This document shows, piece after piece, positions 1 through 47,784 of a DNA stretch of 47,784 bases. Position numbers and translations under genes: made by a program. Numbering within the stretch: the stretch's first letter is position 1; each line of letters starts with the position of its first letter. Source of the DNA: Clostridia bacterium. GTDB taxonomy: Bacteria; Bacillota; Clostridia; UBA1381; UBA9506. Under the pieces are notes generated by a model. The model worked only from the letters and a program-made list of their open reading frames with translations. It was not told the origin of the DNA and ran no database searches. The stretch lies in the NCBI GenBank assembly GCA_017546245.1, contig JAFYXI010000001.1:1-47784 (forward strand), given 5' to 3'.

Positions 1-220
1 TAAATGCATTCCCTACAAAACAAAATTTAAATTGTAGGGACATATGCTCACATCTGTCCGTTCAGTCTAAAATTTATGCAATCAGGTCGTCGGGGACGCC
101 GACCCCTACAATTTTTGTTCTGCAAATATGTTGCCTGTAGGTAAGGGTCTCTGCGCCCTACCGTAAACAATATTATGCAGAGGTGATTTGCCAATCGCTC
201 CTACAATACATTGCAAATTT
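1..220. repeat. Intergenic cluster of CCCTACA/TGTAGGG palindromic repeats
   Basis: This gene-free stretch holds several short imperfect palindromes built on the same ends. CCCTACAA at 11-18 faces TTGTAGGG at 32-39; a GC-rich unit GTCGTCGGGG...CCCCTACAA lies at 87-112; a third, GTAGG...CCCTAC, lies near 134-170; and a further CTCCTACAA follows at 198-206. The same ends recur at 8037-8102 and 16305-16327. They look like dispersed intergenic repeats of the kind common in Clostridia genomes. No coding potential is evident here. Confidence 0.55.
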
Positions 221-256
221 ACAGAGATATTCAAAATATCTCTGTTTTTTATTTTT
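221..256 (+). terminator. Rho-independent terminator upstream of dinB
   Basis: Ten-base perfect stem ACAGAGATAT (221-230) and ATATCTCTGT (236-245), a five-base loop, then a T-rich run (246-257). It would end transcription entering from the left and isolates dinB from upstream genes. Confidence 0.75.
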
Positions 257-270
257 TCATATATTTCCTA

Positions 271-299
271 TGGACAAATTAAAATAAATAGTTTATAAT
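271..299 (+). promoter_or_regulatory. Sigma-A promoter of dinB
   Basis: TGGACA at 271-276 and a consensus TATAAT at 294-299 are separated by exactly 17 bp. The predicted transcription start (about 306) coincides with the LexA box immediately downstream. Confidence 0.75.
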
Positions 300-305
300 A
301 TAAAC

Positions 306-319
306 AGAACATTTGTTCT
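306..319. promoter_or_regulatory. LexA (SOS) box
   Basis: AGAACATTTGTTCT is a perfect 14-bp palindrome containing GAAC-N4-GTTC, the core of the Gram-positive LexA/DinR box (consensus CGAACNNNNGTTCG). It sits over the predicted start of transcription of the DNA polymerase IV gene, where LexA would block initiation until DNA damage. Confidence 0.8.
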
Positions 320-331
320 GGAGGTTTTGAT

Positions 332-1573
332 GTGGAACGCAAAATTTTACACGTTGATATGAACAACTTTTACGCTTCGGTTGAGTGCCTTTATAATCCT
401 GAATTAAGAGGCAAGCCTGTTGCAGTAAGCGGCAATGTTGAAAAACGTCACGGCGTTATTTTAGCCAAAAGCGAAAGCGCAAAAAAATGCGGAGTTAAAA
501 CCGGCGATACCATCTGGCAGGCACAGCGCAAATGCCCCGATATAATTTTTTTGCCTCCGCACTTCGAGCTTTATGAAAAATGCTCGCAAATGGCAAAAGA
601 AATATATGCCTGCTACACCGACAAAATCGAAAGCTTTGGGCTTGACGAATGCTGGCTGGATGTAACAGACTGCATTCATTTTGGCGGTAATGCAAAAATG
701 CTTGCTGACGAAATCCGCAGACGTATACGCGACGAGCTTGGCTTAACCGCATCGGTCGGTGTCAGCTTTAACAAAATTTTTGCAAAGCTTGGCTCTGATA
801 TGAAAAAGCCGGATGCAACCACACAAATAACACGCGAAAACTTTAAAAAACTCGTGTGGCATTTGCCCGCAAGCGAGCTGCTTTTTATAGGCAAAAAAAC
901 CAACGAAAGACTGTTAAACTTTGGAATTAAGACCATTGGGGATTTGGCAAATGCAAATCCTGTAGAGTTAAAAAGATTGCTGGGCAAAAACGGCTTATCC
1001 CTGCACTCCTACGCAAACGGCGAGGATAATTCGCCCGTAAGCAGCATAGACGATGACCGTGATGTTAAATCTATCGGCAACAGCACTACTACTCCGCGCG
1101 ATTTAATTACAGAAGACGATGTTAAAATAACTTTATATGCCCTGTGCGAAAGTGTTGCATCCCGTCTTCGCGACAGGGGACTTGTGTGCAAAACCGTGCA
1201 GATAAATCTGCGTGACAACACGTTAAAAACTGCCGACAGACAAGGAAAGCTTGAATTTGAAAGCTGTGTATCGGGTGTAATTTTTGACAAAGCATTAGAG
1301 CTGTACCGCACAAGCGGCTGGATAGGAAGACCCATAAGAACTTTAGGTGTGCGCGCAACCGAATTGAGCGAAGAGGCAAATCTCCAGATGTCGTTACTTT
1401 CTGATATGAAAAAAATGCAAAAACGAGAAGACGAAGAACGTACCATTGATAATATAAGGAAGCGTTTCGGTCATTTTTCTGTACAAAGAGGCATTATGCT
1501 TTCTGACCGAAACTTGTCAGAAATAAATCCTAAAAAACCTCACGATGCTCCGTCTGACAAAATGCAAAATTAA
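332..1573 (+). CDS. dinB: DNA polymerase IV (Y-family translesion polymerase)
   Basis: Error-prone Y-family polymerase that copies past damaged bases. The N-terminus carries the catalytic motif VDMNNFYASVE (Asp9; Tyr14 in the steric-gate position) and the second acidic motif SFGLDECWLD near residues 102-111, followed by the thumb (helix-hairpin-helix around residues 185-230) and little-finger domain. At 413 aa it is of normal length. The start is GTG at 332 behind GGAGGT at 320-325; the overlapping ATG at 330 is in another frame. An SOS promoter with a LexA box lies directly upstream, so it is very probably damage-inducible. The SFGLDEC variant in place of the usual SIDEA suggests a clostridial subfamily. 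Confidence 0.95.
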   Translation: MERKILHVDMNNFYASVECLYNPELRGKPVAVSGNVEKRHGVILAKSESAKKCGVKTGDTIWQAQRKCPDIIFLPPHFELYEKCSQMAKEIYACYTDKIESFGLDECWLDVTDCIHFGGNAKMLADEIRRRIRDELGLTASVGVSFNKIFAKLGSDMKKPDATTQITRENFKKLVWHLPASELLFIGKKTNERLLNFGIKTIGDLANANPVELKRLLGKNGLSLHSYANGEDNSPVSSIDDDRDVKSIGNSTTTPRDLITEDDVKITLYALCESVASRLRDRGLVCKTVQINLRDNTLKTADRQGKLEFESCVSGVIFDKALELYRTSGWIGRPIRTLGVRATELSEEANLQMSLLSDMKKMQKREDEERTIDNIRKRFGHFSVQRGIMLSDRNLSEINPKKPHDAPSDKMQN

Positions 1574-1638
1574 AAATTTTACGTTTTTTGTCGAAATTTC
1601 CGAAAGCAAAACTCAGCAAAGGCTCAACCATCGGATTT

Positions 1639-1654
1639 ATACAATATATTGTGT
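1639..1654. promoter_or_regulatory. NrdR-box candidate upstream of nrdG
   Basis: ATACAATATATTGTGT matches 15 of 16 positions of the NrdR consensus acaCwAtATaTwGtgt. A second, weaker half-matching site lies about 32 bp downstream (1671-1686). The identical core CAATATATTGTGT occurs again in front of nrdD. Confidence 0.65.
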
Positions 1655-1695
1655 TTTCATTTGCAAAAAGCAACAAAATATGCCAGAAAACGTGA

Positions 1696-1723
1696 TTGAC
1701 TTTTTGACAAAATTAAATATAAT
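1696..1723 (+). promoter_or_regulatory. Candidate nrdG promoter
   Basis: TTGACT (1696-1701) and TATAAT (1718-1723) with 16-bp spacing, downstream of the NrdR-box candidate and about 42 bp before the nrdG start codon. Confidence 0.5.
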
Positions 1724-1765
1724 TATTAATTACCGACCTTAAATTTTAATTATCAAGGAGTTTTT

Positions 1766-2464
1766 ATGTTAAATATATTAGGACTTCAGAAACTTACTCT
1801 TTTAGACTATCCCGGTCATATGGCATGCACCGTTTTTTTAGGCGGATGCAACTTCCGTTGTCCGTTTTGTCACAACAGGGCATTGGTGGTTAATCCCGAT
1901 TTTTCTGCCGCAATGGATAAAAATGAGTTTTATTCATTTTTAAAAAAGCGTCAGGGAGTTTTAGACGGCGTATGTATAACCGGCGGCGAGCCTCTTTTGT
2001 CAAGCGGAATTTTTGACTTTGCAAAAGAAATAAAAGAACTGGGCTTTAAAATAAAGCTCGACACTAACGGAAGCCTTCCGGACCGTATGACAAAGCTTAT
2101 AGAAGACAAGTTAATTGATTATGTTGCAATGGATATTAAAAATTCTCAGGCAAAGTACCGCGAAACTGTCGGGTTCGAATCATTTGACATTGCACCGGTT
2201 AAAGAAAGTGTAAGCATTTTGCTTTCAGACGTAATTCCGTATGAATTTCGCACGACCTTGGTGCGCGAATTTCATACACCACAAGATATGGTAGAAATAG
2301 GCGAATGGATTTCGGGCGCAAAACAGTACTTTCTGCAATCCTTTGTAGACTCAGGATGCCTGATAGGCGAGAACTTAAATCCCCTCACACACGACGAAAT
2401 AACGGCATTTAAAGACGTTTTAAAACCCTTTGTGCCATCAGTTGAACTGCGCGGAATCGACTAG
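1766..2464 (+). CDS. nrdG: Anaerobic ribonucleotide reductase activating protein (radical SAM)
   Basis: Radical SAM activase that installs the glycyl radical on NrdD. The cluster motif C28-x3-C32-x2-C35 (GGCNFRCPFCHN) binds the 4Fe-4S cluster; the GGEP motif that contacts S-adenosylmethionine follows at about residue 76. The 232-aa length and the start LGLQKLTLLDYPG fit the NrdG2/TIGR02495 subfamily rather than the shorter E. coli type. ATG 1766 follows AAGGAG at 1755-1760. It ends with TAG, so TAG is a functional stop in this genome. nrdD follows after about 130 bp with its own promoter, and both have NrdR-type operators. Confidence 0.9.
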   Translation: MLNILGLQKLTLLDYPGHMACTVFLGGCNFRCPFCHNRALVVNPDFSAAMDKNEFYSFLKKRQGVLDGVCITGGEPLLSSGIFDFAKEIKELGFKIKLDTNGSLPDRMTKLIEDKLIDYVAMDIKNSQAKYRETVGFESFDIAPVKESVSILLSDVIPYEFRTTLVREFHTPQDMVEIGEWISGAKQYFLQSFVDSGCLIGENLNPLTHDEITAFKDVLKPFVPSVELRGID

Positions 2465-2468
2465 CAAA

Positions 2469-2515
2469 CAACAATATATTGTGTTTTTTAAAAATTTTTA
2501 AACTAGATATTGATT
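2469..2515. promoter_or_regulatory. Pair of NrdR boxes in front of nrdD
   Basis: Box 1 (2469-2484) matches 14 of 16 positions of the NrdR consensus. Box 2 (2500-2515, AAACTAGATATTGATT) matches 12 of 16. Their start-to-start distance is 31 bp, three helical turns, the spacing known for cooperative NrdR binding. Box 2 overlaps the -35 hexamer, so binding should repress nrdD. Confidence 0.7.
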
Positions 2516-2538
2516 TTTTGAAATTTATATGTTATACT
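2510..2538 (+). promoter_or_regulatory. nrdD promoter
   Basis: TTGATT (2510-2515) and TATACT (2533-2538) with 17-bp spacing. The predicted start near 2545 excludes the TTG at 2550 as a practical translation start. Confidence 0.7.
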
Positions 2539-2597
2539 GGTAATACACTTTGAAAATTAAGGGACGAAAATATATACGAAAGAAGGAGAAAATGGCT

Positions 2598-4970
2598 ATG
2601 TATCAAGTTACAAAACGTGACGGACTAACAACTGATTTTAACATTCAAAAAATATGTGCTGCTATTACAAAAGCATTTGAAGCACAAGATAAGCAATATC
2701 ATCCTACCACCATTGATTTGCTTGCTCTTAAGGTAACCTCGGATTTTGAACCAAAAATAAAGGACGGAAAAATTGCCGTTGAGGATATTCAGGACAGCGT
2801 TGAAAGCGTTCTTATTCAGGCAGGCTACAGCGATGTTGCCAAGGCTTATATTCTCTACCGCAGACAAAGAGAAAAAATCCGTAATATGAAGTCTACTATC
2901 TTAGACTATAAAGAGCTCGTTGACAGCTACGTTAAAGTTACCGACTGGCGCGTTAAAGAAAACTCTACCGTTACATATTCGGTTGGCGGTTTGATTTTAA
3001 GCAACAGCGGCGCTATTACAGCTAACTACTGGCTCTCTGAAATCTATGATGACGAGATTGCAAATGCACACAGAAATGCAGACATTCACCTTCATGACCT
3101 TTCAATGCTTACAGGCTACTGTGCAGGTTGGTCTTTAAAACAGCTCATTCAGGAAGGTCTTGGCGGTATTTCAGGTAAAATTACATCATCACCTGCAAGC
3201 CATCTTGCAACCTTGTGTAACCAGATGGTTAACTTCTTGGGTATTATGCAGAACGAATGGGCAGGCGCTCAGGCATTTTCTTCTTTTGATACCTACCTTG
3301 CTCCGTTTGTAAAAGCTGATAACTTATCATATGACCAGACTAAAAAATGCATTGAATCTTTCATCTACGGCGTTAACACACCCAGCCGTTGGGGTACTCA
3401 GGCACCATTTTCAAACATTACATTAGACTGGGTTGTTCCGAACGACTTGGCAGAGCTTAATGCTATTGTTGGCGGAAAAGAAATGGACTTTAAATATAAG
3501 GATTGCCAGAAAGAAATGGATATGGTTAACAAGGCATTCTTGGAAATCATGATTGAAGGCGATGCTAACGGTCGTGGATTCCAGTATCCTATTCCGACAT
3601 ATTCAATTACCCGCAATTTCGACTGGTCTGAAACTGAAAATAACAAGCTTTTATTTGAAATGACATCAAAATACGGTACTCCGTATTTCTCAAACTATAT
3701 CAACAGCGATATGGAACCAAGCGATGTTCGCAGTATGTGTTGCCGTCTGCGCTTAGACCTGCGTGAGCTGCGTAAAAAATCAGGTGGTTTCTTCGGCAGC
3801 GGTGAAAGCACCGGTTCTGTCGGTGTTGTTACCATCAACCTGCCGAGAATCGCATTTTTGGCTGAAAATGAAGAAGACTTCTACCGCCGCTTAGACAAGC
3901 TTATGGATATTTCGGCTCGTTCATTAAAAATTAAACGTACCATTATATCCAAGCTTTTAGATGAGGGACTTTATCCTTACACCAAACGTTATCTCGGCGA
4001 TTTCAGCAACCACTTCTCTACTATCGGTTTGATCGGTATGAATGAAGTAGGTCTGAATGCAAGCTGGTTAAAAGAAGATTTAACAAGTGCAAAAACTCAG
4101 AAATTTGCGCAGGATGTTTTAAATCATATGCGTGAACGTCTGTCAGATTATCAGGAAGAATACGGCGACCTTTATAACTTAGAGGCAACACCGGCTGAAT
4201 CAACAACCTATCGTTTTGCAAAACATGACAAGGCTCGTTATCCCGAAATTATTACAGCAAACGAAAACGGTACACCGTATTATACAAACAGCTCACATCT
4301 TCCTGTTGGATATACAGAAGACATCTTTGATGCTCTTGATGTTCAGGATGAGCTGCAGACACTTTATACATCAGGTACAGTATTCCACGCATTCTTGGGC
4401 GAAAAGCTTCCTGACTGGAAAGCAGCAGCAAACCTTGTTAAAAAGATTGCAAACAACTATCGTTTGCCGTATTACACATTGTCACCGACATATTCTGTAT
4501 GTAAAAATCACGGCTATCTCGCAGGCGAACAGTACACCTGCCCACACTGCGGAGAAACAGCCGAGGTATACAGCCGTATTACCGGATATTACCGTCCTGT
4601 TCAGAACTGGAACGATGGTAAAACTCAGGAATTTAACGACCGTAAGGTTTATGACATCGAAAATTCCAAGCTTACACACGAGGGTGTAAAGGCAGCAGCT
4701 AACGATGCTCCTGCTTGCGCAGTAAGCGACAGCGGCAAACATGTTTATCTGTTTACCACCAAAACCTGCCCTAACTGTAAGTTAGCTGATGCAATGCTTT
4801 CTCGCGCTGATGTATCATTTGAAAAAATGGATGCAGAAGAAAACGAAGCTTTAGTAAATCAGTTCGGCATTAAGCAGGCTCCGACCTTAGTAGTTGTAGA
4901 CGGAAACGAAGCAAAAGCTTATGCTAACCTTTCGGATATAAGAAAGTATGTTGAAAATATACAAGCATAA
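2598..4970 (+). CDS. nrdD: Anaerobic ribonucleoside-triphosphate reductase with fused glutaredoxin-like domain
   Basis: Class III ribonucleotide reductase, which makes deoxynucleotides without oxygen using a glycyl radical. Residues 1-90 form an ATP-cone. The catalytic barrel includes TGYCAGWSL, MCCRLRLD and STGSVGVVTINLPRI. A zinc site (C635, H638, C648, C651) is followed by the glycyl-radical motif RITGYYRPV (Gly663). Residues about 711-790 are an extra glutaredoxin/thioredoxin-like fold with active site C724-P-N-C727, so the reductant seems to be built in. AGGAG at 2584-2588 suits ATG 2598 (9-nt gap) better than in-frame ATG 2592. The family is usually shorter by this terminal domain. Paired with nrdG. 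Confidence 0.95.
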   Translation: MYQVTKRDGLTTDFNIQKICAAITKAFEAQDKQYHPTTIDLLALKVTSDFEPKIKDGKIAVEDIQDSVESVLIQAGYSDVAKAYILYRRQREKIRNMKSTILDYKELVDSYVKVTDWRVKENSTVTYSVGGLILSNSGAITANYWLSEIYDDEIANAHRNADIHLHDLSMLTGYCAGWSLKQLIQEGLGGISGKITSSPASHLATLCNQMVNFLGIMQNEWAGAQAFSSFDTYLAPFVKADNLSYDQTKKCIESFIYGVNTPSRWGTQAPFSNITLDWVVPNDLAELNAIVGGKEMDFKYKDCQKEMDMVNKAFLEIMIEGDANGRGFQYPIPTYSITRNFDWSETENNKLLFEMTSKYGTPYFSNYINSDMEPSDVRSMCCRLRLDLRELRKKSGGFFGSGESTGSVGVVTINLPRIAFLAENEEDFYRRLDKLMDISARSLKIKRTIISKLLDEGLYPYTKRYLGDFSNHFSTIGLIGMNEVGLNASWLKEDLTSAKTQKFAQDVLNHMRERLSDYQEEYGDLYNLEATPAESTTYRFAKHDKARYPEIITANENGTPYYTNSSHLPVGYTEDIFDALDVQDELQTLYTSGTVFHAFLGEKLPDWKAAANLVKKIANNYRLPYYTLSPTYSVCKNHGYLAGEQYTCPHCGETAEVYSRITGYYRPVQNWNDGKTQEFNDRKVYDIENSKLTHEGVKAAANDAPACAVSDSGKHVYLFTTKTCPNCKLADAMLSRADVSFEKMDAEENEALVNQFGIKQAPTLVVVDGNEAKAYANLSDIRKYVENIQA

Positions 4971-4980
4971 TTAAATAAAA

Positions 4981-5010
4981 AAAACTGTCGCTTTCGCGAC
5001 AGTTTTTTTA
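4981..5010. terminator. Bidirectional terminator between nrdD and the convergent redox gene
   Basis: ACTGTCGC (4984-4991) pairs with GCGACAGT (4996-5003) around a four-base loop. It is flanked by an A-run on the left and a T-run on the right, so it works on both strands for the two convergent genes. Confidence 0.85.
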
Positions 5011-5439
5011 TAATACCTCACCATCAAATTGCTCAAACTCGCCTGCAAACAATACTTCTTCAACAATTTTAGCCGCATCTGCTATGCATCCGCTGCAGCT
5101 GCGAAGCGGTCCTGACTTTAAATCACGGCAAACAATTGATTTGTTCATTTCTTTGAACTTTTCTGCAAGCTCTTTGCCAAGAGCGTAACTTGAACGTTTT
5201 GTTGCAGGATTTTCCATATTACCATCGCTGTTTTTAAGACCTGCTAAAATCATCATTGCACTTACTGCACCGCAGGTTTCCATAAGTCCTGCCATTCCCA
5301 GACCTAATGCCTCGGTCATACGAAAAGCGTCCTGCTCGTTTACACCAAATATATCACAATAAGTGCAAACAACCGCCTGACAGCAGTTGTATCCTTTGTC
5401 GTGCTTAGCTACTGCTAAATCTACTCTGCTCTTTTGCAT
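5008..5439 (-). CDS. C_GCAxxG_C_C family redox protein
   Basis: Small cytoplasmic protein of the putative redox-active C_GCAxxG_C_C family (PF09719). Visible cysteines are GYNCCQAVV (C19, C20), ETCGAVSAM in the middle (the CGAxxx core), a lone Cys in IVCRD, and LRSCSGC near the C-terminus. This order is the family signature; the biochemical role is not established, though a redox or metal-cluster function is assumed. At 143 aa it is of usual size. It starts at ATG 5439 behind AAAGGAG and has its own promoter divergent from the nitroreductase gene. Confidence 0.8.
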   Translation of the reverse strand: MQKSRVDLAVAKHDKGYNCCQAVVCTYCDIFGVNEQDAFRMTEALGLGMAGLMETCGAVSAMMILAGLKNSDGNMENPATKRSSYALGKELAEKFKEMNKSIVCRDLKSGPLRSCSGCIADAAKIVEEVLFAGEFEQFDGEVL

Positions 5440-5471
5440 ATTAATTATCTCCTTTGTATGTATTTAATAGT

Positions 5472-5500
5472 ATTTTACACAAAACAAGACAAAAAATCAA
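5472..5500 (-). promoter_or_regulatory. Promoter of the C_GCAxxG_C_C gene
   Basis: Reading the minus strand, TTGATT (5500-5495) and TAAAAT (5477-5472) are separated by 17 bp. Confidence 0.55.
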
Positions 5501-5508
5501 TATACAAT

Positions 5509-5537
5509 TTGACTTTAAGTGATTTTTAAGATAAAAT
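5509..5537 (+). promoter_or_regulatory. Promoter of the nitroreductase-HAD operon
   Basis: TTGACT (5509-5514) and TAAAAT (5532-5537) with 17-bp spacing, about 30 bp before the start codon. Confidence 0.6.
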
Positions 5538-5567
5538 AAAACCAAACCAATGAAAGGAATTTTAATA

Positions 5568-6143
5568 ATGGACTTTTTTGAATTCATAAAAAGCAGAAGA
5601 ACAATACGCAAATTTAAAAGCACACCTCTTACAGCAGAGCAACTTAAAAGATATATAGATGCTGCACGTGTCGCACCGTCTGCGGCAAATATGCAACCTC
5701 TTAAATATATTGCAGTATCAAACCCCGATATGTCTGAAAAGATTTTTCCGTTTGTTAAATGGGCGGGCTATTTAGCAGGTGAATATAATCCAAAAGACGG
5801 CGAACATCCTACTGCATATGTTGCAGTTTGTGCCGATACCGACATCCGTCAGAGCGGTTATGATGTTGATATGGGAGCAGCTGTTGAAAATATGATTTTA
5901 GCTGCTTTAGCTGACGGAGTTGGCTCTTGCTGGATTGGCTCAATTGACCACGAAAAGATAAGCGAGCTTTTAGAAATTCCTGATAATCTTAAGCTTTTGT
6001 GTGTACTTGCCTTGGGTTATCCGGCTGAAACACCCGAAGAAACCGTGATTTGCGATGAATCTGTTAAATATTTTATCGGCGAAAACGGAAATCTGCACGT
6101 TCCTAAACGTTCGATTGATGATGTATTAATTAAAACATTTTAA
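5568..6143 (+). CDS. Nitroreductase family protein
   Basis: FMN-dependent NAD(P)H oxidoreductase of the nitroreductase fold. The N-terminal SRRTIRKFK motif (phosphate binding of FMN) and APSAANMQPLKYIAV are diagnostic, and the C-terminal glycine-rich GVGSCWIGSI and LGYPAETPEE segments complete the FMN site. The start is taken as ATG 5568, since the ATG at 5550 overlaps the AAAGGAA ribosome binding site. The protein is 191 aa, normal for the family. The physiological substrate cannot be read from sequence. A HAD phosphatase follows after 14 bp, so the two are probably cotranscribed. Confidence 0.88.
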   Translation: MDFFEFIKSRRTIRKFKSTPLTAEQLKRYIDAARVAPSAANMQPLKYIAVSNPDMSEKIFPFVKWAGYLAGEYNPKDGEHPTAYVAVCADTDIRQSGYDVDMGAAVENMILAALADGVGSCWIGSIDHEKISELLEIPDNLKLLCVLALGYPAETPEETVICDESVKYFIGENGNLHVPKRSIDDVLIKTF

Positions 6144-6157
6144 GACGGAGTGACTAT

Positions 6158-6797
6158 ATGAAAAACTATCAATGGATTTTCTTTGATTTAGACGGCACAC
6201 TTACCGATTCTGCAAACGGAATCATCAATTCGGTTGAATATTCATTAACAAAATTCGGAATTTTTAACACCGACCGCGAAAAGTTGTTTAACTTTATCGG
6301 ACCTCCGCTTGTTGATGCATATATGGCTGTATTTGGCTTTTCGCAAGAAAAAGCTGAGCTTGCAGTTAAGTATTACCGCGAGTATTATCCCGAGCATGGT
6401 CTGTTAGACAATTCTGTTTATGCCGGTGTAGAAGATGCCTTAAAAACTCTTAATGCTGCAGGCAAAACCTTAATAATAGCAACTGCCAAGCCGGAGCCTT
6501 TTGCAAACAAGGTTTTAGAGCATTTTGACCTTTTAAAATACTTTAAAGCTGTTGCGGCTTCTCAGTTCGGCGGACCTAGAATTAAAAAATCGCAGGTTAT
6601 TGAATACGCATTTACATTAGATAATATTACAGACAAGTCTAAAGTGGTTATGGTAGGTGACAGAGAAAATGATGTAAGCGGCGCAAAAGTAAACGGCATT
6701 GATTGTATCGGTGTTTTATACGGTTACGGAAGCCGTGAAGAGCTTACCGAAGCCGGTGCAACCTATATTGCCGAGACGCCACAGGATATATGTGATA

Positions 6798-6820
<23 letters not shown>
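6158..6820 (+). CDS. HAD family hydrolase, phosphoglycolate phosphatase-like
   Basis: Haloacid-dehalogenase-type phosphatase. Motif I FFDLDGTLTDS holds the nucleophile Asp and the general acid Asp. Motif II is IIATAKPE, motif III is the Lys in IKKSQV, and motif IV is VMVGDRENDVSGA. An alpha-helical cap lies between motifs I and II, as in Gph/PpaX enzymes (subfamily IA). The substrate is not determinable: phosphoglycolate, pyrophosphate or a sugar phosphate are possible. Its stop codon lies inside the bidirectional terminator that also ends the convergent tgt gene. Confidence 0.85.
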
Positions 6821-7974
<1,154 letters not shown>

Positions 7975-8036
7975 TCACCTTTTAACTGTTTTATACTATA
8001 AACATCGCACCGCCGACGACAACGGTTTGTGTGATT

Positions 8037-8102
8037 TTGTAGGGCAGGGGCTTGCTCCTGCCGCATTGTTTTTTTCGGAACGAGCAAGCCCGTTCCCTAC
8101 AA
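8037..8102. repeat. 66-bp element with TTGTAGGG/CCCTACAA inverted ends
   Basis: TTGTAGGG (8037-8044) and CCCTACAA (8095-8102) are perfect inverted ends. Inside, GGGCTTGCTC and GAGCAAGCCC are also inverted, around a T-rich centre. It belongs to the same family as the repeats at 11-212 and 16302-16330 and sits between queA and tgt. No protein is encoded; it resembles a MITE/REP-like sequence. Confidence 0.65.
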
Positions 8103-8123
8103 CGTTATTTTGAAAAATATTAT

Positions 8124-9149
8124 TTAAACAATAAACATTGCATCTCCAAAACTGAAGAAACGGTATTTTTCTTTAACCGCCTCACGATAGGCGGCAAGCA
8201 CATTATCTCTGCCGGCCAGTGCCGAAACCAGCATAATAAGCGTAGATTGTGGCAGATGAAAATTAGTAATAAGCGCATCTATCATTTTAAATTTGTATCC
8301 GGGATATATAAAAATATCCGTCCATCCGCTGCCCGAATGCATCTTGCCGCTATCGTCTGACAGAGTTTCGACAACGCGTGTGCTTGTAGTGCCTACACAT
8401 ATTATTCTTCCGCCGTTTTGTTTTGCTTTATTTATTTTTTGAGCAGTTTCTTCGTCAACCGTGTAAAACTCTGAGTGCATTTTATGCTCTTCTATAACAT
8501 CAACTTTTACAGGTCTGAATGTTCCCAACCCTACATGCAAGGTTACAAAGGCAAGGTCTGCTCCCTTTTTCTTTATTTCTTCCAAAACATCGTTTGTAAA
8601 ATGAAGACCTGCTGTAGGAGCGGCTGCTGAGCCGTCTACCTTTGAATATACTGTCTGATAACGTTCTCTGTCTTCAAGCTTTTCGTGGATATACGGCGGC
8701 AGGGGCATCTCGCCAAGCTCGTCTAAAATTTCGTTAAATATTCCGTTGTACGAAAACTTAACCAAGCGGTTGCCGTCGTTTACAATATCTAAAATTTCTG
8801 CCTTAAGCTTTCCGTCACCAAACACTACTTTGTGACCCGGTCTGGCTTTTTTGCCGGGGCGCACTATTATCTCCCACACGTCGTCTTCTTTTTGGCTGAG
8901 TAATAAAAACTCAATAACCGAGCCTGTATCCTCGCGCTTTCCAAACAAGCGTGCAGGCAAAACTCTGGTATTATTTAAAACCAGACAGTCGCCCTCTTTT
9001 ATATAGTTTAAAATATCTTTAAAATGCCCGTGCGTTCTTTCTCCGGTAACCTTATCAAGCAGCAACAGTTTAGATGACGGTCTGTCACCTAACGGAGTTT
9101 GGGCGATAAGCTCTTCGGGCAACTCGTAATCAAAATCTTTTACGTCCAT
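8124..9149 (-). CDS. queA: S-adenosylmethionine:tRNA ribosyltransferase-isomerase
   Basis: Transfers and isomerises the ribosyl part of S-adenosylmethionine onto preQ1 in tRNA, giving epoxyqueuosine, the step after Tgt. Diagnostic stretches include [16 protein letters not shown] at the N-terminus, [34 protein letters not shown] and the C-terminal [15 protein letters not shown]. At 341 aa it is complete. ATG 9149 lies behind GAAAGGA. It stands between the SpoIID-like gene and tgt, all leftward. Confidence 0.96.
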
Positions 9150-9177
9150 TTTATGTCCTTTCAGATATCAGAACACA

Positions 9178-10737
9178 TCAACCAACCTGTGTTCCGACAA
9201 AGTAATATTCTAAAATTTCTTTATAATTATATCCGTTATCTGCCATACCTTTAGCGCCCCACTGGCTCATTCCTACGCCGTGACCCCAACCACGACCCGA
9301 AAATACAAAGTCTCCGTCAGCGCTGCTTTCAGCAGCTTCTAAAGTAGTCACTCCCTCAGCAGACAGAATGGATATTGCACCACCTGCACCCATTATTCCG
9401 TCTTTTGAAATAAGCTGTGTATCAGCATTTATATCAATCTGCGTAAAGGTATTATATTTATCTAAAGCGCACACACTCACACCGGATGGTTGTTCTCCGT
9501 TTCTGTACACATTAAAAGCAGTACTGTAAAGACCGAGCACCCAACGTATGTTTTCACGCATATATTCTTTTTCTCCCTCTGTTCCGACAAAGATTGTTTT
9601 TATTGCTCTGCCGGAGTCAGAATATTCTACTTTAACATCTGTTATGTCGCCAATATTAACATCACGCGATGCAAGCTTTTCTTTAAGTTCTGCTGCGGTA
9701 AATGTCATTTCCCATTTTGAATATGATGCCTCATCAGCATTTTCATAAGGGTCATCAACACTTATAAGGTAGGGCTTGTTTTCTCCCCCCCACGCATCAT
9801 TTGCAGTTCCTGTTTTTCCTCCGCTTGATGCAAAGAAATAAACGTCAGCAGGTTTACCCTCGTAAAGCACTACCTCACCATGAGTTTCTGCAATCGCCTT
9901 GTTAGATGCAGGATGCTCAATCGACACACCGGCATATGCCTGAGAGTTTGTTGTGTTATCAAGATTAAATCCATATTTCTGATATTTATTAAGATTCATC
10001 ATCGCAAAGGTACGCGACACAACCGACTGCGCCTTAACTGCCTCGTAATTCCAGCTTGCACTTACCTCACGTGGAACAACACCGCATAAGTAATCGTCAA
10101 AACCGACTAAATTTACAATAGTCATATCGCCCGTATCACGACGCATAATCTGAATTTCTCCACGATATTCCTTGCCGTCTATTGCAATATTACCGTCTGG
10201 CGCGCCTGCTGTAAAATAAAGCGAATCGTCTTGTACACTAATCCATATTACATCATTTACATATACCAAAACGCATTTATCACTCGGTAATTTAACATCT
10301 GCCGATAATTCTGCCGCAGCAGCATTTGCCTTTTCATTTTCAGAAAACGCACCTGCCGATACATAAAAACTGCCGTTTTTATACACCACATACGCAGAAT
10401 ATCCCTCAGCCTTAAGTGCCGCCTGTTTTTCCCATGCAGCTTGATAGTTGTCATATGTATCAGGCGTAATTACGTGATATAAGGTATCTTTTTTAACCGT
10501 AATTTCGTCAACGCTTTCGTCTTGCGTAAGACTGTAACGTTCATCGTCACCAACTACCGATATAGCTATTCCGCCGCCGGATGAAATGACACAGCTATCC
10601 TTTGCCGAGCTGCCGTAAAAAAGACCTATTTTAATTGTTTCGGGCACTTCGTCATAGGCATAGCCCATCAATCCCGATATCGTAACAGTACTTATTATTA
10701 AAAATACTGCCAACATTGTTTTAAACAAGCTTTTCAT
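9178..10737 (-). CDS. SpoIID/LytB domain protein with SPOR-like region
   Basis: Exported protein of 519 aa. A signal peptide or anchor spans residues 1-25 (KSLFKTMLAVFLII...). Residues about 100-165 (from YHVITPDTYDNY to YVSAGAFSENEKANAAAAEL) resemble a SPOR peptidoglycan-binding repeat. The SpoIID domain covers the C-terminal 300 residues, with the catalytic Glu in VVPREVSASW and the hallmark RGWGHGVGMSQWGAKGMA. SpoIID enzymes are lytic transglycosylases acting on denuded glycans, in engulfment or in vegetative wall remodelling. The start is ATG 10737, one base after the RpiR gene's stop, with GAGGAAAAA as ribosome binding site. Whether it is the true SpoIID of engulfment or a LytB paralogue is unclear. 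Confidence 0.85.
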   Translation of the reverse strand: MKSLFKTMLAVFLIISTVTISGLMGYAYDEVPETIKIGLFYGSSAKDSCVISSGGGIAISVVGDDERYSLTQDESVDEITVKKDTLYHVITPDTYDNYQAAWEKQAALKAEGYSAYVVYKNGSFYVSAGAFSENEKANAAAAELSADVKLPSDKCVLVYVNDVIWISVQDDSLYFTAGAPDGNIAIDGKEYRGEIQIMRRDTGDMTIVNLVGFDDYLCGVVPREVSASWNYEAVKAQSVVSRTFAMMNLNKYQKYGFNLDNTTNSQAYAGVSIEHPASNKAIAETHGEVVLYEGKPADVYFFASSGGKTGTANDAWGGENKPYLISVDDPYENADEASYSKWEMTFTAAELKEKLASRDVNIGDITDVKVEYSDSGRAIKTIFVGTEGEKEYMRENIRWVLGLYSTAFNVYRNGEQPSGVSVCALDKYNTFTQIDINADTQLISKDGIMGAGGAISILSAEGVTTLEAAESSADGDFVFSGRGWGHGVGMSQWGAKGMADNGYNYKEILEYYFVGTQVG

Positions 10738-10738
10738 A

Positions 10739-11602
10739 TCATTTTTCCTCTTTTGTTGTTTCGTAGACCTTATATTGCTTCCAGATACTTTCAAGGTCTT
10801 CAAGATTTTTATAAACAGTTTCTTTTTTGTGTGCTCCTAATGCAACAATCAGCGCATTCATAAGACTAAAAGGCGCAACAAGCGAATCAACAAACGATTC
10901 CATATCGCTTCGCGCATAAAGGCAATAATCTGCTGTTTCTTTAATTGGCGACATTGCACCATCGGTAACTCCAACCACTGTTCCTCCGATAGATTTTGCA
11001 TATTTAAGTGCATTTACCGTACGGTTTGAATATCTCGGAAAGCTTATACCAATAACCACGTCGTCAGAGCTTACACGGTAAAGCTGGTCTATAATTTCGC
11101 TTACGCCTACCGAGTTGATAATGCGCACATCGTCAAAAATAAGGTTAAGATAATACCCTAAAAAGCTGGCAAGAGCAGATGCTGAACCCAAGCCTATTAT
11201 GTAAACCCTTCGTGCCTGTGCAATTTTTTCAACTGCACGGTTAAACTCTTCTTCATCAATTGCCGCTAATGTTGAGCGAATTTTGTCGATATCTGAGTTT
11301 AAAACAGATGTAAGTATGCCTTCGCTTTCCATTCGCTCGTATGCGATATCCATTCGCTGAACGCTGGTAAGACGTGTTTTGGCATATTCTAAAACCGCCT
11401 TTTGAAAATGCTGATATTTTTCGTATCCCAACTCTGTCGAAAAGCGCACAACCGTAGCCTCGCTTACACCGGTAACCTCAGACAAACGGCTGACGTTCAT
11501 AAATGCAGCTTTTTCAAAATGCGCAAGAACAAAGCGGGCAATGCTTTTGTGTCCCTTGCTCATTTTGTCGTAATTTTCTTCTATTCTGCTGATTACATCC
11601 AT
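10739..11602 (-). CDS. MurR/RpiR family transcriptional regulator
   Basis: 287-aa DNA-binding regulator. The N-terminal HTH_6 domain (residues 1-80, with VSRLSEVTGVSEATVVRFSTELGY) is followed by a SIS sugar-isomerase domain at about 120-250 (VYIIGLGSASALASFLGYYL), which senses sugar phosphates. It is the first gene of the leftward cluster RpiR-SpoIID-queA-tgt and abuts the SpoIID-like gene. The effector is unknown; amino-sugar or muropeptide-derived phosphates would fit a wall-remodelling neighbour, but that is inference. Confidence 0.88.
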   Translation of the reverse strand: MDVISRIEENYDKMSKGHKSIARFVLAHFEKAAFMNVSRLSEVTGVSEATVVRFSTELGYEKYQHFQKAVLEYAKTRLTSVQRMDIAYERMESEGILTSVLNSDIDKIRSTLAAIDEEEFNRAVEKIAQARRVYIIGLGSASALASFLGYYLNLIFDDVRIINSVGVSEIIDQLYRVSSDDVVIGISFPRYSNRTVNALKYAKSIGGTVVGVTDGAMSPIKETADYCLYARSDMESFVDSLVAPFSLMNALIVALGAHKKETVYKNLEDLESIWKQYKVYETTKEEK

Positions 11603-11701
11603 AACAATATCTTCTTTCGTATTTTTTAATATATAAATTTATTTTAACGACGGTAAATATTTATATGATTCTTCTAAGGAACGAAACACCATGATATTGA
11701 T

Positions 11702-11730
11702 ATTTTATCATAAATATTATATAATTGCAA
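11702..11730 (-). promoter_or_regulatory. Promoter of the RpiR-SpoIID-queA-tgt cluster
   Basis: On the minus strand TTGCAA (11730-11725) and TAAAAT (11707-11702) are 17 bp apart, about 100 bp before the RpiR start codon. The rest of 11603-12041 is very AT-rich and otherwise holds only the spoIIE promoter region. Confidence 0.5.
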
Positions 11731-11893
11731 ACTATTACTTTTAAATGTGCCCAAATAAAAAATTTTATTCATTTTTTTAATATTTATACCAAAAAATATT
11801 TGACATTTTACACCAACATTTGATAAAAATCTTTTGCTTTCAGCACAAATATGCTTAAAAAATAAGTAAAATCTGCACGTTTAAATCAAATTA

Positions 11894-11968
11894 TGTCGCA
11901 ATTTAGCAAAATCTTTTATCTTTAATTCGCAACTTTTGACATTTTTTTCCAGTTGCATTGTGTATAAT
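11894..11968 (+). promoter_or_regulatory. spoIIE promoter with Spo0A-type architecture
   Basis: A consensus -35 TTGACA (11936-11941) and a consensus -10 TATAAT (11963-11968) are 21 bp apart, too far for ordinary sigma-A recognition. The B. subtilis spoIIE and spoIIG promoters have the same peculiarity (21-22 bp) and depend on Spo0A. Candidate 0A boxes are TTTGACA overlapping the -35 (one mismatch to reversed TGTCGAA) and TGTCGCA at 11894-11900 (one mismatch). Confidence 0.6.
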
Positions 11969-12041
11969 AAGCTTGCAAAAGCAAAAATGGTATCTTTTTA
12001 TGCCGTAATTATCAGCGCAATTATTTTGGAGGTAGGATAAA

Positions 12042-14396
12042 ATGACAAACAACGAGGTTAACACATTTAAACGCGAACAGCTTTCTAAAAGCAGACAAAA
12101 TATTCTGTACCGTTTAAGACAGGTCGATTATTTTGAGCTTTCTGAATATATAATTCTTCTTATTTTAGGTCGGGTGGCTATTTTTGGTTCAATCAATCCG
12201 TTTTGCATAGCCTTTTTTGCCGCTACCTTTCCTGCTCAAAAAAAGGTGTATGCGATTCCGTTTGCCTGCGTTGGCATAATTTTAAGCGGATTTGGAATTT
12301 TGTCTTTAAAATATTTCGGGTCGTTAGCTATTGTGGCAACCTTTGCTTTACTCTTGGGCAACGAGATTTCAAAAAGACCCTGGATTTATGGTCTGATAAG
12401 TTCGACGTCTATTTTGTTGAACGGACTGATTTATGTATTTTTTGACGGCTTTTTGTTATACGATGTTTTTATGCTTATAACCGAAAGTGCTTTAACACTT
12501 TTATGTTTTTTTGCCTTTAAACGTGCGGCGGCACTTCTAAAAACACTAAAAAACCGCAAAATCCTTGAAAACGAAGAAACACTCTCACTCATCCTCCTTG
12601 CCGCCGCCGTAATTTTAAGCATTTCTTCTATACCAAATATGTCAGGCTTAGCGCACATTCTCTCTTCATTAATTATAATGCTTTTATCCCTTACGGGCGG
12701 CGCAGCAATTTCGGCAATGGCAGGAACTCTTTTGGGGCTGGTTATAAGTACGTCTGATGTTTTACCCGCTCAGGTAGTAGGCATTTACAGCATTTGCGCA
12801 ATATCTAGCGGACTTTTAAGACGCTACGGAAAATGGGGAGTGTCGGGCGGATTTTTAATTTCGAACGCAATAGCTGTGCTGTACTTTAACTCATCAACCG
12901 TAACTTTTATAGCTTATTATTATATTCTGGCAGCAGCAGCTATTCTGTTTATTCTGCCCGACAGAGTTTTATCTGTTTTCGGTGCAGTTGCAAGAACACC
13001 CGGATTTCAGCCGGCTGATGATATAGCAAGCAAACTGAAAACCATTGTAAAACGGCGCCTGAACGAGACATCTGAAGCCTTTTCTGAACTATCGGGTATT
13101 TTTAAAGAATTAATCGAAGATAAAATTTCTACCGATTTACGAGATGCAACTCAGGTATTTGAAAAAACAGCCGATACAGTCTGCAAAACCTGCAGTATGA
13201 GCCGCTATTGCTGGCAAAAGAACTATAATAACACCTCAAAAATGTTAGAAAAAATGCTTCCTGTAATTAAAGAACGCGGATATGCCGCAGATATTGACTT
13301 CAGCCCTAAATTCCGCGAGGACTGCTTAAAATTCGGCGATTTTATATCTGCATTAAACAAAAACTACGAGGCGTATAAAATAAATCTGATGTGGTCCGGC
13401 AGAGTGTTAGAGAGCAGATGCTTAGTTGCAGAGCAGTTTGAAAATGTGTCTTCAGTATTAAATAATATCGGCTCACAGTTAGACAGTGACATCGCTCAGG
13501 ATATGCAATTAGAAAACAAAATAGCAGCTGCTTTAGACCGCAAGGGAATATCAGCAGGCAATATTTGTCTTACAAGCGCTGACGGATTTGAGGTAAGTAT
13601 GCTTTCCGCTTCGTGCGGAGGAAAGCTCAACTGCTCTACCACAGTTGCCGCTACAATAAGTGAAGCTTTAGGAGTGCCGATGCTGCGCACATCACGCAGT
13701 TGCAGCGATGAAGTATGTAAACTGCATTTCAGAGAACAGGAGCGTTACGTTACCGATATTGGTCTTGCTCAGTTAACACGGGACGATACAAAACGAACAG
13801 GCGACAGTCTTACGTATACCCTGCTCGACAACGGCAAATTTGTGCTTGCCCTATCCGATGGAATGGGAAGCGGAGCACGCGCAAATCTTCAAAGCACAAT
13901 AACTGTCGAGCTTATAAAGCGTCTGCTTGGCGCAGGCTTTGACAAAGACACCTCTCTTAAGCTTATTAACAGCGTACTTTTAACGAATACTGAAGAAGAA
14001 ACCTTTGCTACTGTTGATATGTGTCTTGTTAATCTTTATACAGGCTCTCTTGAATTTATAAAAATAGGTGCAGCAAATTCATACATAAAAAGTAAAAATG
14101 ATGTAATTTGCATTGAGTCTTCTTCTCTGCCTGCAGGTATTGTTGAAAATCCTGAGGCAGATTGCGCAATATACAGCGCCAACAACGGCGATTACATAAT
14201 TATGGCTACGGATGGAGTTATAGATGTGCTGGAGCGAAGCGGCAAGGATGCCGTAAAAGAAATTATAACGGCATGCAACAGTTCTTCAGCACAAATTTTA
14301 GCCGACTCGCTGCTTTTGGAGGCTGTCCGTCTTTCAGGCGGAAAAATTAAAGATGATATGACGGTACTTTGTGCCGCAATATGTGAGGTGATGTAA
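12042..14396 (+). CDS. spoIIE: Stage II sporulation protein E (SpoIIE)
   Basis: Membrane-bound PP2C-type serine phosphatase that dephosphorylates SpoIIAA and so activates sigma-F in the forespore. It has 784 aa. An N-terminal region of about ten hydrophobic segments (residues roughly 35-320) is followed by a central cytoplasmic part with a cysteine-rich stretch (VCKTCSMSRYCW). The C-terminal phosphatase domain (about 560-784) carries LSDGMGSGARA and IMATDGVIDV, the metal-binding aspartate motifs. ATG 12042 follows GGAGGT. The gene stands alone, behind a Spo0A-like promoter and before a clear terminator. It is good evidence that the organism can sporulate. Confidence 0.95.
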   Translation: MTNNEVNTFKREQLSKSRQNILYRLRQVDYFELSEYIILLILGRVAIFGSINPFCIAFFAATFPAQKKVYAIPFACVGIILSGFGILSLKYFGSLAIVATFALLLGNEISKRPWIYGLISSTSILLNGLIYVFFDGFLLYDVFMLITESALTLLCFFAFKRAAALLKTLKNRKILENEETLSLILLAAAVILSISSIPNMSGLAHILSSLIIMLLSLTGGAAISAMAGTLLGLVISTSDVLPAQVVGIYSICAISSGLLRRYGKWGVSGGFLISNAIAVLYFNSSTVTFIAYYYILAAAAILFILPDRVLSVFGAVARTPGFQPADDIASKLKTIVKRRLNETSEAFSELSGIFKELIEDKISTDLRDATQVFEKTADTVCKTCSMSRYCWQKNYNNTSKMLEKMLPVIKERGYAADIDFSPKFREDCLKFGDFISALNKNYEAYKINLMWSGRVLESRCLVAEQFENVSSVLNNIGSQLDSDIAQDMQLENKIAAALDRKGISAGNICLTSADGFEVSMLSASCGGKLNCSTTVAATISEALGVPMLRTSRSCSDEVCKLHFREQERYVTDIGLAQLTRDDTKRTGDSLTYTLLDNGKFVLALSDGMGSGARANLQSTITVELIKRLLGAGFDKDTSLKLINSVLLTNTEEETFATVDMCLVNLYTGSLEFIKIGAANSYIKSKNDVICIESSSLPAGIVENPEADCAIYSANNGDYIIMATDGVIDVLERSGKDAVKEIITACNSSSAQILADSLLLEAVRLSGGKIKDDMTVLCAAICEVM

Positions 14397-14398
14397 AT

Positions 14399-14438
14399 AA
14401 AAAGCAGCCGTTCCTTTTGAGGAGCGGTTGCTTTTTAT
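14399..14438 (+). terminator. spoIIE terminator
   Basis: AAAGCAGCCGTTCC pairs with GGAGCGGTTGCTTT around TTTTGA, followed by a T-run. Confidence 0.85.
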
Positions 14439-14534
14439 TTTAAGGTATTGCACATTTTTCTTATTTATATATTATACAATGCTTTAACATCAAAAAGATT
14501 GAAAAAATTTTTAAAAAAAGTTTTAAAAAAACTA

Positions 14535-14563
14535 TTGACAACGTATATACAATTGTGTATAAT
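14535..14563 (+). promoter_or_regulatory. Promoter of the PerR-like regulator
   Basis: Perfect TTGACA (14535-14540) and TATAAT (14558-14563) with 17-bp spacing. Confidence 0.8.
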
Positions 14564-14579
14564 GTAATTGTAATAAAAA

Positions 14580-14594
14580 TGATAATCATTATCA
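14580..14594. promoter_or_regulatory. Fur/PerR operator
   Basis: TGATAATCATTATCA is a perfect 7-1-7 inverted repeat, identical to the minimal Fur box and two symmetrical changes away from the Per box TTATAATNATTATAA. It lies just after the transcription start, ahead of the regulator's ribosome binding site, implying autoregulation. Confidence 0.8.
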
Positions 14595-14615
14595 TTATTA
14601 GAAAGGAGTACGAAA

Positions 14616-14999
14616 ATGAAATACTCCAAGCAGCGGGAAATGATTTTAAATTATCTTACCGAAAACAAAAATCATCCTACCGCCGAACAAATTTATACCG
14701 ACTTAAAACCGGATGCCCCGGCGCTTAGTCTTGCTACTGTATATCGTAATCTTAACCTTTTATGTCAGATTGGCGAAATACAAAAGCTCGACACAGGCGA
14801 AACAGTTGACAGGTTCGATGCCGATACCTCAAACCACGCACATTTCATCTGCGAAGATTGCCGCACAGTAACAGATATTTTTATTGATGCAGTCAATCAT
14901 AAGATGATAATAAACGAGTTGGGAAACGGATTTTCAATCGACCGGCACAAGCTGTTTTTATACGGAAAGTGCTCTTGTTGCAGTCAGGTAAAGCAGTAA
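14616..14999 (+). CDS. perR: Fur-family regulator, PerR-like peroxide sensor
   Basis: 127-aa metal-dependent repressor. The winged helix holds HPTAEQIYTDL and LATVYRNLNLL. The zinc site is C79-x2-C82 with C119 and C122. The regulatory-site residues line up with B. subtilis PerR: H20, D68, H74, H76 and D87. The residue equivalent to PerR Asp104 is Asp here (in TVTDIF), where Fur proteins have Glu, which favours PerR over Fur. The next gene, reverse rubrerythrin, is a classic clostridial PerR target. Its own box would allow feedback control. The protein is slightly short at the N-terminus compared with B. subtilis PerR (145 aa). Confidence 0.8.
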   Translation: MKYSKQREMILNYLTENKNHPTAEQIYTDLKPDAPALSLATVYRNLNLLCQIGEIQKLDTGETVDRFDADTSNHAHFICEDCRTVTDIFIDAVNHKMIINELGNGFSIDRHKLFLYGKCSCCSQVKQ

Positions 15000-15038
15000 A
15001 AATTAATTAAAAAACTAAAAATTATGGAGGTCTTTATT

Positions 15039-15626
15039 ATGAAAAAATTTGTATGTCCTGTTTGCGGTTATGTTCACGAAGGAGAAGTAGCTCCGGAAGC
15101 TTGCCCGGTATGTAAAGTTCCCGGCAGCAAATTTAAAGTTATGGAAGAGGGCGCAGCACTCGCCGCCGAGCACGAATACGGCGTATATGCTAAAACCGTA
15201 AAAAATAATCCTGATATCAGCGAAGAAGATAAAAATTATATTTTTGAACAGCTTATGGCTAACTTTAACGGCGAATGCGCCGAAGTAGGAATGTATCTGT
15301 GCATGGCAAGAATCGCACACAGAGAAGGATATCCTGAAGTTGGCCTTTACTGGGAAAAAGCAGCTTATGAAGAAGCTGAGCACGCAGCTAAATTTGCTGA
15401 GCTTTTAGGTGAAGATTTAGAACCTAATATGAAAGCTACAACTAAAGATAACTTAAAATGGAGAGTTGACTGCGAATACGGTGCAACTCAGGGTAAATTT
15501 GATTTAGCAGCTTGTGCAAAGAAAAACGGCTTAGATGCAATCCACGATACCGTTCATGAAATGGCACGCGACGAAGCTCGTCACGGTAAAGGCTTAGAAG
15601 GTCTTTTAAACAGATACTTTAAATAA
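15039..15626 (+). CDS. rbr: Reverse rubrerythrin (NADH peroxidase)
   Basis: Non-haem iron protein that reduces hydrogen peroxide in anaerobes. A rubredoxin-like centre (C6, C9, C22, C25; CPVCG and CPVC) stands at the N-terminus. It precedes the ferritin-like diiron domain (residues about 50-195, with [29 protein letters not shown] and [10 protein letters not shown]). This order is reversed relative to classical rubrerythrin, as in the PerR-controlled rbr3 proteins of Clostridium acetobutylicum. The start is ATG 15039 behind GGAGGT (15025-15030). It lies 39 bp after the PerR-like gene and is probably in its regulon. Confidence 0.93.
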
Positions 15627-15656
15627 AAATATTAGTTACGAAAGAAGGAAGCATCA

Positions 15657-16280
15657 ATGCCAAGTGCCGGCAAAAGACTCTTTGCTTTAATAAATTATCC
15701 CAGAACTTTTCCGGTTTATTTATGCACAATGTGTTCTAGGCAAAAACATCTGATTAAAGCAGATGTTGCACGTTGGAACGAAATTAACGGAATAACTTTT
15801 AGTTTATTTAAGTCCCTTAATTGGTATATGACATACAAAAAAGAATTCCGAAATCTTATTCAACATCGTTTGAAAAATCCATCGCGCACAGCTTTATCAT
15901 GGATACATTTTGCAATTGCCCGCATATTATGGAAGCCCTTAGAAACCCTGTATATAAATACAGAAGATATTGGTGGCGGCTTATATATTCAGCACGGCTT
16001 CTCTACTATTATAAGCGCAAAGAAAATAGGAGAAAACTGCAGAATATATCAGCAGGTAACCATCGGATACAGGCGAGATGCCAGTCCACCGGTTTTAGAA
16101 GATAATGTTTCTGTCACCTGCGGCGCAAAAGTTTTAGGAGATATAACTATGCATTCAGGCAGCTTAGCTGCAGCCGGCGCTGTGGTTTTAAAGGATGTTC
16201 CCGAAAATGCTATCGTTGGCGGAGTTCCTGCCAAAATAATCAGATACAAAGATGAAGATGACATCTGGTTTCAGGGATAA
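15657..16280 (+). CDS. Serine acetyltransferase-like acyltransferase (hexapeptide repeats)
   Basis: 207-aa protein with a C-terminal left-handed beta-helix: repeats run from about residue 100 (GGGLYIQHGFSTIISAKKIGENCRIYQQVTIG) to VLKDVPENAIVGGVPAKIIRY, ending as in CysE/maltose-acetyltransferase-like enzymes. The catalytic His of QHG is present. The N-terminal 90 residues are basic and helical and not typical of biosynthetic CysE, so it may O-acetylate something other than serine, for example a polysaccharide or antibiotic. It sits 30 bp downstream of rubrerythrin with a good ribosome binding site (GAAGGA). A link to cysteine supply for oxidative stress is only inference. Confidence 0.75.
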   Translation: MPSAGKRLFALINYPRTFPVYLCTMCSRQKHLIKADVARWNEINGITFSLFKSLNWYMTYKKEFRNLIQHRLKNPSRTALSWIHFAIARILWKPLETLYINTEDIGGGLYIQHGFSTIISAKKIGENCRIYQQVTIGYRRDASPPVLEDNVSVTCGAKVLGDITMHSGSLAAAGAVVLKDVPENAIVGGVPAKIIRYKDEDDIWFQG

Positions 16281-16301
16281 AAGAAATTATTATAAAAATT
16301 A

Positions 16302-16330
16302 AAATAGGGGTTGCATCGCAGCCCCTACAT
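16302..16330. repeat. Short TAGGGG/CCCCTA palindromic repeat
   Basis: TAGGGG (16305-16310) faces CCCCTA (16322-16327) around TTGCATCGCAG. It belongs to the same dispersed family as 11-212 and 8037-8102 and lies in the leader before the Bfd-like gene. Confidence 0.5.
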
Positions 16331-16349
16331 AAAAAAAGTGGTGATAAAA

Positions 16350-16556
16350 ATGATAGAAAATTATACGGTTTGTAATTGTATGCAGGTTAGTTATAATGAT
16401 ATAGCAGATGCAATGCACAAACTTACAAAATTCGACGATGTGCTCAGTACTTTTACGCACGTACAGCAGGCGACCAATTGTTCAACAGGTTGCGGCGGCT
16501 GTCATCAGAAAGTGCTTGATATAATCTCAGAGATTATGAACGGCGCATCTGTATAA
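16350..16556 (+). CDS. Bacterioferritin-associated ferredoxin (Bfd)-like [2Fe-2S] protein
   Basis: Small 68-aa protein with the Bfd-type cysteine pattern: C8-x-C10 near the start and C48-x2-C51 (STGCGGC), with an additional C44. Such domains bind a 2Fe-2S cluster and pass electrons or serve iron mobilisation, and occur alone or fused to oxidoreductases. The start is ATG 16350, behind GTGGTGA; extension to 16311 would run through the palindromic repeat. Its neighbours are rubrerythrin and rubredoxin, which fits an electron-transfer role in oxidative-stress defence. Confidence 0.75.
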   Translation: MIENYTVCNCMQVSYNDIADAMHKLTKFDDVLSTFTHVQQATNCSTGCGGCHQKVLDIISEIMNGASV

Positions 16557-16656
16557 AAAATTTTCGGCTTACAAACGGTTAAATCCGTTATGTATAAATT
16601 TTAGCTTTTCTACTTATACTACTACCCTAAATTAAAACAGACAGGAGGCGATTCCA

Positions 16657-16812
16657 TTGAAAAAGTACGCTTGTCCTTGCGGATATGTTTACGATCCTGA
16701 ACTCGGCGATCCGGATAACGGAGTTGCAGCAGGAACTGCATGGGAGGATGTTCCCGAAGATTGGGTATGCCCCGTATGCGGACTTACAAAAGATGCTTTT
16801 GAAGAAGAATGA
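16657..16812 (+). CDS. Rubredoxin with CxC variant of the first iron-binding loop
   Basis: 51-aa electron carrier. Translation from TTG 16657, behind AGGAGG (16643-16648), gives [16 protein letters not shown] and a C-terminal [14 protein letters not shown]. The second loop is the normal C38-x2-C41. The first reads C6-P-C8-G rather than the usual C-x2-C-G, so one residue is missing between the ligands. The rest ([12 protein letters not shown]29, P33, W36) matches rubredoxin closely. It is probably a partner of the rubrerythrin upstream. Confidence 0.88.
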
Positions 16813-16827
16813 ATTACAAGCAAATTC

Positions 16828-16870
16828 AAACAGTTGCAGCAAATTACACTTTGCCGCAACTGTTTTTGTT
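16828..16870 (+). terminator. Rubredoxin terminator
   Basis: AAACAGTTGC (16828-16837) pairs with GCAACTGTTT (16856-16865), with an inner GCAAA/TTTGC pairing, then a T-run. A second smaller hairpin follows at 16888-16911 (ATATGCTG/CAGCATAT plus seven Ts). Confidence 0.8.
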
Positions 16871-16927
16871 TTATATATCTCGCTTTAATATGCTGTGGCT
16901 TTGCAGCATATTTTTTTGTTTTAACAG

Positions 16928-16956
16928 TTGACATATTATAAAAAAAATGTTATAAT
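16928..16956 (+). promoter_or_regulatory. Promoter of the amidohydrolase-epimerase-lyase-TetR operon
   Basis: Perfect TTGACA (16928-16933) and TATAAT (16951-16956) with 17-bp spacing. Confidence 0.8.
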
Positions 16957-16967
16957 ATATAAAAAGT

Positions 16968-16983
16968 AACCAGTTAGTTGGTT
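16968..16983. promoter_or_regulatory. Candidate operator of the TetR regulator
   Basis: AACCAGTTAGTTGGTT is an imperfect 16-bp palindrome (12 of 16 positions symmetrical) placed between the predicted transcription start and the ribosome binding site. This is an ideal position for repression by the TetR-family protein encoded last in the operon. Confidence 0.5.
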
Positions 16984-17002
16984 TTTGTTTGGAGGAAATT
17001 TT

Positions 17003-18298
17003 ATGACTTTAGCAGAAATAAAAAGTAAGATAATTAAGGCTATTGACGAAAACAAAGCCGAAATTATAAAAATAGCAGAACAGATTTTAAACAATCCCGA
17101 AACGGGTTATAAAGAAGAAAAAACCTCTGCTCTTACCCGCAAGGTGTTTGATTCTTTATCACTCCCATATCAATATCCGCTTGCTAAAACTGCAGTTAAG
17201 GCTACATTAGGCAAAAAAAGCAACAAGCCTAACGTTTGCATTATCGGCGAAATGGATGCTTTAAGCTGTAACGGGCATCCGTTTGCATCAGCAGACGCGA
17301 TAGCGCACGCCTGCGGACATCACGCGCAAATGGCATCTATGTTAGGGGCGGCAATCGCTCTTAAAAAAAGCGGTGTTATTGATGATTTAGACGGAAATAT
17401 TTCGTTTTTTGCAGTCCCTGCTGAAGAATTTATAGAGCTTGAATACAGAAAAAGTCTTAAAGACAATGGCGAAATCAGCTACTTTGGCGGAAAACAGCAG
17501 TTAATAGCCGAGGGTGCATTTGATGACGTAGATATGGCTCTTATGCTGCACGCACAGCCAAACGAAGAAAAACCAAAGGTTTATGTTAGAGGATATAATC
17601 TAGGATTTTTAGCAAAAACCATAACATTTCGCGGCAAGGCAGCTCACGGCAGCAAGCCATTTGAGGGAACAAACGCATTAAATGCGGCGGCACTTGCTCT
17701 TATTGGAATACACTCAAACCGCGACACCTTTAAGGAGGAAGACAGAATCCGCATCCATCCGATTATAACCAAGGGCGGCGATGTAGTAAATTCCGTTCCC
17801 GATGAGGTATGTATTGAAACCTATGTGCGAGGTGCAAGCTTTGAAGCAATAAAAAAAGGCAACGACGCGGTTATGCGTTCGGCAAGCGGTGCGGCTCAGA
17901 TGATAGGTGCAACTGTTGAAACAGAAGATATACCCGGATACTTACCTTTATCTGAAAGCCCAGAGCTTTCCGAAGTTTTTGAAAATGTTTGCAAAGAAGT
18001 TATCGGAAGCGATGCTTTAGTATACAACGAACCGGTCACCGGTTCGACAGATATGGGCGATTTAAGCTATGTTCTGCCGGCAATTCAGCCATCCATCGGC
18101 GGATTTTCGGGAAATCTTCACGGCAAAGAATTCGTTGCCGTTGACAAAGAAACAGCATACGTTCTTTCGGCTAAGCTGTTGGCACTTACCGCAGCAGAGC
18201 TGTTATATGACGGAGCTAAAAAAGCAACAGCAGTAAAAGAATCATTTAAAGCGCAAATGACAAAAGACGAATATATGAACTATTTAAAAGGAGAATGA
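17003..18298 (+). CDS. M20 family amidohydrolase / metallopeptidase
   Basis: 431-aa zinc hydrolase of the AbgB/hippurate-hydrolase type, which removes acyl or amino-acid groups from amides. Metal-binding motifs are GEMDAL and HACGHHAQM near residues 75-105, the PAEE pair, a dimerisation domain from about residue 190 (GKAAHGSKPFEGTNAL), and TDMGDLSYVLPAIQP near the end. ATG 17003 follows GGAGGA. It is first in an operon with an NAD-dependent epimerase and a DapA-family lyase, suggesting it releases a substrate that the next two enzymes process. The natural substrate is unknown. Confidence 0.85.
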   Translation: MTLAEIKSKIIKAIDENKAEIIKIAEQILNNPETGYKEEKTSALTRKVFDSLSLPYQYPLAKTAVKATLGKKSNKPNVCIIGEMDALSCNGHPFASADAIAHACGHHAQMASMLGAAIALKKSGVIDDLDGNISFFAVPAEEFIELEYRKSLKDNGEISYFGGKQQLIAEGAFDDVDMALMLHAQPNEEKPKVYVRGYNLGFLAKTITFRGKAAHGSKPFEGTNALNAAALALIGIHSNRDTFKEEDRIRIHPIITKGGDVVNSVPDEVCIETYVRGASFEAIKKGNDAVMRSASGAAQMIGATVETEDIPGYLPLSESPELSEVFENVCKEVIGSDALVYNEPVTGSTDMGDLSYVLPAIQPSIGGFSGNLHGKEFVAVDKETAYVLSAKLLALTAAELLYDGAKKATAVKESFKAQMTKDEYMNYLKGE

Positions 18299-18302
18299 TA
18301 AT

Positions 18303-19319
18303 ATGTGGACTGAAGAAAAACTTAACGAAATGCTGACTACCCCGTCACAAGCCTTAATCGATGATATGAAAAAAATCGAAGGCGACATTATGGTATTGGG
18401 TGCAGGCGGAAAAATGGGTCCTACTCTTTGTGTACTGGCTAAAAATGCGGCAAAAGCTGCAGGTGTTGATAAAAAAATATATGCTGTATCACGCGGTTCT
18501 GACCCGATTGCAACCCAGCTTATGAAAGATAACGACATCGAAGTTATTGCAATGGACCTTTTAGACAAAGAAAAGCTTTACTCTCTGCCGGAGGTAGAAA
18601 ATATAATCTATATGGCAGGAAAAAAATTCGGCACAGACGGAAACGAATGGCAGACCTGGGCTATGAACTCTACTCTTCCTGCTTTTGTTGCAGATAAGTT
18701 CAAAAAATCAAACATTGTTGTTTTCTCTTCGGGAAATATTTATCCTATTGTTAAGCTTTCTGACGGTGGATGCAGAGAATGCGACAAAATCGGACCTATC
18801 GGCGAATATACAATGAGTTGTCTTGCCAGAGAGCGTGCATTTGAATATGCCGCTAATACTTTTGGCACAAAAGTATTTATATACAGACTTAACTTTGCAG
18901 TAGATTTAAGATACGGAGTTTTGTTTGATGTTGCAAACAAAATATTAAACGATACACCGATAAGCCTTTCTACCCCTTGCTTTAACTTTATCTGGCAGGG
19001 CAGCGCAAACGAAATTGCAATAAGAGGCTTGCTCCACGCAGAAGCTCCTGCAAAAATTATGAACGTAACCGGTCCTGAAACCGTTTCTATCAAAAAGGCT
19101 GCGTTAGAGCTTGGCGAATACTTAGGCAAAAAACCTGTTTTCGAGGGCGAACCGGGTAACGATGCCTACTTAAACGATGCATCGCTTGCAATGGAAACCT
19201 TCGGTTATCCTGCAGTTTCTGCTAAAACTCTTATTCGCTGGCAGGCTGAATACATTAAAGACGGCGGAAGAACTCTGGATAAGCCGACACACTTTGAAGA
19301 ACGAAAAGGCAGTTATTAA
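18303..19319 (+). CDS. NAD-dependent epimerase/dehydratase family protein
   Basis: 338-aa short-chain-dehydrogenase-like protein (extended SDR). The nucleotide-binding loop is VLGAGGKMGPTLC at about residues 31-43, with an atypical GxGGxxG order. A Ser in VVFSSGNIYP and a Tyr in GEYTMSCLARE replace the canonical SSxxVY and YxxxK, so the catalytic Lys of the usual motif is absent or displaced; this weakens a simple epimerase assignment. Start ATG 18303 is 4 bp after the preceding stop, with GGAGAA as ribosome binding site. It is cotranscribed with the amidohydrolase and a DapA-family lyase. Confidence 0.78.
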   Translation: MWTEEKLNEMLTTPSQALIDDMKKIEGDIMVLGAGGKMGPTLCVLAKNAAKAAGVDKKIYAVSRGSDPIATQLMKDNDIEVIAMDLLDKEKLYSLPEVENIIYMAGKKFGTDGNEWQTWAMNSTLPAFVADKFKKSNIVVFSSGNIYPIVKLSDGGCRECDKIGPIGEYTMSCLARERAFEYAANTFGTKVFIYRLNFAVDLRYGVLFDVANKILNDTPISLSTPCFNFIWQGSANEIAIRGLLHAEAPAKIMNVTGPETVSIKKAALELGEYLGKKPVFEGEPGNDAYLNDASLAMETFGYPAVSAKTLIRWQAEYIKDGGRTLDKPTHFEERKGSY

Positions 19320-19347
19320 TTTTTGCAATCAGAAAGGATTGATATAA

Positions 19348-20415
19348 ATGACCAGACACGAAATTGCTTTAAAAAAGCTGGCAGAGGGAACAGTTATTCC
19401 GGCTACTCCCTTAGCACTTGATAACAACAGAAAATTAAACGAAAAAGACCTGCGTCTTTTAATGAACTATTACTTAGCAAGCGGTGCAGGCGGTATTGCA
19501 ACTGCAGTACATACAACTCAGTTTGAAATCAGAAAACCCGAAATTGCTCTTTTCGAGCCGGTTTTAAAAATAGTTTCTGAAGAAATTGATAAGTTTGAAA
19601 AAGAAAATGACACAGTAATCGTTAAGGTTGCAGGTGTCTGCGGACCTGTTGTGCAGGCAACAAAAGAAGCAGAGCTTGCTAAAAAATACGGCTATGATGC
19701 TGTTCTTTTAAGCCCGGGCGGATTAAATCATTTAAGCGAAGACGAAATGATTGAGCGCACAAAAGCGGTTGCTGCTGTTATGCCGGTTATCGGTTTTTAT
19801 CTGCAGACAGCAGTTGGCGGTCGTGTTTTCTCTTACAATTACTGGGAACGTCTTTGCGCAATTGATAACGTGGTTGCAATTAAGTGTGCATCATTTAACC
19901 GTTATCAGACCTTAGAGGTTGTTCGTGCAGCAGCAATGTCAGAGCGCAGCGACAAAGTTACACTTTACACAGGTAATGATGACAACATTGTAATTGACTT
20001 GCTTACAAAATATAAATTTGACAAAAATGGCAAATCTGTTGTAAAAGCATTCGAGGGCGGATTACTCGGACATTGGTCTGTATGGACAAATAACGTAGTA
20101 AATATGTTTAAAATGCTTAAATCTGAAAAAGATAAAGATACTATCTCAACCGAACTTTTAACATTAGCCGCAGAGGTAACTGATGCAAACAGCGCATTCT
20201 TTGATACTGCAAACGGTTTTGCAGGATGCATTGCAGGTCTGCACGAGGTTTTACGCCGTCAGGGACTTATGGAAAACATTTTGTGCTTAAATCCTGATGA
20301 AACGTTATCAGCAGGTCAGCTTGAAGAAATCGACCGTGTATACCGTGCATATCCGCACTTAAATGACGATGCCTTTATTAAAGAAAATATCGAAAGCTGG
20401 AAATTAACGGTGTAA
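19348..20415 (+). CDS. Dihydrodipicolinate synthase (DapA) family lyase
   Basis: 355-aa TIM-barrel aldolase/lyase. The opening IPATPLALDNNRKLNEKDL and VVAIKCASFNRYQTLE (with the Schiff-base Lys) identify the DapA/N-acetylneuraminate lyase superfamily, and VIGFYLQTA carries the position of the conserved Tyr. It is longer than DapA (about 290 aa) because of a C-terminal extension. The operon context with an M20 hydrolase, not lysine genes, makes a catabolic retro-aldol reaction likelier than lysine synthesis. ATG 19348 follows AGAAAGGA. Confidence 0.82.
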   Translation: MTRHEIALKKLAEGTVIPATPLALDNNRKLNEKDLRLLMNYYLASGAGGIATAVHTTQFEIRKPEIALFEPVLKIVSEEIDKFEKENDTVIVKVAGVCGPVVQATKEAELAKKYGYDAVLLSPGGLNHLSEDEMIERTKAVAAVMPVIGFYLQTAVGGRVFSYNYWERLCAIDNVVAIKCASFNRYQTLEVVRAAAMSERSDKVTLYTGNDDNIVIDLLTKYKFDKNGKSVVKAFEGGLLGHWSVWTNNVVNMFKMLKSEKDKDTISTELLTLAAEVTDANSAFFDTANGFAGCIAGLHEVLRRQGLMENILCLNPDETLSAGQLEEIDRVYRAYPHLNDDAFIKENIESWKLTV

Positions 20416-20418
20416 GCT

Positions 20419-21030
20419 ATGGAACAAAGCAAAAAAACTGCTATAACCAAGCAAAAAATCTTAGATGCAGCCGAAGCTGAATTTTCGGCAAACGGCTTAG
20501 CGGCAGCCCGTGTTGATGCGATAGCAAAATCGGCAGGTGTCAACAAGCAGCTTATATACGCTCATTTCGGAAGCAAAGAAGGGCTTTATTCAACTATTTT
20601 GGATATTGTTTATAAAAGACTTTCGCATTATGAAGAGATTATCTCGAATATTGAATTTTGCGGTATAGACACCATACGCAAGGTAGTTTTGGAATACTTT
20701 AATTTTTTGGTAACTAATCCTACCTATGTAAGACTTTTACTCTGGGAAAACTTGAATAATGCGAGCTATATGGGCGATATTAAGACCTCATTGTTTTCAG
20801 GTACGGAAAACATGCTGAAAAAAGGTGTCGAGGCAGGAGTCTTTAAGAAAAATCTTGACATAGAACAAACTGCAATGTCAATAAGCATGTTCTGCTTTTC
20901 GGCATTTTCAAACGTTCACACGGTATCAAAGCTTTTAGGCAGAGATTTAAGCGCGCCAAAAGAGCTTGAAAAACGTGCTGAGCACATCGCCGATGTAATT
21001 ACCAAGTACATTTTATATGGCGAAGAATAA
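20419..21030 (+). CDS. TetR/AcrR family transcriptional regulator
   Basis: 203-aa repressor. The N-terminal HTH covers residues about 8-55 (TKQKILDAAEAEFSANG and VDAIAKSAGVNKQLIYAHFGSKEGLY), followed by an all-helical ligand domain. It begins 3 bp after the DapA-family gene, so it is the last gene of the operon. The palindrome at 16968-16983 in the operon leader is its likely operator, giving autoregulation with the catabolic genes. The inducer is unknown. Confidence 0.88.
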   Translation: MEQSKKTAITKQKILDAAEAEFSANGLAAARVDAIAKSAGVNKQLIYAHFGSKEGLYSTILDIVYKRLSHYEEIISNIEFCGIDTIRKVVLEYFNFLVTNPTYVRLLLWENLNNASYMGDIKTSLFSGTENMLKKGVEAGVFKKNLDIEQTAMSISMFCFSAFSNVHTVSKLLGRDLSAPKELEKRAEHIADVITKYILYGEE

Positions 21031-21035
21031 TTATG

Positions 21036-21087
21036 CGTTTCACCCTCTTTTAAGGGTATAATAAAGCTTCGTTTATTATGCGAAACG
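21036..21087 (+). other. Compact three-way-junction palindrome after the TetR gene
   Basis: A closing stem CGTTTC (21036-21041)/GAAACG (21082-21087) encloses two side-by-side perfect hairpins: ACCCT (21042-21046)/AGGGT (21053-21057), and ATAATAAA (21058-21065)/TTTATTAT (21072-21079) with loop GCTTCG. Only two bases are unpaired at the junction. It lies 5 bp after the tetR stop. Function unknown. Confidence 0.5.
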
Positions 21088-21110
21088 AAAACTCCACACA
21101 ATAAACATGA

Positions 21111-21154
21111 AAAGTATGCAGGGGAAGATTTAATCTGCCCCTGCATACTTTTTT
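21111..21154. terminator. Bidirectional terminator between tetR operon and LRR gene
   Basis: AAAGTATGCAGGGG (21111-21124) pairs perfectly with CCCCTGCATACTTT (21138-21151), with a T-run to the right and A-rich sequence on the left. It serves both convergent units. Confidence 0.85.
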
Positions 21155-21188
21155 AATTTTATTAACTTTATACTTAATAAGACCGAAA

Positions 21189-23555
21189 TTATTGTTCATT
21201 TAAAATGATTGCTTCTGTTACAGGTATGCAGTTTTGCAAATCTTCCCATAACAGAATTTTTGCGGTGTCGTACGATTTTGTACTGGTAAAGTTGATGTCT
21301 TCAAATTCAAACCTAACCGGTTGCATATCAACTAATTTATTGCCTGCATAAAGCGCAAGAATTATCTTACAATCTTCTTTGGTATCAATTAATTTTACCG
21401 AATAACCATCGAATGTTACACATTGAAAAAAGATTTTTTCGGCATTGACAAACGGCGCGTTGCTTCCTTCGATTATAATTTCGTTAAATTGTTTTTCTGT
21501 TCCGTGATAATATACAGTCGCTAAAGAAGAGCAACCGTCAAATGCCTGATTGCCAATGCTTGTTATGCTGTCAGGAAGTGTTATGCTTGTTAAATTGCTG
21601 CAATTCAAAAAGGCAGAGCTGCCGATAGCTGTAACCGCATAACCGTCTAAAACATCAGGAATTATTACTGCATTACCCGAAATTAATGTATCCACAGCAG
21701 TAATTGTTACTTTTCCGTCTTTTACTGTGTAGGTGTAACTGCCTGAGCTTTGAGATTCTTCTTCGTATTCATAATTGTAGATAATGTTTGCATTTTTAAA
21801 ATAATTATTGCCTGAGTAAATATAAAGGCTGTTAAACTTTTCTTCCGTGCCTTCGTAATATACCGTTTCTAATGATACACAATCTTTAAATGTGTAATAA
21901 TCTATTTCGTACATAGATTTGGGTACTACGATTGTTTTAAGGCTTGAGCATTCTGAAAATGCATAAGAAAGAACTGCCTCGAGGTTTTGGGGCAGAACCA
22001 CATTTTCTAAATATGTATTGTGCCGAAATGCACTGCCGCAAATATAATTCACATTTTGGGGAACGGTATAGCTCGTATCAGTTTTTTTTGCAGGATAACA
22101 AATAAGATTACTTCCGCTCACATTAAATAACACACCGTCAATAACTACAAAATCTTTATTTCCTTCTTCTATGTTTATTACCTTCAGATTTTTACAATTA
22201 AAATCGCCGTGAATACCTACTAAATCTTTATTTAGTGTAATAGTTTCGAGATAATTCGAGCTAATTCCAGGTCCGTAAATCACATCGATGTCTTCGGGAA
22301 GCTTATACGATGTATTAGTTTTGCCCATTGGGTAACATTCAAGAAATTTTTCTCCGAAAGCAGTCTCTCTGAAAAGAACACCGTCTATAGAGAAATACCA
22401 GTTATTTCCCTCTTCTACAAATATATCCGTCAGCAAAGGACAATCGTTAAATTCTGAATATCCAATACTCCAAACTGTAGAAGGAATTGAGATTGAGGTT
22501 ATGTTTTTACAATCTCCGAATCCGCTAATGCCTACAACGGGATAACCGCCCAAGGTTGCAGGAATGACAACATCGCCCGATATAGATTCATCCACAGCCC
22601 AAATCACAGCTTCGCCTGAGCTTACAGAATAGCTATAGCAGTCAGGATCTTCAGGCTCTTGTGTGGGTTCAGGCTCAGGGGCAGGCGATTCGCTGTCAGG
22701 ATTATCTTCAGCAGAATCGTCATTTAGTATCGAACCATCCGACAGGATTATTTGTGCATTCAGAAAACTATCGTTTCCTTCGCTTATCTTAATAGCCTCA
22801 AAATCTGCTTTTAAGCCTCCGAAATATACCGTTTGAAGTGCCGTACAATCACAGAATGCATCTTGGTTGATGGCAGTTACGCAAGATGGTATTGTAATTT
22901 TAGTAAGTGCTGAACATTCCCTGAATGCAGAATTACCGATTTTGGTTACTTTGTCGGGAATGGTTACCGTTTTAAGACTCGTACAACCTCTAAATGAAGA
23001 GCTGCCGATTTTGGTTACATTGGCAGGAATTTTAATACTTTTTAACATATTGCAGTTTTCAAAAGTATATTCAGGAATTTCTTTTATATTTTTAGGAAGA
23101 GTGATTACCTTTAATGCCGAACAATCTTTAAAGGCACATCTGTCGATTTCGGTTACACTGTCGGGTATTGTGATGCCCAACAAAGCTGTACACTTAAAAA
23201 ACGCATAACCGCCCAACGATTCAACAGTTTCGGGAATTGTAACATTTTTTAAAGCCGAGCAGTTTCTGAATGCATAATCTCGGATTTTAATAACTCCTTC
23301 GGGAATTAAAACATCAGTCACAAGAGTGCAATCCATAAAAGCAGAATTGCCGATTTCGGTCAACGGATAACCGCCAAAAGAATCAGGAACAGTAATAATG
23401 CCCGACGCAGAAGTATCTACATCGGTAAGTATTGCTTCATCAAACGAAATTGTATAATAAAATACCCCCTCTTTAACAGCACCTACAGGCACCGCACCGA
23501 AAAACGACATACACATTATAATAAATAAAACAATTAACAAAAGCTTTTTTGTCAT
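21189..23555 (-). CDS. Secreted leucine-rich-repeat (BspA-like, LRR_5) protein
   Basis: 788-aa exported protein. A signal peptide occupies residues 1-26 (KKLLLIVLFIIMCMSFFGAVPVGA). Then come many 23-residue LRR_5 repeats of the type IPDSVTEIDRCAFKDCSAL, in three blocks. Each block opens with a beta module of the form Y-T-V-x-D-G-x-x-I/V...GDVVIP..GYPV near residues 30, 310 and 605. A proline/glutamate-rich linker (PAPEPEPTQEPEDPD) separates blocks one and two. No LPXTG or SLH anchor is seen. BspA-like proteins bind host or surface proteins in other species; the role here is unknown. Own promoter and ATG 23555 behind AGGGTGA. Confidence 0.88.
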   Translation of the reverse strand: MTKKLLLIVLFIIMCMSFFGAVPVGAVKEGVFYYTISFDEAILTDVDTSASGIITVPDSFGGYPLTEIGNSAFMDCTLVTDVLIPEGVIKIRDYAFRNCSALKNVTIPETVESLGGYAFFKCTALLGITIPDSVTEIDRCAFKDCSALKVITLPKNIKEIPEYTFENCNMLKSIKIPANVTKIGSSSFRGCTSLKTVTIPDKVTKIGNSAFRECSALTKITIPSCVTAINQDAFCDCTALQTVYFGGLKADFEAIKISEGNDSFLNAQIILSDGSILNDDSAEDNPDSESPAPEPEPTQEPEDPDCYSYSVSSGEAVIWAVDESISGDVVIPATLGGYPVVGISGFGDCKNITSISIPSTVWSIGYSEFNDCPLLTDIFVEEGNNWYFSIDGVLFRETAFGEKFLECYPMGKTNTSYKLPEDIDVIYGPGISSNYLETITLNKDLVGIHGDFNCKNLKVINIEEGNKDFVVIDGVLFNVSGSNLICYPAKKTDTSYTVPQNVNYICGSAFRHNTYLENVVLPQNLEAVLSYAFSECSSLKTIVVPKSMYEIDYYTFKDCVSLETVYYEGTEEKFNSLYIYSGNNYFKNANIIYNYEYEEESQSSGSYTYTVKDGKVTITAVDTLISGNAVIIPDVLDGYAVTAIGSSAFLNCSNLTSITLPDSITSIGNQAFDGCSSLATVYYHGTEKQFNEIIIEGSNAPFVNAEKIFFQCVTFDGYSVKLIDTKEDCKIILALYAGNKLVDMQPVRFEFEDINFTSTKSYDTAKILLWEDLQNCIPVTEAIILNEQ

Positions 23556-23590
23556 AATATCACCCTAAAATAAATTTATTTATAAATAAT

Positions 23591-23619
23591 ATTCTAGCAC
23601 TAAGCTTTAGGAAAATCAA
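23591..23619 (-). promoter_or_regulatory. Promoter of the LRR gene
   Basis: On the minus strand TTGATT (23619-23614) and TAGAAT (23596-23591) with 17-bp spacing, 36 bp from the start codon. Confidence 0.55.
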
Positions 23620-23686
23620 GTAAAATGCTTTGTTAGTGCATTAAAAACCGACATTTCTTCTTTTTTAGGTGGGTTCACTTTTTATA

Positions 23687-23715
23687 TTGATTTTTATTTC
23701 TTTATTTGTTATAAT
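23687..23715 (+). promoter_or_regulatory. Promoter of the candidate structured RNA
   Basis: TTGATT (23687-23692) and TATAAT (23710-23715) with 17-bp spacing. The predicted start at about 23722 is exactly at the foot of the long hairpin. Confidence 0.7.
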
Positions 23716-23720
23716 AAACT

Positions 23721-23880
23721 TGCGACGTAAATTAATATAATCATTAAGAATGCGTGTATTTTTATACCTTCGGTAAAAATGCATGCTCTATTTTCACATG
23801 CTTCTTAATGATGTTGAAAATTTGCGTCGCAGCGAGAGTTGTGCATTTTTCGGTGCATCGGCTCTCGGTGCACCTTTTTT
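23721..23880 (+). ncRNA. Candidate novel structured small RNA with intrinsic terminator
   Basis: No ORF fits this interval. Stem P1 pairs TGCGACG-TAAATT (23721-23733) with AATTT-G-CGTCGCA (23819-23831), 13 bp with one G-U. After a symmetrical 6x6 internal loop, P2 pairs ATCATTAAGAA (23740-23750) with TTCTTAATGAT (23802-23812). It continues as GCGTGT/ACATGC past a bulged U and ends in a small hairpin around ACC-TTC-GGT. Next, GGTGCA (23852-23857) pairs with TGCACC (23869-23874) followed by six Ts, a terminator. CGAGAG/CTCTCG (23833-23838/23862-23867) is a mutually exclusive alternative. Known families such as 6S, tmRNA, SRP and RNase P were not recognised. Confidence 0.6.
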
Positions 23881-23961
23881 GTTTTACATATAAAACGGTG
23901 CACCTTGCAGGCTCTGTTATTGCGACACAAAAGAACCCACCTTTTTAGGTGGGTTCACTTT

Positions 23962-24645
23962 TTATATTGATTTAATACTACTCTTATGCCCGGTCAGACT
24001 TACAATTTCGTCCTCATTGGTCGAAACCGGCATATCTATTGTAAAGCTGTAATTTCTAAGACCGTCTTCTTCAGAAAAGTCAACCGAAACATCGTGTATA
24101 TTAATATTTCGTTTTTTAAACTCTTCCATCAGATATTTTTGGTATCCCTCTTCTTTTACACCCTTTATGATAAGCTTTTTAGGTCTTATTCTTTTGTTTT
24201 TATGAAAATTAAGATGCAAAATAATCTGAGCAATCAAAATTATAAATGTAGCAGAAATACCTATTATATAAAGACCCGAGCCGATTGCCATACCGATACC
24301 CGAGGTTGCCCATATTCCTGCCGCTGTTGTTAAGCCTGTTATTGTGTTTTTATGCACAAAAATCATACCTGCGCCCAAAAAACCTATTCCGCTTGCTATG
24401 GTCGATGCCACACGCGACGGGTCAAGACGAACATCTGCCGCGTGAAACGCAGAATCTGTTACCAAATCAAAAAATGCATACTTAGAAATTACCATCATAA
24501 GTGCCGCACCGCAAGCCACAACAAAATGCGTGCGCACACCTGCCTCTTTAGAGCGGTTTTTTCGCTCCATACCAACAATCATACCACAGATTCCTGCAAG
24601 CAGAATTCTTGTTATGTACTCTACCTGCTGCAAATCCCAAAACAT
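23962..24645 (-). CDS. MgtC/SapB family membrane protein
   Basis: 227-aa membrane protein. The N-terminal half has about four to five hydrophobic segments with the family signature LLAGICGMIVGMERKNRSKEAGVRTH and IASGIGFLGAGMIF. The C-terminal half is a soluble, ACT-like domain (residues about 150-227). MgtC proteins affect F-ATPase activity and magnesium-limited growth in some pathogens; in Firmicutes the role is poorly known. ATG 24645 is behind AAAGGAGA. Its 3' end is part of the 32-bp direct repeat. Confidence 0.88.
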   Translation of the reverse strand: MFWDLQQVEYITRILLAGICGMIVGMERKNRSKEAGVRTHFVVACGAALMMVISKYAFFDLVTDSAFHAADVRLDPSRVASTIASGIGFLGAGMIFVHKNTITGLTTAAGIWATSGIGMAIGSGLYIIGISATFIILIAQIILHLNFHKNKRIRPKKLIIKGVKEEGYQKYLMEEFKKRNINIHDVSVDFSEEDGLRNYSFTIDMPVSTNEDEIVSLTGHKSSIKSI

Positions 24646-24717
24646 AACTTTTACATCTCCTTTTTAAATTAAAACTGTCATAATACACAACTATGCAAAC
24701 AAATAAATTAAAATTAC

Positions 24718-25509
24718 TTATTTAAGTAAATCTTCGTAAACTTCTTTTATTCCCGAATAAACAAACTCAGGCTTGGTTTCGCTTGCTTCTAAATCTTCTA
24801 AGGTTCCCTCGCCGCTTAAAACAAATATTGTGCTTATTCCGGCATTTACGCCGCAAGCAATATCTGTGTAGAGACGGTCTCCGATAAGTACAGTTTCACC
24901 GGCTGAAAAACCGCTTTTTTCGATTGCTGCCAAAGCCATATCCGGCTCGGGCTTTCCGATAAACTTGGGCATTCTTTTTGTAGCATTAAAAAGCATCTGC
25001 GAAACAGAACCGCAATCAGGAACATAGCCATACCATGTCGGGCACACCCAGTCGGGATTTGTAGCGATATAATCTACACCCCTGCCGAGCAGAATGCAGG
25101 CATCTTCTAGCTTCTGAAAGCTTAATTCTGTATCAAACCCCATACAAAGACAGTCGATATCGTCTTCTAACTTGTCGGTAATGTTAAAGCCGGCCTTTTT
25201 AAGCTGTTCTTTAAATGACGTTGTGCCAAAAGCATAAATTTTGTTATAATTTTTCTTTTCAAGATACGATACGGTTGCATTTGTGGAGGTTAAAAAATCC
25301 TCTTCTTCAGACCGGATGCCAAGACTTTTGAGCTTTTCTATGTATTTATCAACACTCTTTGAAGAGTTGTTGGTTAAAAACATATATCTTCCGCCCATTT
25401 TTTTAACCTGTTCTAAAAATTCCAATGTTCCGTCAAAAAGCTGTGTGTCGATATATAACGTGCCGTCCATATCTAAAAGAAACAGTCTTTTGTCTTGTAA
25501 TTTATTCAT
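24718..25509 (-). CDS. HAD-IIA family phosphatase (NagD/AraL-like)
   Basis: 263-aa phosphatase: motif I LLDMDGTLYIDTQLF, motif II FLTNNSSKS, and the C-terminal GKPEPDMALAAIEKSGF and VLIGDRLYTDIACGVNAG. The C2-type cap between motifs II and III marks subfamily IIA (TIGR01460). Start and stop overlap the glpP gene (ATG at 25509, glpP stop 25506-25508), so they are translationally coupled. In this operon a glycerol-3-phosphate or glycolytic by-product phosphatase role is plausible but inferred. Confidence 0.85.
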   Translation of the reverse strand: MNKLQDKRLFLLDMDGTLYIDTQLFDGTLEFLEQVKKMGGRYMFLTNNSSKSVDKYIEKLKSLGIRSEEEDFLTSTNATVSYLEKKNYNKIYAFGTTSFKEQLKKAGFNITDKLEDDIDCLCMGFDTELSFQKLEDACILLGRGVDYIATNPDWVCPTWYGYVPDCGSVSQMLFNATKRMPKFIGKPEPDMALAAIEKSGFSAGETVLIGDRLYTDIACGVNAGISTIFVLSGEGTLEDLEASETKPEFVYSGIKEVYEDLLK

Positions 25510-26069
25510 TTTTTTACTTCACCTATGCTCCAAAGAGCTTCCTTTCCGGTTGAAATAGCCATTGCACCTGCTATAATTGCATCTTCAACCTCGTTTTCGG
25601 TGTCGATTAAGCCGCCTGCAATAATAGGCACATCTACCCTTTTTTTAAGTGCACTTATAATTTTTGTAACTGCGCCTGGCATAACCTCTATCATATCGGC
25701 TTTAGATGCTTTTAAACCCTCGACGGTTGTATCAACTGATTGTGAATCAACAACAAAAAAACGCTGTACTGTAAAAAGCCCTGCCTCGCGTGCCATTTTA
25801 ATTATGTTCACTCTGGTGCTTATGATTCCGTCAACACCGGCCTGTTTTGCAAACTTAATTCCGCTTTTATCTTTACCGATGCCGGTTGCTAAGTCTAAGT
25901 GAATAAAAAGCTTTTTTTCGCTTTTGTGCACACGGTTGACCTTTTCGTTTAAAGTCAGCAAATCGGGGTTTAAATCAAAAATAAGACCGCAATCTGACGC
26001 AAGTGCCCTGTCTAACTCTTTTTCAGACCTGACCGCCGCTATTACCGATTTTTGTATTGATTTGAGCAT
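25506..26069 (-). CDS. glpP: Glycerol-3-phosphate responsive antiterminator
   Basis: 187-aa RNA-binding regulator of the GlpP family, a TIM-barrel-like protein that binds leader mRNA with glycerol-3-phosphate and prevents termination. Typical stretches are DCGLIFDLNPDLLTL, KKLFIHLDLATGIGKDKSGIKF, DGIISTR and IEVMPGAV with a C-terminal PIIAGGLI. It sits inside the operon whose leader carries an intrinsic terminator at 29129-29174, so it probably controls its own transcription unit. ATG 26069 follows GAGGTGAGAG. Confidence 0.92.
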   Translation of the reverse strand: MLKSIQKSVIAAVRSEKELDRALASDCGLIFDLNPDLLTLNEKVNRVHKSEKKLFIHLDLATGIGKDKSGIKFAKQAGVDGIISTRVNIIKMAREAGLFTVQRFFVVDSQSVDTTVEGLKASKADMIEVMPGAVTKIISALKKRVDVPIIAGGLIDTENEVEDAIIAGAMAISTGKEALWSIGEVKK

Positions 26070-26089
26070 AATCTCTCACCTCAGAGCTG

Positions 26090-26434
26090 TTATTCTGCAT
26101 TCTGTGTTGCAATAACCTTAGCACCGTATATTTTATCTATTATAACACAACCTATCTTAATTGGCAAGTCCGGATTTGCATTATTTATAGCTTTCATACA
26201 GTCAAACACCTTATCTTTTGGAATAGGCTTATCAGTTTTAACCGCAACGACTGTTCCGTCAGAGCAACGAACAGTAGAAGTAACTGTACGCATAGGATTT
26301 GTGCACTCTGTGCGCGCATACACCTCTCCTCTCGGGCAGGTGTTGCCGCTTACGCTTTTAACCTCACCGCCGTCTAACTCCACCTTAAGACTGCAACCCA
26401 TCGGGCATACTATACAAGTTAAGTTTCTTTCCAT
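26090..26434 (-). CDS. DUF1667 protein of the glycerol-3-phosphate dehydrogenase operon
   Basis: 114-aa protein with conserved cysteines CIVCPMGC (residues 7-14), NTCPRGEVYA and a further Cys in RTECTNP, probably an iron-sulphur or metal site. DUF1667 genes regularly follow a GlpA-like dehydrogenase and a second FAD oxidoreductase, as here. It may form the small electron-transfer subunit of an anaerobic glycerol-3-phosphate dehydrogenase complex. ATG 26434 overlaps the preceding gene's TAA by one base. Confidence 0.85.
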   Translation of the reverse strand: MERNLTCIVCPMGCSLKVELDGGEVKSVSGNTCPRGEVYARTECTNPMRTVTSTVRCSDGTVVAVKTDKPIPKDKVFDCMKAINNANPDLPIKIGCVIIDKIYGAKVIATQNAE

Positions 26435-27669
26435 TACAATACCTCCAGTTCAAGATAGAGTTCCTTTGCATCGTCAAGCTTTTCGCCTGCAAGCTTAATG
26501 CTTTCCATCTCGCCGGGAGCAACCTTAATCTTTTTCTTTGAGTAAATCTGCTCTCCGTCTTTGTACACATTTATTTTAACGTTTTTAAACACATCGCTCA
26601 CTCTGAAATATACTGTAATATCTTTTTTAGTAGTAATTCGCTGCGGAACGCTGTATCTGATTTTGCCATCGGTTTTAATTACGGCATTCATATCGTTTTG
26701 TGTGCCAGATTTTATGTAGCTTGCCGCACTTTTACCTGCAATTTCTGCCTCTTCAGATACAAAGTCAACCAAATCGTGCACATGCAGAACGTTACCGCAG
26801 GCAAAAATACCTTCTTTTTCGGTCTGTCTGTCCTGGTCAACTACTGCACCGTTTGTAATTCTGTCAAGTTCAACTTCAGCCGCCTTGGTAAGTTCGTTTT
26901 CAGGGATAAGTCCGACCGATAAAAGCAAGGTGTCGCAGGCGATAAACTCACGTGTTGAATCAATAGGCTTTCTGTTTTCATCAACCTGAGCGATGGTTAC
27001 ACCCTCTAAACGCTCTTTGCCGTGAATTTCTACAACAGTATGGCTTAACTTTAAAGGAATGTTAAAATCATTTAAGCACTGCTCGATATTTCTTGCAAGA
27101 CCGCCCGAATACGGCATAAGCTCGCAAACTGCTTTAACCTCCGCACCCTCTAAAGTCATACGGCGTGCCATAATAAGACCAATATCTCCTGAGCCTAAAA
27201 TTACAACACTTTTTCCGGGCATATAGCCTTTCATATTTACAAACTTCTGCGCTGTTCCTGCGCTGAAAATACCGGCAGGACGGCTGCCTGCAATGTTTAA
27301 CGCACCTTTAGAACGTTCGCGGCAACCCATTGCAAGAATAATTGCCTTTGCCTGTATTGTAAATATTCCGTCTTCTTCGTTAGTTGCGGTAATGATTTTA
27401 TCCTTTGTAATGTCTAAAACCATTGTACCTGTTTTAAAAAGAATGCCATATTCGCGTACTTTTTCTTCATATCTCCACGCATATTCAGGTCCTGTAAGCT
27501 CTTCGCCGAATTTATGCAAGCCAAATCCGTTATGTATGCACTGCTGAAGTATTCCGCCAAGCTTTACATCTCGCTCTAAGATAAGAATGTCACGAATGCC
27601 GCTTTCGTACGCCGCAATTGCCGCACTCATTCCGGCAGGACCGCCGCCAATAATAACTAAATCAGTCAT
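26434..27669 (-). CDS. FAD/NAD(P)-dependent oxidoreductase (GlpB/NoxA-like subunit)
   Basis: 411-aa flavoprotein with two dinucleotide folds. FAD binding is at the N-terminus (LVIIGGGPAGMSAAIAAYESG) and the second Rossmann motif at about residue 150 (VVILGSGDIGLIMARRM). The ATG-like motif IFACGNVLHVHDLVD (residues about 290-305) and a C-terminal beta domain complete it. It matches the second subunit of the three-gene dehydrogenase sets with DUF1667. It likely shuttles electrons between glycerol-3-phosphate oxidation and NAD(P). Starts 4 bp after the upstream stop region with AAGGAGGA. Confidence 0.86.
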   Translation of the reverse strand: MTDLVIIGGGPAGMSAAIAAYESGIRDILILERDVKLGGILQQCIHNGFGLHKFGEELTGPEYAWRYEEKVREYGILFKTGTMVLDITKDKIITATNEEDGIFTIQAKAIILAMGCRERSKGALNIAGSRPAGIFSAGTAQKFVNMKGYMPGKSVVILGSGDIGLIMARRMTLEGAEVKAVCELMPYSGGLARNIEQCLNDFNIPLKLSHTVVEIHGKERLEGVTIAQVDENRKPIDSTREFIACDTLLLSVGLIPENELTKAAEVELDRITNGAVVDQDRQTEKEGIFACGNVLHVHDLVDFVSEEAEIAGKSAASYIKSGTQNDMNAVIKTDGKIRYSVPQRITTKKDITVYFRVSDVFKNVKINVYKDGEQIYSKKKIKVAPGEMESIKLAGEKLDDAKELYLELEVL

Positions 27670-27672
27670 AGC

Positions 27673-29106
27673 TTATTTGTCCTCCTTTGTTTTAGAGCAG
27701 TTAATGTATGAACCTGCGCCAAATTTTGTTACATCTTCGTATGTAATATTCATTTCTTTAGCCAAAAGCTCAACTATGTACGGGCTGCAGAAGCCTCCCT
27801 GACATCTTCCCATCTGTGCTCTTGTGCGACGTTTTACGCCGTCTAAGTCACGAGCTTTTGGGTTTGTTCTTATAGCCTCTAAAATTTCGCCCTCGGTTAC
27901 ACCTTCGCAACGGCAAACAATTTTGCCGAACGATTTATCCTTTTTAATAATTTTGTTTTTCTCTTCAATAGATGCCTCACGAAAATAATGCATAGGCTTT
28001 CTTTTGGGGTTAAAATCTGCTTTTTCGTTAAGCTCAAAGCCCTGGTCTTTTAACATATCTGCAATATATTCAGCTATTGCAGGAGATGCCGAAAGTCCCG
28101 GAGATTCGATACCGGCTGCATTTATAAATCCTTTTTCGGGAGAGGTAATTATAAAATCGCCTGTGCTGCCCACAGCACGAAGACCGCAGAAAGATGTAAT
28201 AGTCTTATTAAAAGGAACACCTTCAACGTTTTCGTAGGTTTCTTTAATAATTTTTGCAAAGCCGTCTGCTGCAGTTGCCTTGTTTTCTTTATCCTCCATA
28301 TCAACAGATGTAGGTCCTGTTAAAAGGTTTCCGTCAACGGTAGGAGACACCAAAATACCCTTACCCATTTTTGACGGAGTTCTGAAAATAGTGTGGCTTA
28401 CAATGCAGCCGCACTCTTTATCTAAGAGTATGTATTCGCCCTTTCTGGGATGAACACTAAACGATTCGTCACCAATCATAGCCGCAATTTTATCTGAATA
28501 AAGACCTGCACAGTTGATAACACAGCGGGATTTTACAGCTTCTGTTTCAGATTTAATTTCATATCCGTCGTCTGTTTTATCAATAGCCGTAACCTTAAAG
28601 TTGCACTTTAATTCTGCGCCGTTATCCATTGCATTACCAACTGCCGCAATAGTAAGCTCATATGGGCAGATAATTGCACCGGTTGGTGCATAAAGTGCAC
28701 AAATTGCATTATTTGAAATATTAGGCTCTAATGCCTTTAACTCATCTTTATCTAAAAGTCTGAGGTCTTTAACGCCATTTTCGTTACCCCTTACCAAAAG
28801 TTCAGATAACATATTTTTATCTTCTTCGTTAAAGCCAATAACCAAAGAGCCGTTCTTTTTGTATTTTACGCCCAGCTCACTTGCTACCTTTTCCATCATT
28901 TCAGAGCCTTTAACATTGAGCTTTGCCTTTAAGCTTCCTTCTTTTGCATCAAATCCTGCGTGAACAATAGCAGAATTTGCTCTTGTTGCTCCCATTGCAA
29001 CATCGTTTTCGCTCTCTAAGATACAAACCTTTAAAGAGTAACTCGAAAGCTTGCGTGCAACCATTGCGCCGACTACGCCTGCTCCGATAACCGAAACGTC
29101 ATACAT
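27673..29106 (-). CDS. Glycerol-3-phosphate dehydrogenase-like FAD oxidoreductase (GlpA-type)
   Basis: 477-aa protein of the GlpA/DAO family. FAD binds at VSVIGAGVVGAMVARKLSSY; a catalytic substrate domain (residues about 80-370) follows, and a C-terminal Bfd-like [2Fe-2S] domain carries IVCRCEGVTEGEI plus GRCQGGFC (C-x-C and C-x4-C). E. coli GlpA has the same architecture. It should oxidise glycerol-3-phosphate to dihydroxyacetone phosphate anaerobically. First gene of the operon, ATG 29106 behind AAAGGAGGAAG, after a leader with a terminator. Relatives include L-2-hydroxyglutarate oxidases, but DUF1667 and GlpP neighbours favour glycerol-3-phosphate. Confidence 0.87.
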   Translation of the reverse strand: MYDVSVIGAGVVGAMVARKLSSYSLKVCILESENDVAMGATRANSAIVHAGFDAKEGSLKAKLNVKGSEMMEKVASELGVKYKKNGSLVIGFNEEDKNMLSELLVRGNENGVKDLRLLDKDELKALEPNISNNAICALYAPTGAIICPYELTIAAVGNAMDNGAELKCNFKVTAIDKTDDGYEIKSETEAVKSRCVINCAGLYSDKIAAMIGDESFSVHPRKGEYILLDKECGCIVSHTIFRTPSKMGKGILVSPTVDGNLLTGPTSVDMEDKENKATAADGFAKIIKETYENVEGVPFNKTITSFCGLRAVGSTGDFIITSPEKGFINAAGIESPGLSASPAIAEYIADMLKDQGFELNEKADFNPKRKPMHYFREASIEEKNKIIKKDKSFGKIVCRCEGVTEGEILEAIRTNPKARDLDGVKRRTRAQMGRCQGGFCSPYIVELLAKEMNITYEDVTKFGAGSYINCSKTKEDK

Positions 29107-29128
29107 CTTTCTTCCTCCTTTAAAACAT

Positions 29129-29174
29129 AAAAAAGACGCACCAAAACAAGGCTTGCGCCTTGTTTCGATACGTC
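29129..29174 (-). promoter_or_regulatory. Leader terminator, likely GlpP antitermination target
   Basis: On the minus strand AAACAAGGC-GCAA-GCCTTGTTT (29165-29144) forms a strong stem. It is extended by GACG/CGTC at the foot and followed by six Ts (29134-29129). It lies between promoter and first gene, so readthrough is needed for expression. Because glpP is in the operon, this is the expected site of GlpP-dependent antitermination, as in the B. subtilis glpD leader. Confidence 0.72.
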
Positions 29175-29196
29175 TCCTAATCTCTGCATCTTTTAC

Positions 29197-29225
29197 ATTA
29201 TAACATTATATGCGTAATTTGTCAA
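29197..29225 (-). promoter_or_regulatory. Promoter of the glycerol-3-phosphate operon
   Basis: On the minus strand perfect TTGACA (29225-29220) and TATAAT (29202-29197), 17 bp apart. The predicted leader is about 84 nt. Confidence 0.8.
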
Positions 29226-29252
29226 ATTATTTCTGTTTTTGTTATGCCATAA

Positions 29253-30227
29253 TTAAACAATTACACTTTTACCCTTTTGTGCGCTTTCATAAATTGCAAA
29301 CATTGCGTTCATTGTATCTTTTACATCTAAAAGAGAAAAGCTGTCTTTATGTTCATAATAATCATACAGAGCTTTAGCATGGCCGTTACCCCAATAGTCC
29401 TTGCCTTTAAACTCCTCAGAATCGCTGCATATAACTTCGCCGTTTGAAATCAGCATTCCGTCAACATATTTAAAGCTGCGGTTTTCAAACTCAAATTCGA
29501 GCTGCATAGACGAATTTTTGCAGTATGCATTCGTAGCGTAAAAAATGCCAGTTGCGCCCGATTCATACTTGATATATGCATCAAGCGTATCTTCAACCTC
29601 AATTACGCCTTGTAAAGAGCTGTTGTGCATAGATGCCGAAACCTCTTTTGCCGCACCCATAAAATACATCATAAGGTCTAAGGTGTGAACTGCCTGATTT
29701 ATCAGCACACCACCGCCCTCGGTGGCTTTTTTGCCGCGCCAGTCGGCACTATTATAATACTCTGCACCGCGCGACCACGTTAAAATTCCTTTAACTCCTG
29801 TCGGCTTTCCAAGAGCTTTATCACTTTTTACAATTCGTTTTAACTCTTCTATGCAGATATTTTTTCTGTTCTGAACAACAGGATAAATATTCTCTGCATT
29901 ATGTTCAGCAAAAATCTTTTCAAACTCGTCTTTTGTCATTACCGCCGGCTTTTCGACAACGACTTTTTTGCCGTGCTCTAAAGCCTTGCAAGACATTTCG
30001 TAATGCAGATAATGCGGAGTACAAATATGAACAACATCAATATTTTTATCATTTAAGCACTCGTCAAAACTGTAATATGCCTTAGCCGCATATTCTTCAG
30101 CGGCTTTATCAGCACGCAATTTATCTATATCACATACTGCATAAAGCTTTACACTTTTTAAGTTTGACAAAACTTCTGCATGAACGTGGGATATTGCTCC
30201 GCAACCGACAATACATGCGTTTATCAT
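29253..30227 (-). CDS. Gfo/Idh/MocA family oxidoreductase
   Basis: 324-aa NAD(P)-dependent dehydrogenase acting on sugars, inositols or their acids. The Rossmann motif ACIVGCGAISHVHAE opens the protein; the conserved Lys of VVEKPAVMT (the EKP motif) and WRGKKATEGGGVLINQAVHTLDLM (active-site His/Asp) follow. It is third in a leftward operon with a TIM-barrel isomerase and a broken second family member. The divergent AraC regulator probably controls the operon. The substrate is unknown. Confidence 0.9.
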   Translation of the reverse strand: MINACIVGCGAISHVHAEVLSNLKSVKLYAVCDIDKLRADKAAEEYAAKAYYSFDECLNDKNIDVVHICTPHYLHYEMSCKALEHGKKVVVEKPAVMTKDEFEKIFAEHNAENIYPVVQNRKNICIEELKRIVKSDKALGKPTGVKGILTWSRGAEYYNSADWRGKKATEGGGVLINQAVHTLDLMMYFMGAAKEVSASMHNSSLQGVIEVEDTLDAYIKYESGATGIFYATNAYCKNSSMQLEFEFENRSFKYVDGMLISNGEVICSDSEEFKGKDYWGNGHAKALYDYYEHKDSFSLLDVKDTMNAMFAIYESAQKGKSVIV

Positions 30228-30258
30228 TTAAATTTCCCCTTTTTAAATATAAATGATA

Positions 30259-31419
30259 TTAATAAGTGCCCGTCGTATCAGCATAAACTTTGTTTACCTT
30301 TTTAACAACGGTAGAATTTTTAATCTTGTCCTGCAAAATTTCATAGAATTTTTCGTCAGGGAAGTTTTTAACATCTACTGTTTCGCCGGTCCACGCACTT
30401 AAGTGAATTGCATTTGATATTGTAAGACCTAAAATTCCGTCTTCACCCTTAGCTAAAAGCTCTTTTCCGGTTTCTAAGGCGTTGGCAAAATCTTTTAAAA
30501 TACCAACGTGCTGCTCACCGCCTGAAAAATCACACGGAATATCGCAAGCCCAGTTTTCAATAATGCCAAATGGTACTTTATTAGTTCTGTTATATTCTCT
30601 TTCAGAGATTACATTGCGGTTAAATATGATTTTGTTATTTTCAACTACAATTTTACCCATATCGCAAGCAATTTCAAGTCTGTTTGTTCCGGGAGATTCG
30701 CCGGTAGATGTTATGTATTCACCGGTTGTTCCGTTGTCGTATTCAAAATAAGCCATAACATCGTCTTCAACCTCGATGTCATAGTATTTTCCGAAAGATA
30801 CCTTAGAGTAAATTCTGTCGGGAACACCAAACAGCCATTGCCATAAATCAAGCTGATGCGGATTCTGATTGATTAAAGTTCCGCCGCCCTCGTCTTTCCA
30901 GGTTGAACGCCAGCTGCTGCTGTCGTGATATGCCTGAGGTCTGTACCAGTTTGTTATAATCCAGGTAACTCTTTTGATGTGACCTAAGTGACCTTCCTAT
31001 ATCATTTTGCGAAGCTTTTGATAAACCGGATTTGTTCTCTGGTTATACATAATACCAAAGAGCTTGCCCGACTTTGCAGCTGCCTCGTTCATTTCTTTAA
31101 CCTGCTTTGTATAAACACCTGCAGGCTTTTCTGTAATAACATTAAGCCCATACTCAAATGCTTTAATTGCAAGTGCCGGATGGTCATAATGCGGAACAGC
31201 GATTAAAACAGTATCGCAAAGACCGCTTTTATATACCTCTTCTGCCGTTTCAAACACCGGAATCTCGGGGTATGTATCTTTTAAAAGTTTTCTTCTTTCT
31301 TCATCTATGTCACAAACAGCCGCAACTTCCATTTTAGGAACTTTATTTGACATTATGTTTTTTACATGGTTAAAACCCATGTTTCCGTAACCAATTATAC
31401 CAATTTTAACCTTAGCCAT
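30259..31419 (-). pseudogene. Gfo/Idh/MocA oxidoreductase broken by one in-frame TAG
   Basis: One 387-codon reading frame spans 31419 to 30259 without a shift. It is interrupted by a single TAG at 30999-30997 (codon 141). The N-terminal part has the Rossmann motif IGIIGYGNMGFNHVKN and VITEKPAGVYT. Directly after the TAG come EGHLGHIKRVTWIIT, NWYRPQAYHD and EGGGTLINQNPHQLDLWQW, the expected active-site region, then the C-terminal domain. A CAG-to-TAG change would explain it. TAG is a normal stop elsewhere (nrdG, the isomerase downstream of position 31434), so recoding is unlikely. ATG 31419 retains AGGAGGAA, suggesting recent inactivation or a sequencing error. Confidence 0.85.
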
Positions 31420-31430
31420 TTTAATTCCTC

Positions 31431-32267
31431 CTATAAAAGTGCTACAAGTGAGTCATAAGCAAGTATAAACTTGCCTTCTCCGCTCTCTTCCAAACTCATC
31501 ATTTTATCATCAAGCTCTAAGTCTGCCAGACCTTCAAAGCTGCCTAAATGCGGTTCTAAGCTTAAGAAACCGTCAAAGCCATCAGCAAAAAGGCTGTCTA
31601 AAATATATTTTAAGCTTCCGTCGCCATAACCTGCCGGAACAACCTTTCCGTCTTCTTTCATTGCATCTTTAATGTGCATATAGGCAACATAATCCTTAAG
31701 CATTTCATATGCTTCTTTGGTATCCTGACCGCTCTGAATAAAGTTTGCAGGGTCAAAAACCGCCTTAAAGTTATCGCAGACCAGTTCTTTCATTATATCA
31801 AGACATCTTGGTGCAATATCGCCGTAAATATCCTTTTCGTTCTCGTGAAGAAGAACGACTTTTTCTTCTTTTGCATAAGCAATAAACATTTTAAGACGCT
31901 CTAAAACCAAAGCTCTCTCATCAGCAGTCCATTCACCGCCCTCGTGATAAAAGCTGAATATTCTTATGTAGTTACAGTCTAACATTTTAGCCGTTTTTAC
32001 AACTCTTTTAAACATTTCAAAATGAGCATCAAAATCGTCTGTCAATTTAATTTTTCCGACCGGCGAACCGATTGATGACGCTTTAATTCCGCACTCATCC
32101 ATTTTTGCCTTCAGGGCAATAACCTCTTCATCGTTTAATACCGAAATGCTTTTGCCGTTAACGAATCTCGGCTCAAAATATTTCATATTAAGCTTGCCGA
32201 GTGCCTCGAACTGAACATTAATGTCGCTTGCAATTTCATCTGAAAAACCTGATATTTTATTATACAT
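31431..32267 (-). CDS. Sugar phosphate isomerase/epimerase (TIM-barrel, AP-endonuclease-2 fold)
   Basis: 278-aa protein of the xylose-isomerase-like TIM-barrel family that includes IolE, IolI and hydroxypyruvate isomerase. Visible metal-ligand stretches are LLHENEKDIYGD (Glu), KAVFDPANFIQSG (Asp), AYMHIKDAM (His) and FLSLEPHLG (Glu). It is first in the leftward operon with two Gfo/Idh/MocA genes, a combination seen in inositol and unusual-sugar catabolism. Ends with TAG; ATG 32267 follows AAGGAGAG. Confidence 0.85.
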   Translation of the reverse strand: MYNKISGFSDEIASDINVQFEALGKLNMKYFEPRFVNGKSISVLNDEEVIALKAKMDECGIKASSIGSPVGKIKLTDDFDAHFEMFKRVVKTAKMLDCNYIRIFSFYHEGGEWTADERALVLERLKMFIAYAKEEKVVLLHENEKDIYGDIAPRCLDIMKELVCDNFKAVFDPANFIQSGQDTKEAYEMLKDYVAYMHIKDAMKEDGKVVPAGYGDGSLKYILDSLFADGFDGFLSLEPHLGSFEGLADLELDDKMMSLEESGEGKFILAYDSLVALL

Positions 32268-32326
32268 ACATTTTCTCTCCTTATTTATATTTTGGCTTTA
32301 TTTTAACACAACTTTTAAGATAATTC

Positions 32327-32377
32327 ATTATAAAAATTGTTAAAAACATTGCAAATATTGTTATGGTGTTGTATAAT
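32327..32377. promoter_or_regulatory. Back-to-back promoters sharing one palindromic -35
   Basis: TTGCAA at 32349-32354 is self-complementary. Rightward it pairs with TATAAT at 32372-32377 (17 bp) for the AraC gene. Leftward it pairs with TATAAT at 32332-32327 (16 bp) for the isomerase operon. The two promoters would compete for polymerase, and a regulator bound here would affect both. Confidence 0.6.
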
Positions 32378-32394
32378 TAATTTGAGGTGATATT

Positions 32395-33186
32395 ATGAGC
32401 GACTGCTTTTATACAATGCGCGAGGCAGAATTTTTAAATCCGGCACATACAAACTTTCTTCTGCATATACATGAAGAATACGAAATTCTGCTTTTCTTTG
32501 AGGGCGATGCAAAATATGTTGTGGAAGAAAAAAGCTACAATCTTTCCCCCGGCGATATAATAATTATAAGAAAGCACGAAATGCACAGAATTATGCACAA
32601 CTCAAACGCAAAATATCACCGTTTTCTTATATGGATAGCTCCCGAGTTTTTTGCAAAACACAACTGCATCGAATATGAAAAAGCATTTTTGCCGACCAGT
32701 TTTAATTCGGGTCATAAAATAAATTCAGGTCTTGTACATTCAAGCGGCTTATACGATGCGATTATGAGGTTAAAAAAATATACCGACAACTTCGAAGTTC
32801 ACGATTCGCCTGTTGCGACCAGCATAATTATCGAAATAATGTATTTAATAAACAAAATTTCGCAGTTCGAAACTGCAAATGACTATAATCAGCACGTTAA
32901 AGATGTTATTGAATATATAAATAAAAACTTTACCGAAAAAATTACTTTAGATATGCTTAGTGAGCATTTTTATGTTTCAAAATATCACTTATGCCATATT
33001 TTTAAACAGTCTACAGGTCTGACAGTTCAGGAATACATAAACCAGAAAAGGCTTATGTTTGCATCTGACTTAATCCGCAACGGAAAGAATCTTACACTGG
33101 CGGCAGAGCTTGCCGGATTTAGCAGTTATTCTTCGTTTTACCGTTCTTATGTAAAACAAAACAAGAGTAATCCAAGAAAACGATAA
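32395..33186 (+). CDS. AraC family transcriptional regulator
   Basis: 263-aa regulator. An N-terminal cupin sugar-sensing domain (residues 10-100, with HIHEEYEILLFFEGDA and LSPGDIIIIRKHEMHRI) is followed by two HTH motifs (residues about 165-260: LSEHFYVSKYHLCHIFKQSTG and AAELAGFSSYSSFYRSYVKQNKSNP). It is transcribed divergently from the isomerase-oxidoreductase operon and shares its promoter region, so it is the likely sugar-responsive activator of that operon. ATG 32395 lies behind GAGGTGA. Confidence 0.92.
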   Translation: MSDCFYTMREAEFLNPAHTNFLLHIHEEYEILLFFEGDAKYVVEEKSYNLSPGDIIIIRKHEMHRIMHNSNAKYHRFLIWIAPEFFAKHNCIEYEKAFLPTSFNSGHKINSGLVHSSGLYDAIMRLKKYTDNFEVHDSPVATSIIIEIMYLINKISQFETANDYNQHVKDVIEYINKNFTEKITLDMLSEHFYVSKYHLCHIFKQSTGLTVQEYINQKRLMFASDLIRNGKNLTLAAELAGFSSYSSFYRSYVKQNKSNPRKR

Positions 33187-33198
33187 TATAAAATCCCC

Positions 33199-33227
33199 AC
33201 ATAAAGCGCGTAAAAAAAACATATAAT
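33199..33227 (+). promoter_or_regulatory. Candidate sigma-E-type promoter of spoIIID
   Basis: ACATAAA (33199-33205) and CATATAAT (33220-33227) are 14 bp apart. This resembles the mother-cell sigma-E consensus (ATA-type -35, CATANAAT -10), which drives spoIIID in B. subtilis. Confidence 0.45.
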
Positions 33228-33259
33228 GTAGCAAATGCGCAAAAAGGGGATTTGCCAAA

Positions 33260-33391
33260 ATGAAAGACTACATAGAAGAAAGAGCCGTATCCCTTGCCGG
33301 CTATATTGTTGAGCACAAAGCTACTGTAAGAGATGCCGCCCATGCTTTTAACATAAGCAAATCGACCGTACATACAGTGAGAGTAACATAG
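33260..33391 (+). pseudogene. spoIIID: Truncated spoIIID (mother-cell regulator), interrupted after codon 38
   Basis: ATG 33260 behind GGGGA encodes MKDYIEERAVSLAGYIVEHK and continues through the HTH to ISKSTVH. This is unmistakably SpoIIID, whose normal length is about 85-93 aa. After His38 the frame enters unrelated DNA and stops at TAG 33389-33391, giving a 43-residue fragment. The expected continuation (KDVTERLP...) is found nowhere to the right in this window. SpoIIID is a DNA-binding regulator required for mother-cell gene expression, including sigma-K. The break point coincides with the first copy of the boundary repeat, so an integrated element has split the gene. Confidence 0.88.
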
Positions 33392-33588
33392 AAACTTTTT
33401 ATATCGAAGTGGCTTGAGCCTCGCGCCTTTCGGGAATTTGACAAATTGTGTAATCTTTCTAATAGGTCTTGTATAAAAGCAGAAAATGCAAAAATCCTGA
33501 AAACCAATATTTAAGCGGTTTTCAGGATTTTGTTATTTCTGTCTAGCTCTGTCTGTATTAAAATTTTGAGATGTACTCGAGCGCGGTT
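33374..33588. repeat. Boundary repeat R1, at the spoIIID junction
   Basis: Starts with GAGTAACATAGAAAC at 33381, continuing to GAAGTGGC at 33413, then about 160 bp related to R2 (35386-35600). Shared parts include GCGCCTTTCGGG, a palindromic terminator (AAAATCCTGAAAACC 33491-33505 / GGTTTTCAGGATTTT 33517-33531) and AGATGTA near 33570. It forms the left end of the accessory region. The 33392-33588 interval holds no gene. Confidence 0.8.
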
Positions 33589-33996
33589 TTATTTGGTTTT
33601 TTCGAGCAAATACTCTTCAATCTTATTCACAAAAAATTCCGCTTCTTCAACTTGTTTTATAACATCTTCTTTTGGTACTACATAAAAATCTTCATAATCA
33701 CTATCGGTGCGCATATCAAAAGCAGATTTAATAATATTTGACATTGCCTTATCAAATATCCCGGTTTTAATATATTCTTTTTGAAAATTACTGATTACAC
33801 CGGAATGTTTCTTGTAGTCCTGACCATCAAGCGCTAAAACCGCACGAGCAGCATGGAATATCGCATAATAAGAACGATTGGCTGCCGTATCAAACATTTC
33901 AAGTTCAAGCGTTCTCTTTGCATCTTTCAAGTCCGCTTTTGCTTTACTAAGGCGATAAAGTGATAAATCAATCATTTCCTTGCTATACACTAACAC
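33589..33996 (-). CDS. HEPN domain protein (toxin of MNT-HEPN pair)
   Basis: 135-aa all-helical protein of the HEPN family (PF05168). The RNase-type motif R41-x6-H48 lies in NRSYYAIFHAARAVLALDG. HEPN partners of nucleotidyltransferases are usually RNA-cutting toxins. It overlaps the nucleotidyltransferase gene by 14 bp, and GTG 33996 follows GAGAGGG; the alternative ATG 33972 has no well-placed ribosome binding site. The AMPylation tyrosine of the HepT motif Rx4HxY is not in its usual place (H-A-A here), so this pair may be regulated differently or not be a classical toxin. Confidence 0.8.
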   Translation of the reverse strand: MLVYSKEMIDLSLYRLSKAKADLKDAKRTLELEMFDTAANRSYYAIFHAARAVLALDGQDYKKHSGVISNFQKEYIKTGIFDKAMSNIIKSAFDMRTDSDYEDFYVVPKEDVIKQVEEAEFFVNKIEEYLLEKTK

Positions 33997-34324
33997 TCAC
34001 GCCCTCTCTTGCAATGTTCATGTAATACGGAAGAGCGTTTCCGTATTTTTCAAATGTGAACTTATCCTGCAACTTAACAGATAAAAGAACATCGTACTTT
34101 AAGTCAATATCATTTGCAAAATCAGATACAGTACGTCTGTACTTTGCAAGCTCACTTTTTTCAAGGTCAACCAAAGCCATAACATCAATGTCTGACTCGG
34201 AATCATAATCCCCTCTTGCGTAAGAACCATAAAGAATAACACTATCAAGTTTTTCACCGAATACTTTTCTTAGTTCTGTATAAGTTTCTTTTAATAACAC
34301 ATCAAGTGTATTTCTATTACACAT
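33983..34324 (-). CDS. MNT-type nucleotidyltransferase (antitoxin of MNT-HEPN pair)
   Basis: 113-aa minimal nucleotidyltransferase. The fold signature GSYARGDYDSESDIDV at residues 33-48 provides the Gly-Ser and the two metal-binding aspartates D45 and D47. Such MntA-like enzymes neutralise their HEPN partner, in studied cases by adding AMP to it. It is first in the two-gene unit, ATG 34324 behind AGGAGGTGA, with its own promoter. Confidence 0.85.
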   Translation of the reverse strand: MCNRNTLDVLLKETYTELRKVFGEKLDSVILYGSYARGDYDSESDIDVMALVDLEKSELAKYRRTVSDFANDIDLKYDVLLSVKLQDKFTFEKYGNALPYYMNIAREGVSVSV

Positions 34325-34355
34325 AAGTTCACCTCCTAATCTATCTTATGTCTAT

Positions 34356-34384
34356 ATTTTAACACAATACATTAAAAAAATCAA
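34356..34384 (-). promoter_or_regulatory. Promoter of the MNT-HEPN pair
   Basis: On the minus strand TTGATT (34384-34379) and TAAAAT (34361-34356) with 17-bp spacing. Confidence 0.6.
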
Positions 34385-34413
34385 TATTTAATAAATATTT
34401 ACATCTTGGAGCG

Positions 34414-34442
34414 TTGTCGATAATTGTGGCTTGCTGTAAAAT
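34414..34442 (+). promoter_or_regulatory. Promoter of the sigma-like gene
   Basis: TTGTCG (34414-34419) and TAAAAT (34437-34442) with 17-bp spacing, divergent from the MNT-HEPN promoter. Confidence 0.45.
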
Positions 34443-34464
34443 TATAACAGGAGGTGCATAAAAT

Positions 34465-35312
34465 ATGCAATTAAATTTAGAAAAAATTGTTTGGTTTATA
34501 AACCGAAAAAACAAGAAAAACTTACTGCTACATAGGGAAGTAATCAAAAACTGTTTTTGAGCGATGCACTGCGAAATCAATTACCCGAAAATATACAATT
34601 CGGGTTTGATGCCAGCTCACGAACTCTGGTTATTGCCGAGTCAGAGAACCCAAGAAATAAAAAGTGTAAAAACGTAATGGTATTTGGATTAGTAGAAGAA
34701 ATCCTATCAACAGGAATGAAATTGCCTGTGTGCTTTGAGTTCGAATATGATGATGCAAACAAACTGTGGACGGGCCAAGTTGTACTTAGAAAGAAAAAGC
34801 ATGAGTATGATTTGGAGCAAGTGCTGGCACTTTATAAACCTATTGCGGATAAATTGTTTATCCAAATCGGAAAAACTACACCTAAAGAAGATCGGCGACA
34901 AATTATTGCTCTTGCAATTTGCGAAGCAGTAAAGGAATATACACCTGCATTCGGTGACTTTGAAAAGTTCATTACTAAGCGCGCCAAAGAATCACTAAAA
35001 ATTAAAAATCGTCATTATGTAAAATATAATATGGATAAATCGATGGATGCATCTTTGAATGATGACAGTAACGCCAACTTTAATTTATATTCTGTAAATA
35101 GCTTTATTGATTCTGGTTATTTAAAAGCCGAAAACAGAATTATGGAAGAGCAATTTGTGCAACAACTTAGCAAAAATGAGTTTGATGTTTTAATGCTTTT
35201 AAAGAAAAGATTAACAATTTCTGAAATTGCACAAAAATTAGAGATTTCAGAAGAAAAAGTTAAGTTTTTTGCAAAAACTGTCGCAATGAAGAGAAAACAG
35301 TTTTTCTCGTAA
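34465..35312 (+). pseudogene. Sigma-70-like HTH protein with two frameshifts near its start
   Basis: A strong ribosome binding site (AGGAGGT 34450-34456) and ATG 34465 open a frame MQLNLEKIVWFINRKNK. A +1 shift near the A-run at 34516-34522 leads into KTYCYIGK, and a second +1 shift near 34541 into NQKLFLSDALRNQLPENIQF, the start of the long frame ending at 35312. The pieces join into one continuous protein. The C-terminal part (LSKNEFDVLMLLKKRLTISEIAQKLEISEEKVKFF) is a sigma region-4-like HTH. The 251-aa open part could only start at TTG 34557, which has no ribosome binding site. It is probably inactive unless the shifts are sequencing errors in homopolymers. Confidence 0.65.
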
Positions 35313-35640
35313 ACCCTTTAATAGCGCGGCTTTGTGCTATTCGACAAAAAACTTTCTATTTCGCGCTATTCCGACCATATAGTAGGAGTAACATAGAAAC
35401 TTTTTATATTGAAGTGGCGTAACAGTGCGCCTTTCGGGGATTTTACAAATTTTGAAAGCTTTCGAAAACATCCGTATAAAGATGAACAATACAAAAATCC
35501 TGAAAACCGCTTAAATAGTGGATTTCAGGATTTTTTATGTTTCAGTCTTGCTCTCTCTGTATTCGAATTTTAAGATGTATGCGAACGAAATTTTATATAA
35601 AAGATGGCACTCTAATAATGAGAACATAACATCATATAAA
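35313..35640. repeat. Boundary repeat R2
   Basis: Left part 35324-35385 (GCGCGGCTTTGTGC, then ACAAAAAACTTTCTA and CGCTATTCCGACCATATA) resembles the part before R3. The central core GAGTAACATAG...GAAGTGGC is at 35386-35418. The right part to about 35600 resembles R1, including the terminator palindrome (35493-35536). No gene is present in 35313-35714. Confidence 0.8.
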
Positions 35641-35643
35641 TTG

Positions 35644-35672
35644 TTGAAATATGCAATAATTTATGTTATAAT
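35644..35672 (+). promoter_or_regulatory. Promoter of the dGTPase gene
   Basis: TTGAAA (35644-35649) and TATAAT (35667-35672) with 17-bp spacing. Confidence 0.65.
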
Positions 35673-35714
35673 GTTGATGGAATATATATCCAATTTATAT
35701 ATTGAGGTGATCGC

Positions 35715-37115
35715 ATGGAACTAACTTATACGAATAAACTTATTGTAAATAGAGTAAGACCGTCTACTATAACAAGAAAATCAAAAATAGAGGAGTTTTA
35801 TAGTGATCGTTCCAGAATAATCTACTGTTCTTCTTTTAGACGTTTGCAACAAAAGGCTCAGGTATTTTCTCTTGAGTCCAATGCTAGTGTACGAACCAGA
35901 ATGACACATACTTTAGAAGTTTCAGATTTAGGTAGAACTCTTGCTAACCGTATTGCACAGAGATTACAAGAAAAGAAATTGATTACCGTAGAGGAAATGG
36001 CTGAATTTGTTTCAGTAGTGGAAAATGCGTGTTTTCTGCACGATATTGGTAATCCACCATTTGGGCATTTTGGTGAAGCTGCAATACAAGATTGGTCGCA
36101 AAAGAACCTTTTTACTTTGCCATCAGAAGATATTTATAGAAATAAAAACTTTCAGTCGCTAATGTATGATTTTTATGAGTTTGATGGGAATCCTCAAGGA
36201 TTTCGTACTGTAACAAAATTACATACAGAAACCGACGAGCATGGACTAAATTTAACTTACGCGACCTTGCTTTGTATTTTAAAATATTCTAGAGCTGCTG
36301 GCGATGATGTTGGTACTGGTATTTTAAAGAAAGCAGGATATTTCCTTTCGGAAAAAGAACTTGTAGAAAAAATATATAAGGAATCTAATCTAGAACTAAA
36401 ACATAGATTTCCTTTAACTTATATAATGGAAGCTGCTGATGATATTGCATACTGTATGAGTGATATTGCAGATGGAATTGAGAAAAGATTAGTTACCTCT
36501 CAGGAATTCATTTCTGAGTTTAAAAAAGAATGGAAAAAGGAATATGGAGATGATAAAATTCCAGTTGATCTTCCTAAAAAAGTAACTAGCTTTAATGTGC
36601 AAATTTCAATTCCGTGGTCTAAAATTGCTATTGAAGAGGCGGCCGAAAATTATATAAACAATCATGAACTATTTTATAAAGGCATTGCAGATGAGTTGAT
36701 TCCGCAAAATAATATGGGAAGGGTGTTAGGAATTGTAAAGCGTATATCTAGAAAAATTCTTTATTCTTCCATTGAAGCAGAAAGTATTGAACTGACAGGA
36801 TATGCAGTTATAACCGGAATTTTAAAACACTATGAATCAATTCTGAAAATCCCATATAACGACTTTGGTAAACTGATAAATTGCGAGCCTCTAAAAGGAT
36901 ATGATTTAGAAAAAAGATTATTAAATAGAATTGGCGAAAAATATGTCAAGGCGTATCAATTTGCAATTAAAAAACTAAAAAGAGACAAAAATTTTTCTAC
37001 ATTTGAATGGTGGTTGAGAGTTCATATGATAATAGACCATATAAGTGGAATGACTGACGATTTTGCGTTAAAAACTTATCAAATGTTGGAGGGTATTAAT
37101 TTAATGAAGTTTTAA
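35715..37115 (+). CDS. dGTPase-like HD-domain triphosphohydrolase
   Basis: 466-aa enzyme of the Dgt family, which splits dGTP to deoxyguanosine and triphosphate. The HD metal site is visible: H65 in RMTHTLEVSDLG, H109-D110 in ACFLHDIGNPPFGHFGE, and the later Asp in AADDIAYCMSDIADGIEK. The length is close to that of E. coli Dgt. Located as the only gene between two boundary repeats inside an accessory island, it more probably defends against phage by depleting dNTPs than serves housekeeping. ATG 35715 follows GAGGTGA. Codon usage looks more AT-rich than in the core genes. Confidence 0.88.
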   Translation: MELTYTNKLIVNRVRPSTITRKSKIEEFYSDRSRIIYCSSFRRLQQKAQVFSLESNASVRTRMTHTLEVSDLGRTLANRIAQRLQEKKLITVEEMAEFVSVVENACFLHDIGNPPFGHFGEAAIQDWSQKNLFTLPSEDIYRNKNFQSLMYDFYEFDGNPQGFRTVTKLHTETDEHGLNLTYATLLCILKYSRAAGDDVGTGILKKAGYFLSEKELVEKIYKESNLELKHRFPLTYIMEAADDIAYCMSDIADGIEKRLVTSQEFISEFKKEWKKEYGDDKIPVDLPKKVTSFNVQISIPWSKIAIEEAAENYINNHELFYKGIADELIPQNNMGRVLGIVKRISRKILYSSIEAESIELTGYAVITGILKHYESILKIPYNDFGKLINCEPLKGYDLEKRLLNRIGEKYVKAYQFAIKKLKRDKNFSTFEWWLRVHMIIDHISGMTDDFALKTYQMLEGINLMKF

Positions 37116-37169
37116 AATACTTTTACATAAGTAATAAAATTTATTATTTTTCACTCCAAAATTATAAAA

Positions 37170-37375
37170 AAATTTAGTTTCGTGAGAATATGGCTTTTGA
37201 GCCAATATCCTCTAACACCTTTAGTGGCACGGATTAGCGACTTTTAACAAAAAATGTTTAATCTCACGCTATCCATACCATTCAAAGAGAGACATAGAAA
37301 CTTTTTATATCGAAGTGGCGAAAAACCCTTGTGAGAGATATTCTTACAAGGGTTTTTCGCATTTCAACTAAATTT
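37170..37375. repeat. Boundary repeat R3 with terminator
   Basis: The left part (TTTAGTGGCACGG, ACAAAAAATGTTTA, CGCTATCCATACCATT at 37220-37282) matches the left part of R2. The core ACATAGAAAC...GAAGTGGC lies at 37292-37319. It runs directly into a 15-bp perfect terminator stem, GCGAAAAACCCTTGT (37318-37332) with ACAAGGGTTTTTCGC (37346-37360), different from the hairpin of R1 and R2. No gene lies in 37116-37445. Confidence 0.75.
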
Positions 37376-37386
37376 TCAAAATCCAC

Positions 37387-37415
37387 TTGATTTTGTTTCG
37401 GTATAGCGATATAGT
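37387..37415 (+). promoter_or_regulatory. Promoter of the XRE regulator gene
   Basis: TTGATT (37387-37392) and TATAGT (37410-37415), 17 bp apart, 30 bp before the start codon. Confidence 0.5.
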
Positions 37416-37445
37416 ATTGATATAAAACATATTTGGGTGATGTAA

Positions 37446-37856
37446 ATGAATATCAATGAAATCTTAAGTAACATCGGAATGACAAAATATCGATTGGCAA
37501 AACTCTCTGGGATTCCCCATGCGACACTTAGTGAATTGTGCAGCGGTAAAACAAACATCGAAAAGTGTTCCGGAGAAACATTATATAAAATCGCAAAAGT
37601 ATTAAATGTGTCTATGGAGAGCCTTCTTGATGACAGAATGATAACTCTTGCAAGAGAACGTTCCTACGAGTATGGTCTTCCTTCATATCTACAACATGAT
37701 TTGGATGCATACAAAGATGCCGTAGCAAAAAATTCCACTTTGATAGATTGCTATTGGGGCGAACTTTACGGAAGCATCAATATGGCAGAAATCAGCGATG
37801 GACTGATCACGGCAGAACATGCAGATTATTTAAGACGGAAATATTTATGGAGGTAA
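37446..37856 (+). CDS. XRE-family HTH regulator, possible antitoxin
   Basis: 136-aa protein. Residues 1-62 are a Cro/C1-type HTH (MTKYRLAKLSGIPHATLSELCSG, YKIAKVLNVSMESLL). The C-terminal half (YGLPSYLQHDLDAYKDAVAK to YLRRKYLW) is of no family I recognise with certainty, but such tails occur on antitoxin-like regulators. It stands alone behind R3; no obvious toxin of its own is adjacent. It could regulate the downstream ATPase or restriction genes. ATG 37446 follows GGGTGATG. Confidence 0.75.
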   Translation: MNINEILSNIGMTKYRLAKLSGIPHATLSELCSGKTNIEKCSGETLYKIAKVLNVSMESLLDDRMITLARERSYEYGLPSYLQHDLDAYKDAVAKNSTLIDCYWGELYGSINMAEISDGLITAEHADYLRRKYLWR

Positions 37857-37932
37857 TTTATTTTTAATGTCAAAAGTGTAATGCGCTCACGAATATTCCC
37901 TGCAAAAAATGTGATAAATTTTATAATATTCA

Positions 37933-37961
37933 TTGCATTTTATGAAAATGTGTGGTATACT
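37933..37961 (+). promoter_or_regulatory. Promoter of the DUF4143 ATPase gene
   Basis: TTGCAT (37933-37938) and TATACT (37956-37961) with 17-bp spacing. Confidence 0.55.
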
Positions 37962-37992
37962 AACATCATAATAGGAAATTGGAGGATGCTCT

Positions 37993-39285
37993 ATGTATCG
38001 TTATGCAATAGAAAATCTTGATAAATGGAAAAACAGTAAAAACCGAAAGCCTCTTATTATCGAAGGTGCAAGACAGGTAGGCAAAACCTGGATAATGAAG
38101 GAATTCGGTAAAAAGTCGTATAACAAGACTGTATATATCAATTTTGATTCCAATGTACAGATGGCGGAATTGTTCTCCATAGATTTAAATGTAGAACGCA
38201 TCATTATGGGACTTGAACTATATGCAGGACACAAAATAAACCCATCTGATACGCTTATCATATTCGATGAGGTTCAAGAAGTTCCAAAAGCATTATCTTC
38301 CCTTAAGTATTTTTATGAAAATGCTCCTGAGTATCATATCGTGTGTGCCGGTTCACTTCTTGGAATTGCATTGCATGAGGGAACATCATTCCCTGTCGGC
38401 AAGGTGGATTTTCTTAAACTGTATCCTCTGTCATTCAAGGAGTTCCTTATGGCAATCGGTCTTGAAAGATTTGCAGAGTTGTTAGATAAAAAGGATTATG
38501 ATATGATAAAAAGCTTTAAGCAGACTTATATAGATGCCTTGAAACAGTATTACTATATTGGTGGTATGCCTGAAGTTGTGGCATCCTTTGCTGATGAAAA
38601 AGACTTTAACGAAGCAAGAAAAATTCAAAAGAGAATACTGACTGCGTATGAACAGGACTTTTCAAAGCACGCACCAAAGGAAATTGTGCCGAAAATAAGA
38701 ATGTTGTGGAATAGCATACCCTCACAGCTTGCAAAAGAAAACAAAAAGTTTATATATGGGCTCATTCGTGAAGGTGCAAGAGCAAAAGAATATGAAACTG
38801 CAATTATGTGGCTTTCAGATTGCGGACTTGTGCATAAGGTCAGCAGAATTAATGCACCAAATATACCCCTTAAAGCATATGAGGACTTGAAAGCATTCAA
38901 ATTATTCATCGTTGATGTGGGCTTGCTTGGTGCAATGGTAGGATTAAATCAGCGCACACTCTTAAATGGAAATGAATTATTCACTGAATTTAAGGGAGCG
39001 TTAACAGAACAATATGTTATGCAGCAGCTTGCGGTAAATCAAGACTTGGGTGTTTATTATTATACTAATGACCGAAATACTTGCGAAGTTGATTTTATAG
39101 TGGATAACGGTGACAATATCATACCACTTGAAGTAAAGGCAGAAATCAACCTCAAAGCAAAGAGTCTTAAAACTTACAGAGAAAAATTTACGCCCAAAAT
39201 ATCAATACGCTCCTCTATGGCAGATTATAGTGAGGAAATTGGACTTATAAATCTTCCGCTGTATGCGATAGATGGAATTGAATGA
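37993..39285 (+). CDS. AAA ATPase with DUF4143 domain
   Basis: 430-aa cytoplasmic ATPase. Walker A is GARQVGKT at residues 25-32, Walker B is LIIFDEVQE near residue 86, and VCAGSLLG follows as sensor. The C-terminal DUF4143 domain (about 215-385) ends in a nuclease-like segment (CEVDFIVDNGDNIIPLEVKAE) with the D...E-x-K arrangement of PD-(D/E)xK folds. Such proteins are widespread in accessory regions; the function is not established, and a nucleic-acid-related defence or regulation role is only inference. ATG 37993 is behind TTGGAGGA. Confidence 0.85.
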   Translation: MYRYAIENLDKWKNSKNRKPLIIEGARQVGKTWIMKEFGKKSYNKTVYINFDSNVQMAELFSIDLNVERIIMGLELYAGHKINPSDTLIIFDEVQEVPKALSSLKYFYENAPEYHIVCAGSLLGIALHEGTSFPVGKVDFLKLYPLSFKEFLMAIGLERFAELLDKKDYDMIKSFKQTYIDALKQYYYIGGMPEVVASFADEKDFNEARKIQKRILTAYEQDFSKHAPKEIVPKIRMLWNSIPSQLAKENKKFIYGLIREGARAKEYETAIMWLSDCGLVHKVSRINAPNIPLKAYEDLKAFKLFIVDVGLLGAMVGLNQRTLLNGNELFTEFKGALTEQYVMQQLAVNQDLGVYYYTNDRNTCEVDFIVDNGDNIIPLEVKAEINLKAKSLKTYREKFTPKISIRSSMADYSEEIGLINLPLYAIDGIE

Positions 39286-39364
39286 AAAACAGTTACTGTC
39301 CGTAAAATGGGACGGCTGAAATGTGATAATTAATTAGGAATACTAAAATTTGGAGGAAAATCAA

Positions 39365-42300
39365 ATGGGACGTTCAACTGTTCACTATACAGATAATAAA
39401 ACAAATAATAGTCTGAAAAAGCTGCACAAACTTTTAAGACCGGCTGGAACACCGGTACAAAGAGTTGAATATATTATTGAATTGCTTTTACTTAGAATAT
39501 TTGAAGTAAAATTAAGACGCGACGGAGAATTTGCCGTTCTGCGCCAATTATTTACTGATGCTGATGAAAAAACAAAAACAGAAAAACAAAAGAGATTATT
39601 CAGTTATTTAAAAACAATAGATAGCGCCTCTATCACTACAGTATTAAATACTATTCATTTTCCGTTTTATGGTAAAATAGTAACTGAAGTTGCAAAAGAA
39701 CTTAAAAAGGTTGAATTAAGTTCAAAAGTTAAAGACGAGCTGGTTCTTATCCAAAGTGTGTTTTCCAATTCGAATTTTACGAACAATGTAATTGGCGGTA
39801 ATTTGCAGGAAGTCATAGCAGAAGTATCAAGTATTGATGAGGCGTTATTAATAAAAACAGATTTGCTTGGTGATGCCATTGAATCTGCTTTATCAGAAAC
39901 AGGTGGTACAAAAGATATCGGTCTATACAGAACTCCAGACCACATAAGACAGTTTATGGTTGGTTTAGTTGAGCCTACTGTTAATGATTTAATTATGGAT
40001 CCCGCATGCGGTACAGGTGGATTTTTGTTCGATAGCTATGAATATGCCTTAGCACGTTTCGATGAAGATGCAGATTATCCTGGGCAAAAAGCACATCCAG
40101 AACTACAAGAATGGTTTAAAAGTCACTTTGAACAAATTGACGAGGAATGGCCTGATGATATGCAATCACAGAATTTTTATAGACATGGTGTGTTTGGGAT
40201 TGAGTATTTAGGCATGATAAAAAAGATGGCTGCTGTTAATTTATATATACGTGGCTTAAATCCTGTAAACATAGAGCAAGGTGACTCTTTGAATAAATTT
40301 GGAACAAGTATAATGCCAAATAGCAAGACCATTATATTGGCCAATCCTCCTTTTGGTGCGGAAACAGATCAAACATCCTATCCTAATGTTTGGGAGGACT
40401 ATAGCACTGAAAAAGAAACCACGATACTTTTTGTTAAGCTTATGCTTGACAGTTTACAAGACGGTGGAAAATGTGCCGTAATTGTGTCTGAAGGATTTCT
40501 TACTTGGGAACAGTCAAGCGCTAGAGCACTGCGTGAAATGTTGTTAACACAAGCTAATCTTAAAGCTGTGATTGGGTTGCCACAAGGGGTTTTTGTAAGT
40601 AAAAGTGGTGTCGGTCCTAAAACCTCCATATTGTTATTCGAAAAAGGCGGGCCAACAACACAAACTTGGTTTTATCAAGTCCATGATGATGGTTATACTA
40701 TGGGGACAAATAGAAAGCCAAAGAATAATTCTCAGTTAGTAGAGGCTTTAAATATATATCATACTTATATCAAAAATGGTCTTATTCCACCTGAAAAGAA
40801 AAACTCATTTATGGTAGATGCTAACTGGATTAAAACATTGGATCCAAGAATCAAGAAAAAAATTCGCGAAGAAGTTGAGGAAGCAAATGGTATAAGAAAA
40901 CAAAATGAGCTTGAAAAGAAAAACACTACTCTTTTTAGAAAAGTTGAAGTAAAACAAATTTCCGAAAAAGAAATGAAGTTTGAAATAAAACAGTTAAATG
41001 AACTTTGGGAAGGAAAAACAGAGGCTGAAATTGAACAAAAAATCACAAAAGCATATATGTATTCATATAACCCTGCGTCCTATTATTCGTCTTTAAACGA
41101 TACGCAACTTGGGGTATGGACTAACCTTACAAGAAATAGAATGCCTGATGATATAACAACTTTGGATGACAGATATATAGAATTATATACTGCTGAAATA
41201 TCTGACGCATTTGGTGTTCTAAGTAAATTTAATCTTCGCAATTCTATTGAAGCTGATATCGTAAGGGAATATGTTTCAAGCTATTTGTCACAAGAAGCTC
41301 TGGACGCATTTCCAAAACTTCGTAAAATTGACGAAATATTTAAAATGGGCGCAAAGTACCCTATGGTTAAATTAGCACCTTATCTTATTGAAAACACAGA
41401 AAAAGTAAAACCGAACAAAATGCCAGACATAAGATGGAGAACTTTGGGAGTATCTAATGAAATAGGAGTATTTTTGAATGAAGATGTTTCTCCCGAGGAA
41501 ACTAACCAAAGTTACTATCTTGTTAAGAAAAATGAGTTTTGCTACAATCCTTATAGAGTAAATGTTGGATCTATAGGGCTTAATAAGTTTGACTATGATA
41601 ACCAAATTATAAGTGGTGCTTATGTTGTTTTTGGAACTAAAGAAGATGAACTTTTGCCTGAATATTTAGAAATACTTATTAAAGACAAACATTTTCAGGA
41701 ATATGTTTCTGTTAAAGCTAATGTTGGAAACGGTGTAAGAATGAATTTTACATTTGACGAAATGTGCGAATGGGAAATACCATTGCCAAGTATTGAGGAA
41801 CAAGAAATTTTAATTAATAATTACAAAAAAATCATACATATAAAAGATGCATTGATTCATTTGGAAAAAAACATAAAATTGGACATACCGATTAGTGAAC
41901 ATTGGAAGTATGAAAAATTAGAGAATATCAGTATTAATTTGGATAATCAAAGAATTCCAATAGCATCTAGTGAGCGAAATATAGGCGAAATTCCATATTA
42001 TGGTGCTTCAGGAATAGTTGATTATGTAGATAAATGGATATTTGACGAAGAACTTTTGCTTGTTTCAGAAGACGGAGCTAATCTAAAATCAAGGACGTAC
42101 CCTATTGCTTTCATTGTTTCAGGAAAAAGTTGGGTAAATAACCACTGTCATGTCTTGAAACTTGAAAACCATAATCTTGCAAAATTTGTTGAATATTATA
42201 TTAATTCGATAAATGTGGAGAAATATTTATCTGGCAGCACTCAGCCAAAACTCAATCAGGGACAATTAGGAGAAATTCTAATCCCTGTTCCGTCCGATGA

Positions 42301-42430
42301 CGAATTGGTATGTATTGCTCAGAAAATAGATGATAATGAAGATTTTTTGAACAATATACGAAGAAAAAATGAAGAGTTTGATGTGTCATTAAACTTCATT
42401 TCAAATAACATATGGGGAGAGGAGGAATAA
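39365..42430 (+). CDS. Type I-like DNA methyltransferase fused to specificity domains (HsdM-HsdS)
   Basis: 1021-aa protein. An HsdM N-terminal helical domain (1-180) is followed by the N6-adenine methyltransferase fold with motif I DPACGTGGF (D212) and motif IV NPPFG (N327). A charged helical linker (about 490-560) precedes two target-recognition-like halves: one from about residue 685 ending in EWEIPLPSIEEQEIL, and one from about 850 (IPYYGASGIVDYVDKWI) ending in GEILIPVPSDDELV. Normally M and S are separate genes; here one chain should methylate and choose the site. GGAGGA at 39352-39357 supports ATG 39365. The restriction gene follows 2 bp later. Confidence 0.87.
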   Translation: MGRSTVHYTDNKTNNSLKKLHKLLRPAGTPVQRVEYIIELLLLRIFEVKLRRDGEFAVLRQLFTDADEKTKTEKQKRLFSYLKTIDSASITTVLNTIHFPFYGKIVTEVAKELKKVELSSKVKDELVLIQSVFSNSNFTNNVIGGNLQEVIAEVSSIDEALLIKTDLLGDAIESALSETGGTKDIGLYRTPDHIRQFMVGLVEPTVNDLIMDPACGTGGFLFDSYEYALARFDEDADYPGQKAHPELQEWFKSHFEQIDEEWPDDMQSQNFYRHGVFGIEYLGMIKKMAAVNLYIRGLNPVNIEQGDSLNKFGTSIMPNSKTIILANPPFGAETDQTSYPNVWEDYSTEKETTILFVKLMLDSLQDGGKCAVIVSEGFLTWEQSSARALREMLLTQANLKAVIGLPQGVFVSKSGVGPKTSILLFEKGGPTTQTWFYQVHDDGYTMGTNRKPKNNSQLVEALNIYHTYIKNGLIPPEKKNSFMVDANWIKTLDPRIKKKIREEVEEANGIRKQNELEKKNTTLFRKVEVKQISEKEMKFEIKQLNELWEGKTEAEIEQKITKAYMYSYNPASYYSSLNDTQLGVWTNLTRNRMPDDITTLDDRYIELYTAEISDAFGVLSKFNLRNSIEADIVREYVSSYLSQEALDAFPKLRKIDEIFKMGAKYPMVKLAPYLIENTEKVKPNKMPDIRWRTLGVSNEIGVFLNEDVSPEETNQSYYLVKKNEFCYNPYRVNVGSIGLNKFDYDNQIISGAYVVFGTKEDELLPEYLEILIKDKHFQEYVSVKANVGNGVRMNFTFDEMCEWEIPLPSIEEQEILINNYKKIIHIKDALIHLEKNIKLDIPISEHWKYEKLENISINLDNQRIPIASSERNIGEIPYYGASGIVDYVDKWIFDEELLLVSEDGANLKSRTYPIAFIVSGKSWVNNHCHVLKLENHNLAKFVEYYINSINVEKYLSGSTQPKLNQGQLGEILIPVPSDDELVCIAQKIDDNEDFLNNIRRKNEEFDVSLNFISNNIWGEEE

Positions 42431-42432
42431 TT

Positions 42433-44820
42433 ATGGCAAATATAAATGGTAACGAAGCAAGTGTTGTTGATATTAAAGCCATTAAACAGTTAGAAACATT
42501 AGGCTTTGTTTTAAATGACACACTTTTGTATCAACATTCTTATAGCGTTCCGGAACATTTGCAACAAGAAATCGGTAAAAAATATATAACTCCCGATATT
42601 ACTTTGGTAGATGCCTATTCCAAGGAAGTTATAGCCATTATTGAGAATAAACTCGAGGATGAAAAAAAGGCGTTAGGACAATTACTTATTGGAAGACAAG
42701 TTTTGAAGCCTAGATTTTTATATGCAGTTTCCGAAAACAGAATGCTATTTCTTGACACAACATGGAAAGGTTTGGATGAAGAGTTCAAACCTGTTCAAAG
42801 TTTTCTTTCGTACGATGAAATGTGCGAAAAAATAAATCAGGAAAAAAATATGCGTGCCAATAAACCTATTGAAATAGATACAACAATAGCAGGCGGATAT
42901 GATCCAAACATAAACAAAGAGCGCTATTATCAGCTGGATTGTATTAATACCCTTACTGAAAAATTCAAAAGCGGAAAGCAAAAGATGCTTGTGCATATGG
43001 CTACAGGCCTTGGTAAAACACGTACAATGGTGGCTTTTACTAAGGCTATGTTGGACAGCACCTTGTGTAAACGTATATTATTTGTTGTGGACAGAAGAAT
43101 CTTGGCAAAGCAAGCTTTAGAAGAAGGGTTTGCCCTTATATCCCCTAAGTATTATAATGCAGACTGGATTAAAACCTCTAATTTTAAATTAAAGACAAAT
43201 ATACCCATTCATATTGTTGTTATTGATACATTGGAAATGATTTTTAAACAGATACCGAATAATTTTTATGATTTAATTATTGTGGATGAGTGTCACAGGT
43301 CTATATCTGTCAACAGAAAGTTGATGCTTGATCATTTCCATTGTCCCAAGATAGGACTTACCGCCACACCTCGCCACGCTGTTGCAAAAAAAGGAAAAGA
43401 TGTTTCACAGGAAGATTTAGAAATCATTGATACATATAAACTTTTCGGCTGTGAAACAGATGAACCAGATTATCAATTTGATTTGGCAAGGGGTATTGAA
43501 GAAGGCTTTCTTGCTCCTTATGATGTACTTGAAATTAAGACTCATCTTACTAAAGAGGCTGAAGACGAAGGAATTCTATTTGAATATGTATTAGATCCTG
43601 ATACAAGAGAGCGAATAGAATTACCTAAAGAACAGAGGATTAAACTGGAACAATTGGAAAAGAAATATTTATCAGAAGAACGATGCGAACGTATTGCTGA
43701 AGAAATTAAGAAAAATACGCAATACGGCGAAAAAATGATTCTTTTCTGTGCAAGTCAAAACCATTGTATTATGATGACAAAAGCAATAAATAAGGTGTTT
43801 AATGATGGTTCTGACAATGGACTTAAATACGCACATACTGTCATTTCTAACAGTGCCGAATCAAATGAATTTATTAAAAATCAGTTTAAAAAACCATTCC
43901 AAAAGCCGTACATTGTTACTTCAGTTGATATAATGAGTACCGGTGTGGATATTCCGTGTGTTCGTTATATAGGATTTGCTGCACTTACTGAATCTGTTGG
44001 AAAATACATTCAGATGGTTGGCAGAGGTGCACGATTAGACACTAAAACCAGCGGAAAATGTAGCTTTAGAATTTTAGATTTTGTTGGTTTATGTAACCGT
44101 ATGGAAGATGACGGAAAAGGAACAAAGAAACCTAATGAATCTGTTGTTTCAGGCAAAGGTGCTTCTGGTGGCAGTGGTGGTAGCGGAAAACTTGACGGAG
44201 AATACTTTATCATTGATAATGTAGATCCACGACAAATGATAGAACGTGTGTTTATACATGGTGATGATTATAAAGTTGTAGACAATATTCCGATTGAAGA
44301 AGCTAAAAAAATATTTGAGGAGCAGGTTAACGCAACAACTGACAGTGTTATAACTGCAATCAAAGAAAAAGCATCAAAAGAAGAAAATTATCAGCCTACT
44401 GACGATGAAATTGAGTATATGGATGAGTGGGTAAAGAAGCCAGATATATATTTAGATGAAGACCAACTTCAAAAGATTTATGACTATCCGCAAGGTTCTA
44501 TATGGGACTTTTTGCTTCAGGCTTTTGGAATAAAGAAGATTCCTACTATCAAAGACCGTATTTCACAAGGTTATGATGCTTTTGTAAGTACCTATAACTT
44601 TAATGAAAGACAAATAAAACAGCTAAATAAGTTCAAGAAAATTTTCATTGCAAATGCAGATAATCGCACAGGATTTTCCCCTGACAGTATCTTTTCTAAT
44701 AGGGTTTACGAAAAGAAAATAGGTACTCGCAAAGAAAATGATGAAATATTCGAAGGAAAATTTGATGTTGTTTTTGATAACATTAAGCATAGTCTAAATC
44801 TACCTTCTAGCTGGCAATAA
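42433..44820 (+). CDS. hsdR: Type I restriction enzyme R subunit (helicase-nuclease)
   Basis: 795-aa ATP-dependent restriction subunit. An N-terminal PD-(D/E)xK nuclease-like segment (TPDITLVDAYSKEVIAIIENK) is followed by helicase motifs: Walker A MATGLGKT (K195), motif II DECH (285-288), motif III LTATPR, and motif VI QMVGRGARLD. A glycine/serine-rich insert (GKGASGGSGGSG) lies at about residue 580. The C-terminal part matches the EcoEI-type R domain. ATG 42433, behind GAGGAGGAA overlapping the methylase stop, shows tight coupling. Together with the fused M-S protein it makes a complete two-protein restriction-modification system. Confidence 0.9.
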   Translation: MANINGNEASVVDIKAIKQLETLGFVLNDTLLYQHSYSVPEHLQQEIGKKYITPDITLVDAYSKEVIAIIENKLEDEKKALGQLLIGRQVLKPRFLYAVSENRMLFLDTTWKGLDEEFKPVQSFLSYDEMCEKINQEKNMRANKPIEIDTTIAGGYDPNINKERYYQLDCINTLTEKFKSGKQKMLVHMATGLGKTRTMVAFTKAMLDSTLCKRILFVVDRRILAKQALEEGFALISPKYYNADWIKTSNFKLKTNIPIHIVVIDTLEMIFKQIPNNFYDLIIVDECHRSISVNRKLMLDHFHCPKIGLTATPRHAVAKKGKDVSQEDLEIIDTYKLFGCETDEPDYQFDLARGIEEGFLAPYDVLEIKTHLTKEAEDEGILFEYVLDPDTRERIELPKEQRIKLEQLEKKYLSEERCERIAEEIKKNTQYGEKMILFCASQNHCIMMTKAINKVFNDGSDNGLKYAHTVISNSAESNEFIKNQFKKPFQKPYIVTSVDIMSTGVDIPCVRYIGFAALTESVGKYIQMVGRGARLDTKTSGKCSFRILDFVGLCNRMEDDGKGTKKPNESVVSGKGASGGSGGSGKLDGEYFIIDNVDPRQMIERVFIHGDDYKVVDNIPIEEAKKIFEEQVNATTDSVITAIKEKASKEENYQPTDDEIEYMDEWVKKPDIYLDEDQLQKIYDYPQGSIWDFLLQAFGIKKIPTIKDRISQGYDAFVSTYNFNERQIKQLNKFKKIFIANADNRTGFSPDSIFSNRVYEKKIGTRKENDEIFEGKFDVVFDNIKHSLNLPSSWQ

Positions 44821-44832
44821 GAGGTGTGTATA

Positions 44833-45507
44833 TTGTCAAATTCAATTATAGTTCCGTTTTTAGATAAGACAACGATAGATATATCTCATGCTCGAAAAGT
44901 TTTAAAAAATTACGACGAAACCTTACTGACGGATATGAAACAAGTAGACATAGAAGATATTGTTAGCAAAGAAAATATAGTTGTGAAAAAGGAGAGAATT
45001 TCTCAGGACAGCAGTGTGCACGGCATGATAGTTTGTAACAAAAGCGATATTTTGTTATGGGATGATATTAACAAAAATTATAAAACAGTATTTTGCGAAG
45101 GAAAAACAATATACATTGATAGTTTTTTGACTTCTATTCATCTGTCAAACAGATATCGTTTCACCCTTGCTCATGAATTTGCTCATTGGATTTTGCATAA
45201 AAAAATAATCAACAAATTATCAAAAGAAAAAAAGATGATTCCCTATTTGAGTTGTACAGAAAGGGATATAAAAAATGAGCAAATAGAAAAGGTTGAAGCA
45301 AACTGCGAATGGCAGGCGAATTATTTGGCAGGAGCTATTCTTATGCCATATTTGCCTCTTAAGAATTACTGCAAAGAACATAATTTTATGTCTTGTAACG
45401 ATGTCAACAAATTGAAACAAGAAATTGATAATCTATCAAATATATATGGAGTATCATCTAAAGCAATGTTCGTTAGACTCAAGCAATTGGGATATATCAA
45501 AAATTGA
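44833..45507 (+). CDS. ImmA/IrrE family metallo-endopeptidase
   Basis: 224-aa protein with the zinc-protease motif H114-E115-F-A-H118 in FTLAHEFAHWILH and a downstream Glu-rich helix (EANCEWQANYLAGAILMP). ImmA-type peptidases cleave repressors of mobile elements to trigger induction. TTG 44833 has AGAGGTG at the right distance; GTG 44824 lies inside that site. It follows hsdR by 12 bp and may be cotranscribed. No HTH domain is fused to it; a partner repressor (perhaps the XRE protein at 37446) would be required. Confidence 0.85.
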   Translation: MSNSIIVPFLDKTTIDISHARKVLKNYDETLLTDMKQVDIEDIVSKENIVVKKERISQDSSVHGMIVCNKSDILLWDDINKNYKTVFCEGKTIYIDSFLTSIHLSNRYRFTLAHEFAHWILHKKIINKLSKEKKMIPYLSCTERDIKNEQIEKVEANCEWQANYLAGAILMPYLPLKNYCKEHNFMSCNDVNKLKQEIDNLSNIYGVSSKAMFVRLKQLGYIKN

Positions 45508-45598
45508 TTTTTACAAAAATAATGAAAAGTTTTGATTCCTTCGTTGACTTCCGCCTCTTCTTATGGTAGTGTTTGTGTTACCAAAGGAGGTGATGCAA

Positions 45599-45841
45599 AT
45601 GGCAAAGTACACATTAGAAGAAATTATGTACGGCGACAAGTATGGTATTGAAAGTGCTGTGTTTGTAGAAGTGTTCAGGATGGTGGAACAAAAAGTTGAT
45701 GCAAAAACAATACGAGAACAACTGAATATGATTTATGTCAAGCACGCACTGCTGACAGCAAAGAAAATGATTGAAGAGGGCGACTCGATTTCGGATATAC
45801 CGGAACTTGAGTCGCTCTCTTTGCATAAGGAGGAGAAATAA
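45599..45841 (+). CDS. Small conserved mobile-element protein, function unknown
   Basis: 80-aa acidic, largely helical protein starting MAKYTLEEIMYGDKYGIE, with no motif I recognise. A very strong ribosome binding site (AAAGGAGGTGA, 45583-45593) fixes the start at ATG 45599. Its TAA overlaps the ATG of the next gene by one base, so the two are translationally coupled. Pairs of such small proteins ahead of DUF6076 genes look typical for clostridial integrative elements. Confidence 0.7.
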   Translation: MAKYTLEEIMYGDKYGIESAVFVEVFRMVEQKVDAKTIREQLNMIYVKHALLTAKKMIEEGDSISDIPELESLSLHKEEK

Positions 45842-46131
45842 TGCATATACTTGAAGAATTCTGGTATGGAAACATCAATCCGGTGGAGAGGCCATTTCAA
45901 AGGCAAAGAAAATTTGACAAGGCATTCAGGATGCTGACTAAGAATGAAGAAAAGCTTCTTGAATCCTTAAATGAGCAAGAAAAAGAATTGTTTGACAAAG
46001 TCAAAGCCTGTTATGACGAAATGATACAAATCACAGAATGCCAAACCTTTATAAAAGGATTTAAACTTGGAGCAAGATTTGTGATGGCATGCATTGAGAA
46101 CGACAGTGATATTTATGATGACTATGCTTAA
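45841..46131 (+). CDS. DUF6809-like small protein
   Basis: 96-aa helical protein: EEFWYGNINPVERPF at the N-terminus, then NEEKLLESLNEQEKELFDK, and FIKGFKLGARFVMACIE at the end. These are the conserved blocks I know from DUF6809 proteins of clostridial mobile elements. Function unknown. Coupled to the preceding gene by an ATAATG overlap with AAGGAGGAG just before it. Confidence 0.75.
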   Translation: MHILEEFWYGNINPVERPFQRQRKFDKAFRMLTKNEEKLLESLNEQEKELFDKVKACYDEMIQITECQTFIKGFKLGARFVMACIENDSDIYDDYA

Positions 46132-46164
46132 ATGAACTTTCTCGCTCCAAAAACGCACAATATT

Positions 46165-46220
46165 AAGGGGTATGTGAACCAAACTCGTAATGAGCAAGGT
46201 AAACATACCCCTTTAAATTT
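46165..46220. terminator. Terminator between DUF6809 and DUF6076 genes
   Basis: AAGGGGTATGT (46165-46175) pairs with ACATACCCCTT (46203-46213) around a 27-nt loop, followed by TTAAATTTTATTT. It lies between convergent genes; the leftward T-run is poor. Confidence 0.65.
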
Positions 46221-46238
46221 TATTTAGCCAATATCTGC

Positions 46239-47240
46239 TTATTTGTTGGCGTTTAAATCGTATTTTTTCTTATTCTCTGTTATGATAATAGAAAGTGCTT
46301 CCTCTTTGGTAATTTCGCAAAGCTGATATTTTTCAAGTGCCGGCTGGGCTTTTTTACGCCATTTATTAAGGCGCCTCTCTGCAGCAAGCTCTTCCTTGGT
46401 TTCCATAATTGGGTTTCTTGCCCGTTCTTTTCGGCGTTGCAGTTTGCGTTCATTCTGCCGATAAGCTCTTAAAACCTCATCAGCATTTTCGTCTTGTCTT
46501 CTTTTTTTCGAAGGTCCAATATCTTTGCAAATGCGTCCGGCGCTAATAACTCTGTCACAGTACAGGGTTTCTTTTTTTGTCTTGGGAACGAAATAGCGTC
46601 CGCAACAATTACATCTTTGCACACGATAACCTGCAGCAATAAACTGTTGAACTATGAATACATAATATTGCGATAGTGAACGGAATACATACTCGTATGT
46701 TAAATTCTTTCCGTCAAACATACAACGAGTGGGAGCTGTAACTTCTGTAAATTGTGCAAAGTCTTTTTTGAAATTTAAGTCTATGCCCTCTGCGCAACGA
46801 TGTAAAAATTCCATCAAGTGTTTGTAAAACATATAAATATCATACAAGCAAGCACGCATCTCGTGTACGGCTTCAAAAATATAGTATGCGGTGCCATCAT
46901 CCACAGGAACGCTATCCTTAAGCAAAGTGCTGGTAAGAGTACCCATAACAAAATCTTTTTTCTGTAAACGCCTGCATTCCTCAGAAACAATGTTAGCAAA
47001 TTTTATAAACTCGTCCACATTAACCTCGGATTTATATTCTTCGTTTCCAACAACATCTTCAGCGGCAGTATCAATTTCAGTAAGCATTTCAAGGTATGGT
47101 TCAAAGTTCTGTTCGGAGAAAGAAATAATCTCATCCTTGATTGTGGTAGCCGGTAGTTTGCGTTGAGACCCTCCACAAATAATTCTTTTAGTCATAGTCC
47201 CATCCGGTTTCATCTTGATATATAAACCATCGTATTCCAT
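46239..47240 (-). CDS. DUF6076 family protein with zinc-ribbon-like motif
   Basis: 333-aa protein. The N-terminal 200 residues are helical and without recognisable motif. Residues about 205-240 contain CNCCGRYFVPKTKKETLYCDR and a nearby Cys, a zinc-binding pattern, followed by a strongly basic, RRK-rich region and a lysine-rich tail. This layout fits DUF6076, common in Clostridia mobile elements; a nucleic-acid-binding role is plausible but unproven. ATG 47240 is behind AAGGAGGTG. Confidence 0.75.
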   Translation of the reverse strand: MEYDGLYIKMKPDGTMTKRIICGGSQRKLPATTIKDEIISFSEQNFEPYLEMLTEIDTAAEDVVGNEEYKSEVNVDEFIKFANIVSEECRRLQKKDFVMGTLTSTLLKDSVPVDDGTAYYIFEAVHEMRACLYDIYMFYKHLMEFLHRCAEGIDLNFKKDFAQFTEVTAPTRCMFDGKNLTYEYVFRSLSQYYVFIVQQFIAAGYRVQRCNCCGRYFVPKTKKETLYCDRVISAGRICKDIGPSKKRRQDENADEVLRAYRQNERKLQRRKERARNPIMETKEELAAERRLNKWRKKAQPALEKYQLCEITKEEALSIIITENKKKYDLNANK

Positions 47241-47299
47241 AGTGCACCTCCTTGTGGTTAAGTAATAATTTAATAAAACGCTTGAACACAAATATACAT

Positions 47300-47329
47300 T
47301 TGGAAGCGTGTTTCTAGGTATATTATAAT
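47300..47329 (+). promoter_or_regulatory. Candidate promoter of the HTH gene at the right edge
   Basis: TTGGAA (47300-47305) and TATAAT (47324-47329) with 18-bp spacing. Confidence 0.45.
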
Positions 47330-47378
47330 GATATCACACCCGGGTAAAAATTTCAATAAACAACAGGAGGAATTAATT

Positions 47379-47784
47379 ATGGTAAAGAAATCAAAAGGTT
47401 ATTTTAAGGTGGACAGAGGATTTTTTGAATTGAGACTGAGACCTCATACTGCGATGGTGTATCTATATTTACTGTCGAGCATCAACAAGGATACAAGGCA
47501 GTGCTGGCCAAGTATGAAAACTATTGCAAGAAAGCTTAACATCAGCAAGAGTACTGTTGAGAAAGCGATTGTGGAATTGGAGCGGAGAGCACTTATCATT
47601 AAGTCGAACCGCAGCTGCGACAGTCGTATCATCAGCAACCTCTACACCCTGCCTGATGGCATTGCATATTACCACAGAGAAGGCAAGGATGAGTTTTTGT
47701 GTATGGTACCCCCAGACTCACACGAGGGTGGTGCTGCCGGAACAGGCGGTCAGGAAATAAATAAAGAAAAAGAATTGACAGAAA
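47379..47784 (+). CDS. Helix-turn-helix replication-initiator-like protein (partial)
   Basis: The reading frame starts at ATG 47379 behind CAGGAGGAA and runs off the window after 135 codons. The N-terminus GYFKVDRGFFELRLRPHTAMVYLYLLS and the winged-helix segment WPSMKTIARKLNISKSTVEKAIVELERRALI match HTH_36-type proteins that open replication/conjugation modules of plasmids and integrative elements. A charged linker begins near residue 115. It implies that the element continues to the right with its transfer or replication genes. Confidence 0.8.
   Translation, partial: MVKKSKGYFKVDRGFFELRLRPHTAMVYLYLLSSINKDTRQCWPSMKTIARKLNISKSTVEKAIVELERRALIIKSNRSCDSRIISNLYTLPDGIAYYHREGKDEFLCMVPPDSHEGGAAGTGGQEINKEKELTE

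Follow-up and report, generated by a model that had tools for sequence, protein, structure and literature searches.

What kind of RNA is transcribed from its own promoter, folds into a long hairpin and ends at its own terminator, with no gene behind it? The question arises in a clostridial genome, between a BspA-type LRR gene (21189-23555, - strand) and mgtC (23962-24645, - strand), where a first-pass annotation made from the sequence alone had proposed an unannotated structured RNA gene with no co-directional gene downstream. The gene layout is as proposed, as the LRR gene is divergent and mgtC convergent. All coordinates refer to the window, that is, the whole 47,784-nucleotide stretch that was analysed. 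We put at roughly 0.7 the probability that this locus is one of the many copies of a new family of clostridial transcription attenuators with a pseudoknot, RNAs resembling orphan riboswitches.

Promoter, hairpin and terminators of the window copy

The promoter (23687-23715, + strand) comprises a -35 TTGATT, a 17-bp spacer, an extended TG and a -10 TATAAT (10/12 consensus matches), and places the transcript start at the foot of the hairpin, as had been suggested. Because such patterns are not above chance in AT-rich DNA (8 found versus 10.8 expected in shuffles), the case for the promoter rests on comparison among homologous copies. A promoter with ≥ 9/12 matches lies at the same position in 137 of 155 copies, compared with 6.7% in shuffled upstream sequence; the extended TG is found in 149 of the 155, and the spacing from promoter to the first stem is nearly constant.

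The structured core (23721-23831, + strand) has a minimum free energy (MFE) of -42.0 kcal/mol (z = -8.5), or -61.7 (z = -7.0) with the terminator included, and in neither case was any shuffle as stable. The predicted fold contains the 13-bp stem P1 (23721-23733 with 23819-23831), the symmetric 6x6 internal loop and the 11-bp stem P2 (23740-23750 with 23802-23812), all as first described. The third stem, P3, also exists, but the 6 bp originally assigned to it fall short of the 14 pairs in the MFE structure (23752-23765 with 23773-23786). P3 joins a U-rich 5' side, which we call segment A (23752-23774), to segment B (AAAAATGCATGCTC, 23775-23788). Outside P1 follow segment C (GAGAGTTGTGCATTTTT, 23834-23850) and terminator 1 (23852-23880), an intrinsic terminator made of the D:E hairpin (23852-23874) and the run of six Ts (23875-23880) already recognized; a terminator occupies this position in 151 of 153 copies. 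Promoter, hairpin and terminator thus hold constant positions relative to one another across the 155 copies.

Beyond terminator 1 lies a 3' tail (GGTGCACC..GCAGGCTCTGTTATTGCGACACAAAA, 23897-23932, + strand) whose sequence complements C and the 3' strand of P1, moderately supported by a duplex energy of -24.2 kcal/mol, and then a bidirectional terminator 2 (23933-23956, both strands) shared with the convergent mgtC. The first-pass annotation had overlooked this tail and second terminator, as well as the pseudoknot and the multicopy nature of the RNA described below.

Covariation of the core

Compensatory changes are abundant in P1 and P2. In a sequence-only MAFFT alignment, which uses no structural model, P1 is 99.2% paired and 8 of its 12 pairs are compensated, with variants such as GCGACAC, GCUACAC, GCCAAAC and ACCACAC each answered on the opposite strand. 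Over the core as a whole, pairing extends to 93.0% of cells, compared with 39-50% in slid-strand controls, and both sides have changed in 31 of 35 pairs; these values come from a model-based alignment of 116 matches that, unlike the MAFFT alignment, leans to the covariance model and includes a few antisense matches to the same hairpins. G-U cells far outnumber A-C cells (315 versus 29), and the RNA strand is therefore the + strand. Few unpaired residues are strictly conserved; the exceptions are the internal-loop AAUA and a U-rich joint, where the conserved unpaired stretch is CUCUAUUUUC. Together with the conserved promoter and terminator, these compensatory changes and the strand bias bear out the proposal of a structured RNA with its own start and end. 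A protein-coding reading was rejected, as open reading frames over the region vary in frame and sequence among copies, and the alignments, inspected by eye, revealed upstream of the terminator no conserved ORF with a ribosome-binding site (RBS) of the kind found in leader-peptide attenuators.

A multicopy family of Clostridia

A covariance model (R1) that we built on 32 copies finds at least 18 copies in the 2.0-Mb genome of origin (E < 1e-9). A DNA search of the same genome gave more than a dozen sites besides the window copy; identity at the stronger ones is 73-85%, and several form tandem pairs spaced by 235-335 bp. In the order the model has hits in 66 of 95 genomes, and in a sample of the class in 74 of 391. 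In a phylum-wide sample of 398 genomes, where a stricter limit was applied, the genome of origin alone scored. Most named records that contain the conserved stretch come from gut metagenomes and are assemblies of Clostridia and Oscillospiraceae; one is labelled Bacteroides, which we take as a binning error. A human faecal record, MT835845.1, also contains a copy, directly ahead of a gene that looks like one for a lipoprotein. Although labelled 'Bacteriophage sp.', it is probably a mislabelled bacterial contig, as its ORFs look bacterial (by eye, resembling those for Clp ATPase and YicC). A narrow test of phage origin by three pattern scans of IMG/VR returned nothing, and plasmids gave no match.

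That the RNA matches no known family was borne out by Rfam 15, which had no match above gathering threshold in the window; other families at relaxed thresholds gave only weak, sub-threshold matches. In 20 loci with homologous copies, Rfam reported only tRNAs and one unrelated Gut-1 RNA elsewhere in the loci. This Gut-1 RNA (RF01706, 72.7 bits) lies at L216:1855-1926 (- strand), near a family copy in a clostridial genome; when described, Gut-1 was listed as found only in human gut sequence (PMC2864571). Our literature search found no description of the element, though an unnamed entry in the supplementary tables of a metagenome screen (e.g. PMC8040213) is possible. Judged by this comparative evidence, it is a real RNA family, previously uncatalogued and absent from Rfam. 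A strongly covarying regulatory RNA would thus have been missing from that collection despite its presence in about a fifth of the sampled Clostridia genomes.

It had also been suggested that the RNA could be a divergent 6S RNA. The long rod with internal loops and the stand-alone location with its own promoter are indeed shared with 6S RNA, which usually occurs in one or two copies per genome. However, the genome encodes a separate, canonical 6S RNA (C47:66744-66928, 95.7 bits), the RF00013 covariance model has no match in the window at gathering threshold or E < 10, and the new RNA is present in at least 18 copies. On these grounds we reject the 6S idea.

Origin of the window copy

The window copy has an orthologue beside mgtC in a related genome, G002, with 86% identity over the unit and additional compensatory changes; no copy adjoins those mgtC genes that were examined in G001, G015, G018 and G019. 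In the window, the mgtC 3' end and half of its terminator (23942-23973) are duplicated as an exact 32-bp direct repeat (23662-23693) 280 bp away, before the promoter, where the left copy overlaps and supplies the -35 element. The exact repeat was not seen in the G002 orthologue. The likely course of events is a local duplication with subsequent loss.

This repeat, the multiple copies and the tandem pairs are also what might be expected of an element that acts as DNA and not as RNA, either a plain repeat or a MITE-like mobile element. Yet the copies diverge widely in sequence while keeping their pairing, the G-U bias is strand-specific, promoter and terminator are conserved, the orthologous copy has been kept beside mgtC in G002, and most copies are without a shared target-site repeat, all of which makes a DNA element very improbable. 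Transposition as such was considered and set aside, as there is no consistent target-site duplication.

A pseudoknot and a chain of competing helices

Besides its pairing with A in P3, segment B (AAAAAUGCAUGCUC) can pair with GAGUnnUGCAUUUUU in segment C, directly 3' of P1. In the structure-free alignment, pairing in this 14-bp B:C helix reaches 97.5%, with 7 of the 14 pairs compensated and P1 intact in the same rows; none of 500 shuffles reached the observed pairing of P1 and B:C jointly. At the variable B:C positions of 105 copies, we counted 479 pairings within copies versus 420 ± 5 when partners were swapped, the maximum of 2000 shuffles being 442. With B located within P1 and C beyond it, the helix is either a pseudoknot or a replacement for P2 and P3. 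B:C alongside full P1 and P2 demands a sharp bend, and it might therefore form only once P2 opens.

Segment C has a second partner. The CGAGAG/CTCTCG pairing that was said to compete with the terminator stem exists as the C:D helix and is part of the MFE structure, where it occurs together with the predicted A:B helix. Mean duplex energies over 150 copies are -10.5 (A:B), -15.2 (B:C), -14.9 (C:D) and -15.3 kcal/mol (D:E), the last three being nearly balanced. The first three helices all lose strength when one partner is taken from another copy, A:B falling to -8.7 and C:D to -10.8 kcal/mol. A mutually exclusive terminator and antiterminator are thus both conserved, the former in 151 of 153 copies, as in an attenuator or riboswitch platform. 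From this chain of competing helices of similar strength, we infer the logic of a transcription attenuator.

Leader and stand-alone copies

The copies differ in what lies behind them. In an ORF-based survey, about a third (54 of 155) lie within 160 nt of the start of a same-strand gene, measured from P1, as 5' leaders would, and many of these downstream genes have a clear RBS. About half (73 of 155), the window copy included, face a convergent gene, do not occupy a leader position and look like stand-alone RNAs. The original statement that the RNA is not an ordinary leader thus holds for the window copy but not for the whole family.

Genes behind leader copies encode mainly surface or secreted proteins: BspA LRR_5, SLH and Cu_amine_oxidN1 proteins and ABC transporters by Pfam, proteins with lipoprotein-like signal sequences by eye, and small uncharacterized proteins. 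They are diverse and point to no single ligand. Among the small proteins, one family of 42-59 aa (MEETNYKELYY...) follows leader copies at six loci (L047, L154, L155, L156, L174, L181; L155 has three copies in tandem), and a second (MNIKVELLKNY..., 77 aa in complete copies) follows them at five, spread over several genomes (L064, L182, L183, L194, L243); for each family, the member scanned had no Pfam match. Leaders at L254 and L257 precede short cysteine-rich proteins (...CCCDECNYLCCC...) that are possibly peptide precursors.

Stand-alone copies often have a tail beyond terminator 1 that resembles the P1 5' strand, followed by a second terminator. The complementarity of this tail to C and the 3' strand of P1 averages -18.1 kcal/mol, versus -14.0 in shuffled sequences and -14.1 in leaders. 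Pairing with the tail's own copy is only slightly better than with a swapped copy (-18.1 versus -16.9), so that the tail may work in cis or on other copies in trans, or in both ways. Strict cis pairing with its own P1 was rejected on these values and because the tail of the G002 orthologue no longer fully matches its own P1. In genome G041, four stand-alone copies (L158, L166, L169, L186) have a good RBS and a micro-ORF M..LKIP-stop (e.g. MRLKIP*) just after terminator 1 and ahead of the second terminator.

Might the family then consist of constitutive trans-acting small RNAs, in which the terminator merely ends the RNA, the alternative pairings serve folding, and the leaders are read-through fusions of small-RNA promoters to genes? 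The 73 copies that face a convergent gene have no adjoining co-directional gene, their tails could pair with the P1 3' strands of other copies, and the U-rich stretch is conserved and unpaired, all in keeping with such a role. We nevertheless think it unlikely, since 54 copies have a same-strand gene at most 160 nt away, in many cases one with a clear RBS, and covariation specifically maintains the C:D antiterminator and B:C, both needless for a constitutive small RNA.

Proposed mechanism

For the attenuator reading, we propose that each copy would be transcribed from its own promoter, with P1 and P2 as a scaffold holding segments A and B. While A:B holds, C would be free to pair with D as antiterminator, and RNA polymerase would read through; when B:C pairs instead, D would be freed, terminator 1 would form and a short RNA of ~160 nt would be released. 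A trigger, which might be a metabolite, an ion, a protein or the speed of RNA polymerase, would set the balance between the helices. We infer both the switching and its direction from the helices themselves. Elsewhere the switch would serve as a 5' leader to genes whose products are secreted or surface proteins; the window copy, with no gene behind it, would yield either the short RNA to terminator 1 or a read-through form of ~235 nt to the terminator shared with mgtC.

One specific version of the trigger, overlapping with this reading, is a dedicated protein that shifts the balance by binding the P3/B region, the RNA being a site for protein-dependent antitermination or an RNA chaperone and the stand-alone copies titrating the protein. 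The high copy number, the stand-alone and tandem copies, and the scarcity of strictly conserved unpaired residues besides AAUA and the U-rich joint would suit such a site. We found no candidate protein, however, and no gene that consistently accompanies the copies, and we regard a protein trigger as possible but not favoured.

About half of the copies have no evident controlled gene, which is unusual for an attenuator and raises the puzzle of why a transcription switch should be maintained where no gene follows it. Under the attenuator reading, the stand-alone copies would most likely be decoys for the trigger or small RNAs. A wider and rather doubtful extension would be a gene-control RNA class restricted to Clostridia (mostly known from gut metagenome assemblies), with a single signal sensed by as many as 18 or more copies in a genome, leaders controlling surface proteins, and stand-alone copies with P1-like tails acting in trans. 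If true, these copies could be trigger decoys or antisense strands that open P1 on the leaders, forming a regulatory network made of RNA only. The family would in any case offer an entry point to surface-protein control in poorly cultivated gut Clostridia, and an orphan-ligand problem that is directly testable in vitro.

Comparison with known RNA systems

Fluoride, ZTP/pfl and preQ1 riboswitches are leaders in which the 3' strand of a pseudoknot extends into the expression platform, where antiterminator and terminator exclude one another. The new RNA shares this arrangement with those that act by termination, but differs in its long 14-bp pseudoknot helix, in having no Rfam covariance match and in that half of its copies control no gene. 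By its architecture it looks made to act as a pseudoknotted attenuator or an orphan riboswitch, and a ligand is what would make it a riboswitch class proper. As in the trp and his leader attenuators, adjacent segments pair alternately and the last helix is an intrinsic terminator; unlike in those, no conserved leader peptide is seen, P1 lies at the transcript start, and five segments are combined with a P1/P2 scaffold.

The c-di-GMP-I riboswitch occurs many times over in a clostridial genome and frequently regulates surface and extracellular proteins, and in both respects (on general knowledge of that class) the new family resembles it. RF01051 has a single match in the genome of origin, at a separate site (C34:7833-7915) that is a genuine c-di-GMP-I riboswitch, while the family copies are unmatched. 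We rejected c-di-GMP as the ligand, given that the genome encodes GGDEF proteins and already has the known aptamer.

Finally, CsrB titrates CsrA. Although the new RNA differs from CsrB/RsmZ in being without a known protein partner, its stand-alone, multicopy members could, as a functional speculation, titrate the trigger of the leader copies as such decoys do.
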